From Lactarius indigo (taxonomy: Eukaryota; Basidiomycota; Agaricomycetes; Russulales; Russulaceae): a stretch of 64,000 bases of DNA. Shown in pieces: positions 1 to 64,000 of the stretch. The stretch spans positions 1 through 64,000 of the forward strand of contig JAFKAC010000050.1 in assembly GCA_025766275.1 (NCBI GenBank). Direction: 5' to 3'. Positions within the stretch are counted from its first letter, which is position 1; each line of letters begins with the position of its first letter. A program made the position numbers and the translations under genes. The notes below the pieces were generated by a model. That model was given only the letters and a program-made list of their open reading frames with translations, searched no databases and was not told the DNA's origin.

Positions 1-1574
1 TTCGGGGTTTCCTTGTAGTTGTCAAGCCTTGCTCGCATGTGGATATAATTCTTCTGCCTGTGGAGCACGGCCACCTTCCATTTATCAAACGTTTCCAGCT
101 CATCAAGGTCATATGTTCGTTCATACAATTTTTTGGGTATTCCTGCAGTGAAGAGTGATGAACAGCATAGACATAACCAATACTCACAGTGACAAGGTAG
201 ACTGTGGTGAGATACTGGAGGCAGCTGGATAGCAGCAGAGGGTTGTGTCAAGCAAGTGAAGCAGAAGTGTCTGGCACACAAACAGTGAGAACTGATGTTA
301 CATTGGGAGGAAGGGAGCTTACCTGGCACACAAACAGTGAGAACTGATGTGGACCAGGAGCATACATGCTACTCTACTTATACACTTTCTAGGGGTGACA
401 CTATACAAGGTATGTAACACAAGTCACATAGTACAAGGCAGTTATTGTTCTACAAACAGACAAAGGAGTGGACGTTCTGAGATTGTATAGATCAAATCTA
501 ATCTAAAGCGGTTCTAGTTGATCTACAGCAGTCCATATCTGTAAGTCTGGTCCATACGAGCCACTAAGTGCGCGTGGGTCACTTATCAACAAAGAGATTG
601 ATGGTTTGTGGGTCATTAAGTCGATATCCAGCCTTTCGCGTGGCCTCTTTGAATTCGTTGATGTATTTGTCAATATCTCCATCCACGATCTCATCCCCTT
701 CCTTAGAAGCACTTGAGCTTGTTCTTTCTCAAGTGTGTTTACGAACCTCTGATTAAACCCATCTGCTACTCCATCCCATAGTGCGCGCGTATACTGATCA
801 ACCCCTCATTGTATTGACGGTTGAGCCACTTGAGGTAGGACAACACCCATTCGCTGACGCTGATCCCCTTGATGTAAGATAGGAAAAGGAGGGATCTTTG
901 GTAATTGTTCCTCATGACAGGGGCGTTGAGGTTCATCCCCCAGTATACGTGCCATTGCATGAGGAATGAGTCTACTTTAGTGCGGTCTCCATTGAATATG
1001 GATGGTGGCTCACCTGTCAGTTTTTAATGTCCATGTCCTCCACCTGGGACTCCTCCTCCTGGCAGTCTGCCTCCTAGGGGTCCTCCTCCCGGTGGTCCTC
1101 TTGGTATGTCTGGAGGCATTCCTCCTCCATTCCGTTGATGTGGGTAGTCACCATCTGGGGGTCCTCCTCTCCCAGGTGGTGGGTCCAGTGGTATTCCTCG
1201 TTGTTCTGCTGATGGAGGGTCCCCTTGATCAGGTCCTATAGCCCTGAAAATTGCTGCATCATCTGTGGTCATTTGTACCCCAGTTTCTGGGTTAATCAGG
1301 AGTAGGTGTGTTTGTGATTCTCACCTGATGGCTTCAGCTGCTTCTTGCGCAGCCTATTCTCTTATGGTGATAATTTCTTCTGCTGCCATAGTGGTGGTTG
1401 CCATTTCTGCTGCCAGTGATCATACATGAATGACTTCTGGCTGGTCAGAGATATGCAAGGACTCAGCTTGTTGGATGGTGTATTGTTCTATGGGCCCAAC
1501 ACTTCAGGATTGGATTTCTTCACTTTCTTCTTCTCCCATTTCTTCACTTATGGCTTCTCCTGTGGAATGCTCTC
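1..1574 (-). pseudogene. Decayed gypsy family-A gag fragment
   Basis: Read on the minus strand, this follows the gag gene of the intact family-A element (54483-56441) from its middle to its proline/glycine-rich linker and N-terminal acidic region. Recognisable stretches include the capsid-like part around 780-960 and the linker around 1024-1272. It lacks a continuous frame, and most differences from the intact copy are C-to-T or G-to-A changes, often at former CpG sites. A solo LTR splits it at 156-591. The left part runs off the window, and the N-terminal end is cut at 1575 by a family-B LTR. The gag identity is clear from side-by-side reading; it is a dead relic. Confidence 0.85.
156..591 (-). 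mobile_element. Solo LTR, family Y
   Basis: The sequence starts TGATGAACAGC and ends TTATCAACA and is flanked by a perfect 5-base duplication, AAGAG, at 151-155 and 592-596. Removing it restores continuity of the gag relic. Related copies lie at 13136-13751 (same orientation), 25554-25751 and about 62516-62930 (opposite orientation). The sense orientation is taken as minus here because the copy at 62.5 kb carries a TATAAGTAG box in the other direction. Confidence 0.85.
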
Positions 1575-2072
1575 TGTTACGGTGCAAACCTTGAAGTGTG
1601 ACTTATGGTCAGTTATGACTACAGCCCAGTATCAGTATTAGTCATGGACTCTTACATTGCGTCAGTCAGCATAGTAGTTCGCATGTGATTGTGACTCATG
1701 TATGACTCATTCCTAGGATAGCTGTACTAGGGTTTGAGCTAGTTGCACTATTGGTTACTTACTATTCTAGCGGCACTTTAAAGCCTGGGTGTATCTGTAT
1801 AAGTAGTCGTCTCGGAAGACCAAGGATCTCCATCTTGGTCTTCTTCAATCCACCTTCTTGACTCATCTCTTGCTCGCCTTAGTCTGAGACTAAGTGTACT
1901 TCTGCTTCTATCCACCAAGGGATAGTACTCTTCCACTTTTGCTGCAGTGTGTGCCAGAAGAGCCCCTGTTCAGCTTGCGTTGGGTTGACATGTGATCCCC
2001 ATTTGCTCAATATTTGCTAAGTCGATTACCTATCCTGAGTCCAAGTTGGACTAAGGCCAGTGGAGCGTAACA
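1575..2072 (+). mobile_element. Family-B gypsy LTR, plus orientation
   Basis: About 498 bases beginning TGTTACGG and ending GCGTAACA. It is the reverse complement of the family-B LTRs at 14535-15044 and 21842-22351. It keeps the TATAAGTAG box and, 34 bases after it, the ATCTTGGTCTT transcript start and self-primer motif. The flanking pentamers (CTCTC and ATACT) do not match, so it is either a rearranged solo LTR or the edge of a lost element. Confidence 0.8.
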
Positions 2073-2442
2073 ATACTAGGGGTGTAGACTAAGGAAAGAG
2101 GGTGCATAGATATGGGGGAACAGGGTAATGCTATGAAACACCTATGGAACTGTCCAGAGGGAGTGGGAAGCCGCCGACTCAGAGAGTGTGGGAAAGCGGT
2201 GCTTAGAGAGCGCAGAAAAGTGCAGGAAAGTGCAGGAAAGTGCAGATGAGCGCAGAGGGCATGGGAAAGTAACTGGAAACCAGGTTTTCTGAGTTATCAG
2301 CCAGGGAGAGCACAGTTGTATCACCATGGTGTTTAACCATGAGTTGTGATAGGTGTTGAGTTTGGGTGTCAGATATGGTGACAAGTTTGGGAAATGATCT
2401 ACCTACTATATGTGGTAATAATCTGGGTCAGATTGTTTGAAG
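2073..2442. other. Unannotated spacer
   Basis: No gene is recognised. It contains a short run of repeated GTGCAGGAAA units near 2217-2245. It is the pre-integration site of the LINE that follows. Confidence 0.5.
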
Positions 2443-2457
2443 AATCTGAACTGAACA

Positions 2458-4728
2458 AACCCCCCATATACTCACAAAAATTCACGACATCGCCCCCCTA
2501 CGCTCATTTACCTACCAGACCCCACCTCCCACTCTTATTACCCCATTCGAGCATCCATTACGATACAATACCTCGGTTTCTTCATTAACCAACGCCTAGA
2601 TTGGGAGCCGCACGTGTCCATGATGTGCAATCAGGCACGTGCCTCCCTGAAGGCCTTACAGCTTCTCGGCAACTCCCAGAGGGGCATATCCATGGCAAAC
2701 TGGCATCTGCTGTTTAATGCAGTATGTATGCCGGTGCTGTCCTATGGATGCCAACTCTGGATGACGTCAAGAAAGAAGAAGAGCCTTCTTAACAAGATTC
2801 AGGTAGTTATGAATGAAGGGGTGCGGGTCATTTCCGGCTCCTTCCGGATGGCCCCACGAGCACCCCTTCACGAATTCCTACGTATTTTGCCTGCCAGGCA
2901 CTACATGGAGAAACTAACCACAACCTCTGCCATCAGACTGTTCCGTATCCCCTGGACGTCACAGTTGATTGCCCGCCTGGGCGTCGACTGGGAACCTCCG
3001 GTCCAGAACAGCCCACACTCCAGTAATGGAGGGGTGGTGTGTAACAGTGCACTGTACGTCCGGTCTGGAAGATGTACAACCCTTAACCAGCGCCCCACTG
3101 CCTTGGAGGCTCTCAGTGCGCGCGTCAACCCTCTGTTGACTGCGCGCGTCGACGTCACAGCCATCACCCCTGGGAGGTTCACAACTGGGAAGCGCATGTG
3201 TCTTGTGAAGGGAAGGCCCATCCCCACCGCCGGAACACCCTGCTCAACAACCTTTATGTGTCAAGGGCAGAGGCAAGTACGGTACTAATTCGGGTGGCTG
3301 GCACTGTGAGCAATTGCAACCGGGGTGGTGTGTAACAGTGCACTGTACGTCCGGTCTGGAAGATGTACAACCCTTAACCAGCGCCCCACTGCCTTGGAGG
3401 CTCTCAGTGCGCGCGTCAACCCTCTGTTGACTGCGCGCGTCGACGTCACAGCCATCACCCCCTGGGAGGTTCACAACTGGGAAGCGCATGTGTCTTGTGA
3501 AGGGAAGGCCCATCCCCACCGCCGGAACACCCTGCTCAACAACCTTTATGTGTCAAGGGCAGAGGCAAGTACGGTACTAATTCGGGTGGCTGGCACTGTG
3601 AGCAATTGCAACCGGCCTGATAATCTCAATGTAGGCAGTGCGGCCATATCGGTCTGGCAAGGAGAGGCGGAGCCATGTGTTCGGACATGGACACTCGGTT
3701 CAGGGGTGGAGCAACACGACGTCCACCTCTTTGGCATCTCCAAGGCCGCCGAGTTTATATCAGCTGAGTTGTCACGCGCACCACCTTCTCATATCTACAT
3801 CTTTTCCAACGACGAAGCGGCTCTACAGGGCATTACACATACACATTCCCTCACCCACCAAACCGACGTCTTACATTTCCACCACGCACTTACTCTCTCT
3901 TTTACTCCACGCACAGGGACACGAGGATTCACCTCGTGTGGGCCAGTTCACACAAGAAGCGAGCAGCAGATCAACAGGCACGGCAGGCAGCGCTCAAGGC
4001 ATGTACCCAGGCACCGGTGGCCACCCTCCGCAAAATCCAATCACCTGCACATGTTAAGAAAATGTGCCGGACCAAGGCGTTCCAAGCCTGGGGAGCAGAA
4101 TGGACCCGCATGATCATCGATACCCCACAACACAAACTCCCCAACGCCTACAGGCACTCTATCCACTACCACAAACCGCCCGATGGACACAACCACCCAT
4201 TATGGCTGGCCGCCATACCCCCCAAAAAGCCAGATCTGTCATACACTCCCATCACACGCCGCACACACACCACCACTTTTCAACTCGCCACCCTACACTC
4301 ATTCACCTCTGACTACACCAATATGACACTGGCCCGACCTCCCACCTGAGGTCGCTATATGCCCATGTTGCTTCCTGGATAAATCCTACTATCACCTCAT
4401 GTATGATTGCCCTCATTACAAACCGCAACGTGCACTCCTTTACCCTCATGATGTTGCCGACAACGACCCCTTTGACGACTCCCCTTATCCCCTGGACCCT
4501 CTGGTCCGCACCGACCCCACTGACCTCTTCACTGGGGACCCCACCACCACCGTCTACACCTTCCTCTGTTTCCTCCAACTCACCAAACTGGCCACCAAAC
4601 CAGACCTGGAGGCTCCAGTCGCTGTTCCGTCATCACAAGAACAGCGACTAACGGAGCTCCAACAATACCTCGCTAACCCTGCCCTGCCTAACGAAAACCT
4701 GCTCGACTACGATCTGGACCCAGCCTAA
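2458..4728 (+). pseudogene. LINE reverse transcriptase C-terminus plus RNase H, broken
   Basis: The conceptual product starts inside the reverse transcriptase thumb region (a stretch near 2590-2990 with the LINE-typical SYGCQLW motif and an RI/LP-rich helix). It continues into an RNase H-like domain around 3640-4010 and ends with a cysteine/histidine cluster near 4360-4420 (CPCC...H...C), typical of LINE ORF2 C-termini. The frame is broken in several places: a 291-base tandem duplication at 3031-3615, whose two copies differ by one C, and further shifts near 3930 and 4340. The last open segment ends at 4728. It cannot encode an active enzyme, because the N-terminal endonuclease and the RT catalytic core are missing. 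Confidence 0.82.
3031..3615 (+). repeat. Tandem duplication inside the LINE
   Basis: Two adjacent copies of a block of about 291 bases start at 3031 and 3322 with GGGGTGGTGTGTAACAG. They read almost identically, except that the second has one extra C in a C run (about 3461), which changes the reading frame. The duplication covers the linker between the RT thumb and RNase H. Confidence 0.85.
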
Positions 4729-4868
4729 AACAGCTGCCCGATGCGGTGACATTTTCCTTACCCTCTCATATTACTCCTCTGCCGTTAACTTCACTTCGCG
4801 CAGTATGCTACTTTCTTCTGTTTGTACCTGGCCTTCCTTCATGAGGTGGCTCAATTTTCTACCCTTGC

Positions 4869-5322
4869 TGTAACGCCGTCACAGCGTTAGCTCGACTTGA
4901 GCTCGGTAAGGCGACTCTGACGACTTAGCTAATCACGCCCAAGGGTGTATGGTGCGAAGGCTTCTTCTAGATGCTCGAAGGCACTAGTATAAAGGCGGCA
5001 CTTTCCTGTCGAGATGGAGACAAGATAGAAATGCGAGAACAAAGAAGTGACGATTGAAGAAGACCAAGATGGCGTATCTTGGTCTTCCGCAGCTACCTTA
5101 AATACAAGAAGAGCAGGCTTTCAAGCGCTGCTATGAGTCACAGTAATGTAGCATCCAACGTATCGCGTAAGTAGCGCAATCCTAATACTACTACTACCTG
5201 TACTAGGATCGAGTCATTGTTCAACGCCTATCTCCTATCGTAAACTCCGAGTCCGTGACTAATTTTCCTTACTGCCGTAGCCACAACCGGTACAGTAAGG
5301 GTCAATATGCGCAACTGTAACA
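4869..5322 (-). mobile_element. Solo LTR, gypsy family A
   Basis: A 454-base sequence starting TGTAACGCCGTCACAG and ending ACTGTAACA. It matches the family-A LTRs at 49275-49731 and 56494-56950. The flanks are CTTGC (4864-4868) and CTCGC (5323-5327), a 5-base target duplication that has lost one CpG by transition. It keeps the AAGACCAAGAT self-primer motif and a TATTTAAG-like box on the minus strand. It lies in the 3' UTR of the LINE, so it is younger than the LINE. Confidence 0.88.
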
Positions 5323-5465
5323 CTCGCTCTGTCGCACGTGACTTCTCTTACGTTACCTCTTGCTCAAATTTTGCTCTGTAGGGAGTCGAAGACCGGTCTT
5401 GTATTATGTACTGTCCTGGAATAAACATGGTTCAAAAAAAAAAAAAAAAAAATCTGAACTGAACA

Positions 5466-5941
5466 GGCTCTTACCTTTTTTGGTCCCAAGGGTATGCGGA
5501 ATTAAGCCAACTCAGCGTTAGATGGCCAAAAAGCAAATTTTTAGGGACTTTGGCCTCCCCCCCCATGTCAGGTCATGGAATGATGGCGTGGCCTGCGTTG
5601 GTAAGTGGTTGAAGGTTGGGAAATGTGTGTGTTTAAATTGGAGTTTTGGTTGTGGGTGAAAAAGGAGAGTTTTTGGGTGATATGTGGGTGGGAAATGAGA
5701 CGAAGTCACATGGAGTGGTATGAAGGATGAGGAAGAAGCATGTGACTGGAGAGATCGGATAAGATCACGTGAGAGAGGCTGGATAAAGATTTGGAGGGAA
5801 AGGGAAAGGCGTGAGAGATTAGGATCTGTTTGACCGTCACTCCCCTTGATTGGCACAAAGCACAGAAATTGATAAGAATGGTGAACACAGCAAGAGATAT
5901 ATTGAGAGAAGAGACAAGAAGTGAGATGTGGGTAATCTATC
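5466..5941. other. Unannotated spacer upstream of gene H
   Basis: No gene is seen. The block around 5520-5600 (AAAAAGCAAATTTTTAG followed by a C run and a GGTCA...GGAA stretch) resembles 59960-60030 inside the DNA element near 60 kb, so it is probably a fragment of a dispersed repeat. The stretch 5700-5940 is purine-rich. Confidence 0.45.
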
Positions 5942-5949
5942 TATATAAG
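5942..5949 (+). promoter_or_regulatory. TATA-like box of gene H
   Basis: TATATAAG lies about 115 bases before the first in-frame ATG (6063) of the gene H reading frame. An in-frame stop sits just before the open frame, so the ORF begins near here and has no earlier ATG. Confidence 0.45.
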
Positions 5950-6062
5950 CGAGGAAGGTGGGGAGAAGGAAGCTGAAATTGGACAGATCGTGGGCAGAAG
6001 AAGGGATTGAGGTGGGAGGAAAGGAAGGAGGACCTGTGGACATCAGCGAGGTGGCAGAAGAC

Positions 6063-8612
6063 ATGGAAGTGGAGGGGTGGGAGAAGATGGGGCAGGGAGA
6101 AGTGCTAACGGAAATCTTGGCGAACAGGCTTGAAGACTGGGGAGAGGAAGACGGGTTCAACTCGAAGCAAGCACACAAAGTGAAGCTATCGGAGATGCGA
6201 AGGCAGTACATGATGGAGGAGAAGGAGAGGAAGAGGAAAGGACTGAGGATGTTGACGGTGCGAAACCAAATTGAGATTGATGCTGATATGAAGTTGCCTG
6301 TGGGGAAGGGACAGGTGATCATGACGACGGAGAGAACGATGCTGGACTACGAGCTGACAGTGGGGAGTGTTGTGGGGCTGGGTGCGGTACTGCCTATGGG
6401 AAGGACGGCGAAGCACTTCATGCTTGAGCTAGACCTGCAGCAACCGCTGCGAGAGTTCCGAGGGAAGCGAGGGATGGTAGGATTTGACACGTGCGGGAAG
6501 ATGCTGTTCATCGGACGAGCACGGAACGAAGATGTATTCGTGGGGATGGCACCGAACGAGTTCATCCGGTGCGAAGTGGAGCCGTGCTCAGCGGGGTACA
6601 AGACAGGAAGGCCGCAACTATCGCGGCGTCACTACCGACAGGTGGTGATGATGTTTGCGTACTTCATGGGGAAGATCGGAGAGCTGTCGTTCGCGACACC
6701 TGAGGGGAGGAGTGTATACGAGCTGAACCTGGAGAGCGGGAGTGTGAAATGGGAGGAGGTGACGAACGTACTGTAAGCAGAAAGGGAGAGGTAGGAGATT
6801 GAGAAGCTGACGGATGGGATGGACTTGACAGAGAGCATGGAACGATCAAGCTAAACCAGAGGAACGCGCGGCAGCTGGACGAGCTGATGTCGGAAGGGTA
6901 CGAAGAATGGGTGGAGAATGCGCCATCGTCGTGGAAGAAGGACGGGTTCTTGGAGAAGCACTCGCCGATTGTGGTGACGTCTCGATACGGGCAAAACGTG
7001 GAAATTGGGGAAGTGGGAAACGAGAAGGTGGAGGGGTCGAACTGGGAGAAGGAGCGAGACTACTCGAAGGTTGCGTTCACGACGGTGGCACTGGCGACGC
7101 TGATAGAGTGAGTGAGAATTGATGGAAGGAGAGGAGCTGACATGGTGTGTACAGGTGCACGGAAGCACGGACGTGGGAGGAGTTCGATGGGAAAGCGCTG
7201 AAGCGGGCGTTCGGGACGCTATACGACGGGGACGACAAGAAGAGTCGAAAGAAAGTGAATGTGGAGAGGCTGGCTGTGATGAACTCAGATGGGGAGGAGA
7301 TCGGGATATACGACTCGAACGGGAGAAAGATACCACGGCGACGAGCGAAGCGACTGGAATCGGACCCGGCATGCGGAGTGCTGATGGACCTTGAAAACGT
7401 GCAGAATCTGTTCCACCCTTCGCGTGAGTACCCGCTAAGTGAAGAGGAGAGGATGGAGGAGTTTGATGAGCTTCGGGAGTCGACGGGGAGGGTGGATGTG
7501 TACCCATTGGGGTTCCTGCGAACGGTGGGAAACGTGCAGGCGGAGGGGATACCGCCGTGTTTCTACAAAGGGATCAGGGAGATCAGCAAGAAGGTGCGTG
7601 TGGATCCTAACGGAGGAGAGTCGGAGAGGAGCAGGAGCAGCAGGAGCAGCAGGAGCAGCGTGGAGAGCAGCAGGAGCAGCGAGGAGGGGATGAGAAGAAT
7701 TGGACGGACGCAGGTGATCAAGCCGATCTCGTCACAATTCTACAACTACATCTCGCACCGAGCTGCGAGCCGAGCAGGAGACATGGACACGGAGAAGGGG
7801 ACGGTGACTGCGGCGTTAGCAGGAGAATTCGCGACGACGGTGAAGGACAGAGCGACGGCAAGAGACAAGCAAGAGCAGTGCAGCGTGGCGCTACCATGGA
7901 AGCGGTTCCACAACAAGATCAGCTGCTACGACTGTCCTGTGAGCTGCCGAGGAGAAATTGTGTACGCGGTGAATGTGAGGGCGCTGAAAGTGAGAACTGG
8001 AAGGTAAGGGAAGGGCGTGGATAGGAGAGGAGAAGAAGGACGCTGACTGGTGAACAGGAGTCTGTTCACGGATGTGATCTTGCCACTGGTGAAGCTATGG
8101 GAGAGAAAGGAGGTGAGGGGCACGATCAAAGACTACCTGGTGATCCTGAAGCCAGAGGTGAGAGACTTGAGAGCAGAGACGGTGATTCGAGAAACAAGCT
8201 GAACATTGGATACACGGCAGGTATTCCCATCGCTGTTCAAGTGGGTATCGTCCCGATCACAATGTTGATCGAGATGATCTACGAGCAGGAGCTTGGGAAA
8301 GAGGGGGAAGACGAAGAACCGAGCCAGCTGAAGTTGGAGTTGTTGGCAGCACTGGAGCGGACGGTGTGCTACTGCCACACAGGGAATGCGGCGTGTTTGG
8401 CGACGTCACTGATGAGACCCCTTGGCTTGAGCCAAGGGTTGATCAAGGATGGCTTCCCGATGCTGATGCCAGTGTTCAAGGAACGGAACCTATTGGAAGC
8501 GGCGAAGCGTGGGTTGCATGTGGATGAGCGTAGATGGCCGATGAAGGACGGGCACCCTGCGATAGCATCAAGGAAGGCGCAAGAAGTCACATACTCCCTC
8601 CAGCATTTCCAT
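6063..8612 (+). CDS. Gene H, first half: unrecognised multi-exon protein
   Basis: I do not recognise the family. Exons that keep frame are 6063-6772, 6832-7107, 7155-8003 and 8058-8157, joined by GT-AG introns of 59, 47, 54 and then about 63 bases (8158-8220). The last segment, 8221-8612, needs either a further 44-base intron (8245-8288) or a one-base lesion near 8257, because the frames before and after overlap. The product is acidic and basic-charged at its N-terminus (KER-rich around codons 40-65), has a serine/arginine-rich stretch encoded near 7620-7690, a CxxCxxxC cluster near 7927-7945 and a CYCHTGNA motif near 8370. The start is the first in-frame ATG after the TATA-like box. Third codon positions are strongly G/A. 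It ends at a GTGAGT donor at 8613, directly before a palindromic array. It could be a domesticated or transposon-borne gene. Confidence 0.6.
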
Positions 8613-8651
8613 GTGAGTGAATACCCACTCGGTTGTCCACGATATTCCTCG

Positions 8652-8944
8652 CCGCGTTTGACCACCGTGGTCAAACGCGGCCACGATATTCCTCGCCGCG
8701 TTTGACCACGATGGTCAAACGCGGTCACAGTATTTGTGACCGCGTTTGGCCATCGTGGCCAAACGCGGTCGTAGTATTTGTGACCGCGTTTGACCATCGT
8801 GGCCAAACGCGGTCGTAGTATTTGTGACCGCGTTTGACCATCGTGGCCAAACGCGGTCGTAGTATTCCTCGCCGCGTTTGACCACCGTGGTCAAACGCGG
8901 CGAGGAATACTACGACCGCGTTTGACCACCGTGGTCAAACGCGG
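8652..8944. repeat. 44-base-period palindromic array, seven units
   Basis: Seven 29-base near-perfect palindromes start at 8652, 8696, 8740, 8784, 8828, 8872 and 8916, exactly 44 bases apart. The half-site is CCGCGTTTGACCA, followed by its reverse complement around a 3-base centre. The 15-base spacers are TCGTAGTATTCCTCG or TCGTAGTATTTGTGA types up to unit 6. After unit 6 the spacer appears as its reverse complement (CGAGGAATACTACGA), so polarity flips at a palindrome. It lies between the two halves of gene H. Each unit could form a DNA or RNA hairpin. Confidence 0.93.
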
Positions 8945-9019
8945 CGAGGAATACCCCACCTGTCTATCCCATTTTCTCTTTCCATTCATCCTCTCCGTTC
9001 CTTCCTCACCCTTTCACAG

Positions 9020-10610
9020 GCTTATCATGCAAAACTCTGTCTCAACCACACCCTCATCATCAACCCTTCCGTCTCATACAATCCCTCCTACTCCTCAGTA
9101 CAGAACAGGGCAATGCACATCTCCGTCATCGCTTTCCAAGCCCTCTTCGATGACGTCAAAAAACTCATCGCAGACGGCGTCAGGAGAGACATCCACGCCA
9201 TCATTTCTGCAGCTCCAGATCAGAACGCAATCAATCTCGCCGTCGCTCGGGGAAAAGAGAGAGAGTCTTTCCTCAAATCTTGGCTCTCCCTCAAACGGCC
9301 CCTCGCCTACGGTCAGGTAGATCAACAGGCCACTTTCGTTTCTCTTCTCCAGGCCGTCGTCGCAGACCCACTTCTCATCTCTCATGGTCTCCCTAACTTC
9401 CGTCAGCATGCAATGACCCCCACAACTTTCGTCAACTCCCTCATCGCAATGTCCGACCCAACAAACCCCTCTCTTCCTCATGCTCCCGTCCTCTCCTCAG
9501 GCTCTTTCCTTCCCCTCCTCAAACACGCTCATTCCATCATCCTTTCCCTCCCCCCTCTCTCTCCTGATGACGACCTCCATCTCTTGCTTCGTCACTCTTT
9601 CCTTAACTCCCTCTCTCATCTTCTTATCCGCTTCGTTCCCTCTCATCGTCCTAGGTCTTCCTCTTCAGGTGCTTCCCCTCGCGTCCCTGTATTCGACTCC
9701 TGGGCAAGTCTTGGCCTCGCTGATGCCGCTCGCCAAATCGTCCCCCTTCAAGGCCCTTCCCATCAGCTTCCCAATCCTTCTCATCAAGCCGCACACGAAG
9801 CTCTCCGCTCTGCTCTTTTCACTGACACCGCCGCACAATGGTCTCTTCACCCCATCACAATTCCCCTCCTTCACACCATCCTTAACAAATCCTCCCTCCC
9901 TCTCGACTTCGTCGCCCCTTCCCGCACAGGCGAACCTTACGTCGATGATACTTACAACTGGGTCATCCACAACTATGACCCCAATAAACCCATTCATCGT
10001 CTCGCCCTCATCGTAGCAATCATCGTATCCCACTTCCTTCCTTTCGTCTTCCCCCAAATCCTATCCCTTCCCTTCCCTTCGCCAACGCCTTCGACACTTA
10101 CGCCGTTTACAAAGCTTATTCCACTCTCCCTTGGCAAGATCGTAAAGGCAAGAAGGGCGTCTCAAATCGCCTTATCTACGTCTCCATGCTCACCACTTTC
10201 ATCATCGCCATTCATGAACCCTCCTCCCCCCTCGGCCAAAGACTCGCCCAAACCAAGACTCTCGGCGCCCCTTGGACCGCAAAACACAGTCATTTCCTTC
10301 CTTCCTTTCCCAAAATCCCTTCTCACCTTCTTTCTTTCTAGCCGTCAAGGGCATCTCTTACATCAACCTCATTCGTCTCGGCCTCGTTTGGGGCTCTCAT
10401 GATAGCTATAAGAGTAAAGGTGGCTTCGGCACTCAGTGGGGCCTCTTCGACAACTCTCACATCCGCGCACATTCTATCGAGCTCTCCAGGAGACTCTCCT
10501 CTCCCTCTCCCTTTTCTTCTTTCGACGCCGTTTCTCATCTCGTAGGCGACCATAACGCTCGCTTTTTGTGTCAATCCGTCATCGGTCTTTCTCTTAGACC
10601 TCCCCTTTAA
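9020..10610 (+). CDS. Gene H, second half: unrecognised protein with a frameshift
   Basis: The family is not recognised. A 3' splice site, CTTTCACAG, at 9011-9019 opens a frame in phase 0 with the donor at 8613. H1 and H2 may therefore be one gene of about 1,290 codons with the palindromic array in an unusually long 407-base intron. The frame runs to about 10060. It then shifts by two at a CCCTT triple repeat (10065-10080), where one 5-base unit too many would explain the break, and continues to 10288. A 53-base intron (10289-10341, TTTCTTTCTAG acceptor) restores frame to the stop at 10608-10610. Codon third positions are mainly C/T, the opposite of H1. The product contains a tryptophan/glycine segment (LVWGSHDSYKSKGG) near its end. 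No signal peptide or clear membrane helix is seen. It may be a recent pseudogene. Confidence 0.55.
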
Positions 10611-11690
10611 CTATCTTCTTTCCCCCTTCCTCCATTCTCCTCTTTCTTCCAACCCCCACGACTCCTTTCCTTTTTCTCCCTTTTCTTCCTTCTCCTTCTC
10701 CCTTTTTCTTCCCCCTTTCATCTCTTTCTCCCTTCCCCCTCCCTTTCACTCTCCTTTTCATCTCCTTTTCACTCTCCTCTCCATCTATAACATTTCCCTC
10801 TGTCCTCCTTCTCCCTTGTCGTTCTATATTACGATCAATTTCATTCTCAATTTTATTATCTCTCGTCCTTCCATTCCCTCCTTTCCACACTCAATCCCAC
10901 TATATTACCCATGTTTTTCCCCATCCCCTCCAATCTCAGTTTTACCATCCAATCTGTTCTATCTAATAAAACGCACCGAGTGGAATTATGTCTCGCACAC
11001 CAGAAGAAGCATGAGATTCTCTTATTGAACAAGTGTAAGAGTTACTTGCCTGGCACACCACAAGAACCGTAAGTTTCTGGAGTGCCAGTGCATACAACCC
11101 GCAAATAAATACTGTGTAAACACCGTGGATTCACATCAATACATCCTCAGGCATATCAGACAAACAAAACTACAACCATACAGTAATACCGCAATCAACT
11201 ACATACATGGGTTGTCCCCAATCACAACTTGATTGCATCTAAGTCCTAAGGTAATCAAATAATGAACAAATGTGTTGCGTATGCGTCCATACATCTCGAC
11301 TCTACTACCATCACACCTCCAGGGTGTACTTCCTTCCACACGTGAGATGTGGCCGACTCCCAACGCCAAGGTGTCACGCACATGAGTGCACTCTCCTTCA
11401 ACACTATCCTTGTCCCAACTCACTCTATCTGAAACGTAACCCATCGCAACATTAGCTCAACTTCAGCTTAAATAATAAGCCAGCCCAACTTAGCAGAATA
11501 TAATCCACAAAGGCACCTGTGATGACTCACTGTCACTCAACAGGGAAGTCACAACATAGGCAGAGACTGGGGGCTGAGAGGGTGTGGAGAAGAGATGCTC
11601 CACAACAGAAGAACCCAAGATACGCTCTTGGCTCAGAGAGGAGTAGTGGCGCGCAATGAGCGGGGCACTCAAAGGAGCTGAGAGGCAAGA
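10611..11690. other. Pyrimidine tract and unannotated sequence
   Basis: 10611-10890 is an almost continuous C/T tract on the plus strand, directly after gene H. The remainder, to 11690, holds no recognisable gene. Short phrases around 11040-11090 (CCTGGCACACCA...AGAACC) resemble the middle of the family-Y LTR, and may be a decayed LTR. Confidence 0.5.
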
Positions 11691-12180
11691 TGTCATGAAC
11701 TCCCCAGTCACCTTTCCCTTTCTGCCCTTATCTCATCCATTCCCTTTCTTGGCAGTTACCTTTCTTAAACCTATGCTTCCCTTTTATCTGATTATTCCAG
11801 CACCTTCTGTGCTATTCTTGTCTACCCTTCTTCTGCCTTGCTGGCATAACACCATCTTGCATGATGTTGATTCCATTTTGCCAGCACATCATTCTATCTA
11901 TAGCAACCAGTAGCACTATGCGCTCAGGCACAATCCTGTACTATATAAGGAACCCTGTAGTGCACCTTAGCTCCTTAGCTTTGGCTTAATCAACTATCTG
12001 CGTTGTATCTCCAATTGACTCCTTGAGCGCCTCAGTCCTTTCAGCACTCAAGTCCTTGACCCAGAACCTCAGACCCTTGACCCTTATCCCCTTTGGGTCA
12101 TTCCCCTCTCAGCCTCTGTGCAGGCTTCCCCTTGACTTCCCTCTTACCCTCGTCTTGTCTTACTGGTCAGCCCAGTGACA
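11691..12180 (+). mobile_element. Possible LTR
   Basis: The segment begins TGTCATGAACTCC after a purine-rich stretch and ends CCCAGTGACA, with CTATATAAGG at about 11942 as a possible promoter. The flanking pentamers (CAAGA, CCTGA) do not match and no second copy was found, so this is tentative. Confidence 0.35.
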
Positions 12181-12442
12181 CCTGACCTTTGGACTTAGCC
12201 CTTTGTGCTCGTCCATTGCTACAAACTCAGTCACCTTAATACAAGGGGCTGTTACAGAAGGACTTTCCCACCTCAGTACCAGGGGATTGCGCCGACTCAG
12301 CTACCTTAGCACAGGAGCTGTTACCAGGGACCTTGGGAGTCGTTACATTCAGTGCCAATCCAACTTGGCTGTTGACTGCCATGTGACAGGAAGCCATTAC
12401 AGAAGCCCACACCCCCGCAGAGGCATGACACAAGAGGGAGGA

Positions 12443-12949
12443 TGTCACAAGTGGACAGTCTGAGGGACTGTCCGTAGAATTGCACCAGCTTATATACTAC
12501 AGGGGGTGGTCTGTGCGTAGCTTTAGGGCAGGCTTACGGCCCGTTCACGGGTGCTGCGCAGTACTGCGCAAAGGAACATTCTAGAGACACCTAACAATAG
12601 AGTCCAATCAGAAGGCGTTTAAACATAGAACAACTGCACTGCAGTCAATGGCGCAATCTTGCATGTGAATGGCGTGATTCCGCAGTCAATGCGGGAATCC
12701 CCAAGGGATGGTGACTTGGTTGATTATCTTCGTTGATTGATCAACAATCAACCGTTGATTAGTACACATGTACACAACACATGGTTTAGGAGACATGACT
12801 AATCACATGACAGATCACGTGATTGTTTGAGAACAGAATTCAAACTCCGATTCAGAATTCCCCTTTAGGAAGGTGATTACATAAGACCAGGCCAATGCGG
12901 ACCAGTCCTAAGCACCCTTGAGTCATGACCAAATTATAGGTTCGTGACA
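12443..12949 (+). mobile_element. Probable 3' LTR preceded by a polypurine tract
   Basis: TGTCACAAGTGG follows directly on the purine tract CAAGAGGGAGGA, and the segment ends GTTCGTGACA. A TATATA box sits near 12491. A polypurine tract against a TGTCAC terminus is the normal 3' LTR arrangement of a plus-strand element, but its body and 5' LTR are not identified. The right edge abuts the truncated gag relic of family B. Confidence 0.55.
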
Positions 12950-14534
12950 CCCTCCTTTTTCCATAATTGTTGAAGGATAATGTCTTTTACATCATCTGAT
13001 TCTTCTGCTACTCCATTAAGCCAATCACTGGCATGCTGTTGCAGCGGTGCTTTGAGGTGCATGTATTGTTGCTGTTATGCAGTTGCTGCCTCTTTCCATT
13101 CTTGGTAGTTTTGAGGATTGTCAAGAGTGTAAACCTGATGAACAGCACAGATGAACAGCATACTCACAGTGGACTGAAGACTGTGGTGAGATAAACTGAG
13201 CAGCTGGAAACCAGCAGAGGGAGATCTTGCAAGTGGAAGCAAAGCGGTGTTCTGCCACACAGCAGAGTGAGAACTGATAATAGTATTACAGGAGAGGGAC
13301 TTTACCTGGCACACAGCAGAGTGAGAACTGATGTGGACCAGGGCGTATAGAGTACTCTACTTATACTATACAGAGCTGTGACACTAGTATAAGGGCAGTA
13401 ACATAGAGTCACAGAATACAAGGAGTGTTGTTCTACATATAGGACAAAAGGAGTGTACCAAAGGAGAACAAGGCAACCAGAACAAAGAAAGTCTAGACAA
13501 GGATGATATCATAGTGACGTCATAATAAAGATAAGAACTAAAGGAGAACAAAGGACAGAGTACAATGAAGTGTCCAGAGTGTTCTACATGATGTCATTGT
13601 ACATGATGTCATACATGACGCAATAGTAAGCGCTAGATTGTACAGATCAAATTCATGTAATCTACAAGTCCAGTTAATCTAATCTAAAGCAGTCCATGCT
13701 GCTAGTCCAGTCCGTACGAGCCACTAAGTGCACAAGGGTCACTTATCAACAAAACCTTCTTGTAGAGGTCTTTTGGTAGTCCCCCCATGAATAGGTTGAG
13801 GGTCTGGGGGTCATCAAGTTGATATTGAGCTCAGCATACTAGTTGCTTGAATTGGGTGCAATACTCATATAGATTTCCCTCAATCATTTTGAGTCCTTTT
13901 TTAAGCTTGTATTGAGCTTGTTCCTGTTCCATGGTGTTTCTAAAGTGTTGCATAAAGCTACATGTGACTTCATTCCACAGTCCTTCACTTGTTCAAGATA
14001 TGCCAGCTTGTATCTGGCCATTGAGCCACGTAAGCATGGCTAATACCCATTTGCTGATGTTAACCCCTTGATGAAGGAAAGAAAGAGTAGCACTCTTCAA
14101 TAAGGCATTGCCATGATACTTTCATCTGCATTCATGCCCCAATAGAGTGCCATTGTGTGAGGAATGCCTCTACTTTGGCATGTTCTCTGTCAAATACTGT
14201 GGGTGCTTCACCAGCTAGCTTGTTATTTTGGGGAGGGGTGATGAGACCTGCACCTGGTATTCCTCCTTCTGATGTTCCTCCAGGGAACCCCCCAGGGAAT
14301 CCTCTGAATCCCCCACCTTGTGGGGGTGGTCCTTCCCCTGGTAGTCTTCTGGGAGGCCCCCTGCTGCTAGGTGGGTCTGGTACATCTGGCCCAATGGCAC
14401 AGTGTATAGTGACATTGTTGTTGGTCATTCAATGCCTAGTTTGAGGGTTGATAGGGGCCAGTATGGCCTGGGCTTCTTGGGTGATACATTGTTGTTCTTC
14501 TTGGGCCAACTGGTCAATCACTTTGCTAGCTAGT
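12950..14534 (-). pseudogene. Decayed family-B gag, C-terminal part
   Basis: On the minus strand this follows the gag of the family-B element (19851-21794). The C-terminal tail near 12955-13050 is followed, after an internal deletion of the zinc-knuckle region, by the capsid-like region (13080-13135 and 13757-14160) and the Gly/Pro linker (14215-14430). The frame is destroyed by stops and many CpG-to-TpG changes. It is interrupted by a solo LTR at 13136-13751 and by the younger family-B element at 14535-22351. The rest of the same gag continues at 22357-24098. Confidence 0.85.
13136..13751 (-). mobile_element. Solo LTR, family Y (full-length copy)
   Basis: 616 bases starting TGATGAACAGC and ending TTATCAACA, with a perfect 5-base target duplication, AAACC, at 13131-13135 and 13752-13756. 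It is the longest copy of family Y here; the copy at 156-591 has an internal deletion. It contains short repeats of a TGACGTCAT/ATGATGTCAT type near 13510-13620. Confidence 0.88.
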
Positions 14535-15044
14535 TGTTACGCTCCACCAGCGTTAGTCTGACTTGGACGTGAAGACGGCATAATCGACTTAGCGAAAGTT
14601 AGGCAAATGGGGATCACGTGTCAACCCAACGCAAGTTGAACAGGGGCCCACCGGCACACACTGCAACTCAAGTATATAGAGGTACTACCCCTTGGTGGGT
14701 AGAAGCGGAAGCACACTTAGTCAAAGACTAAGGCAAGCAAAAGACGAGTCAAGATGGTGGATTGAAGAAGACCAAGATGGGGACTCTTGGTCTTCCGTCA
14801 CAACTACTTATACAGATACATGTGGGCTTTAAAGCGCTGCTGGAATAGTAAGTAACCAATAGTGTAACTAGCTCGAACCCTAGTACAGCTATCCTAGGAA
14901 TGAGTCATACATGAGTCACAATCACATGTGAACTACTATGCTGACTGATACGATGTAAGAGTCCATGACTAATGTTGATACCGGACCGTAGTTATAACCG
15001 GTCGTGAGTCGTGTGTAATGAGTCATCAAGTCCATACCGTAACA
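14535..15044 (-). repeat. 3' LTR of family-B element
   Basis: 510 bases, starting TGTTACGCTCC on the plus strand and ending CCGTAACA. The polypurine tract follows on its right (15045-15056; AAAAGGGGGTGG on the minus strand). The minus-strand TATAAGTAG box lies 34 bases before the self-primer motif. Confidence 0.93.
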
Positions 15045-15076
15045 CCACCCCCTTTTCAGGAGTGAGGCCCACCTCA

Positions 15077-18000
15077 CTAATCCGCTACTGATTCCTGCTG
15101 CATCCACTCTGCTTCATCTTCCATTCGTGCCAATATGTTAGCTCTTTCGAGATGATAGAGACTGTCCTTTTTGTCTGCGACCACCATCTCCCGCTCCAAC
15201 TGCAACTGCCGAATCCACCTGTCTAGCTGGTCCTCGGCAAACGCGAATTGCCGGAACTGGCGTAGTTCCTGAATGAGAGTGACGTCCCCGATACGCATTA
15301 GTAGTAGGTTGGTGGGGTGTCGGTCGCGGAGCATGAAGTACTCCTCGTGCGGTATGAATGCGCGGTTGTTCTTCGGGAGATGGGGGGTGGCGTAAAGGGG
15401 TTTGCCATAGAGGAAACCCAACCCCGGAGCTAGTCCGAGTACGAAGGGGTCTCCTCCTCGGATAACCTGTACGTGGGATGCTTGTATCGTCGGTCCATTG
15501 GGGAGCTTGATCGGGAACAGAATGTAATCGGGTCCTCTATTGACCCGGAACCCCTCAGGGACGATGAGCCTGGTTGCGGGGTCTCGTTCGCCCATTGGTG
15601 TATAATGAGCCGCTTGTGCCACGGCGACTCGTCCTCGGTGTAAAGGCCCCCCCGCTGCGTCGATGAGGTAGGGAGTGGCGGCTGGATCTTCAGCGTAGAA
15701 TTCATGGTTAAGGAATGCGTGCCTGATGGGGTAATGGTCTCTAAGCTCATCTTCATCCTCATCTTCGTCCAGTACTCTTTCCGCTCCTTCATCATTCAGC
15801 GTCGGCAGGCGGCGATATGCAGTTGCTCCTGCTGCCACTGTGCCACTGTCTCCTTCCATTCTTGTTCATACTTCTTCATGGCATTGGGTGGTTTCACTGC
15901 GCGGGACAGCTGCTTGAAGCCGAAAAAGCTCGTCTTCTGTGAGGAAGGCTTTGGGCTCACCGGTATTGGGGTTTGTGAGGGCGTACATTGGCGGAGGTGC
16001 TGGCTGAGTTGCTGTTGGATCGTCGTCGAGAGTTCCCTGTACGGGCACAGGGAATCGTTGCAATGTCTGGTACAGTTCTTCACTAGTGATAGGGCCGCCT
16101 TCCTCATGCTGCATGGAGGTATGGTCTCCATCCGCAGTTCCAATGGTTGCGGTGTCATTGGTGGAGTCGGGGTTAACAAGCGTGGCGGAGGAGTTGTTGA
16201 CGAGGGTAGAGAGGAGTGCGAGCTGGTCATTTTGTCGAGTAGAGGACATGGAGTGAAGGATTGATGGGGACTTATCGCGACAGGAGGTCATTCTTATATG
16301 CGTTTCTCGGTCGGGGTTGGAATGTTTGAATTCCCGTACGGCTTTGTCGGCGAATACGTCATCCTTATCTATCCACTGGTTGTCTGAGTCAGGATACCCC
16401 TTCCATTTCACAAGGTATTGGAGCCGTCGTCTTCTGCCAAATCGCCGAGAGTCTAGAATCTTCTCAACTTTGTATTCTTCCTCGTTATCGACCAAATCCG
16501 GTGGTGGGCGCTGATAGTTTGGTCCATGTGTGGGTGTCTCGTGATAAGGTGTGAGAAGATCTATGTGAAAGACATCGTGGATGCTCCACTGCGTGGGAAG
16601 CTCGAGGCGATAGTTGACAGGGGACATCACCTGGATGACTTTAAATGGTCCGTGCCGTTTAGCGGCTAGTTTTGTGGTTGGTTGGTGCGTTTGCAAGTGG
16701 CGTCCCTTGAGCCACACGAGATCTCCTTCTTTGAACTTGGGCATATCTTTGTGTTTGACCCATGACTTTTGCGCCCTGAGCATACAGGAGAAGGCACGCT
16801 GTCGCGCCTGTTTGAACTGGTCTAGTCTCAGGGACACCTGTGGGATAGGGGAAGGCCTATCGGTCCAATCAGCGTGGGGATTGAATCCTGATAAGAGGAA
16901 AAAGGGGGACTCCCGTGTAGTCTCATTGGGCCAATTGTTATGCGTGAATTCTGCCATAGGCAGATAGCGAACCCAGTCGTCTTGTCGTTCGTTCACCCAG
17001 AAGCGGAGATATTGTTCGAGCCATTGATTTGTTCGTTCCAATTGGCCATCGGTTCTGGGATGATAAGCGGTTGAGATATTTTGGCTAATGCCAAGAATCT
17101 TGCATATCTCTACATGAACTTGGATGCAAAACGGGGGTCTCGATCACTGATAACACGCGAGGGGAGTCCGAATCGTGGGAAGACATGGGACACGTACAGG
17201 GCAGCCATTCCTTCGGCCATTATTTCTTCATTGCAAGGGAGGAAAATGGCGGCTTTGGTACAATCATGATCTGTTACCGTTAGAATAGAGTCGTAGCCGC
17301 GAGAGATGGGGAGTTTAGTAATAAAGTCCACTGCAATGGTCTCAAATGGCAGGGCTTCCGGTTTCGGGTAAATGGGTTGTAGGGGTGCTCTGATGGGACG
17401 GAGGTTGACTTTATGTCGCTGGCATTCTGCACAGCCCTTGACGTAATCCATAACATCGTTCTTCATCTGCGGCCACCAGTAGTGTCGCTCGGTGAATTGG
17501 AGAGTACGTTTGATACCGGGGTGGCTGTATACAGGGGAATCATGGTGAGTGGCAATGATAGTGCGTTTGTCGTGGATGCCGCCCGTAACCACTTGGCGTC
17601 CGTCTTTGTACCATGTTCCTTCGATGTCTTTTAGCTTATGAGCATCGACCCAAGGTTTCAACTTAGCTATGTCTTGCTCGTATATGGGGTGTTCTGGAGT
17701 CATTTCCACCAGTAAGATCTCAGGTCTCCAATGTGGATGTCGTGGTTCTTCTAGCGTGGTGGCGCGTGCAAAGACGCTTTCCGGTAATACTGTTATCCCT
17801 TCGTTGTCGTTTTCTCCTTGATCGTAATCTGGCCTTCACGACAGTGCGTCTGCACGCCCATTGGAATTTCCTTTAATGTGATGAATCTCGAAGTCATATT
17901 CGGAGAGTTCAAGTACTTCCCTGGCTACGCGTCTACTAATCTTCTGTGGTAATTTCCAGTATTGTAGGTTGAGATGGTCGGAGAATACTTTGATCTTGTG

Positions 18001-19881
18001 GGGAGAGCCCGCTAAGAGGGGTCTCCAGTGGCGGAAAGCTTTGACAATTGCTAGGAGTTCAAGATTGTAAATGTTGTAATTTCGTTCGGCTTCGTTGAGG
18101 GTGGATGAGTAGTAACCGATAGGGTGTCGTTTACCATCTGCTTTGCGCTGAAGGAGGACTGCTCCTGTTGCAAAACCTGATGCATCGACTTCTAACTCAA
18201 ATTGTTGAGTGAGGTTTGAGTGTGCAAGGACAGGTTCGCTAGTGACGAGGGTTTTAAGGTCTTGGAATGCCCTTTCTTCTTCGGTTCCCCAGTGCCATTC
18301 GGTGTCCTTGCAGGTAAGTTTGTTGAGGGGTCGTGCCTTGGTTGCGAAACCTCGTATGAAAGGACAGTAAAAATAGCAAAAACTGAGAAACGAGCGGACG
18401 TCCTTAACCTTGGTTGGCATAGGCCAATCTTTAATGCCTGAAATTTTGACAGGGTCCATGCGTGTCACCCCCTTTTCAAGGATTACCCCCAGGTAATCCA
18501 TACGTGGGGAGTGGAAGAGGCATTTTTCAAGCTTGTAATACAGGTCGTGTTCTGTGGATACGCGGAGAACGTCTTTGACTGCTTCAATGTGGTCTTGAAG
18601 GGAGTGGTTAAGTCCCATTGTGATACCAATGTCGTCCATGTAAACCCGGATTACCGTTCCATGGGCTTCATGTTTAGCTATGATGTCCCTGAATATGAAA
18701 TTCATCATGGTCTGGAACGTTGCCGGAGAGTTGGTAAGGCCGAAAAACATCACCGTCGGTTCGAACAACCCGTAGCGCATCTTGAACGCTGCCTTCTCTT
18801 CGTCTCCTTCTTTGATGCGTATGTTGTTGTACCCCCATCTAACGTCGAGTTTGGTGTAGATGTGAGCGTTACTGAGGTCCGTGATGAGATCGGAGATGAG
18901 AGGGAGTGGATACTGATTGCGAATGGTAACTGCATTAATTTTCCGATAGTCTTGAACGGGTTGTAATTTTCCATCTTTCTTTTTAATGAAAAAGAAGGAC
19001 GAAGCGTATGGGGATTTAGAAGGTCGTATATACCCCTTCTTGAGTTGTTCATTGATCCACTCGCGCAGCTTCTTGTCTTCTTCTTGAGTCATGGGGTATA
19101 TTTTGCAATCGATTGCGTTGGCTGTTCCTGGTTTAAATTTGATGGCGTGATCCCAAGGCCTGCTTGGCGGAAACCTGTCCGATGCTTCTTCGCTGAAGAG
19201 GCGTTCAAATTCGCGATATTTGGGTGGTAACTCAGCTTTGGTTACATATTGCTGAGCGGTGATGGCAAGGTCAGTGGCCGTTGCCCTGATTCGACACCCT
19301 TCTTCAAATTGTTGTCGCTGTTCGTCGGTAATAACACAGGAGTGTACTACTTCGTATTCGTCGTCTTGGATAGTAGTTGTTGCGACTATTGACGTTGTTT
19401 TGAGGTAAGGGTTGGTGGAACGAATGATGATGGGGAGCATATCTTCATGAATGGCAGCTTGCGACCATTTGATATGCGGGTCGTAGATGGCAAGCCAGGG
19501 GTATCCTAATACGATGTCTTCATTTCCGATGTCCATGACAAGGAAACTTATTTCTTTATGGATTCCTTTAGTTTGAACATCAACGTCAGTGTAATGAGTG
19601 ATACGTCCCGATTTATTCTCGGTATTGTCAATATTCCATATTTTCTTTGGGACGTCGAGTAGTTTTGTCCCAAGCCCCATCCTTTTTGCGAAGGAAGGCT
19701 TTATGAAGCAGTGGGTTGCCCCGGAGTCGACTAGTGCTTGTATGTTGGCCATTGCGTAACTGGTGCGAATCAATACTGGAACTCTCATAGAACGATAGCG
19801 AGTCATGATTACACTGTTACATTTAACTGCCCTCACCCAGGCCGATGGGTTCAGGCGTCCTGAAAACCCTCCTTCTTCCAC
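15077..19881 (-). pseudogene. Family-B pol: protease-RT-RNase H-integrase-chromodomain, disrupted
   Basis: Segment 19881-17836 holds the protease (VDSGATH), reverse transcriptase (active site YMDD) and RNase H (DASGF, SDHLNL). A TGA then interrupts just after RADALS. Segment 17709-17110 carries the HHCC zinc part of integrase (H...H, CAEC) and two catalytic aspartates (AVDF, SDRDPRF). A single-base loss near 17108 shifts the frame. Segment 17041-15866 continues with the third catalytic residue (ERTNQWLE), a GPF-type module, and a chromodomain near 16340-16480 (LQYLVKWKGY). Another shift near 15865 leads to a 260-codon tail (15859-15077) that is also found in the intact family-A Pol. Pol is expected to be made by a -1 shift from gag at 19863-19869. 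As it stands it cannot give a full polyprotein. Confidence 0.92.
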
Positions 19882-21794
19882 AATTGTTGGAGGATAATGT
19901 CCTTTACATCGTCCGATTCTCCTGCTACTCCGTTGAGCCAGTCACTGGCGTGCTGTTGAGGGGGTGCGTCTTGAACCACCCTAGTAGCAGTCTCTGGTTC
20001 TTGTTGATGATAGTCGGTATCAATGTAGCGACTAGTTGATGCTTGAGGCTGATAGCTTCCTTTTGGTTGTCTACAGTCACGGGCCATGTGTCCGTCCTTT
20101 CCACAATTATAACAGGTGACTGGCCTTTGGTTATTACGTCCTCCTCCCCTTTGGATGAATCCTCCTCTTGGTCAATATGGGGGACAAGGGGCGAGTACAT
20201 CTTCCGCTCCCGCAAGTCGTCCTCGGATTCGATCTGCTGAGGTATCCATGGCGTTTGGATCTCGGGGTAGGTTTCTTGGTTGCCAGGAACTTCTTGGTGG
20301 CCCCTGCCACTGTCGTTGTTGTCGTGGTCGTCCTTGTCCCTGCCCTTGAGGAACTCCTCTATTCAATACTGCTTTGAGGTGGAGGTATTGTTGTTGACGG
20401 GTTGTAGCCGCTTCTTTCCATTCACAGTAATTGCGAGGGTTGTCGAGAGTGTAGACCTTTTCATATTGGTCCTTTGGTAATCCACTCGCAAATAGGTCAA
20501 GCGTTTGCGGGTCGTCAAGTCTATACTGAGCGCGGCGTATTAACTGTTCGAATTGGGTGCAATACTCATCTAGGTTGCTCCCGATCATTCTGGCTCCTTT
20601 CTTAAGCTCGTATTGAGCTTGTTCTTGTTCCATGGTATTCCGGAAGCGCTGCATAAAGCTGCGCGTGACTTCGTTCCATAGTCCTTCACTTGTACGGGGT
20701 ATTCCTGCCTGTATCTGGCCATTGAGCCAGGTGAGCATGGCTAATACCCATTCGCTAATGTTGACGCCTTTGATATAAGAAAGGAAGAGTAGGGCCCGTC
20801 GATATGGTGTTGCCATGATGCCTTCGTCGGCGTTCATGCTCCAATAGACGTGCCATTGAGTGAGGAATGCTTCGACCTTGGTGCGTTCTCCGTCAAATAC
20901 TGTGGGTGCTTCGCCAGCTAGCTTATTACTGGGAGGGGGAGCAATGGGACCTGCACCTGGTAGTCCTCCTCCTGGATGTCCTCCTCCTGGTGGTCCTCCC
21001 AGGAATCCTCCAGGGAGTCCTCCAGGGAATCCTCCAAATCCGGGTCCTCTTGATGGAGGTCCTCCTCCTGGTAAGTCACCAGGAGGTCCACCTCCACCAC
21101 TAGGAGGGTCAGCCACATCTGGTCCAATGGCGCGGTGGATTGCTATGTCATCGTCGGTCATTCGATGACCGGTATGAGGGTTGATGGGAGCTAGATTAGC
21201 TCTGGATTCTTCTGCAATGCGTCTTTGTTCTTCTAGGGCTATTTGATCCCTTGCTTCAAGGGTGAGCTGCAGTTCTTCTTGCGTAACGGTGGTTGTTGCC
21301 ATTGCGACTGCTGGACTGTGGATGTGAATTACTTCTGGTTCGGGCTGGTGAATGGTAAGGGACTCAGTTTGTTGTATGATATGATCGCCAATAGCTCCTA
21401 AGCTAGCTTCCTCTGCTGGCGTTGTTCCTCTACTTGGTGATTGACCTTCAGATTCCTCTCCTCCGCTAACACCTTCATCGGTATATTCCTGCGCTTGTCC
21501 GTCGATGGGACCGTAGTCAGCGCGGCTGTTAAGTTCTCGTGCGTCGATATCGCAGTTGTAGTTTCTTCCTGCTGGGCGTACAATATCCCAGCGATGGTCT
21601 ATGGGGTTCCAAGTAATCTCGACCCAACAGAGGTGTTTGAAATTGAACTCAACGGGTCGGAAACGGTTAGGACCGTTAAACTCCACGAAATATCCGGTGT
21701 CTTCTCCTCTTTCTCTCCACTGAGCAGCTTCCAAGAATCTTGTTGGTACGTTGCGGTCTCCTCGTCGTATAATATGATAGGGACGGAAGGACAT
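19851..21794 (-). pseudogene. Family-B gag, one frameshift
   Basis: The ATG at 21794-21792 starts a product with an N-terminal block rich in RGDRNVPTRF-like basic and aromatic residues, an acidic linker, a long Gly/Pro-rich hinge (about 20940-21110) and a capsid-like helical region (20440-20900). The frame breaks near 20172. The zinc knuckle (CYNCGKDGHMARDC) and C-terminus follow in another frame down to the stop at 19851. The slippery heptamer G GGT TTT lies at 19863-19869, three codons before the stop. Gag assembles the particle and binds RNA; this copy would give a truncated Gag without its knuckle. Confidence 0.88.
19863..19869 (-). promoter_or_regulatory. Putative -1 frameshift site, family B
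   Basis: G GGT TTT in the gag frame on the minus strand, three codons before the gag stop, with pol open in the -1 frame. The same heptamer stands at the same place in family A (54495-54501). Confidence 0.7.
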
Positions 21795-21822
21795 CCACTG
21801 GTCTCTGGTCGAGTACGCCACA

Positions 21823-21841
21823 ATGGGAATCTTGGTCTTAA
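21823..21841 (-). other. Self-complementary primer-binding site, family B
   Basis: Right after the 5' LTR the minus strand reads TTAAGACCAAGAT. AAGACCAAGAT is the exact complement of the ATCTTGGTCTT found inside the LTR 34 bases downstream of its TATA box. This is the Tf1/sushi self-priming arrangement rather than a tRNA primer. Confidence 0.72.
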
Positions 21842-22351
21842 TGTTATGCTCCACCAGCGTTAGTCCGACTTGGACGTGAAGACGGCGTAATCGACTTAGC
21901 GAAAGTTAGGCAAATGGGGATCACGTGTCAACCCAACGCAAGTTGAACAGGGGCCCACCGGCACACGCTGCAACTCAAGTATATAGAGGTACTACCCCTT
22001 GGTGGGTAGAAGCGGAAGCACACTTAGTCAAAGACTAAGGCAAGCAAAAGATGAGTCAAGATGGTGGATTGAAGAAGACCAAGATGGGGACTCTTGGTCT
22101 TCCGTCACGACTACTTATACAGATACATGCGGGCTTTAAAGCGCCGCTGGAATAGTAAGTAACCAATAGCGTAACTTGCTCGAACCCTAGTACAGCTATC
22201 CTAGGAATGAGTCATACATGAGTCACAATCACATGCGAACTACTATGCTGACTGATACGATGTAAGAGTCCATGACTAATGTTGATACCGGACCGTAGTC
22301 ATAACCGGTCGTGAGTCGTGTGTAATGAGTCATCAAGTCTGTACCATAACA
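21842..22351 (-). repeat. 5' LTR of family-B element
   Basis: 510 bases, starting TGTTATGCTCC on the plus strand and ending ACCATAACA. Promoter TATAAGTAG (minus strand), predicted start ATCTTGGTCTT. It pairs with 14535-15044; most differences between the two are CpG transitions. Confidence 0.93.
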
Positions 22352-22572
22352 CTAGTCGTTCTTCTTCTTGAGTAATAGTAGTTGTGGCCATTGCAACTGC
22401 TGGGGATCATATGTGAATTACTTCCAGTTAGGGTTGATGGATGGTAAGGGACTCAGTTTATTGAATGATGTGCTCTTCAATGGCACCTAGACTTGTGTCT
22501 TCTGCTGGAGTATTCCCTCTGCTAGGGGATTCTTGGCTTTCTGATGCTTTTCTCTGCTGATTCCTTTGTTGG

Positions 22573-23733
22573 TGTTATAAACTAACACTTCAGACTTCAG
22601 TTGTAGTATGTCTCACTCTTCCCCTTCCCCTTTTGTACTATACTTTGTTACCAAAGGAGCTACTATTATTAGTGGTGTTGTTTTCTTGATCTGAATACTC
22701 TCCTAACCCATTTGGTCTCTTTGATACTGTGTGGACTTGTGTTCATGTTGTTTGGAACCTCGACCTATATAAGCCTGTACTATAGACTGTAGGAAGCCAG
22801 ACTTGGCTTCATTTGCAATCTAGCAACCTTGCCTTTGTACCTTGATGTGACTTTGCCTTATCTCCTCTTCTTGTGCATCCCCTACCTCTGTCCTTAACCA
22901 GGACACCTTGAAGTCTTTGCAGTTGAACTATATCAACGCATCACACCTGTTGGACTCTGTGTGTTACGCCCTAGCAGGGGTGTGGGTTCTGGGGATTCTA
23001 AGTCACACAAGTATCAAGCAAAGACGTCTATTGTCGTATTGCTATGAAATACAAGTGGCAAAGTGTGGCACAATGTGCAGCACTACTCTGTAATGTAGGG
23101 CTCCTCACTCGAAGTGTGTAACACTTCTCTACACTTGATCTTGCTAGTGCACAGAGTATAACAGGTGTGACATGTTGATATAGTTCAACTGCAAAGACTT
23201 TGAAGTGTCCTGATTAGGGACTGAGGTAGGGGATGCATAAGAAGAGGGGGATAGAGCAAGGTCACACCAAAGTACGAAGGCAAGGTTGCTAGATTGCAAA
23301 CGAAGCCAAGTCTGGCTTCCTATGGTCTATGGTACAGGTTTATATGGGATGAGGTTCCAAACAACATGAACACAAGTCCACACAATATCAAAGAGACCAA
23401 GCGGAATGGGGAGATATTTGGATCAAAGGAAACAGCGCCACTAGCAGCAGTAGCTCCTTTGGTAACAAGGTATAGTACAAAAGGGGAAAGGCAAGGTAGA
23501 AACATACTGTGACTGAGGTCCGAAGCGTTGGATCATAACACTGTGCACTAGCAAGATCAAGTGTAGAGAAGTGTTACACACTTCAGGTGAGGAGCCCTAT
23601 ATTACAGAGTAGTGCTGCACACTGTGCCACACCCCACCACTTGTATTTCATAGCAATGAGACAACAGATGTCTTTGCTTGATACTTGTGTGATTCAGAAC
23701 CTTCAGAACCCACGCCCCTGCTAGGGCATAACA
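22573..23733 (+). mobile_element. Solo LTR, family X (outer), split by an inverted copy
   Basis: Outer ends are TGTTATAAACTAAC and CTAGGGCATAACA. The flanks, GTTGG (22568-22572) and GTCAG (23734-23738), each differ from GTCGG by one CpG transition, so the original duplication was probably GTCGG. Without the inner insertion it is about 577 bases long. It carries CTATATAAGCC near 22766 as a likely promoter. It is inserted in the decayed gag. Confidence 0.85.
22962..23540 (-). mobile_element. Solo LTR, family X (inner, opposite orientation)
   Basis: 579 bases starting TGTTACGCCCTAG and ending GATCATAACA, the reverse complement of the outer LTR, with a perfect 5-base duplication, CTGTG, at 22957-22961 and 23541-23545. 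It inserted into another solo LTR of its own family, so the locus now reads as a large interrupted inverted repeat. Confidence 0.9.
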
Positions 23734-24098
23734 GTCAGTATGTTCTTGTGCTTGTCCGTCTATAGGACTATAGTCTGTGCAACTATTAAGCTCACAAGCA
23801 TTGATGTCATAGTTATAATTTCATCCAGCTGGTTGTATGATATCCCAGTAGTGATCTATGGGGTTCCACGTAACTTCTGTCCAACAGAGGTGATCAAAAT
23901 TGAACTCAACAGGTTGGAAATGGTTAGGCCTGTTAAACTCCACAAGTATCTGGTGTCTTCTCCTTGTTCTCTCCACTGAGCAGCTCCCAGGAATTGTGTA
24001 GGTATGTTACAATCTCCTCATCATTTGAGGGAGTAAGGACAGAAGGACATCCACTGTTCTCTTGTCAAATACACCACTTTGAAGGATCTTGGTCTTAA

Positions 24099-24604
24099 TG
24101 TTATGCTCCATGGGCATTAGTCCGACTTGGACTCATGACAGCATAGATGACTTAGCAGAGTAAGGTGAATGGGGACCTCAGTGTCAACCCAATGCATGCT
24201 GAAGAGGGGCTTAACAGCACACAACTGCAGCAAAAGAGGTAAGAGGCTCGACCCTTAGCAAGTCAAAGTGGAGGCGCTCTTAGTGTGAGACTAAGGCAGA
24301 TGAAAGGCAATTCAAAGGGTGGATTGAAGAAGACCAAGATGGAGACTCTTGGTCTTCCATGACTACTACTTATACAGGTACATGCAGGCTTTAAAGTGCT
24401 GCTAAGATGTAAGTAACCAATAACTTAACTAGCTCAAACCCTAGTACAGCTATCCTAGGAACAAGTCATACATGAGTCACAAATCACATGCAAACTACAT
24501 GCTGACTGATACAATGTAATATTCCATGACTAATATGACTATTGGGCCATAGTCATAACCAGCCATGAGTCATCCAAATGTGAGTCAGAGTCTGTACTGT
24601 AACA
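24099..24604 (-). repeat. LTR of the decayed family-B element
   Basis: 506 bases starting TGTTATGCTCCATGG and ending TGTACTGTAACA, homologous to the family-B LTRs with heavy CpG loss. It is the 5' LTR of the relic gag at 22357-24098. It is followed by CCTGCTAGGGCATAACA, the last 17 bases of a family-X LTR, suggesting that the element landed in one. Confidence 0.88.
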
Positions 24605-25553
24605 CCTGCTAGGGCATAACATAGTAGGCATAGGCAGTAATGTTGATGGGGAAGAAGAAAGGGTCAAGAAGTTGAGGGTGGAGAAAGCCATATATTGCAG
24701 AGAGGTGGGCACTGAAAAAACACAAGGTGGGCACAACAAGGATGACAAGTCACATCTCAACTTGCCTATGCCACATTATTAATGAAAGCCAAACATGTTG
24801 ATGTTTTATTTTTTTTCTCCCATGCTTCAACTCACTAAGACAACCTTCTTTCACTGAGACAGCACCTGGGGTTTTTTATCCCACAGCATCTTCAATAAGA
24901 AGGATGGTATCTCTGATCCTCATACTGTAAGGAAGGGTCCAATCCTGGATGTCCATGGTTCAATCCCCTGGTCAGGCAGCACTGCAAATGTTTGGGGGTT
25001 TAGGCAGTTCCCAGAGTCATATAACAATACCAAGTACACTACATTGTCAGGATGTTAAACCAGGCCCAGGTTTTCCTCTAAGAATTGACTCAGGTACCGC
25101 ATATCCTCTAAATCAAATAAGGGTGACTTGTTGAGCAGGCATAGGGCAGTAGTGTACTACTTAGCTTACCTATTATTATGAGGCAATGTATTTACGATAT
25201 AACTACTATAGTGTTCTCAGAACTGGTTATTTGATAGCATAACTTGCTGGCTTAAATACACAAAAGTGAGATCACAATATATATTTACTATAACTAGATA
25301 TAAGGTTCTAACACTTCTCAGTTGAATGGAATCACAGTTGCATTTGTGTATTTGTAGAGGCAAGGCCACATAGCTCATCCATGTGGCCAAGCTGCCATCT
25401 CAGTGTTGTGACCTATGCCAATTGCTTAGCATTGTGGCCACATGCTAACACTGTGGCTTATTGACAGGCAGAAGCAAGGTTGTGTGAGAAGTGTAATAAC
25501 AGGAAGCATGTTGAAGGAGAGACAGACCCAGGCTACAAAGGTTTGTTGATAAG
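24605..25553. other. Unannotated AT-rich spacer
   Basis: No gene is seen. The phrase GGTTCAATCCC near 24956 looks like a tRNA B-box but no A-box or cloverleaf could be built around it. Confidence 0.4.
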
Positions 25554-25751
25554 TAGCCTGTGTTCACTTAGTGGGTCTAAATGGACATACAGATATGGAC
25601 TGCTGTAGATAAGATTAATTGGACTTTCTAGATTATATATTTTGATCTGTACAACTTGCAAGATCCCCTCTGCTGCTTTCTAGCTTCTCAGCTTATCTCA
25701 CCACAGTGTTCAGTTTACTGTGAATATGCTGTTCATCTATGCTGTTCATCA
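25554..25751 (+). mobile_element. Solo LTR, family Y, internally deleted
   Basis: Starts TGTTGATAAGT and ends CTGTTCATCA, the ends of family Y in plus orientation, but only 198 bases long. The flanks AGGTT and AGTTT differ by one base and probably represent a worn target duplication. Confidence 0.75.
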
Positions 25752-25860
25752 AGTTTCATCTAAGAACTTGGTCTGAGTTGGATGCATATACAGAGTTACC
25801 TCAGTTGAAATTAGTCAATTGCACATTGTGGTTACATCTGGTCTTGTTATCTGACCTCCT

Positions 25861-26470
25861 TCAGTGAAATTGATTGATTGATTGATTGATTATAGATTGG
25901 TGTTAGATTGTGTCTTTGTCTCTTACCAGTGAAACATTTGCTTTGTGGAGTTGGGGGTTTATATTGTTAGGTAAGGTGAAAAGGTGTGATGTGATGTTGA
26001 CAGCCTTTATAACTTGCGAGGCAGGTAGTAATATTATAGTCTGTATTTTGTCATGGAATCATATCTGTGAGATGTGCATAAGGAGGCTTCCATTATCTGT
26101 GACCCATCTGTAATATACCAATGGCAAGCACAATGTGCTGCTCTGTATAGCATGGATTGCTCGCGCTGCTCGCTCTCCAGCATACAGAGCAGCACATTGT
26201 GCTTGCCATTGGTATATTACAGATGGGTCACAGATAATGGAAGCCTCCTTATGCACATCTCACAGATATGATTCCATGACAAAATACAGACTATAATATT
26301 ACTACCTGCCTCGCAAGTTATAAAGGCTGTCAACATCACATCACACCTTTTCACCTTACTTAACAATATAAACCCCCCAACTCCACAAAGCAAATGTTTC
26401 ACTGGTAAGAGACAAAGACACAATCTAACACCAATCTATAATCAATCAATCAATCAATCAATTTCACTGA
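25861..26470. repeat. Long near-perfect palindrome 1
   Basis: Arms 25861-26148 and 26182-26470 (about 289 bases each) are reverse complements with only a few mismatches. The loop of about 33 bases (26149-26181) is GC-rich and starts AGCATGGATTGCTCGCG. The outer ends are TCAGTGAAATTGATTG and its complement, with a TTGA microsatellite. The loop resembles that of the palindrome at 63087-63513, although the arms do not. No coding potential is apparent. A transcript would fold into a hairpin of nearly 290 base pairs. Confidence 0.95.
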
Positions 26471-26480
26471 TAAACATGAG

Positions 26481-26808
26481 CCTTCAAAGTTGATCTGTAT
26501 CAATAGAAGGGTGATATTTGTACTCAAAATATATGTTTTATTGTATTTCGAGTTGAATGGCATGTTCAGGGTGCCCATACGATCCCGCGTTTGTCCATTG
26601 TGTCTAAACGCTGGTCAAGTTATGGCCCTCATTTATTTATTCAATATGTATATATGGGGACCATGTAATAATGTCCCGCGTTTAGGCATGATGGACAAAC
26701 GCGGGACCGTACTGGCACCCTGAATATGCCATTCAACTCGAAATACAATAAAACATATATTTCGAGTACAAATATCACCCTTCTATTGATACAGATCAAC
26801 TTTGGAGG
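26481..26808. repeat. Long palindrome 3, built around array cores
   Basis: Arms 26481-26614 and 26675-26808 pair with few mismatches; the loop of about 60 bases is AT-rich. The inner 30 bases of each arm are a copy of the palindromic unit (CCCGCGTTTG type) that makes up the adjoining array at 26809-27194. It starts ten bases after palindrome 1 ends. Confidence 0.9.
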
Positions 26809-27194
26809 CCCGCATTTGACCATCATGGTCAAACGCGGGCCAAGTAATCATCCCGCATATGACCATGATGGTCAAATGCGGGCCAAGTAATGGTCCCGCG
26901 TTTGACCATCATGGTCAAACGGGCCAAGTAATGGTCCCGTGTTTGTCAATGATGGTCAAACGCGGGCCAAGTAATGGCCCCGCGTCTGACCATGATGGTC
27001 AAACGCGGGCCAAGTAATGGTCCCGCGTTTGTCAATGATGGTCAAACGCGGGCCAAGTAATGGTCCCGCGTTTGTCAATGATGGTCAAACGCGGGCCAAG
27101 TAATGGCCCCGCGTCTGACCATGATGGTCAAACGCGGGCCAAGTAATGGTCCCGCGTTTGTCAATGATGGTCAAACGCGGGACCATTACTTGGA
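26809..27194. repeat. 43-base-period palindromic array, nine units
   Basis: Nine units carry the half-site CCCGCGTTTGACCAT and its reverse complement. The ATGGTCAAACG marker recurs at 43-base steps (26828, 26871, 26914, 26955, 26998, 27041, 27084, 27127, 27170; one step is 41 because of a 2-base loss). The spacer is CCAAGTAATGG. After the last unit it appears reversed (CCATTACTTGG). The core is the same as in the array at 8652-8944, but the spacer is not. Some left half-sites are worn (GTCAA for GACCA), which weakens the palindrome. Confidence 0.92.
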
Positions 27195-28559
27195 TATACG
27201 CGGTAACCCTAAGTCAAAATAGACCCAGAACCCACAGTGAACCCTGAACCCAGTTATCATTCGTCTATATATAATGTTGTTATTGCTTTAACCGGGCCGG
27301 TGGAACCTACAATTCTGCGCGTCATTGCAGAAGGTCCAGTGGAATCGTGGGCCGGGGCACTTATCTCTTGATTTATGGCTTATCTCAGCCTTTTCTTCGT
27401 CATTTTCCTTTCTTCACGTGATTGTGTCCTTCGTACCGCCGTTTGTCGAGGTCGTGAGGGTGAAACCGTAACAAAACAGTTGCCAAATAGACACGTCAGT
27501 CAATTCGACACAACAGCACAGCAACCACCACCAAACATGAATATACAATATCCAAGCAAGGACAAACTGGACACGTCAGCTCACTGCTCACCAACACAAA
27601 CACCCTGGAAGCCTCTGACGAAGAAAACAAAACTGTCAAAGCCACCTGGAAACACGTCTTGTTGGGCTATGGCCCGGAACGGACAAAGTCCGGCAAACTG
27701 AGGCTAGATTGACATATTAGATAATCGTAATATTAGCGTAGTTAAACGATTATCTATGAATAATATCTAGGAGAGAGGAGCATACGCTCTCCTCAGGAAC
27801 TCCCACTCACACATTGTTCACCTATCCAGCTGCCCGCCTCCGTAAAACTCTATACGTCTTCCACCCAGAGCCCCCCCCCCCAACTGGCTCGAGATCTGTG
27901 AGGTTTTAGTGGGTAGGAGACCACACTGCACCTAACCGCGGCTGCCCTGTGTCTGAGTCCCACACTATCCCCCCTACCAGGGGATGTGCGTAAGCGCATT
28001 TTCCCTCACAAACCGGTTCCCCTCTAGGCCCGGCAACACAGTGTGCTAGGTAGAGCTGATGGTAAATCTCCTACTACTTAGCACTTTATTTACGGGTATT
28101 TAGTCATCTACACGTAGACAAACTAGATATCTAAAATAAAAGTGCCCTTCTAAAAAAAAAAAGAAACAGTACAAACGTTTCGAATTTGATTAGCAATCAT
28201 TTCCTAAAAGGAAATGATGCAGCGGTCACGTGACTTTGCGTGATGGATTCAGCTAATTTGCACGACGCGACACGTCTTCACTTTCTTTCCCTCTACTACC
28301 ATGTCTTCCCTCGCCACGACCTTCCAATCTTCTGCAGGAAATAATTATCCCACATGGTCGTCGTGTCCACGAATTCGTGTTCATGCTTCCAGACTGCATG
28401 CAGTATTGGTTTGGATGGCTTGGATGACTTGAACCTACCGTGACACGCTGTACGCGCTGTACTCTAGATATTTTTATCCAGAGTGTGTGCCTCCCTGTGT
28501 TCGCACCACCCCTCATCTCTGTTGGCGAGCTAGCTCCAACCGGCACACTATGACTATTC
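27195..28559. other. Unannotated spacer
   Basis: No gene is recognised. It contains short C runs near 27870 and an A run at 28153-28163 that could mark the 3' end of a SINE-like or processed insert, but no target duplication was found. Confidence 0.4.
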
Positions 28560-29240
28560 GGGGCACACACCTCCGCATACCACCTGACGTGAAGGTAGCA
28601 TCGTTCGTCTGAGCCCCCAGGAGTGCCGCCGCCACTTGCGTGTGCTGTTCTGCGTATCTCGCGACACGCAGAGGCCACTGTAGAGTGGCGTAAGCCGATG
28701 CTTGCCGGGCTCGGGTGTGCCCTTCAACCGCGGTAGGTAGCGTCACCCGTTCGAGTCCTCATAGGTGCTGCCATTCGCGTGCATCGTTCGACCCGTCTCG
28801 CGACTCGCACGCAACTGTAGAGTAGTGCCAATTATCCGAGCCCTGGGCATGTCGGACTTGCATGTGCCCATCAACTGCAATAGGTAGCACCATCTGTCAG
28901 AGTCCTCGGGAGTACTGCCACTTGTCTACTCGAGTCCCTAAGAGTGCTGCGCCACTCGCATGCACCCTTCGACCCATCTCACGACATGCAGAGGCCACTG
29001 TGGAGTAGTGCCATCCCGGGTGCGCCGGACTTGTGTCTGCCCTTTGATCGTGGTAGGTAGCACCATCTGTCCGAGTCCCCGGGAGTGCCACCACTCATGT
29101 ACGCCGTCCAACTTGTCTCATGACACGCATGTCACTGTAGAGTAGTGTCATGCTTCTGGGTCCCCAGGCGTGCTGGCCTTGGGGCGCTTTTTGACTGTAA
29201 TAGGTGGCACCGTTTGCCCGATCCTGGGAGTGGTGCACCG
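28560..29240. repeat. Diverged minisatellite, about 150-170-base unit
   Basis: A block containing GGTAGGTAGC, then CCGAGTCC and GGGAGTGC, then CACTGTAGAGTAGTG recurs about five times (around 28590, 28735, 28881, 29053 and 29200). The copies are diverged and of uneven length. No open frame spans them. Confidence 0.7.
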
Positions 29241-29424
29241 GCGAACAGACTCTGTCAATGAAACCAAAGACACGGAAGGACAGGGCAAACGGTGAGCGTC
29301 GCGGGGCAAAGGCCAGCGGTGAGAGGAAGACGGCAGCACCATTTGGGCAGCGCAAACGGTGAGCGACACACGGAGCATGCCCAGTGGCGGGAGAGGGAGT
29401 GGCAGTGCACGTCGGCAGCACAAA

Positions 29425-30222
29425 CGGCGACTGTCAGGATAAGTTTGGCCAGTTGCGCTGTTCCACAGTCTCTCTGTCATGCAGGGACATGCGAGCAGCC
29501 TTCTCTCCCAGCACTAGCCGGTCTAGCTCCTCTTTGCTGACTTGGTTCTACAGGAGTTGGGATTTCAGGCGAGCCATCTCGCCCGCACCTCTCTCAGTAG
29601 CTGAGCGGCCTCTTCAGTGAGTGGAACGAAGCCTGGTGGGCGTCGACCTTTGTTTATCTCGAGAAGTATTATCCGCCCCAACACTTGTCGATGGAATAGT
29701 ATTTCAGAAGAAAGGGCTGTTCTCTCTCTAAAAAAGATAGGATCCAGGTTCTTCAGACCAGTTGAAAAGGTGGGCAGACAGGTGGCAGCACGCAAGAGAG
29801 GAATGAGGATGTGCCACTTCACCCGTTCACTCAAAGACAATACTCTAAGGTACTGCTCGTCCCTCACTTCGCCTCATACCGGCCAACTTGGCATTTTGAA
29901 ATTGCTCTGCTCACCCTTACATGTACTCGATGGGTATAAGGCTCAGCTTTTGTGCTCAATAAAGGACATAATTCCCCACATCGTACTTACTCTTGGTCTC
30001 ACTTGCTCTTCTTGAATGACTGCAAAGCTTGTCAGGGTCAGTCTTGGTCAAAGGCACCATCACAAAGGTCTGTAGTGCACGCTTTCTCGCCCTCTTTACT
30101 TTCTTACAGTCACTTTTCGCATCCCCGTCTTGTGTGCACAGAGCTTTTCCCGCTCTCACTGACTCATAGTTCTCTACACATCTTTCATGTGCATTGTGGC
30201 ACAGAACCCAATGTAGTGCCAT
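29425..30222 (-). pseudogene. Broken gene of unknown function with coiled-coil-like tail
   Basis: On the minus strand, 30222-29956 and 29867-29565 give protein-like sequence with ordinary composition (RVLSLSERVKWHILIPLLRA near 29830). After a frame change near 29585 a helical, charged stretch follows (NQVSKEELDRL near 29515) with one internal stop, ending at about 29425. Together they suggest one damaged gene with introns or frameshifts. The family is not recognised. The loss of frame and the lack of a clear start argue for a pseudogene. Confidence 0.4.
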
Positions 30223-30486
30223 CGCTCTGTATAACTATATTTGAACTGAATAATCTTCGCAGTAATCACTGTATTTGATGACAATCTCTGTATACAACAA
30301 TCTTACTCAATTGCCTACTGTGCTTACATGTTTTCAGGATCTTATCTGCTGGAAAATGCCCTACTGATACCCTAAACTGCCAATGGGCACTTCTATGTGC
30401 AGCCTAGGGATACATTGGGTTCTGGAGGGGGGGGCGTGAAGCCATGTTTCAGGTCGTGCAGGCCTTTGCGGGGCTCATAACTTCGT

Positions 30487-30825
30487 CATCAGGAAAAATG
30501 GTATCCTAGAATTTTTTAAAAAATTTAACAAATTTCAGAAAAATGGTAATATATGTTAAGAAATAAGCTGTTTTTCCGATTTTCCAAAATTGTTAAGATA
30601 GGTGAGATAAAAACCTCCCTCCAAATTTCCAGTTAGATTTGGTAAAATCTTACCAAATATCCGAATAAATGGACATATCTCAGCATATATTGGGTGAATA
30701 TGTCCAAAATTGCATCACAAACAGCAGAGTATTTTAGTTGCAAACAAGGGCACTCAGTTATAGTTGCATCAAAAAAACAATAATATATTGTAACTAACAA
30801 GAGTACATGAAACTACAATTGATAC
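30487..30825 (+). repeat. Left inverted repeat
   Basis: Begins CATCAGGAAAAATGGTATCC. Pairs imperfectly with 32588-32913 over about 330 bases, with the first 40 bases nearly perfect. It is AT-rich with several short indels. Confidence 0.85.
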
Positions 30826-30929
30826 AGGGTAAGTGAGGGCAGTGACATGGTCATGGCAATGGCCGATGTGTGGCGGGGTGGCAGTGGGACAGGTAGCGGC
30901 AGTGTCATGGATTGCCATAGGCCTGCAGG

Positions 30930-31790
30930 TTCAATATAAGAAAAAAAGCGAAACCAAAAAATGAAATAAAAAAAAAAACTTATCTAAATATTGAGCCAAG
31001 TGTGTGGCGGCGACATTGCCACAACCGGCGTGGTGGTAAGCGAGGGAGACAGTGGTCCTGCACGAGTTCAACATTAAAAGAAAAAAAAAAAAAGAAAAAA
31101 AAAAAAACTTATCTAGATTTGTGGAGCCGAGGTAGGAGGGCGTGGGGTCACGACAGGGCTTGCACGTAGCAAGTCGGCACTGTGGTGGGGGTCTTGCGTC
31201 CATGTTGGGAATGTCGCCGTGGACCGGCGTGGTGGAAAGGCGAAGTCGTTGAGGCACGGCGGTTGGAGGGGACGGCGTGGTGCCGTTGTCCTGTCTTGCA
31301 TGTGGCGAGGCGGTGGCGAGGACCTGCGAGGTGAGGTCCGAGGTGCATTGCATGCGCTGGAGAAGCAAGATGAGAAAAAGAAAAAGAAAAAGAGAGAAAA
31401 AAAAAACATATCTTGTCTGCTGGGCCGAAGCCCAGCTCGTCGTCAGCCGCCTCTTCGTGATGAGTGTGGTGAGGAACGGCGGCGGCGGGCGTTGGGGCTG
31501 AGGAAAGGAGGTGGCGGCTTGCATAGCCGGCGCTCGCCGCAGACAAGCGAGGTGTGGGCGTCGTCCTTGCGTACAGCGGGTGTGGTGGTAGATCCTTGAG
31601 TGGCCCGTTAAAAGAAAACAAAAAAAAAAAAAACGTACCGTCGGCTGCATCTTGCGTTGGCCGTGGGAGTGGAGGTCACGCTGGCCGGGCTGAGATGGTG
31701 GTGGTGTGGGCGGGTGCAGTGGCCTGGATATCAGCGTGATGAGAGACGAGAAAAAAAAAAGACTTACTGTATCCAAGATGTAGGAGGGAG
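30930..31790 (-). repeat. Intron-like poly(T) modules
   Basis: On the minus strand the same layout recurs about five times: a GC-rich block of 150-250 bases, a splice-donor-like word (GATAAGT, GTAAGT or GTACGT), a T/C run of 15-40 bases, and, in the clearer copies, a CAG acceptor-like end followed by GACC. A plus-strand module of the same design lies at 32020-32080. Open frames through this region are driven by the T runs and I do not call them genes. Confidence 0.6.
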
Positions 31791-32079
31791 GTGACGTGGC
31801 GACTGGGCGTGGCGACTTAGAAAAAAATCGTCAAGCGGAGGCTTAATCTGTGGCGTGAACGCGTGAACGCGTGAACACCCACTCACTCCATTTCCTCTCA
31901 ACGCTCCCCCACCTGGGGTTTTTTTTTCTTCTCTTCCCACCACGCACGTGGGCCACCTCCACAGCCTACGCCAGAGGAAAGACGCGGTTGGGGAAGAGCC
32001 GGACTTCGGTTCAATGCATAAGTTTTTTTTTTTCTTTTTTTTCTTTTTTTCTTTCATTCTTTTTTTCCGTTTGCAGGAC

Positions 32080-32580
32080 CCCCCGTGCACATGAACCACC
32101 ACGGCCGTGGCCATACCGGCCTCATCGCTACCCCCGACGCGGCATGCCATGCCCCGACCGCCAACCTGCCACCACGCCGCCCCAACCTGGCGTCCAAGAC
32201 CCCGCCACCCCCAACTTAACACCACGCCGCCCCGTTATATCACGCAAGACCCCGCTGCCGTCGCCGCCGACCTGCCACGCTACGCCAATGCGGCGTGCAA
32301 GACCCCGCCACCACCGACCCGCCGCGCCACCCCAGTACGCCCACCACCACCTGCGCCACGCCGCCCCAACACGCCACGCAAGACCCCACCGCGCGGCCTC
32401 AAGACCCCGCCACCGCCGACCCGCCACGCTGCCTCATCACGGCATGCAAGGCCCCGTCACACGGCTTCAAGACCCCGGCGCCACCGCTGCCCCAGCACGC
32501 GGCTTCAAGACTCCGCCACTACCGGCATACCCCCACACCACCCCGACACGCCACGCAAGACCCCCACTGCCATGTTTCCC
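32080..32580 (+). repeat. C-rich minisatellite
   Basis: The phrase CAAGACCCCGCCACC recurs about nine times at irregular steps of 30-70 bases (from about 32195 to 32560), separated by CACGCCGCCCC-type filler. All three plus frames stay partly open because of composition. Confidence 0.75.
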
Positions 32581-32587
32581 TAATACA

Positions 32588-32913
32588 TTAATTAAACTGT
32601 AGTTACATGTACTCTTCTCAGTCAAATATATTATTGTTTTTTGAATGGAGCTACAGTTCACTAAGTTGCACTGAAGTGCTTTGCTGGATGTGATGTAAAT
32701 TTGGACACATTCAGTCAAAACATACTGAACATGTGTTCATTTATGCAGATATTTGGTAATATTTCCCAAAATATAACTAGATATTAGAGGGGAGGTCTTT
32801 ATCTTGCCAATTTTTCACAACTTTTGAAAAATCATAGCAATTATTCATATATTACCATTTTTCTAAAAGTTTTGAAATTTTTTAAAAATTCTAGGATACC
32901 GTTTTTCCTGATG
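32588..32913 (-). repeat. Right inverted repeat
   Basis: Reverse complement of the left inverted repeat, ending TTTTTCCTGATG. Confidence 0.85.
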
Positions 32914-32915
32914 GT

Positions 32916-33888
32916 ATAGTGGTTTGTTTGAATCAGAGATGTGTCGCTCCAAAGGAACTGAGGGTGCGCGAAGGTGCGGCACACTGGGGGACGATGAGAA
33001 CAAGACGAACTTGCCCTACAGAGCTCTAAGCCCTGAGGGAAAAGGAACTAATATTTGCTGACTTAATAGGTGTAGATACAAGAAGTTTTTACACTGTCAA
33101 ACAGAGATGTAGATCTCAATGTGTAGTGGAGGCCAGGGAGAAACCCAGCGGGGTCACAAGACAAGGGGAAGGTATACTGGCCGGAGTGCGGGAATGTCTG
33201 GTCCGCCAGTGCGGTGCGGGAAAGTAACTAGGAGATGCAAAATGACAGTTTAACCTAGCCAGCCATGAGCTATGTGTATTACTGCAAGCACGAATCGCAC
33301 TGGCATCGCCATTTGGAACTCACACGTGCAACTCGGAAGTGCAGGCAGTTTGTGTACGTATACAGGTCCTAGAAGAAGCCAGGGTTCAGGTTGGTTCGAG
33401 TGGGTGAGATCGTTGAAATTCAGCCAGATTGAAAGAAGTCAAGACACGAGTCCATGGAGAGTGGCATCAAGAAGAGGGACTCACTACAGGGCTCTTGATA
33501 GTGCCAAGAGCTGTGGTCGGAGAAGTCAGTCAATCGACATCAAATGGCCTGTTAGGTCTGTCTCAGGTCTTGGGGCCTTGAGACCGCTCCGGAGCCTTGC
33601 AAGAAACTCATCAAGGTGTAGGGGTGTAGGGAGTATAAGTATGAAGAAGTCAACCCAAGGGAAAGACGTTGACAGAGGATAACAGAGACGATAATCGATA
33701 CAGTAGGTCATGCGGTAGTAAAATGGTACGATTCCGTTCAGAGGCAGCTCACACGTTTGAGAATGGGATAGTATCAGTCCGAAGGCCAATACCAATGTGA
33801 AATCAGGCTCGAGGTCTTATATAACAAGCAAAGTACATATTAGAAGTGCTTATATGAGGAGCCAACGCGTGCTAGTAGGTGACGGCGA
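32916..33888. other. Unannotated spacer
   Basis: No gene, repeat or RNA is recognised in this stretch. Confidence 0.4.
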
Positions 33889-34622
33889 GGCTTGGTGGCG
33901 TTGGTATTGATACTGAGGTGGCTGGGGTGTCTGTATGTGTCAGGCAAGTGTAGTAAAGTACTGATCCTTGCAGCAGCACCAAGCTGTGGTATCATCCCGA
34001 ACCGCGTGCATCAACTCTACATTGGAGTCGCAATACCAAGGACGTTATATGCGGTTGACGTATGGGGAAGTCACGCCGCAAAGAACGAAACATCAAGTGA
34101 AATTGGGAAGATAAAAAGACGAAGAAACAAGCTGAACTCCGTACAAAGAGACGGCAGCCTAGCCATCACAGGCGGGCTTCGCACCTCTCCAACTGACACG
34201 CTTAACGCACATGCAGACACCATCCCGATGCAGCTCAAAATAGAAAAACATCTCTTCAGGGAAACATCCCGCATCGCAACGCTACCTCTGGAGCACCCCC
34301 TTTACAAACCCACAAGAAAAGCCACAAACAAGAACATCAAGAGACACAAGTCCCCCTTCACGACGTCATGCAAACGTTCAACATCAAGCCAAACGAATTC
34401 GAAACAATTCCGGCCATAGGAACAAACCCAGCAACGGCACACAGGAGACCATTGAGCATTGAAATAGTGAGCAACAAAGAAGCATCCAAGAAAGCTGACA
34501 AAGAAGGGAGCAAGGAAATCAAATTCTACTCAGATGGCTCGGCACATGAAGGGAAGGTCGGCGCTGCCGCCATCCTGCTCAGACCAGGCAACGACCCACA
34601 CGCACTACACTTCCACCTGGGT
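33889..34622 (+). pseudogene. LINE reverse transcriptase/RNase H remnant
   Basis: The plus-strand product near 33892-34350 has the LINE thumb signature (RTLYAVDVWGSHAAKN followed by QRDGSLAITGGLRTSPT), typical of Tad/I-type fungal LINEs. A frame change near 34370 leads to the start of an RNase H domain with its first catalytic aspartate (FYSDGSAHEGKVGAA near 34525-34570). The domain is cut at about 34622 by the minisatellite that follows, so the rest of RNase H and the 3' end are missing. This is a relic, different in sequence from the LINE at 2443-5465. Confidence 0.82.
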
Positions 34623-37425
34623 TATGTATGTCTTGTCTTGTCACTGGACCAAACCTGGACTATGTGTACTGGAAAGAGCTGGTCTGTGTGTGTGTGTATG
34701 TGGCGTCTTGGACGCCTGTGCACACATTACATCCTGACTCTCAAACATCCAGTATGTCATATATGTCATGTCTTGTCACTGGACCAAACCTGGACTATGT
34801 GTACTGGAAAGAGCTGGTCTGTGTGTATGTGCGTGGCATCCTGGACGCCCGTACACGCATCATGCTCTGACTCTCAAACATCCAGTATGTCATATATGTC
34901 ATGTCTTGTCACTGGACCAAACCTGGACTATGTGTACTGGATAGAGCTGGTCTGTGTGTATGTGCGTGGCGTCCTGGACGCCTGTACACGCATCACGCTC
35001 TGACTCTCAAACATCCAGTATGTCATATATGTCATGTCTTGTCACTGGACCAAACCTGGACTATGTGTACTGGAAAGAGCTGGTCTGTGTGTATGTGCGT
35101 GGCGTCCTGGACGCCTGTACACGCATCACGCTCTGACTCTCAAACATCCAGTATGTCATATATGTCATGTCTTGTCACTGGACCAAACCTGGACTATGCG
35201 TACTGGATAGAGCTGGTCTCTGTGTATGTGTGTGGCGTCCTGGACGCCCATACACGCATCACGTCCTCACTTTCAAACATCCAGTATGTCATATATGTCA
35301 TGTCTTGTCACTGGACCAAACCTGGACTATGTGTACTGGATAGAGCTGGTCTGTGTGTATGTGTGTGGCGTCCTGGACGCCCGTACACGCATCACACTCT
35401 GACTCTCAAACATCCAGTATGTCATATATGTCATGTCTTGTCACTGGACCAAACCTGGACTATGTGTACTGGATAGAGCTGGTCTGTGTGTGTGTGTGTA
35501 TGTGGCGTCTTGGACGCCTGTGCACACATTACATCCTGACTCTCAAACATCCAGTATGTCATATATGTCATGTCTTGTCACTGGACCAAACCTGGACTAT
35601 GTGTACTGGATAGAGCTGGTCTGTGTGTATGTGCGTGGCGTCCTGGACGCCCGTACACGCATCACGCTCTGACTCTCAAACATCCAGTATGTCATATATG
35701 TCATGTCTTGTCACTGGACCAAACCTGGACTATGCGTACTGGATAGAGCTGGTCTCTGTGTATGTGTGTGGCGTCCTGGACGCCCATACACGCATCACGT
35801 CCTCACTTTCAAACATCCAGTATGTCATATATGTCATGTCTTGTCACTGGACCAAACCTGGACTATGTGTACTGGATAGAGCTGGTCTGTGTGTATGTGT
35901 GTGGCGTCCTGGACGCCCGTACACGCATCACACTCTGACTCTCAAACATCCAGTATGTCATATATGTCATGTCTTGTCACTGGACCAAACCTGGACTATG
36001 TGTACTGGATAGAGCTGGTCTGTGTGTGTGTGTGTATGTGGCGTCTTGGACGCCTGTGCACACATTACATCCTGACTCTCAAACATCCAGTATGTCATAT
36101 ATGTCATGTCTTGTCACTGGACCAAACCTGGACTATGTGTACTGGATAGAGCTGGTCTGTGTGTATGTGCGTGGCGTCCTGGACGCCTGTACACGCATCA
36201 CGCTCTGACTCTTAAACATCCAGTATGTCATATATGTCATGTCTTGTCACTGGACCAAACCTGGACTATGCGTACTGGATAGAGCTGGTCTCTGTGTATG
36301 TGTGTGGCGTCCTGGACGCCCATACACGCATCACGTCCTCACTTTCAAACATCCAGTATGTCATATATGTCATGTCTTGTCACTGGACCAAACCTGGACT
36401 ATGTGTACTGGATAGAGCTGGTCTGTGTGTATGTGTGTGGCGTCCTGGACGCCCGTACACGCATCACACTCTGACTCTCAAACATCCAGTATGTCATATA
36501 TGTCATGTCTTGTCACTGGACCAAACCTGGACTATGTGTACTGGATAGAGCTGGTCTGTGTGTGTGTGTGTATGTGGCGTCTTGGACGCCTGTGCACACA
36601 TTACATCCTGACTCTCAAACATCCAGTATGTCATATATGTCATGTCTTGTCACTGGACCAAACCTGGACTATGTGTACTGGATAGAGCTGGTCTGTGTGT
36701 ATGTGCGTGGCGTCCTGGACGCCCGTACACGCATCACGCTCTGACTCTCAAACATCCAGTATGTCATATATGTCATGTCTTGTCACTGGACCAAACCTGG
36801 ACTATGCGTACTGGAAAGAGCTGGTCTGTGTGTGTGTGTGTATGTGGCGTCTTGGACGCCTGTGCACACATTACATCCTGACTCTCAAACATCCAGTATG
36901 TCATATATGTCATGTCTTGTCACTGGACCAAACCTGGACTATGTGTACTGGAAAGAGCTGGTCTGTGTGTATGTGCGTGGCGTCCTGGACGCCCGTACAC
37001 GCATCACGCTCTGACTCTCAAACATCCAGTATGTCATATATGTCATGTCTTGTCACTGGACCAAACCTGGACTATGTGTACTGGATAGAGCTGGTCTGTG
37101 TGTATGTGCGTGGCGTCCTGGACGCCCATACACGCATCACGCTCTGACTCTCAAACATCCAGTATGTCATATATGTCATGTCTTGTCACTGGACCAAACC
37201 TGGACTATGTGTACTGGAAAGAGCTGGTCTGTGTGTATGTGCGTGGCGTCCTGGACGCCCGTACACGCATCACGCTCTGACTCTCAAACATCCAGTATGT
37301 CATATATGTCATGTCTTGTCACTGGACCAAACCTGGACTATGTGTACTGGATAGAGCTGGTCTGTGTGTATGTGTGTGGCGTCCTGGACGCCTGTACACA
37401 CATCACGTCCTGACTCTCAAGATCC
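34623..37425 (+). repeat. 133-base minisatellite, about 21 copies
   Basis: Units are 133 bases, or 135-137 where a GT run is longer. Each contains GGCGTCCTGGACGCC, two 7-base arms around one base. A higher-order period of 536 bases (four units) is visible at 35353, 35889 and 36425. Because 133 is not a multiple of three, long open frames of up to 191 codons arise that read all phases; they are not called as genes. A last worn unit (to about 37490) resembles the units of the array right of gene K. Confidence 0.95.
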
Positions 37426-37787
37426 CTTCCCTGTGTTAAACTATGTGTCGTGCCTTGTCCAACTGGACTAACTTACACAGGCCGGAATGGGTCCATGTGT
37501 GCCCCCACAGGATAACCATAGTGGCTTACTAGACAAATCGATTACTCAGCCAGGCCAACATTGGTTTGCTTATTTCCACACACCTTGTGGCAGATCAAGT
37601 AGAACGTACCGATGAGCTCACACATCCCGCATATGACTCTATAACTACCTAGGTACTCTAACATATTTTGCAAATTTATGTCAAGTAAACTACGTTCTAT
37701 CTAACCCATCTTGGCAATGACCCTCCTGGTCACGGCCTATACCTAAAAAGCACTGTGAAAAAAACAACTGCCCACATACCCCCATGG

Positions 37788-37796
37788 TTTATAAAG
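37788..37796 (+). promoter_or_regulatory. TATA box of gene K
   Basis: TTTATAAAG lies about 100 bases before the start codon of gene K, at a typical distance for a fungal promoter. Confidence 0.55.
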
Positions 37797-37894
37797 TCTT
37801 TGACAGTCAGCGACCTCATTGCATCTTCTTTCCCCCCATTTGAGCACCTCTCAGGTTTCCCTCAGGCATTCCTCCTTCGTAATCTATTCGAAAA

Positions 37895-40704
37895 ATGGCC
37901 TTCCCACACAACACATTGCCCACCGAGCAGTTCACCCTCGAAGAGTTCACCATCTTGATGGAAGATGCTGCATCACGCGAGCCAATGGAATACATTAACA
38001 CTGCTCTCTGTGGTCGATTCCTCATTGATCAAGTACCACACCGTGCCTCCATCAATGCTAGACAAGGGCTCCATCCCCCAGCTATACCACGTTTCACAAG
38101 AGACTTTGATTCTGCCATTGGGGTTACTCGCAACTTGCCTTACACGAGTCCATTCAATGTTTTTCCAGTTGCAAGTTTTAGGGACACCCTTACGAAACCA
38201 AACCATGTCAAAGGTCCAATTTTTTTACCAGATGTGAGTACTGTATATCCTTGGTAACGTAGTTGTACTTTGTCCTTACACCATCGATTCTCAGGGAAAG
38301 GTGACCTATGCCCCCCTCGAGAAAATCCCTAATTGCGCCTTCGGTACTGTCGGGAGTAGGCATCTCACAAGGATATTCTTCCCAAGTCTGTACAGTGCAT
38401 CTGTGATGCCATGCCTGCGCCAGGAGCAACTCGCAAAACTCTATGATGACTGCATCTGGCCTGCAGTCATGGAGGTCATACCAACCCAGGCGAGCCATTG
38501 GCCTGTCAACTATCACAGTGCCATGGTACAATCACAGGATACTGCTGGCCATCGACACCTTGGCTCTTTGGCGGTCCCTCCTATCTTCCTTGTAGAGTTT
38601 TGTACGGCTCTGACAAATCGTCTGGACGACATCCCCGAATTTGAGATGGCATATTTCGGACATGAACTTAGAGGGCTCAAAGGTGGTACTGCTCATGATG
38701 ACGAAGGAACACTTCCTGAAGAAGCCTTCAATACATTCTTTGAGCATGTGGATACAGCACGTATTGACCAAGATAACTGGCTTGTCGACGTTGGACTGGA
38801 GGTCTATGATCCGGGAATGGTCGTTCAATGGTCAAGACACTGCCACCCAGCAATTCTCAGGTACCTGATGCCTTTGTTGAGCGATGCAGAGATAGCGGCA
38901 TTGCAGAGACGAAAGACGTTCCATCTCGACAATGTCTCCCAACTGGATGACTTTGCGGGCTTCCATTGCGAACCTGGCCCATTCGGGGGGAGGAATGACA
39001 TCAACTACATCAATGTCTACACCACAGACAAATGCCCAACATATCAGCTCCACCAAGGTATCTGGAGGCGCCGGAGGTGCAAGGAGCTCTTCCCAAAGAT
39101 GCTCGAGAAGCTGGTAGACCAGCTCGAAAAAATGTCGGAGACATACAAGGCTTGTGCTGGTAGCATGGGCCAGAAACCCCAAGAAGGTTGCGCTCGTCTC
39201 GAAATTCGCGTCCCATTGGTACTCGCCCAAGATGCTCTTAGAAGTGCACCTGAGGACATTATCGCAGGGTGGACTTACACATTGTTGCCAATTATGTGGT
39301 GGTGAGATCTTCCGTCAATTTATGCATGGTCATCCTCATATGATATCTAGGCACTTCAAATATTTTCGCATGGGTGCAATATATACTGCACTGGGTATGT
39401 TGATGGAGACACCAGTCCGATACAGACCGATGCGCTCGTCACTCACCCTTGGTGCCATCCTCATCTACATGTTGAATGCCATCAACTACCGTCCAGCAGA
39501 AGGGCGAGCGGAGACAGAGCTCACACGAACTTGTTGCTGGAACCTCTACGAAACAGAGCCTCATGAGGATTCTGACCCGGTGCCCATTATGCTGGCCCAT
39601 GGTCTCTATTTCATCTCAGGCATCACACTACAGCAAGGAGTTGCTCTGCAAATGGGAGGAGGTGACAGTATTGCCATGGATTCCATTTGCTGGCTGTATG
39701 GCATCACCGATGAGCAAGACTTCAACATCAGATTCAATGTCAAGTCCTGGCATGGTAATTCACAGGAGAGGAACAAAAACCGCATTCAAAACCGTCGGAA
39801 GCATCCTGTAGACATACGGCATGTCGTGGCTGATGAAGAGTTGAAAGCTCGAGATAGGACCCTCAGTGATCAAGGCATTGCCATGATGCCCCTGCCTCAA
39901 GAGGCCGGTCCTGATATTGCCCCTCTGGATGTAGATCAGACGGATGAAGGTCAGGGTGGCTCAGAAAGCATCGACGATATCATCGCACGGATCTGGAGGC
40001 AGTTCCCTTACGATCTCCTCGAAAATGCACCCAATCGCAGGTCCAACCGTGAATCAAGCCATCTACTCATGACAAATGAAGAGCGGAAAGAAGCAACCAC
40101 CAAGATTTTCAAGAACACCGACCTTCGGAGGCTGTTCTCTCAAGTGGTAGTCAAGGTCGTGAGTCCCAAGGACTGGGAGAACCTCCAGTTTAGAAGGTTT
40201 TTCCCATCAAAGGGATTTGTGCCCCCAACACGCTTCCAAAACTTCCCGTATATGCTATACTTTCAATTGTGGAACACTCTGATGGAGAGGTTGACTGAGG
40301 ATGATTCCAAAATTGTCCGCAGATCGATTTGGAAAGAATTCAGGACCTTTCAATGGCTCCCATTGACAGACACAGATCGAGTATGGAACACAAAGAAGGT
40401 GACGGGACCGCAATGGACACACCTCCCATTTGATGACAACAAACCTGTGGTACGAATCGCACTCAATCAGACCCTAGTGCAGGATGCCAATCGGGTTTGG
40501 TTGTTTGGGAACAACTCCAAGGACAACTCTGATGAGTGTGTAGCAAATTCTGATGAATTTGTGGCACATTCCGATGACTCTGACTGGGGATCGGATTCGG
40601 ACATAGAAATTGTGGAAGAGAACCAAGAACATGTGAGTGCTGATGATGAGGGGGGATCAGATATGGAAATAGAAATCGTAGAAGAGTATCATGCACATGC
40701 ATAA
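37895..40704 (+). CDS. Gene K: intact three-exon gene, unknown protein with C2H2-like motif
   Basis: I do not recognise the family. The exons are 37895-38233, 38295-39218 and 39268-40704, joined by GT-AG introns of 61 and 49 bases, both phase 0, giving 899 residues without any internal stop. The start is an ATG in good context (AAAAATGGCC) after a TATA box. At the head of exon 3 (about residues 427-450) there is a C-x2-C-x13-H-x4-H arrangement (CQLCGG...HMISRH), like a C2H2 or BED-type zinc finger. It spans the region directly after the second splice, which supports that splice. The C-terminus, from about residue 830, is very acidic (DDSDWGSDSDIEIVEE). No signal peptide or membrane helix is seen. 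It is the only clearly undamaged host-style gene in the window. It lies between two related minisatellites in inverted orientation, which suggests it moves or is amplified with them, or is a transposon-derived protein. Function unknown. Confidence 0.8.
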
Positions 40705-40779
40705 AATTATATCCATCACTGTGTCACCTTCAAATTTGACCCTTTCTCTCAGCTCGCTAGTCACACACATTTGCAGTGG

Positions 40780-42630
40780 CACGCTCAACACGGAGCTCCA
40801 AGCTTGTCTCCTTTGTAAACTCGTGATCTGCTTGACCTCAAGAGTCAAGACGTGAGACTTAAGTGTGCACAGGTGTCCAGGATGCCGCTCACACATGCCA
40901 GCTCTTTTAGACCCACATAGTAGTCCTGTTGAACAAGATACAACACATGACACACTGGAAGGAAGAGACTTCGGCGGTCAGGATGTGGAGTGTGCATAGG
41001 CGTCCAGGACGCCACTCACACACACTGGCTTTTCCAGACCATGCAGTCCAGTTGGACAAGATAAAACACACATAATAGACTAAAAGGAAAGGATTTGAGA
41101 ATTAAGACGTGAAGTGTGCTCAGGCGTCCAGGACACCACCCTCACATACAGGCTCTTTCCGGTCCATGCAGTCCAGTTGGACAAGACACGACACGCGTGA
41201 CACATTCATAGAATAGAACTTTGAAAATCAGGACATGATGTATGCACAAGCATCCAGGACACCATGCATACACACCGGTGATGCATGTTATATCTTGTCC
41301 AATAGGACTTCACGGTCAGAAAGAGCCAAGCGTGTGTGGGTGGCGTCCTGGATTCCTGTGCACACTTCATGTCTCAACCGTCAAGGTTCTTCCTTGACTG
41401 TGCTATGCATGTCATATATTATCCAACAGGACTGTGTGGCCTAGAATAGAGCCAGTGTGTGTGAGTGGCATCCTGGACGCCAGTGCACACATCACATCCC
41501 GACTCTCGAAGTCTCTTCCTTGAGTGCATTATGTGTGTCATATCTCATCCAACTGGACTGTGCAGTCCAGAAAGAGCCTGTGTGTGTGGGGGGCGTCCTG
41601 GACGCCTGTACACACTTCATGTCCTAACTCTCGGGGTTTCTTCCTTCCAGTGTGTCATGCATGTCATATCTTGTCCAACAGGACCATGTGACTTTGAAAG
41701 AGTCAGTGTGTGTGAGTGGCGTCCTGGACGCCAGTGCACACATCACATCTTGACTCTCGAAGTCTCTTCCTTGAGTGCATTATGTGTGTCATATCTCATC
41801 CAACTGGACTGTGTAGTCCAGAAAGAGCCTGTGTGTGTGGGGGGCGTCCTGGACGCCTGTACACACTTCATGTCCTAACTCTCGGGGTTTCTTCCTTCCA
41901 GTGTGTCATGCATGTCATATCTTGTCCAACAGGACCATGTGACTTTGAAAGAGTCAGTGTGTGTGAGTGGCGTCCTGGACGCCAGTGCACACATCACATC
42001 TCGACTCTCGAAGTCTCTTCCTTGAGTGCATTATGTGTGTCATATCTCATCCAACTGGACTGTGTAGTCCAGAAAGAGCCTGTGTGTGTGGGGGGCGTCC
42101 TGGACGCCTGTACACACTTCATGTCCTAACTCTCAGGGTTTCTTCCTTCCAGTGTGTCATGCATGTCATATCTTGTCCAACAGGACCATGTGACTTTGAA
42201 AGAGTCAGCGTGTGTGAGTGGCGTCCTGGACGCCTGTACACACTTCATGTCCTAACTCTTGGGGTTTCTTCCTTCCAATGTGTCATGCATGTCATATCTT
42301 GTCCAACAGGACCATGTGAGTTTGAAAGAGTTAGCGTGTGTGAGTGGCGTCCTGGACGCCAGTGCACACATCACATCCCGACTCTCGAAGTCTCTTCCTT
42401 GAGTGCAATATGTGTGCCATATCTTGTCCAACTAAACTGTGTGGTCCAGAAAGAGCCTGTGTGTGGGGGGGGCGTCCTGGACGCCTGTGCACACTTCACT
42501 CCCTGACTGTCAAGTCTCTTTCTTCCAGTGTGTCATGCGTGCCATTTCTTGCCCAACAGGACTGCAAAGGTCCAAAAGGGCCAGTATGTGTATGTGTGTG
42601 GCATCTTGGATGCTTGTGCACACTCAGTAA
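40780..42630. repeat. 125-base minisatellite with polarity switch
   Basis: Units of about 125 bases, with a two-unit period of 251 bases at 41465, 41716 and 41967, carry the same GGCGTCCTGGACGCC core and a related backbone (GTCATATCTTGTCCAAC, then AAAGAG) as the 133-base array to the left. From about 40850 to 41235 the units are in reverse orientation; from about 41280 on they are forward. Gene K therefore has arrays pointing at each other on its two sides. Confidence 0.9.
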
Positions 42631-44544
42631 AAAAGGAAAAACCAGAATTAGTCATTGGCAGTCCAGAGTTGTCAGCCATGGGTCGCTGTGAGTCTAGTTC
42701 AGGTCAAGCGGCAATCAAAAATTTTGCAAAGTCTGGCCAAGTCAGATGAAAGTCATTTCATAGTCAGATCTAGTCAGACCTAGAGTCACAGAAAACTGGC
42801 GAAAACTGGCAATAGTTAGGGTGAAAGATTGTCTTTTTTCTTACATAATGAAACTTGCCTTACTGTAATCCGATATTTCGATCATCTGCACAACTCGAAG
42901 CTACAATGTCTATTGAATACGACTAATCCTGACAACACCAATGGAAACAAAACAAAACAAAACAAACAAAACAAGGCAACAACAAGGCGGATGGTACTGG
43001 AGGCGATGGCTGGGGGAACATGGGCAGCCCACTGGCAGACATAGCATGAGTCTTTCCCTTTACCCTAGATACTGCTAGCTCGCTCATCTATTCCTTCTCT
43101 TATCTCTCTGGGGCAGAATCCTCTTATGCAAACCATATCGGCGTTGGTATCTGCATTCCTGGGGGCTGCATCGTCATAGCATCGATATTGGTCTCTGCGT
43201 CAGCCTCACCCAGGCCATTCCTATCACCGACCGTTCTTCCAACCATTCCCTCTCCTTCCCTCGAATCCCTTCAAGCACCGTCTCCAACAACACTCTCAAG
43301 ACCGGTTTGTTCTCACCAAGCGTGCTGAATGAGGCTCACTCTAAGTCGCAGGAGTAATTCGCGTTGTTGCTTCTCATCTGGCTGAGGAACCCATGCAATC
43401 ATCGTACTGGTCCCATGCTCGTCACGACACCCCATGTCAGTTCCCCAGAGACTTTCCCACAACCATCAGTAATCATTAATCATCATTGATCCTGGATTCT
43501 TTCTTTCTCTACCCATCAGACGACATCTCCACTGTCAACTCTCCTTCTGACATAGGGACTGTTCCAACAGTCTCTCCCAGCACGAGCAGAGTGAGCACCG
43601 GGAACATTCCGCTACTGGCATCTTTGTCAAGCCCCTCTCTCCTGGCCAGTGAGTTACTGTCTGAGAGGCCGATAGTTGAACCGCTGTGGCCAATATCTAC
43701 AACAAGATCCATTAGTTCTGTTCTGCCATCATTTCCTGGTCCTTCTCCCATTGGCCCTCCGGGGTTGTTGCCGACTATATCGCTATTAACATTAATTACT
43801 GAGCCTATGCCAAGCAGCATTTCATCACGCCGTCCTGTGAGTCCTCAAGCCTCCTCGAGCCCCTCAACCCTATGTATCTGCCCACACAACTAAAAATCCA
43901 TGCAGTGACATGCGCAAAGGCCATCCCTGGAAAACCTTCTGACTTTCCTAATTGTGAGAACAGGATGGTGGACTTACCGATCAAGAAATGCAGCTGTCAC
44001 CAATTACACTGAAGGAGTTGCTGCGGAGGCGACGCAGGCAGCTAACTTCCTTTCCTTACTGAGAGCTTCGTATTTCTGGTGTGATGTCTGGGTCAGCGTG
44101 TTTTTGGTATCTCATAAGACACATGTACCTTTCTTGTCCCAGAGTCAACACTGTCCCACACAGCTTTGAAGCTGGACTTTGTCACGGAATGGTCTTTAAG
44201 GTAGTCGCACACAAAAAGATTCCTAGCAGAAGGGAAATGTCAGAGAGAGGGTAAATGGAAAAAATGATCTCATACCGTGCTGTTAGGAGGTTGGGATCTG
44301 CAATCATGAGCTTTTTGGACTTCGAACCTTTCGAGGTAGGCATTGCAGCTGAAGACAACACAGCATCCAGCTCCTTGGCAGGGACTTGAAACAACGGTTT
44401 GGGGATCAAAATGCCAGCCCTTTAAATTGTAGTCAGCCATCATTCAATTGAGAACAGAAGTAGGCACGTACAATGGGTTCACCTGTGAGAAATACAATAA
44501 ATCAGTCAGTATATGCTAGCTTCGGATGAGAGAATAACTTACAC
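42631..44544. other. Unannotated spacer
   Basis: Holds an AAAAC microsatellite at about 42948-42975. An open frame at 43486-43893 is rich in Ser and Pro and has no recognisable domain, so I leave it uncalled. 44182-44409 on the minus strand gives a short ordinary-looking peptide (TSKGSKSKKLMIAD) that may be an exon fragment next to the LTR insertion. Confidence 0.4.
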
Positions 44545-44940
44545 TGTCACGGTTCAGTCGGACTGTCTGTGACTTATCGGGTTCAGTTGTAGCCCAAAGG
44601 CAATGGGAAAGCAGAGTCGAGGGTCACAGGTTAAGTGACCAGAGGGAGGGAGAACTTGGCAGGTGAGTGAGAGGGGAATCTGAAGGTTTAAACAAGTAGA
44701 CTGTATTCAAGGAGTCAAGGACTAAGAGTAGACAAAGTATTGTACTACTCAGACTACTGGTCTTTATACTCTTACAAACTGGTGATTTTTGGAACTCTTT
44801 TCTGTGGTTACAAAGACTTGGAAATGAGCTGGCATACAAGAGACGTGGCATGGGTACTGGGCTGGCAGAAGACTCAGATGCACTGGCAGGGTGACGTGTC
44901 ACATGTCGTGATGTGATCGCGATGTCACGAGATCGTGACA
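44545..44940 (-). repeat. 3' LTR of the BTB retroelement
   Basis: 396 bases, TGTCACGGTTCAG to ATCGTGACA, with inverted ends TGTCACG/CGTGACA. The last 50 bases are dense in GTGAC/GTCAC words. It has about 29 extra bases near its start compared with the right copy. Confidence 0.85.
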
Positions 44941-44976
44941 TAGCCCCCTCTCTCGGTTCATTCGTCCGTGAATGAT

Positions 44977-46278
44977 TTAGGAACTGCGGTCAGCAGCTTC
45001 CCAATCGACGTCATAGGGATACTCGTAGTCATCTACAGGCTGGGCTTGAACTGAGGTACCGTGCAGACGTTGACATGGGTGCGTGGTGGGTTGAAGAGCC
45101 CGGTCAGGGGAAAGTGTCGAGCGCAACCACTCATGAGTGCGCGTACTGGTGGTTGAAGTCGAAAGTGCAGGGCAATTGAACCCATAATAAGGGTGTTGTG
45201 GTGAGATGGGGCAATGTCGGCGCTGGGGACACATGGCATGGGGCTGGCGACAAAGTCCCTTGGTGTGCCCGGGGTTTTGGCAATAGTGACAGCGACGGGG
45301 GTTGCGTTGCCTGACCAATTCAACCACGTTGTGCTGTTGCACGGGAGGCCGAATGGAGCCTGTATGGGAGTTTGGCATGGTCTGCGGACACGGCGTTGCC
45401 TCGGCTGCACGTTCGCTGTTGGGGCTTTGGGTAGTGGTACGGTGGGTGTCCGGAATGATCGTGGCCTCTCCATTGTTGATTGTTTCGACAGTTGTATTGG
45501 TAAGACAACCATGCGACATGTTTGGAGGGTTTTGGTGGTAGTGGCGCTGTTCTCGAACTGCGTAGGGGTGACAACGATGAGCAATTTCATGGTCATGACG
45601 AGGGGATTGGTTTCGTGGAACCTGTAGTGGAGAGCGAGTGAGGGTGCTGATGTTCAGAAGCTCCCTCCAGCATAGGGCCTCGATCTCAGGGAACTGCCAC
45701 TTCTGTGCCAATCGGAGAATTAGCGTCCATTCTCGGGTAGTGGCCTCGTAGACTGAATAATGCGGGTTGTAGAAGATCCACATGAGTAGTGTAAACTCCT
45801 CGGTTGTTACATCGTTGAGAATGACGTGATAGGGCCCAACGGCAACGCGGGACTCGACAGTGACTGGTCCCTCATTATCTAAGTCAATGGGTACCTCAGC
45901 TGTTGATCCCACAACCTTCCAAAGTTTTCGGAAGTATGGTGACTCGCGTATGAAGAAATAGCTGTGGACGTGGAATTCGTGGTCGCTCGTTGTGAATACC
46001 GCGTCGGCACTGGGCAGATCGTACAGGGGATGTCGACTGGCAGTTGTTGTTTTGGGCGAAGGGCTGGTTGGCGCTGGGTTACCGTCCAAGTCGGTGGTTA
46101 TATTGGCTTGGGTGTAGTCCTCTGTTGTACTATCGTTGTTGGAGGTGGGGGGCAATTGCTCCGGTTCGAAGGGTGACGTGAAGTCAGGGAGCAGACCCCG
46201 GAGAGGATTGTCGAGTACGTTGGAGTGCTCCCTGAGTGTAGGGCTGAGGGTCAACTCCATGCATAGTGGAGGAGCCAT
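44977..46278 (-). CDS. BTB/POZ domain protein with CCHC zinc knuckle, 3'-terminal ORF of an LTR element
   Basis: 433 residues from the first ATG (46278); the open frame extends a little further up without an ATG. Residues about 89-210 form a BTB/POZ domain of the type common in Agaricomycetes: a short beta start (ADAVFTTSDHEFHVHSYFF), RESPYFRKLW, then the LLMWIFYNP...Y motif and a helical end (AQKWQFPEIEALCWREL). Residues 330-343 are a CCHC knuckle (C-x2-C-x4-H-x4-C, CHYCQNPGHTKGLC), as in retroviral-type Gag, followed by another Cys/His-rich segment. BTB domains mediate dimerisation and partner binding; CCHC knuckles bind nucleic acid. The stop lies about 36 bases from the 3' LTR, so this is the last ORF of the element, where an accessory or env-like gene would sit. 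It may be a Gag-like protein that has acquired a host BTB domain, or a captured host gene. Confidence 0.8.
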   Translation of the reverse strand: MAPPLCMELTLSPTLREHSNVLDNPLRGLLPDFTSPFEPEQLPPTSNNDSTTEDYTQANITTDLDGNPAPTSPSPKTTTASRHPLYDLPSADAVFTTSDHEFHVHSYFFIRESPYFRKLWKVVGSTAEVPIDLDNEGPVTVESRVAVGPYHVILNDVTTEEFTLLMWIFYNPHYSVYEATTREWTLILRLAQKWQFPEIEALCWRELLNISTLTRSPLQVPRNQSPRHDHEIAHRCHPYAVREQRHYHQNPPNMSHGCLTNTTVETINNGEATIIPDTHRTTTQSPNSERAAEATPCPQTMPNSHTGSIRPPVQQHNVVELVRQRNPRRCHYCQNPGHTKGLCRQPHAMCPQRRHCPISPQHPYYGFNCPALSTSTTSTRTHEWLRSTLSPDRALQPTTHPCQRLHGTSVQAQPVDDYEYPYDVDWEAADRSS

Positions 46279-49274
46279 GTCTGTTCCGCCTGCATTTTCG
46301 ACTTGGCTATCGTGCTGGTCTTTATACCTTTGCGCATCGTAGAGGTCCCGTGACCTTATCAGTTTGTCCAAACCTCAAACTCTCCCAATGAGTATGCTCT
46401 GGGTTGTTCCTAGTGCTAGCAATGATGATCAATAAGGTACACTCGAGGCCTCTTGTTCGGTCATGGAGAGGACGTGGAGCCGTGATGTTGATTCAGTGGG
46501 GATAGAGGTGTGATGAAGGTCCGTGGCTATCGCGTATCTTGATTGGTCGACCTCGTACGGTACGTGCTGAGCTAGTCTGATCTGTACATCTTGCGCCATT
46601 TTGTGAGTGTAGGCATACATTTCGTTTGGCGTTCTGGAATACTGTGCTTCGTTCGAGGACCTTATCGTGCGTGATCGGAATTGAAGTGCCCTAAGTGATG
46701 TCCGTTCGAGCGGCAGCTTCTTCATGGTGTTGAATAGATTCCGTTTACAATGGTATGGTTGATGATGTCTGCGATGGTTATTTGTTGACCCCCAGTCTGC
46801 ATGCGTTTCTGATTGCTGGGGTGAGAGTGCGGGCGTTTTGAGTTGCCTCGTGTTCCGGCGGGTAGGTACATGGTGTGGATAAGTTGGAGCGTTGATAGTG
46901 AGGGTGTTTTTCGGCGTTCTTAGGTCAAACGATTGTTTGTGGTGATCTTTTGAGGTCCCAACGTTGTCGATGAGTGTGTTGCTTTGAAGGCTCAGCTCGT
47001 GAAAAGGGGTTGTATCATGACGAAAGGGTACTGCGATCGTGAAACGTTGGGTCAATATGGTGGGGTTTCTGCGGTTGTTCAAGTCTTCGGTCAAGGACAG
47101 GGGGAAAAATGTGGTGCGGTAGCAGATAGCAGAATATTCACCCCCTCCTTAGGGTGTTGTCGTCCTCGGCAACTCAGCGTAATATGGGCAGCCTGGTTGC
47201 GGTAAGGACAAACGAGCAGCAGGACAATATTTCGAGGGAGTTGGCACACAGCCGGCCCATTGAAGGAAACACGAGAGAGTGTCCAAGGGAGAGACGCGAG
47301 AGTTGGTAACAGGAGAAGTGGGCAGCGTCCCATGGTTGGTGACACCAATGTCCTGTCGGCTGATAAGATCCAACCATCAGTGGATGCTGAACGGTGGCGC
47401 AAGTGTTTGAACAGAGGGAACAAGGAACACTGAGCGTTCAGCTCGGATGGTCGCAGTTTATAGGTGCAGATACAGGGTTGGGTGACATACCTGAGTTCAT
47501 CTTTAGCTGGTCTGGTGTCAATACCGGGTACGACGAACAGTAACTGTATTTGGTGAATCATTCCCCGTGGAAAATGGGAGCAGTGAACAAGGGCGGGGTT
47601 GCTACACTGCTTACGCGTTTCGGGTGGTGCCGTAGCGGAGTTCCATTTCGCCCGTCTGTTATGGTGCGACTTTGGTCAAGTGAATTGTATTCGTTTCATG
47701 TCGTTGGATTTTGTCGACTTCTCAGGTCGAACTGAGTGCCTCTTGTTTGTTGCATGGCCCGTGGTCCTCTTCGGCGACTCATGCCATGTCATGCATGTAT
47801 TTGTGACCTTTTTGGTGTGTCGTCATTTTTCATTCTTGCGGCGGTGTATGTTGGCCGTGTTTTGTCCGCCCAAGAGGTCATACTGACTCGTGCAATTCAG
47901 GTCAGAATGTCGTTGACCATGACCAAGCCGTAGTTCTTCGTGACCGTGTGCGTGTGGGTCAGGGCCAGATCCTAGGTTTTTGACACGGCGCTCGGGGGCA
48001 TCGATTCTGGCCCTTCTTTGTCGTCGTACAGGCTGATGGTGTTGTGTAGTGAGTTCTTGCCACTCGGTTATTCTTTTCATGTTCAGGACCCCTTTTGTCT
48101 GTTGAATCTCTCTAATCTCATGTCGTCGTATGTTGGCAACAGTTTGGTTCGTAGAGGGGTCGCCCGTGCCAGTGGCAGCGTCGGGTGGGGCTTCGTTGAC
48201 CCTTGCATGTGTGCCTTGCTTCGATGCAGCCTGTCTCCTCTCGCAGAATTCCGTTATCGCCCCTTTCTTCCATATTGGTTGTTTACTGACTTCATGCCCT
48301 GACAAGGTTGTCCGATGGAGGGCTCTGTTGATGACTCAAAGTGCTTTCCCATGTAACAATCCTTTCCTTCGTTGGTTGGCGTAGAGGGGTGCGTATGCTC
48401 GAGAAACTCTAATGACTAACTCATGCATTTGGTGGTTCACAGGTGCTGTGTCGGTCGTGCGAACACATGCGATCTGGCCAGATGTCGTGGGCTTCTTTAT
48501 TCTGGCCTGGGTGTTCGGTACGTAGTTCGCTCCTGCATTGATCATATCTCTGATGCGTCGAGTGACCGCTGTCATTGTTTTCACGCTCATAGATTTGATC
48601 ACATAACAGCTTTTCACCCTCTTGGGTATTCTGTAATGTGTGGTTCGCCGCTGGTTCGGTGCATCGTTTGGGTTTCTTCCACTGCTTTGTCGATTGTCGG
48701 TAATCTGTGAGTGGTTCGCGTTCGCGTTTTTGGTGCGGTGGTCAATGCTGTGTGTCAATTGCGCGTTGGTGAGTCTCTTCGCGATTGTCGATGAGTTGTT
48801 TGGCTCAAATTCGGATGTCTGATCGTACTTAGTCTGGTAGGGCTCGAGTATGCTGTCGCAGTTCCTCTTTCTGTTGGGATCGTTTTCGCGAGTTTTCCTC
48901 GCTACCCCTATCTGAGTGAACTGACTCAATATACTGGCATTCGGGGTACAGTCCGTCCCGTTGTGCTGCGTCGCGTGGGACTGCCAGCCTGCTTCTTTTA
49001 CATCGGGAGCCAGTTCTACACTGGTGGACCCTTTTGTGACCTGCAGCGGGTCATAGCCCACCTCGACATCTTTGAGCGATTCGGTGGGTTTGCAACTTGT
49101 TTCTTCTTGTAGTTTCAGTTTCTCTAGGTCGTTCTTCGCATCCTTGCAGGATGACAGGCCCCGGAGTGCGTTTTCATCCGCGTGCCGTTCGGATCTGACC
49201 CATCTGGCGGTACTCCTTCTCTTTGGTTTTGGGGTACCGAGTGATGAATCGCCGTCAATTGTCCATGCGTTCCG
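46279..49274. other. Internal region of BTB retroelement, apparently non-coding (part 1)
   Basis: Several minus-strand frames of 150-240 codons are open (46429-47094, 47823-48305, 48336-49061), but they are rich in Asn, Thr, Arg and His, contain no known motif and do not join. I see no RT, protease or integrase signature in any frame. Confidence 0.5.
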
Positions 49275-49731
49275 TGTAACGCCGTCACGACGTTAGCTCG
49301 ACCTGAGCTTTGATAAGGCGACTTAGCTGATCACGCTTTGAAGGCGTATGGCTCGAAGGCAAGTTCTAGATGTACGCAGACACTAGGATCTTAATAACGA
49401 CGCCCCTTCCAAACAGGGAAACGACAGAAAAGGAACGAGATGAAAGGAGACAAGAAGTGACGATTGAAGAAGACCAAGATGCTTCATCCTGGTCTTCCGC
49501 CGCTATCTTAAATACAAGAGGAGCAGGCTTTCAAGCGCTGCTATGAGTCACCGTATCGTAGCGTCCAACGTATTGCGTAAGTACCGCAATCCTAATACTA
49601 CTACTACCTGTACTAGGATTGAGTCATCCCAAACTCCTAACTCCTGCGTAAACTCCGAGTCCGTGACTAATATACCTTACAGCCGTAATCACAACCGGTA
49701 CTGTAAGGGTCCAAATGCGAGAACCGTAACA
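49275..49731 (-). repeat. 3' LTR of family-A element
   Basis: 457 bases, TGTAACGCCGTCACG to GAACCGTAACA. The polypurine tract GAAAAGGGGG on the minus strand adjoins it at 49735-49744. Confidence 0.95.
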
Positions 49732-49761
49732 TCACCCCCTTTTCAGCGTGAGTCCCCAGAC

Positions 49762-52700
49762 TCACCGAAAGTCCCTCGCCGTCCACGTGGCCTGCTCGTC
49801 ACTAAGCCGCTCAAAAACGTTAGCCCTCTCCAGACGGTAGATACAGTCCCGCTTATCGTCCCTCGCCGCCAGTCGCATAGCCTGAAGTTGGCGAATGCGA
49901 GCCGCAAGCCGCTCTTCTTCGTACGCGGCTGCTCGATAACGTGTCACCTCCGCAGTCAGGGACTCGTCCCCGATGCGGTTAAGTGCGCGGTCGGTGATTT
50001 TGTCGGCGGCGAGGATGACCAAGTCCTCGTGGGCGATGAAGGCGCGTCCCGCAGCCGATAGTATTGGATGGGCGTAGAGGGGTTTGCCGTAGAGATGAGG
50101 GGACCCGGGAATGAGTCCCAGTACGAAAGGGTTCGCACCTCCGACAATCTGTACGTGACTGGCATTCCTCTCTATGCCATCGGGTCCGGTGATTGGGAAA
50201 TGAATGTAATGGGGCTGTCGATTCGCCCTGAACCCCTCAGGCGCAAGGACCTGCGCGGGGTCGTCGTCGTGCGTAATGGGGGTGTGAAGTGCGACGCCGG
50301 GCAGTCGCACACGTCCTCGAGACATGGGGGTTCCGTCGGTGTGGACGAGCCATGGGGTGATTCGGGAATTAGTAGGGTGGCTGTGCGTTCGAAGGAGGGG
50401 GTGTCTGACCGGGTAGTAATCCTCGTCGTCAGCGTGAGCTTCGTCGTTAGGGAGCGCTGCCTGCGCTGCCGTAACTCGCTCAATCTCCTCTGCGCTAAGC
50501 GCAGTTGTTCGTCGGCCCACTCCTTCGCCACCCTCCGCCAGTCCTCCGCTGCTTCTAACTCCTGTTGGGTCTTCGAGGGGACGCTCGGCAGGGAGAATTC
50601 CCCTTGTGCCGATGAGGTCGTCACCTGGGGGGATAATGGCAACGGGTTCTCGATTGCCGTTGTCGTCTCTGAAGATGTGAGCGACGGCATGCTGCTGCTC
50701 GTCGTCGGGCTGGCGAGTCGGGTCGGGGAACCTCTGTAAGACATTAGCCCATTCTTGAGCGGTGATATGCCCCGCTCGCAGGTTTGCAGGTGTGTACGGA
50801 GTGAGCTGGACCTGTTGAACCACGGTTTCTTCGTCGTTTTCGATGATGTTGGCGGCGTCTTGTGCGACTTGGTCGAGGAGGATCGCCGTGGTGACATGTC
50901 TGAGAGGAGAAGTGGGCATAGACGTCTGAGTGGATCGGAGGTGAGAGGGATACTCTCCTTGGCTGTCCATGGGTTGGCTTTTAAGGAATCGCACACCCGT
51001 TCGGCCCTCTTGATACGCCTTGATTGCGTCTGGTGCAAATACGTCATCTTTGTCGACCCACTGATTCTCCGAGTCCGAGTAACCCTTCCATTTGATGAGG
51101 TACTGGAGCTTTTTGCGGCGGCCGAAATGCCGCGAGTCTAGAATGGCCTCGACTTCATACTCCTCCTCTCCTTCCACCAGATCCGGCGGTGGTCGTGGAA
51201 AGTTTTCGCCATGAAAGGCCGTTCGTTTGTACGGCGTGAGAAGATCGATGTGAAACACTGGATGGATGCTCCACTGTGTGGGAAGTTCGAGGCGATAATT
51301 GTATGGAGACATCACCTGTACTACTTTAAATGGTCCGTGGCGTCGCGCCGCCAATTTCGCCGTGGGTTGATTGGTCCGTAGATGTCTCCCTTCCAGCCAC
51401 ACTTGATCGCCAACTTGATATCGTGGAGTGTCTTTGTGCCGAACCCAGCTGTCTTGTGCCTTTTTGATAAGGTCCTGGGCGAGCCGACGTGCCTCTTTTA
51501 GTTGTGTTAGTCTGGTGATCACGTTTGGGATCGGAGATGGCTTATCCGTCCAATCGGCAATCGGGTTGTATCCCATTAGAAGCATGAATGGCGATTGCTT
51601 CGTGTGTTCATGGGGCCAATTGTTGTGAGCGAATTCTGCTATTGGGAGGTACGCCGCCCAATTATCTTGACGCTCGTTGGCCCAGAATCGTAGGTATTGT
51701 TCAAGCCACTGATTGGTCCGTTCCGACTGCCCATCCGTGCGCGGATGATAAGCCGTGGAGATGTTCTGTTGGATGCCCAATATGCGGCATACTTCTCGTG
51801 TGAATTTGGAGGTAAACCGGGGGTCCCGGTCACTGATAACTTTACGCGGTAATCCGAATCGTTTGAACACGTGATTGACGTACAGAATGGCTGTCCCTTC
51901 TGCTGTGATCTCTTCGTTACAGGGAATAAATATGGATGCCTTGCTGCAATCATGGTCAGTAACAGTTAAAATGCTGTCGTATGATTGCGAGATTGGTAGT
52001 TTGGTGATAAAGTCAAGAGCGATGGTATGGAAAGGGGGGGCGTCTTTGGCAACGGTGATTGGGTGTAGTGGTGCACGAGTTGGTCTTGTATTGACCTTGA
52101 TCCGCTGACAGTCAGCACATCCTGTGACGTATTCATACACGTCTCGGCGGATACTTGGCCACCAGTGGTGTCGTTCTACGATCCGTTGTGTCCTGCTTAT
52201 CCCGGGATGCCCGTGTACCGGTGGGTCATGGTGGTCCTGTATAATGGCCCGGTACGCTGCCGTGGGTCCTGTGACCACCAGTCGTCCGTCTTTGTACCAT
52301 TCTCCCTCTATCTTTTTGAGACGATGGGCGTCGATCCAGGTCTTAATTATGGCGGGGTCTTGTCGTCGTCTCGGTGGTTGCATCATAGGGTGTATTTCCA
52401 ACGTACGCGCAGCGTTAGTGGCTCGTATGAATACTTCTGGTGGTAGAACGACCACACCTTGGTTGTCTCCTTCTCCTTGGTCATAGTCCGGCCGTCTTGA
52501 TAGCGCATCCGCTCTTCCATTGTTCTTCCCTTTGATGTGGTGGATCTCAAAATCGTACTCCATTAACTCCAGTACTTCTCGGGCGACCCGTCGACTGATC
52601 TTTTGCGGAGTCTTCCAGTACTGGAGATTGAGGTGGTCCGAGAATATTTTGATTTTGTGTGGAGATCCTGCGAGTAGGGGTCTCCAGTGGCGAAGAGCTT

Positions 52701-54501
52701 TGACGATGGCAAGGAGTTCTAGGTCGTAGATATCGTAGTTGCGCTCTGCCTCGTTTAACGTCGCCGAGTAGTATCCTATGGGGTGCTTGCGACCGTCATT
52801 TTTCCTTTGCAAGAGTACTGCACCCACCGCGAACCCCGACGCGTCGACCTCTAGCTCAAACTGGTCTTGTAAATTGGGGTGTGCTAATACCGGTTCTTCG
52901 GTTACGAGTTGCTTAAGGGTCTTAAAGGCCCGATCTTCCTCGTCTCCCCACTTCCACTCGGCATCTTTCCTTGTTAATCGGTTGAGTGGTCGTGCATGGG
53001 TTGCGAAACCTCGGATGAAAAGACGGTAAAAGTTGCAAAAGCCCAAGAATGATCGTACGTCCCTGACCTTGGTTGGCGTTGGCCAGTCTCTGATACCGCG
53101 AACTTTTACCGGGTCCATACGCGTTACCCCCCTTTCAAGGATTACCCCCAGGTAATCCATCCGAGGTTGGTGGAAGAGGCATTTTTCAAGCTTGAAATAG
53201 AGGTCGTGTTCTTGAGCAACGCGGAGAACATCTGTTACCGCGGCAATGTGGTCGGCGGATGTAGAACCTTCGCGCGTGGCTATGCCGATGTCATCCATGT
53301 AGACGCGAATCACGGTGCCGCGGAGTTCATGTTTTGCAATGGTGTCACGGTAGATGTGGTTCATCATTGTCTGGAAGGTGGCCGGCGAGTTGGTAAGACC
53401 AAAGAACATGACCGTTGGCTCAAAAAGGCCAAATTTGGTTTTGAAGGCCGCCTTTTCTTGGTCACCGTCCCGTATGCGGATGTTGTTGTACCCCCAACGG
53501 ATGTCGAGCTTCGTATAGATGTGGGCGTTGCTAAGGTCGTAGATGAGGTCCTGAATCAGTGGGAGTGGGTATTGGTTTCGTATGGTATATGAGTTGATTG
53601 TACGATAGTCCTGTACGGGGCGTAGTTTTCCGTCCTTCTTTTTAACAAAAAAGAAGGAGGATGCGTACGGGGAAATGGAGGGTCTTAAATACCCTTGCTG
53701 CAGTTTCTCGTCTAGGAATTCCTTGAGCTTCCCTTCTTCTTCTTGCGTTAGCGGGTATATCTTGCAATCTAATGCCGAAGGAGTGTTGGGTTTGAAGTCG
53801 ATTGCATGATCCCATGGTCTGGCAGGGGGGAATTGTTGTGATGCTTCTTCGCTGAAGAGTTGTTGGAAAGCGTGGTAAACTGCCGGCAGTTCCACGGGTT
53901 CTTCCTGTTGCTTTGCTTTGATGGCTAATTCTGTAGACGTAGTTGCCCGCAAGTACACGTCTTCCTCGTCTAATTCGAGGGCGATGGCCTCCTTTTCATC
54001 GTCAGTGAGGGTGGTCGCAATGACGGTATGTCGGTCCAGACTATCCTGCGTGCTGATCACGACCGGCATAACCTTCTCGTGTATGACCGCGTCTCGCCAA
54101 TTGATGGTTGGCTCATAGGTCGCCAACCAAGGGTACCCTAGAACGATTTCTTCGCTTCCGAGATTTGTGACGAGGAATCGCATGGTCCTGTGGTATCCAT
54201 TGGCGTATACGTCCAGATCGGTAAAGTGAGTGATGGACCCAGCTTTATTTTCCGTGCTGTCTATATTCCAAACTTTTCGTGGTTGATTTAGTTGCTGGAC
54301 CCCTATGCCCATTTTTTTGACAAAATTCGGGTGTATAAAGTTGTCGGTGGCCCCCGAATCTACCAATGTTCTTATGTCGGCCATTCGGTAATTCGTGCGA
54401 ATCGAGACTGGAATTCGAAGAGAACGAAAGCGCGTCATGATTACAGAATTACAGTTTAAAGCCCTCACCCAGGCCGATGGGTTCAGGCGCTCCGAAAACC
54501 C
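49762..54501 (-). CDS. pol: Family-A Pol: protease, RT, RNase H, integrase, chromodomain
   Basis: The frame is open from 54573; translation is expected to enter at 54501 after a -1 shift in gag. Counting residues from 54573: aspartic protease DSGA at 72-75; reverse transcriptase with active site YMDD at 425-428; RNase H with DASGF (D577) and SDHLNL (D646); integrase zinc module with HxH at 787-789 and CADC at 819-822; catalytic triad D854, D915, E951; GPF module about 1080-1115; chromodomain about 1136-1180 (LQYLIKWKGY). A C-terminal extension of over 400 residues follows, partly conserved in family B (PFVLGL...LYGKPLYA). The polyprotein processes itself, copies RNA to DNA in particles and inserts it; the chromodomain probably steers insertion to heterochromatin. 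All catalytic residues expected of the family are present, so it may be active. The stop lies 30 bases before the 3' LTR. Confidence 0.95.
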   Translation of the reverse strand, partial: GFSERLNPSAWVRALNCNSVIMTRFRSLRIPVSIRTNYRMADIRTLVDSGATDNFIHPNFVKKMGIGVQQLNQPRKVWNIDSTENKAGSITHFTDLDVYANGYHRTMRFLVTNLGSEEIVLGYPWLATYEPTINWRDAVIHEKVMPVVISTQDSLDRHTVIATTLTDDEKEAIALELDEEDVYLRATTSTELAIKAKQQEEPVELPAVYHAFQQLFSEEASQQFPPARPWDHAIDFKPNTPSALDCKIYPLTQEEEGKLKEFLDEKLQQGYLRPSISPYASSFFFVKKKDGKLRPVQDYRTINSYTIRNQYPLPLIQDLIYDLSNAHIYTKLDIRWGYNNIRIRDGDQEKAAFKTKFGLFEPTVMFFGLTNSPATFQTMMNHIYRDTIAKHELRGTVIRVYMDDIGIATREGSTSADHIAAVTDVLRVAQEHDLYFKLEKCLFHQPRMDYLGVILERGVTRMDPVKVRGIRDWPTPTKVRDVRSFLGFCNFYRLFIRGFATHARPLNRLTRKDAEWKWGDEEDRAFKTLKQLVTEEPVLAHPNLQDQFELEVDASGFAVGAVLLQRKNDGRKHPIGYYSATLNEAERNYDIYDLELLAIVKALRHWRPLLAGSPHKIKIFSDHLNLQYWKTPQKISRRVAREVLELMEYDFEIHHIKGKNNGRADALSRRPDYDQGEGDNQGVVVLPPEVFIRATNAARTLEIHPMMQPPRRRQDPAIIKTWIDAHRLKKIEGEWYKDGRLVVTGPTAAYRAIIQDHHDPPVHGHPGISRTQRIVERHHWWPSIRRDVYEYVTGCADCQRIKVNTRPTRAPLHPITVAKDAPPFHTIALDFITKLPISQSYDSILTVTDHDCSKASIFIPCNEEITAEGTAILYVNHVFKRFGLPRKVISDRDPRFTSKFTREVCRILGIQQNISTAYHPRTDGQSERTNQWLEQYLRFWANERQDNWAAYLPIAEFAHNNWPHEHTKQSPFMLLMGYNPIADWTDKPSPIPNVITRLTQLKEARRLAQDLIKKAQDSWVRHKDTPRYQVGDQVWLEGRHLRTNQPTAKLAARRHGPFKVVQVMSPYNYRLELPTQWSIHPVFHIDLLTPYKRTAFHGENFPRPPPDLVEGEEEYEVEAILDSRHFGRRKKLQYLIKWKGYSDSENQWVDKDDVFAPDAIKAYQEGRTGVRFLKSQPMDSQGEYPSHLRSTQTSMPTSPLRHVTTAILLDQVAQDAANIIENDEETVVQQVQLTPYTPANLRAGHITAQEWANVLQRFPDPTRQPDDEQQHAVAHIFRDDNGNREPVAIIPPGDDLIGTRGILPAERPLEDPTGVRSSGGLAEGGEGVGRRTTALSAEEIERVTAAQAALPNDEAHADDEDYYPVRHPLLRTHSHPTNSRITPWLVHTDGTPMSRGRVRLPGVALHTPITHDDDPAQVLAPEGFRANRQPHYIHFPITGPDGIERNASHVQIVGGANPFVLGLIPGSPHLYGKPLYAHPILSAAGRAFIAHEDLVILAADKITDRALNRIGDESLTAEVTRYRAAAYEEERLAARIRQLQAMRLAARDDKRDCIYRLERANVFERLSDEQATWTARDFR

Positions 54502-56441
54502 TCTTTCCCCCACAGATCCTGCAATATCAGGTCTTTTACTTCGTCGGGCGCGTTTGCAACTCCGGTGAGCCATTCCTTGGCTCGTTCTTCGGCTGTCTTG
54601 CTAGTCGAGGCGGCCTGTATCTGGGCCGGTGGGGGTTCTTGCGTGTAGTAGTTGGTCTCTGTCGTCCGGACGTTGGAAGGTCCGGGGTTTTGTGGTTGCC
54701 ACTGTCGTGGCTGTCTGGGGTGGGGGCAGTTTCGTGAGAGGTGACCCGGTGCGTTACAATTGTAACACAATACTGTCCTGAGATCTCGTCGTGACCCTCC
54801 TCTGCCTCGTCCTCTCACGCCCGGTCCTCCCCTTGGCGGAAAGGGAGGTTGGTTTGTATATGGTGGCTTATCGTAGTCGATCTCTTCTGATCCTGCCAAC
54901 CGTACTTTCGTTCGGTCGGCCGAGGTATCCATTGCCCACGGGTTTGCGAGGTTTTGCGGGACAGTCCACCCAGCGTTGCCTGTTTTCTTCGGCTTTGTGT
55001 CTTTGTATTCATCCACCCTAGCTCGGATATGGATGTAATTGCGTTGCCGGCGGAGCGTTGCTCGTTTCCACTCGTCGAAGGTCTCTGGTTCGTCTAGATC
55101 GTAGGTTTTCTCATATAGTTTCTTGGGTAGCCCCTTTGTGAATAGGTCGATGGTCTGGGGGTCGTTGAGGCGATAGCCTGCTTTTCTGGCAGCTTCTTCA
55201 AATTCATTGACGTATTTGTCGATGTCCCCGTCAACCATTTTGAGCCCTTTTCTCAACAGGGCTTGAGCTTGTTCTCGTTCGAGGGTATTGACGAACCTTT
55301 GGTTGAAACCCTCTGCTACCGCATTCCACAAATCCCTCGTGTATTGATCGATTCCTCGTTGTATTTGTCGGTTGAGCCATTTGAGGTATGAGAGCACCCA
55401 CTCGCTGACTGTTACCCCCTTGATGTAGGAAAGGAAGAGGAGGCATCGTCGATAGTCGTTACGCATAACGGGGGTATCAAGGTTCATGCCCCAGTACACG
55501 TGCCATTGCGTGAGGAATGAGTCGACCTTAGTACGATCTCCGTCGAAGATAGTGGGAGGTTCACCGGTTAGTTTTTCGTGTCCTCCTCCTCCTCCGCCTG
55601 GTGGGCCCCCTCCGCCTCCTCCTGGTGGGTCTCCTCCTCCGCTTGGTGGGTTATTCGGAATGTCGGGCGGACCCCCTCCTCTTCCTGGTCGTCGGGGGAA
55701 GTCGTCTCCGGGTGGTCCTCCCCACCCCGGTGGAGGGTCTAGCGGCATTCCTCGTCTTCCTCCCTCTCCTGATGGGGGATCCCCTTGATCTGGCCCGATG
55801 GCTCGAAAGATCGCTGCGTCGTCTGCAGTCATGCGATGCCCTGTTTCTGGATTGATGGGCATGAGATTTCGTTGTGACTCTTGTCTAATTGCTTCGGCTG
55901 CTTCTCGCGCCGCTTGTTCCCTGACCGTTATAATTTCTTCGGCTGTCATGGTGGTAGTCGCCATTTCTGCCGCCGGTGATCGTACGTGAATGACTTCTGG
56001 CTGGTCTGAAATATGGAGAGACTCAGCTTGTTGGATGGTGTATTGTTCAATAGGTCCGACACTCGCGGGTTGATTTTCTTCACTCTGTTCGTCTTCCTCA
56101 GTTTCTTCACTAACTGCTTCTCCAGTAGAGTGTTCTCGTAACTGGCCGTCGATGGGTCCCCAGTCGGCTCGCGAATTGAGCTCGCGCGCGTCGATGTCGC
56201 ACTGATACTGTCTTCCTGCTGGTCTTACGACGTCCCAGCGACGATCTATGGGGTTCCACGTAATTTCCACCCAACACAGATGGTCGAAATTGAACTCAAC
56301 AGGTCGGAATCTCGTAGGCCCGTTAAACTCGACGAAATATCCCGTTTCGTCTCCTCGGTCTCTCCACCGGGCTGCTCCCAGGAATCGGGTTGGTACGTTG
56401 CGGTCTCCTCTTCGTTCCAAGTAGTAGGGACGAAAGTTCGT
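54483..56441 (-). CDS. gag: Family-A Gag, with ACG at the expected start
   Basis: Structural protein of the particle, about 650 residues. The N-terminal block (RGDRNVPTRFLGAA, then VEFNFDHLCWVEITWNPID) is shared with family B, followed by an acidic linker, a long Gly/Pro hinge (55570-55790), a capsid-like helical part (55000-55560) and a CCHC knuckle near 54740-54785 (CYNCNAPGHLSRNC). Where family B starts with ATG (DQWMS), this copy has ACG (56441-56439), and I find no ATG on the minus strand from the predicted transcript start at 56699 down to 55964. Since the N-terminal block is conserved, I place the start at the ACG. The alternative is the ATG at 55964, which would drop about 160 conserved residues. 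The frame ends three codons after the slippery site. Confidence 0.85.
   Translation of the reverse strand, partial: TNFRPYYLERRGDRNVPTRFLGAARWRDRGDETGYFVEFNGPTRFRPVEFNFDHLCWVEITWNPIDRRWDVVRPAGRQYQCDIDARELNSRADWGPIDGQLREHSTGEAVSEETEEDEQSEENQPASVGPIEQYTIQQAESLHISDQPEVIHVRSPAAEMATTTMTAEEIITVREQAAREAAEAIRQESQRNLMPINPETGHRMTADDAAIFRAIGPDQGDPPSGEGGRRGMPLDPPPGWGGPPGDDFPRRPGRGGGPPDIPNNPPSGGGDPPGGGGGGPPGGGGGGHEKLTGEPPTIFDGDRTKVDSFLTQWHVYWGMNLDTPVMRNDYRRCLLFLSYIKGVTVSEWVLSYLKWLNRQIQRGIDQYTRDLWNAVAEGFNQRFVNTLEREQAQALLRKGLKMVDGDIDKYVNEFEEAARKAGYRLNDPQTIDLFTKGLPKKLYEKTYDLDEPETFDEWKRATLRRQRNYIHIRARVDEYKDTKPKKTGNAGWTVPQNLANPWAMDTSADRTKVRLAGSEEIDYDKPPYTNQPPFPPRGGPGVRGRGRGGSRRDLRTVLCYNCNAPGHLSRNCPHPRQPRQWQPQNPGPSNVRTTETNYYTQEPPPAQIQAASTSKTAEERAKEWLTGVANAPDEVKDLILQDLWGKEGFRSA
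54495..54501 (-). promoter_or_regulatory. Putative -1 frameshift site, family A
   Basis: G GGT TTT in the gag frame, three codons before the gag stop; the -1 frame reads directly into Pol. It fits the X XXY YYZ rule and is kept in family B. Confidence 0.75.
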
Positions 56442-56475
56442 CCACTGATCTCGGGTGTTGACCGTCGCCACGATT

Positions 56476-56493
56476 GGAAGATCTTGGTCTTAA
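56476..56493 (-). other. Self-complementary primer-binding site, family A
   Basis: The minus strand after the 5' LTR reads TTAAGACCAAGATCTTCC. AAGACCAAGAT (56481-56491) is the exact complement of ATCTTGGTCTT in the LTR (56689-56699), 34 bases after the TATTTAAG box. This matches the Tf1/sushi mode in which the first 11 bases of the transcript fold back as primer. There is no TGG-type tRNA match. Confidence 0.75.
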
Positions 56494-56950
56494 TGTAACG
56501 CCGTCACGACGTTAGCTCGACCTGAGCTTTGATAAGGCGACTTAGCTGATCACGCTTTGAAGGCGTATGGCTCGAAGGCAAGTTCTAGATGTACGCAGAC
56601 ACTAGGATCTTAATAACGACGCCCCTTCCAAACAGGGAAACGACAGAAAAGGAACGAGATGAAAGGAGACAAGAAGTGACGATTGAAGAAGACCAAGATG
56701 CTTCATCCTGGTCTTCCGCCGCTATCTTAAATACAAGAGGAGCAGGCTTTCAAGCGCTGCTATGAGTCACCGTATCGTAGCGTCCAACGTATTGCGTAAG
56801 TACCGCAATCCTAATACTACTACTACCTGTACTAGGATTGAGTCATCCCAAACTCCTAACTCCTGCGTAAACTCCGAGTCCGTGACTAATATACCTTACA
56901 GCCGTAATCACAACCGGTACTGTAAGGGTCCAAATGCGAGAACCGTAACA
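56494..56950 (-). repeat. 5' LTR of family-A element
   Basis: 457 bases identical by eye to 49275-49731. Minus-strand promoter TATTTAAG near 56726-56733, predicted start at 56699. The leader from there to 56494 has no ATG. Confidence 0.95.
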
Positions 56951-56955
56951 TTCCG

Positions 56956-58622
56956 GAAGTTGGCAAAGCTGTCCCAACTCGTTTCATCAGCATTGGTAGA
57001 GTGATTCATGTGGTTTTCTACCTTTAATTGGTTTTTCTGAGTTCATACCCAATCGCCGACGTGGGGTCTGCAGATGTATGACAGCATCGGGTGAGTCTGC
57101 TTGATCAGTTTGATCATCATACCTGTTTGTCTATTGACCGTTTTCCGCAAGTGAAACTGGAACAAGAACTGTTCTCCTTTTTCCAGATCTTCATTGAAGC
57201 TATTGGGCGATGCCCTGCAGAGTTCCCTTCCACGGTGCGTCCGAGTTTTTGTTGTGGTTTCGTTCGACGATTCTGAGCCAGCGGTGGGTGATGCATCTCC
57301 CTCAGTGGGGCTTCGGTTTACTTTGCTAGTCGTTCTTGTTTCTGACGTGTCTCTTCCATGGGCATTTTGTTCCAGTGTGGTAGAGTCCTCGTGTCGTGTG
57401 GACCATCTCGGCGATTCTTGCACGTGTTCCTTTTTGTCCACCCCTATCGAACAGGGACCTCTTATCGATTCTAGTTGATCCGTCGGGTATTCTACCTCAA
57501 TTGTCGTCCCTTTCCGGGCTCTTGGTCATTCGATGCGTGTTCTCGTGTGACCTTGTTGGACAAGCTTCAACTTATCCGACTAGGTGCGTCTCCTCGTGTA
57601 TTTTTGCTACGTGGGCCTCAACTTATCTGACTCGGTGCGTCTCCTCGTGGACTTTTGTTACACGGGCTTCGACTTGGTTGGTTCATTATCTGCTGCTGGT
57701 GTGCTGATGATCGTAATCGATCTACCAGAGTTCTGGTTTTAGTGGCTACGGCACCGCTAAGTGCTGGGGCATTCAGCGTGGCTTTTCGGAGTTCAACACC
57801 AGGGATCGTATTGATCGATATTTCGGATTGATTTCGCTGCTGGATGTGGGTTCGTAATTTGTCATTCATTTGTATATGCTGGTTTTCTGATGGACCCTCC
57901 AGGTCGTCGATGGGTGGCCTCAACACATCCGATGTTGAGTTACTGCTTACACAATGGAGGTCAGTCAGGTCTGAGGGGCTCGGAGTCCTCGTTTCCATAA
58001 TTGGTGTCAAGTTAGCCAGTTTCTCGCGTCGATACCCCTGTCGTAATTTCGTGCGAGGAGCAATCAATTGCTGTTCAAAACTTTCGAGTTTAATGTGGTG
58101 CCACGTCATTGGTGGCATTCGTGAAACTTTGTTTTTGTTTATCGATTTCATCGTGCCGCCATATAACTCCAGCGGTACTTCTTCCTGCCTTCCCGTCTGT
58201 GAGTACCAGTCGAGCAGGTCAGTGTCGTTCCGGAGCAGTATCTCTAGGGACCCGTGCCATTCCTTCATGGGTCGTGCCTTTGTCGTGATTCATTTCCGCA
58301 TCGAGTTTACTTCAAAGTTTACGTGACATCTGTTCCGCTTAGATTCATTCGTGCGCGAGTTCAGGGTTCTGGTTGAGTCGGGTGTTCCATCCTCGATCAT
58401 CCATTTGCGCATCATACTATCTGCACAGGCTTCGACTTTGGGGTCCTGTCCATGTGTGGTCTGCTGTCCACGTAGAGCCGTAGTTCGTGTGTCATAGGTG
58501 TCGGGCAAGTTCGTGTTCGGGTTCGGGTGCTCGGCGTATTGAGCGTGAGGTTCATTTGTCAGGGGATCGGTGCATAATCGGGTGTGTTCGGTATCGTCAG
58601 GTTGCTCCGCGCTCGTCCTACA
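56956..58622. other. Internal region of BTB retroelement (part 2)
   Basis: Minus-strand frames at 57043-57441, 57618-58268 and 58290-58622 are open but carry no domain I recognise. This continues the retroelement body interrupted at 49274. Confidence 0.45.
57549..57690 (+). repeat. Short tandem repeat, about 61-base unit
   Basis: Two and a half diverged copies of a unit reading CAACTTATC..GACT..GGTGCGTCTCCTCGTG and then a TTTTGNTAC...GGGC stretch. Confidence 0.7.
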
Positions 58623-58624
58623 AG

Positions 58625-61600
58625 CATCAGGAAAAACCTCCCACGCTAGCGAGGGATAACACACGACTAAATTATCGACATGGGAGACAAGGGAGATAAT
58701 GTGCCAATATTTTGTCACTAAGACCAGTAATGCTCTAATCCTTCATGCGGCAATCAATCACCACCAATTATCTACTAAAATATCGTGTAATTATCTCAAT
58801 CAGTTTATGTAAATGTTTTACAACTCCAAAACTAGAATGCTCCAGGTAGTCCAATAATGCGGAATAGATGTACACTTCGAAGACTGTACTACAGGAATAA
58901 TGCTTACACTACCACACATTGTCGCCGCCGTTGTAGCGGCAGTACATCAGGAAAACAAAAAGTTACTAGAAGCAATAGCCGTGACTAGTGCTGACTAGTG
59001 ATACCCAAATATGGTAGGGGCTAGTTCCCCTAGTCACGGCTAGTCAAATTTTGTTTTGCTGATGTCAAGGGGGGGCCGGAATTCTTAAAATTGCACGGGG
59101 TCGGTAAATTTTTTTAAGGGGTTGGGCCGTACCCCCCCCCCCCCTACCCCCAAAAAGGAAATTAAAGGCCAAATATGGAAATTTCTTAGATTACCCCACC
59201 CCATCGTGCATCGCTGCCAAACCGCTGGCACCACACACGTTTCTGTGTGTTCTATAAACATTGCCATGAGTGCTGTATGCTACCACCAAGCTGTGAACAT
59301 GCAACTTCATCGCTTACATTTATCATAGTTGAGTTCCCCTAACTTTTAAGTTCAGTGTCAGTGTGGCTTATTCTTTTTGTTCTCCGGCTTTCTGCATTTA
59401 TCCGCGGCCTTATTGGCTCGAACAAGACGTATCTCTGACTCATACAACTACATATGTGAAGTTTTGTGTTATGCGCAAACGTGCACAACCATTTTCGACC
59501 ACCTGCAACAACCCGACCTCGTTTCTGTTTCCGACCCCGCCGCATGTCTATGCACGTTTATCTCTTCGAGAAAGACACGTCTCCAATCACCGCGGACCTG
59601 TATGCGACGGCGCGCGTTCCGCGGACGCGTGCGCGACACCTTGCGACGCATCACATGCCCCAAGACCTGTAGATGCTCTTAGACAGAGTTGGGGCTCAGG
59701 CCACTGTAACTGTAGTTAAGGAAATTCCTCATAGAATAGTACAGTAACATGTAGTAAATAGAATTCTAGTATCCCTTTGAAAAAACCCGCCATGCAACAG
59801 GTATGGGTTTTGTACGGGTACCTCAGATCTGACCCACACCCACACCCACAAACCCATATTCGGGTACCCGCATGGGTTTACAAACCCACAATATGCACTA
59901 TTGCTGAGATGATACGGGGGAAAAGCGGGAAATTTCCAGATCGGCCTGGCCTTAGACACCCAAAAAGCAAATTTTTTTAGAGACTTTCGGTCGACCCCCC
60001 CCACCTCGGGTCACGGAACCACGGCCCGGCCCCCCCTTGGCTGATGTAGTCTTCGTCACCTCACAGTCATCGTCGCGATCGCAATCCCCACAGCCACCCC
60101 GTTGTTGTCACTCATTGTCACTGTAGCCATTGTCCTCGCATCACAGTCGTCGTAGCTGTAGTTGTGCTTGAGGTGTCGCCACTTTTCAGCCACAGCCATC
60201 GTCGTCTTCATCACCATCACAGCCACAGTCATTGTCGTCGTCTTCGTCCCCGCCGTTGAGGTTGTCATCCAGTTGTGCTTGTGTTGTTGCTATTTCTTTG
60301 TGACCGCAGTCATTGCAGTCATCTTCGTTGTCACCATTACTGCCTTGCAGCTGACATAGTCATGGTCATTGCCCATGTCCTCATTGTGGTTAGGGTCACA
60401 CTGCACGGGCATCGGCGGAATGTGGTGGCAGTGGTGGTGGTGGTGGTCCGGGTCTGGGTCATACATAACCATGTCAGGATCGCACGGCCGAGATGCCATC
60501 ATAGTGGAAAGTCACCGCTTGTGGCTGGTATCGTCATTGTCGTTGAAGTGAGGGGGTCATCTGTCATCGTTGCACGCTCCACAGCAGCAAGAAGATGGCA
60601 AGCATGACAGCACCAAAGAAGATGCCTGGTGTGGCTCGTTGGTTTCACCTCTGCATGGAGGTGTGGTACTGGTGGACTCTAGTGCTGTACAGGGGAGAGG
60701 TGAGACAACAGAGCAGGACAATGGAGCAGAAGCGTGAAGGCAAAGTCAAAAAAATGAAGCAAGTCACGTTTATTGTTGATTGGTCTGGGCGTGGGAAGCC
60801 TTTCCCACGTTCGTTCATACAATAATGGACCACAATGTTCCATTTTGGTACTGTATGTGCATGCACTCTTTTCCCTTCACTGATCTCTTGTTCCCCCCTC
60901 CCCCGTCACTGGTTCATCCGCCATTCCTTCCTCCACTTTCTGAGCCTACCTCCCGCACATCATGCTCCCCCCATAACAGACCCAAGGCAGTCAGATGCCA
61001 CCCCTCCAATGTGCAAGCCTCAGAATGGAAAAAAAAAAAACAGCACGTTCTTTTTTTTTTTTCTTCATTTATCTCTGAAACATTCTAATTTATTGATTGC
61101 AGGTCCTCCCACTGCTATACAACTGATGTAGCTCTTATGACTGCAATCATTTGATGCACAGCAACAATGTCATCACTGCCACTACCACCTTAGTCATTGC
61201 TGTGTCATCAAACATAGTTGTAAGTCCAAATATGTTCATCCCTTGCGTCCTCACTAACTAGTCACTATTGCCCCTATACAAGCTCCTGTGCACCTGCCAC
61301 TCAAGACACTGTCGATGGTTCCACCCCTGCAAATTTAAAACAGATGAGTACCGGTCTATGTAAGTAACAATACGCTCACATTCATCACAGGTCTTACACA
61401 ACTGCTCTGACATGACACCTGTTGCCGTCGACCCCAAAGCCACTGCCTCACTTGGTCCCTCCCATCTCCACTCCTACAAGCCCAACAATGACCTGACCAC
61501 AGCAGGACTGCATACATGCAAGCTACGAGTGACAGTGAGGACAAGGTGGTGACAGTGAGGACACAATGGTGAGGCAATGGTGATAGAGAGGTAATATTGC

Positions 61601-61933
61601 AACATCAATGACGATGACTTTGATGGGGCGGTGCAGTGATCACAACAACAGGGACAGGTGCAGTAGGTGCTGCACTCCTGTAGCTAGCTACCTGTAGATA
61701 TTTCATGCAATAAATATGTTTTTTTTCCTTATTTTACAAACTGGGTGTCAGTGGGTGAATTCACATAATGCTGAAATAACTTTTGAACAATTTGTCAGTA
61801 GCTAGGTGCTAATTATTACAATTGAGATAGTCCCCAATAAATTATCAAGGGGACTAAGCAATGTGCAATAATTGACAATTACTAGTAATTATTGATAATT
61901 TGTTCTTGCTAGCATGGGAGGTTTTTCCTGATG
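58625..61933. mobile_element. DNA element with CATCAGG termini, 3.3 kb
   Basis: Inverted ends of about 26 bases start CATCAGGAAAAACCTCCCA (left) and mirror at the right end, with AG on both flanks (58623-58624, 61934-61935) as a likely 2-base duplication. The terminal 12 bases equal those of the element at 30487-32913. The interior holds an inverted pair of C-run blocks (59080-59200 and 59900-60020), CCCACA-type repeats near 59835-59900, an imperfect triplet-rich stretch (60060-60580), and a T/A-run module with TGATTGCAGGTCC near 61100 like those in the other element. No transposase is seen. It is inserted in the BTB retroelement body. Confidence 0.8.
60060..60580. repeat. Imperfect GTC/CAT triplet-rich stretch
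   Basis: Low-complexity sequence dominated by GTC, GTT, CAT and GTG triplets, inside the DNA element. The open frames here are composition-driven. Confidence 0.6.
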
Positions 61934-62108
61934 AGCTGTCTGTGTACTACTGTCCTGCTTCCTGTGTCGTTTGTTTGCACTGTACATCACATGGTTCGGG
62001 AGTGTCATGCCAGTTGTTTACTGCTGAGGTATGAGTGACTCTGGTTCAGGTTCATTTGTCGAATGCGTTGTGCCATGTTCACTAGCTAGGAAAAGAGGTC
62101 TACTCTTA

Positions 62109-62420
62109 TGTCACAGTTCAGTTGTAGCCCAAAGGCAATGGGCAAGCAGAGTCGAGGGTCACATATTAAGTGACCAGAGGGAGGGAGAACTTGGCAGGCA
62201 AGTGAGAGGGGAATCTAAAGGTTTAAACAAGTAGACTGTATTCAAGGACTAAGAGTAGACAAAGTATTGTACTACTCAGACTACTGGTCTTTATACTCTT
62301 ACAAACTGGTGATTTTTGGGACTCTTTTCTGTGGTTACAAAGACTTGGAAGTGAGCTGGCATACAAGAGACGTGGCATGGGTACTGGGCTGGCAGAAGAC
62401 TCGGATGTGCTGGCAGGGAG
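62109..62420 (-). repeat. 5' LTR of the BTB retroelement, truncated
   Basis: Starts TGTCACAGTTCAG and follows 44545-44870 closely (for example TTTATACTCTTACAAACTGG), but breaks off after TGCTGGCAGGG, about 70 bases before the expected end. Confidence 0.85.
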
Positions 62421-62515
62421 CCTTGCAGGTGGTCAAAAACCCCCACAACCAAAAGGCTCATTCACATGCACAACCAATCTCCAGAGCCACTGACTGTGTA
62501 TACTATGACTTTGTT

Positions 62516-62936
62516 CTACCTTTAGCTATATCCTTATTGTGATGTCACTATGATATCATCTTTGCTTGGACTTTCTTTGTTCTGTGCTCCTTATTCTCCA
62601 TTTGTGTATTCCTTTTGTCCCAGATGAAGAACAATGTCTTATACTCTGTGACCCTATGTTACATCCCTTGTACTAGTGTCACCCCTGTAAACAGTATAAG
62701 TAGTGTAGCATGTACACTGCTGGTCCACATCAGTTCTCACTACTTATGTGCCAGGTATGTTTCTCCCTTCAATCCTTTGATGTCTAACATCAGTTCTCAC
62801 TGCTTATGTGCCAGACTCTTTGCTTCAGTGCAACTTCCCTGTTCACCTCTGCTTCCAGCTTACTTGCATATCTCACCACATTTCCCTTGCCACTGTGAGT
62901 ATGCCCTTTCTATGTATGCTGTTCATAATTGTGTTG
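62516..62936 (+). mobile_element. Family-Y LTR fragment
   Basis: Matches the reverse complement of 13136-13751 from its middle to near its end (TATGATATCATC, then CATCAGTTCTCACT, and CTGTTCATAA). It carries a TATAAGTAG promoter near 62695. The 5' part is missing and no target duplication is present. Confidence 0.75.
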
Positions 62937-63086
62937 TAGATTTGTCTCAGACTCTCAGTAGTCAGTTATGATGCCTCAGTAAGCAGTAATTGTCATGGAC
63001 TTTTATAATATCAGTCAGCAGTAGTAATGTATCACCAATGGTTGGCCCATGAATTATAAAAGTCACTCTGCAAGTGGATGATTGGA

Positions 63087-63513
63087 TTGTTGTGTTCACA
63101 TAGGGGGCAGCTTTTGAATACATAAATGTAAGTTTTGATGATGATCTGCAGGTAAACTGTCTGATTGTTGATATCCCATGTGCAGTTAATAGTGATATGA
63201 CTTAAGGGTGTAATACAGTCCATGATTTGTATCACTGGGATGTTGTACTGTGATTTTGAGCTGAAGAGCTGTACTGTACAGCATGGCTTGTTCGCGTTGT
63301 CGCGTTGCTCACTCGCCACTATACAGTATAGCTCTTCAGCTCAAAATCACAGTACAACATCCCAGTGATACAAATCATGGACTGTATTACACCCTTAAGT
63401 CATATCACTATTAACTGCACATGGGATATCAAAAATCAGACAGTTTACCTGCAGATCATCATCAAAACTTACATTTATGTATTCAAAAGCTGCCGCCTAT
63501 GTGAACACAACAA
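63087..63513. repeat. Long near-perfect palindrome 2
   Basis: Arms 63087-63281 and 63319-63513 (195 bases) pair with few mismatches. The loop (about 37 bases) is CpG-rich and reads AGCATGGCTTGTTCGCG at its left border, very like the loop of palindrome 1, while the arms are unrelated. A transcript would form a hairpin of nearly 200 base pairs. Confidence 0.95.
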
Positions 63514-63536
63514 ACCCTAACCCTATTTTAGGGTTT
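63511..63536. repeat. Telomere-like motif
   Basis: Two CCCTAA units followed, after TTT, by TTAGGG lie immediately at the outer edge of palindrome 2. Basidiomycete telomeres are usually TTAGGG repeats, so this looks like a short interstitial telomeric seed in inverted form. Confidence 0.6.
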
Positions 63537-63795
63537 GATGTTAACCTTAACCTTAACTCTATGTGCCTAATATATGGTCATATTGTTGGCTGGGCATTGG
63601 TGTGCAGTATGCATCTCAGATCTACTATGTAGAGCAGAGTGTTTGGTGCATGTGTGCATGGAAACAAATCAGACATCAATGACACTTTAGTAATATACCC
63701 TGATAATAATGTTTTAACTGTCACAGCATGCACATTATATGTGAACATGTTATTAGCACATGGTACATTGTGCATGTATTAAATATGTATAGTAA

Positions 63796-64000
63796 TATGG
63801 TGGTGTATGTGTAAGGAGTCTAGGACTCCTTTTCTCAGTGTTATGCTTGATAAATTGGGCTATAAGAGGGTGGTGTGCATGTGAGGAGTCTAGGACTCCT
63901 TTTCTCAGTGTCATACTTGAGAAATTGGGCTATAAGAGGATGGTGTGTACGTGAGGAGTCCTGGACTCCTTTTCTCAGTGTTGCTCTAGAAATTGGGCTG
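63796..64000. repeat. 70-base minisatellite with palindromic core
   Basis: The core GGAGTCTAGGACTCC (or GGAGTCCTGGACTCC in the third copy) recurs at 63815, 63885 and 63955, exactly 70 bases apart, with TATAAGAGG and TTTTCTCAGTG in each unit. The array runs off the window. Confidence 0.88.

Follow-up and report, generated by a model that had tools for sequence, protein, structure and literature searches.

Coprina is an endonuclease-deficient Penelope-like element of basidiomycetes, hammerhead ribozymes are frequent in endonuclease-deficient Penelope-like elements, and telomeric LINEs and HeT-A/TART have 5'-truncated copies joined one behind another. FoTeR, a fungal telomeric LINE, is described as lying at chromosome ends together with tandem repeats. 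Endonuclease-deficient Penelope-like elements, among them Athena of rotifers, are reported to prime at exposed chromosome ends and to occur in fungi, and telomeric repeats are described as added to their truncated 5' ends (PMC3846280). The same account takes the palindromes at inverted junctions of endonuclease-bearing Penelope elements to be best read as products of self-priming, and describes the fungal, endonuclease-free members as without the inverted-repeat organisation of Penelope proper (PMC3846280). Penelope-like elements have been reported at two chromosome ends of Agaricus bisporus that are without telomeres (PMC7473861). In yeast, breaks that lie close to short inverted repeats have been demonstrated to undergo foldback priming (PMC10622511), and palindromes of mammalian sex chromosomes are reported to show gene conversion between their arms and, rarely, inversion (PMC3723533, PMC8981503).

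The window analysed here, a stretch of 64,000 nucleotides from the edible mushroom Lactarius indigo (C238:1-64000; all features are given on the forward strand), contains two long palindromes, as a sequence-only reading of this DNA had claimed. Palindrome A (25861–26470) has arms of about 288–289 nt, at approximately 25861–26148 and 26182–26470. These consist of an inner pair (25953–26148 with 26182–26377) and an outer pair (25861–25960 with 26371–26470), each ungapped and 99% complementary, and the inner arms are separated by a centre, or loop, of 33 nt (26149–26181). Palindrome B (63084–63516) has arms of 195–198 nt (63084–63281 and 63319–63516) that are 97% complementary around a 37-nt centre (63282–63318), which is about 8 nt longer than in most B copies examined. 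The two centres are homologous, with 81% identity over 37 nt (blastn, E = 5e-4) and a local alignment score of 35, compared with a best score of 26 among 2,000 dinucleotide shuffles, none of which did as well. By eye, the likeness spans about 48 nt and takes in the adjoining stem. The left arms of A and B, by contrast with their centres, are no more alike than expected by chance, as 431 of 500 shuffles scored as high. The proposal of a common centre between unrelated arms therefore held. The accompanying remark that the loops differ mostly by C/T changes was half right for the 17-mer, in which one change is C/T and the other is A/C.

Searches of the 90.3-Mb assembly (291 contigs) revealed that neither palindrome is unique. 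The A query found at least 11 close copies (A) and at least 12 copies at 85–88% identity (A'), and the B query found at least 14 copies. A short contig-edge fragment of A lies at C235:2-110, and a truncated palindrome is present in C247. The sequence-only reading had proposed searching the genome with the loop alone, and the result bore it out: a 26-nt loop pattern with up to three mismatches matched 32 places (reversed control, 0), 31 of which were palindrome centres (11 A, 10 A' and 10 B). The sole match outside long palindromes, with two mismatches, is at C112:1536531-1536556. By eye, a frame resembling nucleoside diphosphate kinase lies near it. Six of the 37 copies (four B and two A') had no match to the pattern; three of these B copies (C14, C238 and C112) carry about 8 extra loop nucleotides, and the B copy in C221 has lost about half of its loop. 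Because the C221 copy persists in this state, the loop is dispensable for the persistence of a copy. Among the matches of both genome searches, no locus had one complete unduplicated arm. Since the arms belong to repeated families (23 A/A' and 14 B loci) and no complete single arm occurs among these matches, they are not local DNA, contrary to the earlier suggestion that they were duplicated from it, and local duplication of unique flanks is rejected as an origin. The palindromes instead belong to repeated mobile-element families that are crowded near contig ends. We consider it somewhat probable that they are 3' segments within related, multi-copy elements whose behaviour is that of retroelements joining exposed chromosome ends by the 3' end, with hairpins formed by self-priming and kept by exchange between the arms.

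The palindromes occupy the 3' part of the elements, in which an LTR-like module is followed by the hairpin, a tandem array of short palindromes and a sharp 3' end. In the A element of the window, part of the module (25654–25752) lies just upstream of the palindrome and is 89% identical to a solo copy near 13.1 kb. Downstream of the palindrome is a second inverted duplication (26480–26809), in which a spacer occurs twice, in opposite orientations, around position ~26645; the A' copy L046 has the spacer once on this side. Next comes an array of 43-bp units (26809–27181), each with the short palindrome CCCGCGTTTGACC..GGTCAAACGCGGG, and the element ends sharply at 27275 with the terminus ATTCGTCTATATATAAT (27259–27275). 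Elsewhere in the window, a tandem array of 44-bp units (8643–8954) is about 75% related to the A array, and open frames without a Pfam match (5949–8705) adjoin it. The B element has the same order of module, palindrome and array, and ends in a 3' motif, GGTACTGCAAAGTGGCTCATAAC. Its module (62509–62930, limits approximate) is 75–80% identical to the A' module, and its array of 68–70-bp units with GGAGTCC..GGACTCC starts at 63799, reaches the window edge at 64000 and continues past it. Farther along the same contig are the B 3' motif, at 65488–65557, and an A-type 3' end, at 68330–68346.

These 3' ends recur throughout the families. The terminus ATTCGTCYATATATAAT was found downstream of all 11 A copies and all 12 A' copies, at a distance of 8.5 kb in C251. 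The B 3' motif was found downstream of all 14 B copies, at 11 kb in C269, and in nine of the 14 it is present in 2 to 5 tandem copies. In three B ends examined (L055, L058 and L070), the motif continues as CATAACCCTA until the sequences diverge. The sequence-only reading had held that the centre is conserved and the ends are not; its first half stands, and its second half fails against one A/A' terminus in 23 of 23 copies and the B motif in 14 of 14. An A-type 3' end lies 0.7–3.2 kb beyond the B end in three of the 14 B copies (two of these were sequence-checked), which blurs the limits of the elements there. The sequences beyond the A/A' ends vary, with 14 different 3' flanks among 19 copies examined. 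Ten A copies accounted for five of these flanks, one of which is common to six copies, and nine A' copies had nine different, unrelated flanks beside one exact 3' end.

The LTR-like module is less informative. Its solo copy (~13130–13747) lies inside a gypsy gag frame and has, by eye, 5-bp duplications (GGTTT) and TG..CA ends. Because the module is very common in the genome (1,423 first-look candidates, of which 40 were scored), finding it next to both palindromes argues only moderately for common descent and may be a coincidence.

The elements are also oriented. Of the 37 copies, 36 were counted (C190 was left out), and 32 of these have the 3' end directed away from the nearest contig end. 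The four exceptions are C20, C258 (A), C109 (A') and the fold-back copy in C274. The C20 copy points outward from its nearer contig end; a telomere array lies at the far end of this contig (168,627 nt, array to 168622), so that this copy is directed away from the telomere. On the 11 contigs of at least 400 kb, all 13 copies have their 3' end inward and lie within 211 kb of an end. The copies counted do not represent independent cases: A and B sit in stretches that are 99% identical between contigs, and six A copies have one 3' flank. The A' copies, which have separate 3' flanks, are a more independent set, and all five on long contigs point inward. Several contigs end at common points. The starts of C24, C143, C247 and C281 and the end of C268 coincide at one point in the B segment, 1,250 bases before the equivalent of window position 57000, and C172, C193 and C269 have a different end in common, at a distance of 14.9 kb from the middle of A. 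These shared ends (five in the B segment and three near A) are likely to be assembly breaks in long identical repeats.

The telomere repeat of this genome is TTTAGGG, present at no fewer than six contig ends among the matches listed (C11, C20, C28, C35, C67 and C82). A search for (TTAGGG)4 gave no match in the genome, and a pattern with variable spacing returned TTTAGGG instead. This repeat is plant-like, and the literature turned up by a limited search did not mention a TTTAGGG telomere. Two carrier contig ends examined (the start of C247 and the end of C172) are without the telomere repeat, so the term chromosome end is inferred here rather than seen. In C247, a B end runs into one more telomere-type unit (together CCCTAAACCCTA), after which comes a 5'-truncated A copy that begins at the equivalent of window position 26070. 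This telomeric junction is a single case, with only one 7-nt unit beyond B's own end.

Intact counterparts of the sequences into which A' copies were joined provided a view of the attachment sites. Of 17 loci in the target search, 11 were without a target in the window, L029 was without a terminus in the stretch used and L024 is the window itself. At the remaining four, the intact A' target is in the window, and each of the four targets matches the element end over AT or a longer stretch (TAAT, AAT, AT and AT), an overlap of 2–4 nt. One intact counterpart, ATTA at 33278–33281, corresponds to the place at which an A' 3' end is joined in C20 (L053); in C20 the target was found with its left side only. 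The surrounding target (33180–33500) is present with one side only in C20 and at both C274 sites and is whole at 11 other places. The three one-sided targets may represent one event.

Comparison of the arms showed that they evolve together. Arms were compared in eight of 11 A, nine of 12 A' and 13 of 14 B copies (C221 was left out of B). In eight of the nine A' copies the arms are identical over 326 columns, and in the ninth (L054) they differ at six. Between an A copy (L028) and an A' copy (L049), 29 substitutions are found in both arms and there are 27 other differences. These are unevenly placed: the inner five bins hold 25 two-arm substitutions and one other difference, compared with four and 26 in the outermost bin, a region in which A has ceased to be palindromic. 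Across 16 copies there are 39 variable columns, and at 35 of them both arms of every copy agree. This count omits L044 (C268) because it is an A/A' chimera, in which the left arm is of type A and the right arm of type A', with the switch about 40 nt from the loop. L029, L034 and L054 each have one private change present in both arms. At two sites the arms differ in four A copies, which are nearly alike themselves, and other copies have one or the other of the two states fixed. Relative to the 3' end, seven of 33 copies have an inverted centre (1 of 11 A, 4 of 9 A' and 2 of 13 B); this count omits, from the 37, C221, C190, C274:12494 and the fold-back C274:209700. The orientations were sequence-checked at 19 A/A' loci, all agreeing, and the fold-back shows both directions. 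Flipped centres occur even among A' copies whose left flanks are more than 99% identical. Concerted arms and flips are signatures either of conversion and inversion between the arms or of one arm being copied anew repeatedly. The A and B hairpins resemble the palindromes of mammalian sex chromosomes, as described, in arm-to-arm conversion and inversion (PMC3723533, PMC8981503), but their arms are only 0.2–0.3 kb long and lie inside multi-copy mobile elements.

Two loci indicate that A/B elements underwent inverted duplication more than once, with the loop or another short palindrome as the pivot. The first, L046 (C274:209323-210966), is a complete head-to-head A' copy with a terminus at each end, pivoting on the loop (inverted terminus, short array, arm, loop, arm, array, terminus). 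The second, C258:284686-286675, has B 3' motifs on both sides in opposite orientation, and in its middle (L089; 241 bases examined) the array turns on the short palindrome of one unit. Another array in the window, at ~40834–41764, contains a weak fold-back (72%). The sequence-only reading had seen the loop as a pivot that provokes inverted duplication. Recurrent duplication around short pivots agrees with this (L046, L089 and window 26480–26809), whereas the array-unit pivot of C258/L089 shows that the loop is not the only one.

Like termini lie inverted on both sides in L046 and C258, which would also be expected of a Foldback-type DNA transposon. According to this explanation, the internally repetitive inverted ends would be terminal inverted repeats (TIRs), A, A' and B would be decayed or chimeric copies, and exchange between the TIRs would produce concerted arms and flips, as in Galileo. 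A and B do share long, internally repetitive inverted arms with Foldback and Galileo as these are described, and the tandem arrays within the arms resemble their TIRs (PMC3573991, PMC4079207). The fixed points of A and B, however, are the loop and one 3' end rather than two inverted ends. An inverted partner of the terminus was found on the other side in only one of 12 A' copies and in none of 11 A copies (17-mer, up to one mismatch), and L046, the only copy with both ends in hand, has by eye no target-site duplication. Polarity and one-sided targets are left unexplained as well, and we regard a Foldback-type origin as unlikely.

The copies sit in large segments that are 99% identical from contig to contig, and yeast double-strand breaks near short inverted repeats are reported to give inverted duplications (PMC10622511). 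Both observations fit a history of subtelomeric recombination only, in which ectopic exchange and break-induced copying would have carried old hairpin repeats from one chromosome end to another, with no retroelement activity, and palindromes would have arisen by foldback priming at broken ends. Plain exchange between similar ends, however, does not place one exact 3' end beside nine unrelated sequences, as observed in the nine A' copies, and this makes recombination as the whole explanation decidedly improbable. A rolling-circle (Helitron2/Helentron-like) element would account for that single fixed 3' end and for the absence of an inverted partner from most copies, as such elements have asymmetric ends, make no target duplication and bear tandem repeats and a hairpin close to the 3' end; for Helitron2, asymmetric inverted repeats and hairpins at the termini are described as typical (PMC5148889). 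We nevertheless find this explanation very hard to sustain, because no fixed base directly follows the A-type terminus in 16 different flanks compared, the hairpin is many times longer than those described in PMC5148889, and polarity is left unexplained. Scarcely credible is a hairpin-RNA locus, in which the palindrome would be transcribed and diced to small RNAs that silence relatives and the loop would be kept for processing: RNA folding is near complete (298 pairs in 610 nt and 204 pairs in 433 nt) and upstream, in the same orientation, is the LTR-like module, which by eye contains a TATA-like box, but the window has no Rfam match at gathering score, the C221 copy of B was kept despite its damaged loop, and DNA exchange alone accounts for the flips and the both-arm changes.

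We therefore return to retroelement-like attachment of 3' ends to chromosome ends. In this model, the 3' end of the element RNA (UAAU in A and CCCUA in B) would pair with the 3' end of a chromosome, which would in turn prime reverse transcription of the paired RNA. The new strand may sometimes fold back on a short inverted repeat, either the loop or an array unit, and prime its own copy, which would yield a hairpin. Arm-to-arm exchange would afterwards keep the arms equal and flip the centre. The loop would be common to A and B by descent from one ancestor, and the arms would have been replaced or made anew around that pivot. A bolder version posits a family of mushroom retroelements that uses this pairing to cap chromosome ends that are broken or eroded, through UAAU in A and through CCCUA in B, which matches the host's unusual TTTAGGG telomere, and that carries a self-renewing hairpin whose loop is a fixed pivot and whose arms can be swapped, re-copied and flipped repeatedly. 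We offer this version tentatively and think it rather less than probable as a whole. The element family was not found in the literature searched, although it may still have been published. Independent of mechanism, about 37 natural hairpins with one kind of centre allow arm exchange, centre inversion and fold-back birth to be traced base by base. If end attachment is true, a mushroom with TTTAGGG telomeres would have a second, retroelement-based way to extend its chromosome ends, and self-priming by end-attaching retroelements would become testable.

The A and B stretches examined, which are 3' parts of elements, contain no reverse transcriptase, and for this reason we assign them to no class, including Penelope-like elements. 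Their only coding trace is a stretch of 61 amino acids upstream of A', the end of an open frame of 96–120 amino acids that was found in 11 places. This peptide had no Pfam match, no database match among eight candidates (proteins of ~270–870 amino acids) and only weak tblastn matches in the window (best E 0.026). None of the Rfam families, including hammerhead ribozymes, matched at gathering score within the window. The proposed attachment of A and B at exposed ends would resemble that of endonuclease-deficient Penelope-like elements as described, and the proposed self-priming of the hairpins would have its parallel in the endonuclease-bearing Penelope elements (PMC3846280). Unlike Penelope-like elements as described in PMC3846280, A and B have a long hairpin with a shared loop, arrays of short palindromes, arm conversion and flips, and a simple Penelope match is weakened because the fungal members are described there as lacking the inverted-repeat organisation of Penelope proper. 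With the telomeric LINEs of fungi (MoTeR and FoTeR) and HeT-A/TART of Drosophila, as described, A and B share a presumed location at chromosome ends, tandem repeats and a 5'-truncated copy joined behind another element, but the A and B parts examined contain no LINE domain.

Two further open frames of the window, at 38238–40704, have no Pfam family; the first (38238–39305) is 99% identical to a Lactarius indigo protein and has 69 related proteins at E ≤ 0.001, several of them from Lactarius, and an array with short palindromes follows the frames at 41281–42564. At 33883–37420, frames without a Pfam match resemble, by eye, the end of a LINE reverse transcriptase and the start of an RNase H, and run into a tandem array of about 21 units of 133 bp.
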